A DNA stretch of 7,864 bases from an uncultured Eubacterium sp. Lineage in GTDB: Bacteria > Bacillota > Clostridia > Peptostreptococcales > Anaerovoracaceae. Each line of letters begins with the position of its first letter. Within the stretch, counting starts at the first letter, position 1. The notes below the pieces were generated by a model that worked only from the letters and a program-made list of their open reading frames with translations, was not told where the DNA came from and made no database searches. The translations under genes were made by a program, and so were the position numbers. Of this stretch, positions 1-7,864 are shown in pieces. The DNA lies in NCBI GenBank assembly GCA_947367725.1, contig CANBFZ010000078.1:1-7864 (forward strand), written 5' to 3'.

Positions 1-1
1 G

Positions 2-601
2 ATTGTGCAGCGCAGCTGGTATGCTGCTGGTGCAGAACTGGGCTATCCAGATATCGGCGCACAGATTTACCATACCATTGGCTTTAATAGAGCGCGTCGC
101 GCCTTCTATTTTAAAGAACTGTACGGCGCAGATTTTCCCTATGCAGTATTTCAGGAAAAAGCGGCACGTTACTTTATGGAGATTGTGGACAAAGAGGGGA
201 TGCCGATGAAGCCGGGGGTGCCTGCGCTTTTAACCTTTGCCAGGTCGAAGGACATTTCGGTGGGACTTGCTACATCTTCTTCGGAAGATTACGCCCGCGG
301 TAATTTGCGCAGCGCCGGAATTGCATCGTATTTTGATCAGATTGTTTCAGGCAATATGGTAGAAAGAAGCAAACCGGACCCGGAGATTTATCGAAAAGCT
401 TGTGCAGCGATGGGCGTTGCACCTGCGCAAGCCATCGCTTTTGAAGATGCGCCGGCAGGGATTGTTTCGGCATGGCGTGCCGGACTGCGAACTGTCATGG
501 TGCCGGACATGGTGCAGCCTGATGCAGAAATCCAGGCAAAGGTATGGATGCTGAAAGCGTCTCTGGTCGAAGTATTAGAAGAATTGAAACAAATATTGTG
601 A
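2..601 (+). CDS. HAD-superfamily hydrolase, beta-phosphoglucomutase-like (5' partial)
   Basis: Cytoplasmic haloacid-dehalogenase-fold phosphatase or phosphosugar mutase of subfamily IA; the substrate cannot be told. The frame is open from the first bases, and about 199 residues are present against the usual 215-225. The missing N-terminus should hold motif I (DxD, the aspartate nucleophile), so the GTG at base 5 is not a true start. A helical C1-type cap comes first. Motif II Thr/Ser follows in GLATSSS (about 272-280), then motif III Lys in RSKPDPEIY (Lys codon 371-373) and motif IV in AFEDAPAGI (Glu-Asp at 443-448). All three motifs look intact. The KPDP and EDAPAG forms are typical of beta-phosphoglucomutase-like and sugar-phosphate phosphatases. 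The stop TGA overlaps the ribosome-binding site of the next gene, so the two are probably co-transcribed. Family call is firm; exact function is not. Confidence 0.9.
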   Translation: MVQRSWYAAGAELGYPDIGAQIYHTIGFNRARRAFYFKELYGADFPYAVFQEKAARYFMEIVDKEGMPMKPGVPALLTFARSKDISVGLATSSSEDYARGNLRSAGIASYFDQIVSGNMVERSKPDPEIYRKACAAMGVAPAQAIAFEDAPAGIVSAWRAGLRTVMVPDMVQPDAEIQAKVWMLKASLVEVLEELKQIL

Positions 602-611
602 GGAAAAGAAG

Positions 612-1145
612 ATGAACAAGAAGAAGACAATTGTAAGTTTATGTTTGGTATTGATGCTGGTATTTACTGCATGCGGTGGTGAAAAATACGGACCGCTGCT
701 TGCGGCTGCCAAAGAAGCAGAACTTTATGCTGGAAAATTAACGACTGGATTTGTCGGAGATACGCTGACGAACAGCTTTTTTGAGTGGACCGTTACAAAC
801 GTGCGCACTGAAACAGAACTCTATGGAAAGACGGCAAATGCGGGAAAGAAATTTGTGGTGATGGATGTTTCCGTGACTAATACCACAGACGAAGAATACG
901 AGATCGGTAACTATGATTTTGTTTCTTATGTGGAACCGGATATGGACACCGGTTTGGTGGAAACCATGGACAGTTTCAATGATGCCATGTATCCTGATGA
1001 AGAAATGCTGGCACCGGGAAAAACAAGAAGCGGCACACTGGTCTTTGAGGTGGACGAATCTGTAGAGGAAATCATCATTGATTATATAGAGTTTATCGGC
1101 GAGGACTCTATTGGTAATACCAACTGGTTTGATTTATTTATTTAA
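612..1145 (+). CDS. DUF4352-like lipoprotein
   Basis: Predicted membrane-anchored lipoprotein of 177 residues on the outer face of the cytoplasmic membrane. The N-terminus has a lysine-rich start (MNKKK), a hydrophobic stretch at about residues 6-19, and a lipobox FTAC with the lipidated Cys at residue 21. Phe at -3 is less usual than Leu but acceptable. Residues about 47-165 resemble the DUF4352 immunoglobulin-like beta-sandwich: a WTVTNVRTE strand, then GKKFVVMDVSVTNTT, an acidic stretch, and a late strand GTLVFEVDES. This fold is common in Gram-positive lipoproteins of unknown role, and no enzymatic motif is visible. GAGG at 600-603 lies 8 bases before the ATG and inside the stop region of the upstream HAD gene, so translation is probably coupled. 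The helicase locus begins 22 bases after the stop. The lipoprotein call is good; the domain name rests on remembered family features. Confidence 0.82.
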   Translation: MNKKKTIVSLCLVLMLVFTACGGEKYGPLLAAAKEAELYAGKLTTGFVGDTLTNSFFEWTVTNVRTETELYGKTANAGKKFVVMDVSVTNTTDEEYEIGNYDFVSYVEPDMDTGLVETMDSFNDAMYPDEEMLAPGKTRSGTLVFEVDESVEEIIIDYIEFIGEDSIGNTNWFDLFI

Positions 1146-1167
1146 TTGAGATGAAGGATACAACGAA

Positions 1168-1869
1168 ATGCTGAAACGCAGCGATATTAGAAGCCTGGCA
1201 GGAAGCAAGACCTATGAACGGGGCATAGAACTATATGAGAGAGGACGCATCCGGCAGTTCGACATCGAGACGGACATGATAGATCCAGATGTCGAAAATA
1301 TCACCGCAAAAGTTAAAGGCAGCGGCAGAAATCTTTATACGGTGGAGATTGCCTATGATACTGTCATGGATGATATAGAATCCATGCTTTGTACATGTCC
1401 GGCTTTTAGAAGCTATGACGGCATCTGTAAGCACTGCGCGGCAGTGCTGTTAGAGTATGAAGATCGTCAGGAACCGGAGCAGATCATCGATTCAGAATTG
1501 GATCTTTTCAAAGAGCTGGATGAAGAAGCGGATTTTTTAACGCGATCCGAGGCAAGAAAGCAAGAAACGACCACTTCTTTTAAGGTGCTCATCGAAAAGG
1601 AAATTGCCAGGAAGATTTACCGGCGTTCTGTACCCATCTGCTGCCGAATCTTTGCAGTTTTGCGCAGGTACAGTATGAGACCTTTGATCCTGCAGATTAT
1701 ACAGCGCCGGAGACGTCATTCGCGTTTTATCTGGATGCGCCGACGCGAAATGAAATTGTCTGTGAAGTTGCCTGTGTGTACGGAGTGGAACGCTATAATC
1801 CGATGGAGGCGCCCAAGGATATCACCAGGCGAGATCTGGTGCGGGAAACGGAAGTGCTCAACCGCATAA
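1168..1869 (+). pseudogene. N-terminal SWIM zinc-finger fragment of the SNF2 helicase
   Basis: This reading frame gives 233 residues, but only about the first 148 look like real protein. The start MLKRSDIRSLAG, with a KTYERGIELYERGRI stretch, is the usual opening of SWIM-SNF2 proteins. The zinc site is C75-x-C77-x9-C87-x-H89 (codons 1390-1434), fitting the SWIM pattern CxC...CxH. An acidic linker follows, then a helix-like TTTSFKVLIEKEIARK. From about 1610 onward the frame becomes Arg/Cys-rich and unlike any domain (e.g. QRRRRHSRF), because the true coding sense has moved to frame 3. The frame stops at 1867-1869. If expressed alone it would be a small zinc-binding protein with an aberrant basic tail. 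Confidence 0.75.
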
Positions 1870-1949
1870 AAATTTACTTTGACGAAGCGGCGCCGAGACA
1901 GAATGTACTTTCTGTTACTGACAACGATGAGAAAATTTACAGGCTGTGA
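1608..1949 (+). pseudogene. Middle domain fragment of the SNF2 helicase, in frame 3
   Basis: Reading from 1608 in the third frame gives a coherent protein segment of about 113 residues ending at TGA 1947-1949. It starts QEDLPAFCTHLLPNL, contains SFAFYLDAPTRNEIVCEV (FYLDAP codons 1725-1742), then VYGVERYNP, RDLVRETEV and IKIYFDEA, and ends DNDEKIYRL. These match the bacterial SNF2 helicase-associated region that lies between the SWIM finger and the ATPase core in full-length relatives (from memory of that family). It has no start codon or ribosome-binding site of its own at its left end. In relatives this segment is preceded and followed by long stretches that are not found here. The overlapping frame-1 translation across the same bases has no domain character. 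Confidence 0.72.
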
Positions 1950-3141
1950 GAGTGAGATTAGGCGATTTGCGCCGGCGCTTCCTGTGCGGGTTATTGCAGG
2001 CAGCGCGCCGGAGAGAAAGAAGGAAATTGCCGCCATCGAAAACGGCGATCTCTGCATCACATCCTATGAACTTTTGCGGCGGGACAGTGAAGCATATGAG
2101 ACGATTTCTTTCGGTTGCCAGGTCATCGACGAGGCGCAGCATATTAAAAATCATAATACCCAGGCGGCAAAAGCAGTTAAACTGATTCGCGCATCCTTTC
2201 GAATGGCGCTGACCGGTACGCCTGTGGAAAATCGCCTCAGCGAACTTTGGAGTATTTTTGATTATCTGATGCCGGGATTTTTGTTCGGTTATGAACGGTT
2301 CCGCAAAGAGTTGGAACTGCCCATTGCCCAGGGTGGAAACGAGGAAGCTGTATCTCGTCTGAAAAAGATGATCACGCCGTTTGTGCTGCGCCGGCTGAAA
2401 AGCGATGTGCTGCGGGATCTGCCGGATAAAATTGAGAAGAATACGTTTACGCGTCTGACTGGTGAACAGCAGCAGATTTATGATGCGGAAGTGAAAAAAC
2501 TACAGATGATGCTGGAGGGGCAAAGCGATGACGAGTTTAAGACTGCAAAATTGCAGGTGCTGGCGGAACTGACCCGGCTGCGACAGATTTGCTGTGACCC
2601 TGGGTTGATTTTTGAACCGTATCGAGGCGGGGCAGCGAAGATGGAGCTGTGTATGGATCTGGTTGAAAATGCTGTTTCTGGCGGACACAAAATCCTGCTC
2701 TTTTCACAGTTCACCACTTTGCTCTCTGAAATTGAAGAAAAGCTTGCTGCCGCAGGTTATACCTATTATTGCCTGACTGGCGCGACGAAAAAGGAAGAGC
2801 GGAATCGCCTGGTCAATGCGTTCAACCAGGATGCAACCCAGGTATTTCTCATTTCGCTGAAAGCAGGCGGGACGGGACTGAATTTGACCGGTGCTGATGT
2901 AGTCATTCACTTTGACCCGTGGTGGAATTTGACCGTGCAGGATCAGGCGACAGATCGCGCCCACAGAATCGGGCAGAAGAGCGTCGTCAACGTATATAAG
3001 TTGATTGCGAAGGATACCATCGAAGAGAAAATCTTAAAAATGCAGGAACAGAAGCGGCAGCTTGCGGACAAACTACTGTCCGGCGGCGAAATGAGCAGCA
3101 CCACGCTGAACCGGGAAGAATTGCTTGCGCTACTGGGATAA
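1879..3141 (+). pseudogene. C-terminal SNF2 helicase fragment lacking Walker A
   Basis: The open frame spans 420 codons, but homology to the SNF2 core starts at about 1948 (ESEIRRFAPALPV). The residues before that are out-of-frame reading of the middle block. Visible helicase motifs are: motif II DEAQ at 2128-2139 (VIDEAQHIKNH), motif III ALTGTPVENRLSELW, FVLRRLKSDVLRDLPDK, motif IV KILLFSQFTTLL, motif V SLKAGGTGLNLTGADVV with FDPWWN, and motif VI QATDRAHRIGQ. A C-terminal EELLALLG tail ends normally. Motifs I and Ia are absent, so ATP binding should fail. No convincing ribosome-binding site precedes ATG 1879 or ATG 1927. Automated annotation would probably call this an intact DEAD/DEAH helicase; I think that would be misleading. 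The remaining motifs are undamaged, which argues for recent breakage or an assembly fault. Confidence 0.8.
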
Positions 3142-3226
3142 AGACTGCGCAGGCGGCGGGATTGATGCGTCGAAATCGGGAGGATCGTACGGCGCTGGAT
3201 TTGTGAAAAAAATATTTATTGAAAAT

Positions 3227-3315
3227 GGCTGAAAAGGTATCGTTTCACCCTTGCAAAAGGATTGCAAATGGTATAAAATAATGGGAAACACTTTACCGCG
3301 GAAGCCTTTTCAGCC
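3227..3315. repeat. 11-bp perfect inverted repeat bracketing the guaB promoter
   Basis: GGCTGAAAAGG at 3227-3237 is the exact reverse complement of CCTTTTCAGCC at 3305-3315. The arms are 67 bases apart and lie on either side of the predicted -35/-10 boxes and start point. Only the right arm would be in the guaB mRNA, so a simple RNA hairpin from this promoter is not expected. Paired binding sites for a regulator are possible but unproven. Confidence 0.6.
3251..3279 (+). promoter_or_regulatory. Sigma-A type promoter of the guaB-guaA operon
   Basis: TTGCAA (3251-3256) and TAAAAT (3274-3279) are separated by 17 bases. An overlapping TATAAA (3272-3277) offers a 15-base alternative. Transcription would start near 3286, leaving a leader of about 84 bases before guaB. 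The -35 hexamer is a palindrome repeated exactly 11 bases downstream (3262-3267). It is the only good promoter match in the spacer between the helicase locus and guaB. Confidence 0.6.
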
Positions 3316-3319
3316 GTGG
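3296..3319 (+). promoter_or_regulatory. Hairpin in the guaB leader
   Basis: CCGCGG (3296-3301) can pair with CCGTGG (3314-3319), five Watson-Crick pairs plus one G-U, around a 12-base loop. It is followed by ATTTTATAT. It sits about 10 bases after the predicted transcription start. The T-run is short, so it is at best a weak attenuator or a 5' stabilising stem. It does not match the purine riboswitch core. Confidence 0.35.
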
Positions 3320-3353
3320 ATTTTATATAGTAATTTGTTATGAGATTGATTTT

Positions 3354-3363
3354 AGGAGAGGAG
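3354..3363 (+). promoter_or_regulatory. guaB: Tandem AGGAG ribosome-binding site that fixes the guaB start
   Basis: Two AGGAG copies (3354-3358 and 3359-3363) stand 6 bases before ATG 3370. The in-frame ATG at 3340 lies upstream of this site and has no ribosome-binding site of its own, so 3370 is the start. Starting there also puts the active-site cysteine at residue 319. Confidence 0.85.
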
Positions 3364-3369
3364 CAATTT

Positions 3370-4878
3370 ATGGCACACTATTTCAACGAACCTTCAAGAA
3401 CTTTTAACGAGTACCTGCTAGTACCGGGCTATTCCTCCAAGGAATGCAGAGTTGAGAATGTCAGCCTGAAGACACCCATTGTGAAATTTAAGAAAGGCGA
3501 AGAACCTTCGATTTCCGCGAATATTCCACTGGTTTCCGCAGTGATGCAGGCCGTTTCTGATGATAACATGGCGGTCGCACTTGCTAAGGAAGGTGGAATT
3601 TCTTTTATATATGGTTCTCAACCAATTGCAAGTCAGGCAGAGATGGTCAGAAAGGTAAAATCCTATAAGGCTGGTTTTGTGAAGAGCGATACCAACCTGC
3701 GGCCTGATCAGACGTTGGCAGATGTACTGGAACTGAAAGCGAGAACCGGACACTCTACCATTGCGATTACAGAAGATGGCACAGCAGACGGCAAAATGGT
3801 CGGTCTTGTAACCAGCAGAGACTATCGTGTCAGCAGAATGGCGACAGATACCAAAATCAGTGCGTTTATGACGCCGTTCGAAAAACTGATTTATGCCAAA
3901 GACGGTTGTACACTGAGCGAGGCCAATGATATTCTTTGGGATAATAAGCTGAACGCAGTGCCTGTGATTGATGATAAGCAGAGACTGACACATTTTGTAT
4001 TTAGAAAAGACTATGATAACCATAAGTCTAATCCCAACGAACTTTTGGACGACCATAAGAGATATGTAGTAGGCGCAGGGGTCAACACCCGCGACTATGA
4101 GGAAAGAATTCCGGCACTGGTTAACGCTGGCGTCGATGTGCTCTGCATTGACTCCTCTGAAGGGTATTCCGAGTGGCAGCTCGACACCATCAAGTGGGTC
4201 CGCGAAAAGTATGGCGATACTGTAAAGATCGGTGCAGGCAATGTGGTTGACACAGATGGATTTAACTTCCTTGCTGATGCAGGTGCAGACTTTGTTAAAA
4301 TCGGTATTGGCGGCGGCTCGATCTGTATCACCAGAGAGCAGAAAGGCATCGGCAGAGGACAGGCTTCTGCTGTCATTGAAGTTGCGGCTGCAAGAGATGC
4401 ATACTACAAGCGGACTGGTGTATATGTGCCGATTTGCTCCGACGGCGGTATTGTTTATGACTATCATATGACGCTGGCACTGGCGATGGGCTCTGACTTC
4501 ATCATGCTGGGCAGATATTTTGCAAGATTCGACGAGTCTCCAACCAATAAACTGAATATCAACGGCAATTATGTAAAGGAATACTGGGGTGAAGGCTCTA
4601 ATCGTGCGCGCAACTGGCAGCGTTATGACCTGGGCGGCGATCCGAGAATGAAGTTTGAAGAAGGGGTGGACTCCTATGTGCCGTATGCGGGTTCTCTCCA
4701 CGATAATGTTACTTTATCTTTGAATAAGGTAAAATCCACCATGTGCAACTGTGGTGTGCTTTCCATTCCGCAGCTGCAGGAAAATGCCAAACTGACGCTG
4801 GTTTCTGCAACGTCGATTGTAGAGGGTGGCGCACATGATGTTATTCTGCGTGACAGCTCCCAGAATGCAATCAGATAG
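3370..4878 (+). CDS. guaB: Inosine-5'-monophosphate dehydrogenase
   Basis: Cytoplasmic IMP dehydrogenase (EC 1.1.1.205), oxidising IMP to XMP with NAD+, the committed step to guanine nucleotides. The protein is 502 residues. The first part of the TIM barrel ([22 protein letters not shown]) is interrupted at about residues 100-220 by two CBS repeats ([27 protein letters not shown]; then [17 protein letters not shown]). The barrel resumes with [10 protein letters not shown] and [15 protein letters not shown]. The catalytic loop [19 protein letters not shown] has Cys319. [19 protein letters not shown] is the phosphate-binding part. The mobile flap [18 protein letters not shown] carries Arg418-Tyr419. 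Sequence and numbering agree closely with the Tritrichomonas foetus enzyme as I remember it, rather than with E. coli GuaB. It is followed by guaA after 89 bases in the same direction. All catalytic residues are present. Confidence 0.97.
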
Positions 4879-4892
4879 CACTTTAAAATCCC

Positions 4893-4926
4893 TTGTAACT
4901 TTGTTGGTTGCAGCATTTCGTTACAA
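4893..4926 (+). other. Stem-loop in the guaB-guaA spacer
   Basis: TTGTAAC (4893-4899) pairs with GTTACAA (4920-4926). Inside it TGTTG (4902-4906) pairs with CAGCA (4911-4915), with one G-U, around a GTTG loop. The two stems total 12 pairs with a small asymmetric internal loop. No T-run follows, so it is not a plain terminator. It could act in mRNA processing or stability between the two cistrons. I find no good promoter in this spacer. Confidence 0.45.
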
Positions 4927-4967
4927 ATGATTTGTGGGCACTATCTTATTATTGAAGGAGCAAACCA

Positions 4968-6509
4968 ATGGACAAAGAATTAATTATTGTTTTGGATTTT
5001 GGCGGGCAATACAATCAGCTGATTGCCCGCAGAGTTCGTGAAGCGGGGGTGTACTGCGAGGTACACCCTTATACAATGCCGCTTGAGATGCTTTTGGCGA
5101 AAAATCCGAAAGGCATCATTTTGACGGGTGGACCGAACAGCGTATATGATATGGAATCTCCCCATTATGACAAAGAGCTTTTCAGCGCAGGCATTCCTAT
5201 TTTGGGCATCTGTTATGGCGCCCAGCTTTTGGCGTGGGCGCTTTCTGGCAAGGTGGAAACAGCACCGGTCAGTGAATATGGAAAAACGGAGATTACGGTC
5301 TGCGGCAAGGGTGGTATTTTGCAGGATGTGGACGATACCACGATCATGTGGATGAGTCATACTGATTATATTGCAGAAGTGCCAGAAGGCTTTGCAGTGA
5401 CTGCCAGCACGCCGGTGTGTCCAGTTGCTGCGATGGAACATGCTGCCAAAAAGCTTTACGCGGTGCAGTTTCATCCAGAGGTGACCCATTCAGTCCAGGG
5501 TAGTCAGGTACTGTCTGCCTTTTTATATGGTCCGTGCGGCTGCAGCGGCGACTGGAAAATGGACGCTTTCGTAGAGAATACCATTGCTGAGATTCGCCGT
5601 AAGGTGGGCGACGGTAAAGCGCTGTGCGCGCTATCCGGGGGCGTGGATTCTTCTGTTGCGGCGGTTATGATGTCTAAGGCGATTGGAAAACAACTTACCT
5701 GCGTCTTTGTGGATCACGGTCTTCTGCGTAAACATGAAGGCGATGAGGTGGAAGCGGTTTTTGGTCCTGCTGGTCCGTATAATTTGAATTTTGTCAGAGT
5801 CAATGCGCAGCAGCGCTTTTATGATAAATTGGCAGGCATCACTGAGCCGGAGGAAAAGCGAAAAATCATCGGGGAAGAATTTATCCGTGTCTTTGAAGAG
5901 GAGGCGCAGAAAATTGGAGCAGTGGATTTCCTGGTACAGGGCACGATTTATCCAGATCTTATTGAATCGGGATTAGGCGATTCAGCAGTGATTAAGAGCC
6001 ATCATAATGTCGGTGGGCTTCCGGATTATGTGGATTTTAAGGAAATTATCGAGCCGCTGCGCATGCTGTTTAAGGACGAGGTGCGTCGCGCAGGATTGGA
6101 ACTGGGCATTCCGGAATATCTGGTATTTCGACAGCCATTCCCAGGTCCGGGACTTGGCATTCGTATTGTGGGAGAAGTCACCGCTGAAAAGGTGCAGATG
6201 GTACAGGACGCGGATGCGATTTACAGAGAGGAAATTGCAGCCGCAGGCCTTGATAAAGAGGTCAACCAGTATTTTGCAGCGTTGACTAACATGCGTTCTG
6301 TCGGTGTCATGGGCGACTTTAGAACCTATGATTACGCTGTGGCGCTGCGCGGGGTAACCACCAGCGATTTTATGACTGCGGAAGCGGCGAAACTGCCTTG
6401 GGAATTGATTGAAAAGGTGACGACCAGAATTATCAATGAGGTGGACCATGTGAATCGGGTGTTCTACGACTGCACAGGAAAGCCGCCAGGGACGATTGAG
6501 TTCGAATAA
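4968..6509 (+). CDS. guaA: GMP synthase (glutamine-hydrolysing)
   Basis: Cytoplasmic GMP synthetase (EC 6.3.5.2), converting XMP, ATP and glutamine to GMP. At 513 residues it is of normal length. The class I glutamine amidotransferase domain (about 1-190) has [10 protein letters not shown], the nucleophile Cys82 in [10 protein letters not shown], and the His169/Glu171 pair in [10 protein letters not shown], so the triad is complete. The ATP-pyrophosphatase domain (about 200-385) has the P-loop [11 protein letters not shown] (SGGVDS at 223-228), [21 protein letters not shown] and [11 protein letters not shown]. The C-terminal dimerisation domain begins near [11 protein letters not shown] (390 on) and ends in the expected [18 protein letters not shown] (4955-4960) lies 7 bases before the ATG. 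It uses the XMP made by GuaB encoded just upstream and is closed by a strong terminator, so guaB-guaA form a two-gene operon. Confidence 0.98.
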
Positions 6510-6512
6510 CGC

Positions 6513-6566
6513 AACGACCCCTACAAACGGTATAAATGCACCGTTTGTAGGGTCGTTTATGTTTTT
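6513..6566 (+). terminator. Intrinsic terminator after guaA
   Basis: AACGACCCCTACAAACGGT (6513-6531) pairs with the arm at 6540-6557 (ACCGTTTGTAG then GGTCGTT), giving 18 pairs with a single bulged C and an 8-base loop. TTTATGTTTTT follows. The hairpin starts within a few bases of the guaA stop, and no A-run precedes it, so it works in the + direction. Confidence 0.93.
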
Positions 6567-6604
6567 GCGAAATGCGCAAGAAACGAAAGAGACCTTCAAT
6601 AGAC

Positions 6605-6634
6605 TTGACAAAAATGTATGGGGGGGGGTATAAT
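6605..6634 (+). promoter_or_regulatory. Consensus sigma-A promoter with a nine-G run in its spacer
   Basis: TTGACA (6605-6610) and TATAAT (6629-6634) both match consensus exactly. The spacer is 18 bases, and its last nine bases (6620-6628) are all G, touching the -10 box. Losing one G would give the optimal 17-base spacer; gaining one would weaken the promoter. The start point should lie near 6641, giving a leader of about 158 bases before the surface-protein gene. The terminator just upstream isolates it from guaBA. Confidence 0.88.
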
Positions 6635-6701
6635 TTTACCGGAGATAAAAAGTATTTTGTTGAAAAGAGACGAATGAAGGAAATCTGTTTTCTTGCAAGG
6701 T

Positions 6702-6741
6702 AAAGATATCGGCGCAAAGCGCACCTCGGGTATATCTTTTT
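6702..6741 (+). promoter_or_regulatory. Leader stem-loop followed by a short T-run
   Basis: AAAGATAT (6702-6709) pairs with ATATCTTT (6732-6739). Within the loop GCGC (6712-6715) pairs with GCGC (6719-6722) across AAA. Five T end at 6741. The outer stem is mostly A-T, so stability is modest. It lies in the untranslated leader of the surface-protein gene and might act as an attenuator; I could not match it to a known riboswitch. Confidence 0.35.
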
Positions 6742-6798
6742 ATAAAGAACATGGATTTACTGCTTTGGTCATATTTTCGTATGAGGAAGGAAGAGCAG

Positions 6799-7864
6799 AT
6801 GAAAGGCAAAACATTAGTAAAGAAGGTAGCCTGTGTTTTGTTGTGTTTGATGGTAGTGCTTGCCTACGCGACTGGATTTCATGATATTTTCAGAGCTAGC
6901 GCAGAGGAACCTACTATAACAGACAGCAGGACAGAGCAGAACGCTGCAGATGAGCCGACTTATGCTGAAGGTTTATTTGGAGAGAATTCTCCGAGTGGTG
7001 TGCTGCCGGATGATGGCGTGGAGCATCCAGAAAGGATTGTAATTGCTTCTTGGACGTGGGTAGACGATGATGAACTGCTGACGTATGATGAGCAGAGACA
7101 GAAATGGTATCTGGACACTGCGGCAGATGAAGAAAACCCGCTTACAGCAGAATTGCTGGAGGGATGTTTCCCGCAGTCCATCAAGGCAGTACTGGAAGAC
7201 GGTACAGAAGAGGAATTAGAAATTACCTGGGACTTTAGCCCGTTAGGTGATGGCGTGACAAAAGGCACACACACTTTGCAGGCTTCTTTACCAGAAGGGT
7301 ATATATTGGCGGAAGATACTGAAGCGCTGGCTGCGACCATAATGCTGGGCGGCAGCATCATGATGGCAGCAGAAGAAACGCAGGAAGGTCAAGTAACTGC
7401 CGGTGGTTTAACCATTACAGGCAAAGGTATTAGTGAGGGAAATGGTGTCACCACTGGTACAGATCCTACATGGGGCGCCTATATTCAGATTGAAACCGAT
7501 ACACCAGTAACAATTTCTGGGACATCAACTACCCATAATATTTGGATTAAGGAAAACACAACAGCAAACATTACGCTGGCTGGTGTGACGATTACAGAGA
7601 GTGCAAAAAAAGATTCTCCAATCAACTTACTTCCAGGAAGTACATGTAATTTGACATTGAAAGATGGCACTACAAATACCCTGACTATTTCCGGTAGTCA
7701 GTCAGCTGCCGCACTTCATGTTGCGCAGACTGCAACCCTTCGTGTCAATGGAAATGGCACGCTGAACGCTACTGGCGGACCAAATTCTGCTGGAATAGGT
7801 GGTGGACATTCAGAAATTGCGGGAACTATGATTTTCAATAGTGGAGTGGTTAATGCTCGCGCGT
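6799..7864 (+). CDS. Secreted surface protein with beta-helix-like repeats (3' partial)
   Basis: Frame 1 stays open to the right edge, giving 355 codons of a larger secreted protein, probably cell-wall attached; any anchor is outside the window. The Sec signal peptide has a basic start (MKGKTLVKK), a hydrophobic core at residues 10-27, and likely cleavage after Ala35 in RASA|EE. An acidic linker follows. A module at about 79-185 (IVIASWTWVDDD, ENPLTAELL, LEITWDFSPLG, GTHTLQASLPEGYILAE) resembles one I recall recurring in clostridial surface proteins. From about 200 the protein is rich in Thr, Gly and Asn, with short strand-like units (ANITLAGVTIT, CNLTLKDGTTNTLTISG, ATLRVNGNGTLNATGG) and GPNSAGIGGGH at 328-337, typical of right-handed beta-helices. 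AGGAAGG (6784-6790) is 8 bases before ATG 6799. In-frame ATGs at 6751 and 6781 lack a comparable site. Ligand and role are unknown. Confidence 0.87.
   Translation, partial: MKGKTLVKKVACVLLCLMVVLAYATGFHDIFRASAEEPTITDSRTEQNAADEPTYAEGLFGENSPSGVLPDDGVEHPERIVIASWTWVDDDELLTYDEQRQKWYLDTAADEENPLTAELLEGCFPQSIKAVLEDGTEEELEITWDFSPLGDGVTKGTHTLQASLPEGYILAEDTEALAATIMLGGSIMMAAEETQEGQVTAGGLTITGKGISEGNGVTTGTDPTWGAYIQIETDTPVTISGTSTTHNIWIKENTTANITLAGVTITESAKKDSPINLLPGSTCNLTLKDGTTNTLTISGSQSAAALHVAQTATLRVNGNGTLNATGGPNSAGIGGGHSEIAGTMIFNSGVVNARA

Follow-up and report, generated by a model that had tools for sequence, protein, structure and literature searches.

A run of nine G residues set between consensus -35 and -10 boxes probably forms a slipped-strand, phase-variable promoter of the porA and TP0126 kind upstream of a predicted surface-protein gene; this promoter most likely rests one slip above its strongest state. 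Among 135 homology groups of such promoters in the matches listed, tract length is not neutral and is read out as total spacing, because shuffled tract lengths predict 20.2 groups with a 17-bp spacer and 7 were observed. The promoter lies in the 7,864-nucleotide stretch of DNA analysed here (the window). In what follows G000 denotes the window's own genome, G004, G007, G009 and G011 denote other genomes of the genus, and L numbers denote loci.

Direct reading confirmed the exact TTGACA and TATAAT boxes and the 18-base spacer ending in nine G residues from which the sequence-only reading had started (Table 1). A search for TTGACA-N18-TATAAT with up to three mismatches gave 11 matches, and only the one at 6605-6634 was free of mismatches, the other 10 carrying two or three. 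The full promoter pattern is present as a single copy in its own genome and its reversed control gave 0 hits. Chance is a poor explanation for the G9 promoter, because the perfect match is single and, in 13 genus genomes, G8 with TATAAT recurs 11 times against 0 hits for the reversed control; a poly-C version of the promoter was likewise found in 0 of the 13. The tract at 6620-6628 is thus a homopolymer of about seven or more bases between the -35 and -10 boxes, as in promoters of the porA/fetA/TP0126 type.

Table 1 Features of the window around the G9 promoter
Feature	Position	Strand	Remarks
GMP synthase (guaA)	4968..6509	+	Context
Likely guaA terminator	6519..6552	+	13-bp perfect hairpin, T-rich tail
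-35 box TTGACA	6605..6610	+	Direct reading; with the -10 box a 12/12 consensus match
Non-G spacer part AAAATGTAT	6611..6619	+	Near variants repeated in sister promoters
G9 tract, proposed slippage site	6620..6628	+	
-10 box TATAAT	6629..6634	+	Adjoins the G tract directly
Predicted 5' leader	6635..6798	+	Predicted start site ~6641; length ~160 nt
Terminator-like hairpin AAAGATAT/ATATCTTT and T-run	6702..6741	+	Read by eye; the terminator scan did not list 6702-6741
Predicted exported surface protein gene	6799..7863	+	Signal peptide-like start, Big_4, Cthe_2159; longest frame from 6751

Since a terminator-like hairpin follows the upstream guaA gene, the G9 promoter probably opens a separate transcription unit. 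An Rfam search of 6480-6840 at E<=1 gave no riboswitch and no RF01051 (c-di-GMP-I), its sole match being sub-threshold and lying over the guaA terminator, and the fold z-score of the leader (-0.42) is unexceptional. A stem like that at 6702-6741 was present in the homologous leaders L011 and L004, the latter with a paired change (GATAC/GTATC), and the L003 leader has a hairpin that lacks a T-run; the element is a possible attenuator of some signal. The N-terminus of the window gene, MKGKTLVKKVACVLLCLMVVLAYATG, is signal peptide-like from a start at 6799 that was chosen by eye. Together with the Big_4 and Cthe_2159 matches and the sortase-type C-terminus of homologues, it upholds on sequence grounds the earlier description of the downstream product as a signal-peptide-bearing surface protein. 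That description had also called the protein repeat-rich, which holds for the homologues: the window gene is truncated by the contig end (7864), and anchor and repeats are visible in homologues only. These homologues are 1300-1383 aa long with an IPRTGD-type C-terminus (read by eye), and for the one in G011 the nearest named relatives belong to Anaerotruncus sp. 80, Anaerovoracaceae bacterium 42-11 and Emergencia sp., which makes an Anaerovoracaceae-type Clostridia the probable host.

The promoter recurs in the genus both with and without the gene. A DNA search of 41 genomes (the window's own and 40 relatives) gave matches in 9, with gene homologues at L003 (90%), L011 (84%) and L004 (76%) and the promoter alone, free of gene homology, at further loci. 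A run of G8 followed by TATAAT was found at 11 sites in 5 of 13 same-genus genomes, with 0 sites for the reversed control; all 11 have a TTG-type -35 (nine TTGACA, one TTGCAA, one TTGCCA) and a spacer of 18 bp (six sites) or 19 bp (five sites). Runs of nine or more G residues number 36 in the genus after overlapping hits were merged by hand. TATAAT adjoins 10 of them, and 16 lie downstream of a TTG-type -35, one of these reaching a contig end before any -10. The window's own genome holds four such promoters, on contigs C78 (the window), C261, C33 (TATCAT, 20 bp) and C131 (run on the -35 side, 16 bp). At family level 12 of 296 genomes gave matches; the eight sites in the seven non-genus genomes were taken as chance-like, since most have G6-G7 or a run apart from TATAAT. 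At the end of G011:C16 (L276) the contig stops exactly within a poly-G promoter (TTGACAAAAATATGTC-G10), as though assembly had failed there. Two poly-G promoters of the window's own genome, at G000:C261:3168 (L213) and G000:C131:294 (L272), precede a small gene (MRIIIDTEKER...LPKNFF...) and then a helix-turn-helix-like gene, and a similar small gene is found in another bacterium (L088); the three loci are possibly a mobile element carrying the same switch.

Most of the genus promoters stand ahead of predicted surface proteins. At 7 of the 11 sites the gene encodes a product of 488-1418 aa that opens with a signal peptide-like segment and, as read by eye, ends in a PRTGD/PKTGD motif, a hydrophobic stretch and a basic tail, so that these C-termini resemble those of sortase-anchored proteins. 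A Pfam search of eight genus proteins gave no Gram-positive anchor domain; Pfam matches on genus proteins were Big_4, Cna_B, VWA with a pilin-tip Ig-like domain and InlB/Listeria-type repeats. The remaining four sites precede the truncated window gene, a transporter (L162), a 66-aa gene perhaps of mobile origin (L024) and, at L161, a 224-aa membrane-like ORF followed by a 1273-aa exported protein that lacks the PRTGD/PKTGD motif. In the pooled set described below, signal- or TM-like N-termini were assigned by a crude hydropathy rule to 100 of 132 downstream ORFs (142 of 162 sites taken, 132 with an ORF within 320 bp) vs 91 of 340 control genes (Fisher P 2e-22), the matching being imperfect since controls came from public-genome loci at >=150 aa and the tested ORFs may be shorter.

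Comparison of related promoters points to slippage. Among 20 homologous promoter pairs (>=78% identity over >=80 bp), which are not mutually independent, G-run length differs in 12 and the length of the non-G part in 8. Examples include same-contig copies with G10 and G9, a G8/G9 pair at 92% identity and a tandem duplicate that pairs G13 with G9; at L232 (G743:C3:188271-188392) two poly-G promoters in tandem, separated by about 90 bp and 88% identical, carry G9 and G13. Orthologous transporter leaders from two species of the genus, L278 (G011:C36) and L250 (G007:C16), have G12 and G9 respectively; the 150 bp past the run show 142 identities against 7 mismatches and 2 gaps, and before it 85 of 120 bp are identical. 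In both, five bases separate the end of the run from TATAAT and no good -35 was seen; the related transporter L162 has G9 abutting TATAAT. Draft assemblies can err by one base in homopolymer length, and one genome per species was compared. The window's own homologues in G000, G011 and G007 all keep G9, so the expectation that tract counts would vary among related genomes held for the pooled pairs and not for this locus: the G011 homologue, at 90% identity in another genome, has the same G9 and 18 bp, and that in G007 has one extra non-G spacer base.

Coding G-runs in the same genomes also differ in length. Three homologous genes carry a G-run a short way past a segment resembling a signal peptide. 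The G9 copy, L273 (G000:C160), is open, and the two G10 copies, L274 (G000:C173) and L281 (G011:C116), are out of frame with a stop just past the run, which probably reflects translational phase variation in the window's own genome and its genus. These comparisons, which are at a comparative rather than strain level, support active G-run slippage in these organisms. Runs of G9-G13 also lie inside coding frames at L287 (G009:C6), L284 (G004:C8:734489) and L280 (G011:C59), of which L287 and L284 are related (NKTDLQANN..., IPAYT). The products are perhaps phage tail or appendage proteins, and phase variation of a phage-like gene is possible at these loci.

The same layout was found well beyond the genus. 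A scan of public genomes for TTGACA-N(6-15)-G7-TATAAT gave at least 119 stretches holding 126 sites, a sample that is neither complete nor random; 42 of the 80 records listed were titled Clostridia or Bacilli, and the others include Saccharibacteria, spirochaetes and Streptobacillus, with many gut MAGs by title. The pattern was present in 7 of 391 genomes of a class sample and in 24 of 151 genomes (32 sites) of one other Clostridia family, and a wider pattern gave 2 stretches in a whole viral contig collection. The public matches listed were pooled with those from the class, family and genus and de-duplicated to 162 sites in the 135 homology groups; these exact-match scans detect a promoter only if both boxes are exact and the run abuts TATAAT, so that other layouts are undercounted in the spacing statistic. 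With one spacer per group among the matches listed, we counted 2 groups at 13 bp, 3 at 14, 15 at 15, 21 at 16, 7 at 17, 37 at 18, 33 at 19, 11 at 20, 4 at 21 and 2 at 22, which puts 106 of the 135 one or two bases off 17 bp.

This scarcity of 17-bp spacers contrasts with ordinary promoters. In the public-genome loci listed, TTGACA/TATAAT pairs lacking a G-run peak at 17 bp (18 of 33) vs 6 of 104 poly-G groups at that spacing (Fisher P 5e-9). When G-run lengths were permuted among promoters and the rest of each spacer was kept, 17 bp was the only significant depletion from 14 to 21 bp (P 0.0001); 14-16, 18, 20 and 21 bp occurred as expected, and 19 bp was in excess (33 groups observed, 25.2 expected, P 0.03). 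The dip is sharpest among G9 promoters, where 16, 17 and 18 bp account for 14, 2 and 23 groups, and is shallower in the other Clostridia family, where 4 of 32 sites have 17 bp. One exception is a paralogue of the window gene on G011:C26, whose -10 is TACAAT and whose spacer is 17 bp. The simplest reading of this distribution is that 17 bp would be the strongest state and that most sequenced lineages would sit one or two slips away from it.

What the 18-bp state may mean can be gauged from copies whose tract is broken. Five promoters of the genus have interrupted or decayed tracts, four ahead of c-di-GMP aptamers and one at a tandem paralogue in G011, and all five have 18 or 19 bp; the genes behind them are open as far as read in four, and L167 may be decayed. 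At G011:C34:181750-187408 (L204) two surface-protein genes lie in tandem, one with a G9 promoter and the other with a broken tract (GGAGAGAGG) in a leader that is 94% identical to that of the window and has the same 18 bp ahead of a complete 1383-aa ORF. This broken-tract copy is a natural locked control. Because broken-tract copies keep 18-19 bp and their genes are mostly open, 18 bp is probably dim rather than off, and a spacing of 18-19 bp may be fixed and functional. The proposal of a phase-variable switch for a surface protein stands as to anatomy, target class and analogy, with slippage supported by comparison, and the wording 'on/off' probably overstates the case at 18 bp.

Several sister loci combine such a promoter with a riboswitch. 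The c-di-GMP-I family RF01051 gave 33 matches in 9 of the 13 genus genomes, and the upstream region was read for 30 of them. Five of the 11 sites with G8 and TATAAT sit ahead of a c-di-GMP-I aptamer, the window site not among them, at a distance of about 10 bases in L010, L013, L015 and L016 and about 120 in L161. Four further aptamers (L167, L183, L188 and L186) follow promoters in which the G-run is interrupted or decayed and the spacing is kept at 18-19 bp, and the other aptamers read are the second of a pair or have no G-run promoter of their own. Rfam scans of 19 non-genus poly-G promoter loci and of L162 gave three RNA matches, none relevant, and gave no relevant match for the L018 leader, which by eye resembles a decayed c-di-GMP-I aptamer. 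At the sister loci, as distinct from the window, expression would require the tract length and the c-di-GMP level to be suitable at the same time.

In the mechanism that we favour, replication slippage would add or remove G residues in the nine-G run and so alter the distance between the boxes and with it the rate of transcription. The sequenced 18-bp state would be dim; loss of one G would give 17 bp, the presumed strongest state, gain of one G would give 19 bp and a weaker promoter still, and the population would retain a minority of bright cells. For a broader claim our confidence is evenly poised: that promoters with a slippage-prone G-run abutting TATAAT are a class of switch found widely at the surface genes of gut bacteria, mostly 'cocked' one or two bases to either side of a 17-bp optimum so that a slip or two would turn them fully on, with a state readable from the genome, and that the Anaerovoracaceae-like genus of the window overlays them with c-di-GMP-I riboswitches and coding G-tract switches to give a two-key adhesin phasome.

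Among other explanations, the most serious is that 18-19 bp is the normal working state, with 17 bp too strong and selected out and slippage a merely tolerated cost. We consider this possible though rather improbable: the locked copies at 18-19 bp, whose genes were read without interruption in four of five and include a complete 1383-aa ORF, speak for it, but spacers of 15-16 bp occur often as well (36 of 135 groups, matches listed) and are equally separated from 17 bp, and pure long G-runs are retained despite their mutability. A fixed operator is less likely again. MerR-type promoters have a long spacer that is twisted by the regulator, and a G-rich 18-19-bp spacer could similarly be a regulator-binding or twist element whose length switches nothing, as the constancy of 18 or 19 bp in 11 of 11 pure and 5 of 5 interrupted or decayed genus copies and the similar letters before the tract would suggest. 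Against this, pure G-runs of 7-15 are spread over many bacteria and their flanks are mostly unrelated (the 162 sites listed fall into 135 groups), spacers fall on both sides of 17 bp, tract lengths differ between homologues, and coding G-runs of the genus differ in frame. A search for inverted repeats >=12 nt found none overlapping the spacer.

The remaining explanations carry little weight. GnT motifs show T-to-G rates raised more than 1000-fold in bacteria (PMC12344412), and the T at 6629 directly follows G9, so that the first T of TATAAT might mutate to G and the switch might consist in destroying the -10 instead of changing the spacing. We think this very unlikely, as TTGACA-N(6-14)-G6-V-ATAAT was found in 0 of 13 genus genomes and the spacing statistics would be left unexplained. 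It is comparably improbable that the G-run is an assembly or sequencing artefact; the genome is a 360-contig draft and the genus contig G011:C11 ends in an artefactual-looking G22 and poly-A, but the G9 promoter is repeated in another genome and 11 sites are spread across 5 genomes. Invertible promoters are the better-known route to such switching in Clostridia, and one here is barely conceivable: the sole inverted repeat >=12 nt in 6300-7100 is the guaA terminator, none flanks the promoter, and nothing was found in favour.

Published systems offer close parallels to the proposed slippage promoter. In Neisseria meningitidis porA a homopolymeric G run likewise lies between the boxes of a promoter for a surface protein, with high surface PorA at 11G, 2.2-fold lower at 10G and 13-fold lower at 9G (PMC3639595). 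The analogy first drawn with this system holds; porA differs in belonging to another phylum, whereas the window tract abuts TATAAT, has two exact consensus boxes, has sister copies with c-di-GMP riboswitches and is known from sequence alone. The poly-G promoter of Treponema pallidum TP0126, an OmpW homologue, also has its G run between -35 and -10 and is transcribed best at 17 nt total spacing (PMC7864442), an optimum measured in TP0126, in another phylum and protein class, and extrapolated to the window. The earlier ranking of 17 bp as strong and 18 bp as middling agrees with this optimum and with the natural rarity of 17 bp. In the gut commensal Bifidobacterium breve, G-tract slippage controls sortase-dependent surface structures (pili), with a range of tract lengths within the population that is modulated in vivo (PMC9187656); there the tract is intragenic rather than in a promoter, which brings it nearer to the coding G-runs of the genus.

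For the pairing with c-di-GMP, the Clostridioides difficile cmrRST operon joins a stochastic DNA switch and a c-di-GMP riboswitch (PMC8844915). Unlike the sister loci, it switches by site-specific inversion rather than slippage, encodes signal transduction rather than adhesins, and has the riboswitch Cdi-2-2, class II by name. C. difficile also has c-di-GMP riboswitches ahead of sortase-dependent putative adhesins (PMC6200980), but these are class II 'on' switches, whereas those of the genus belong to class I, whose C. difficile members are mostly 'off' switches, and lie behind poly-G promoters, and the window gene, unlike the C. difficile adhesin genes, has no recognised riboswitch. The portions of open-licence literature searched contained no report of poly-G promoters in gut Clostridia or of 17-bp avoidance, and the slippage promoters known there are mainly those of a few mucosal pathogens.

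If the pairing of promoter and riboswitch at the sister genes holds, chance switching would be joined to a sensed signal on a single transcript. The rarity of 17-bp spacers offers a testable handle on the state that natural selection keeps in the majority. If the class is real, a draft genome would predict which adhesins are near their on state, and many uncultured gut commensals would share this inexpensive means of diversifying their surface.
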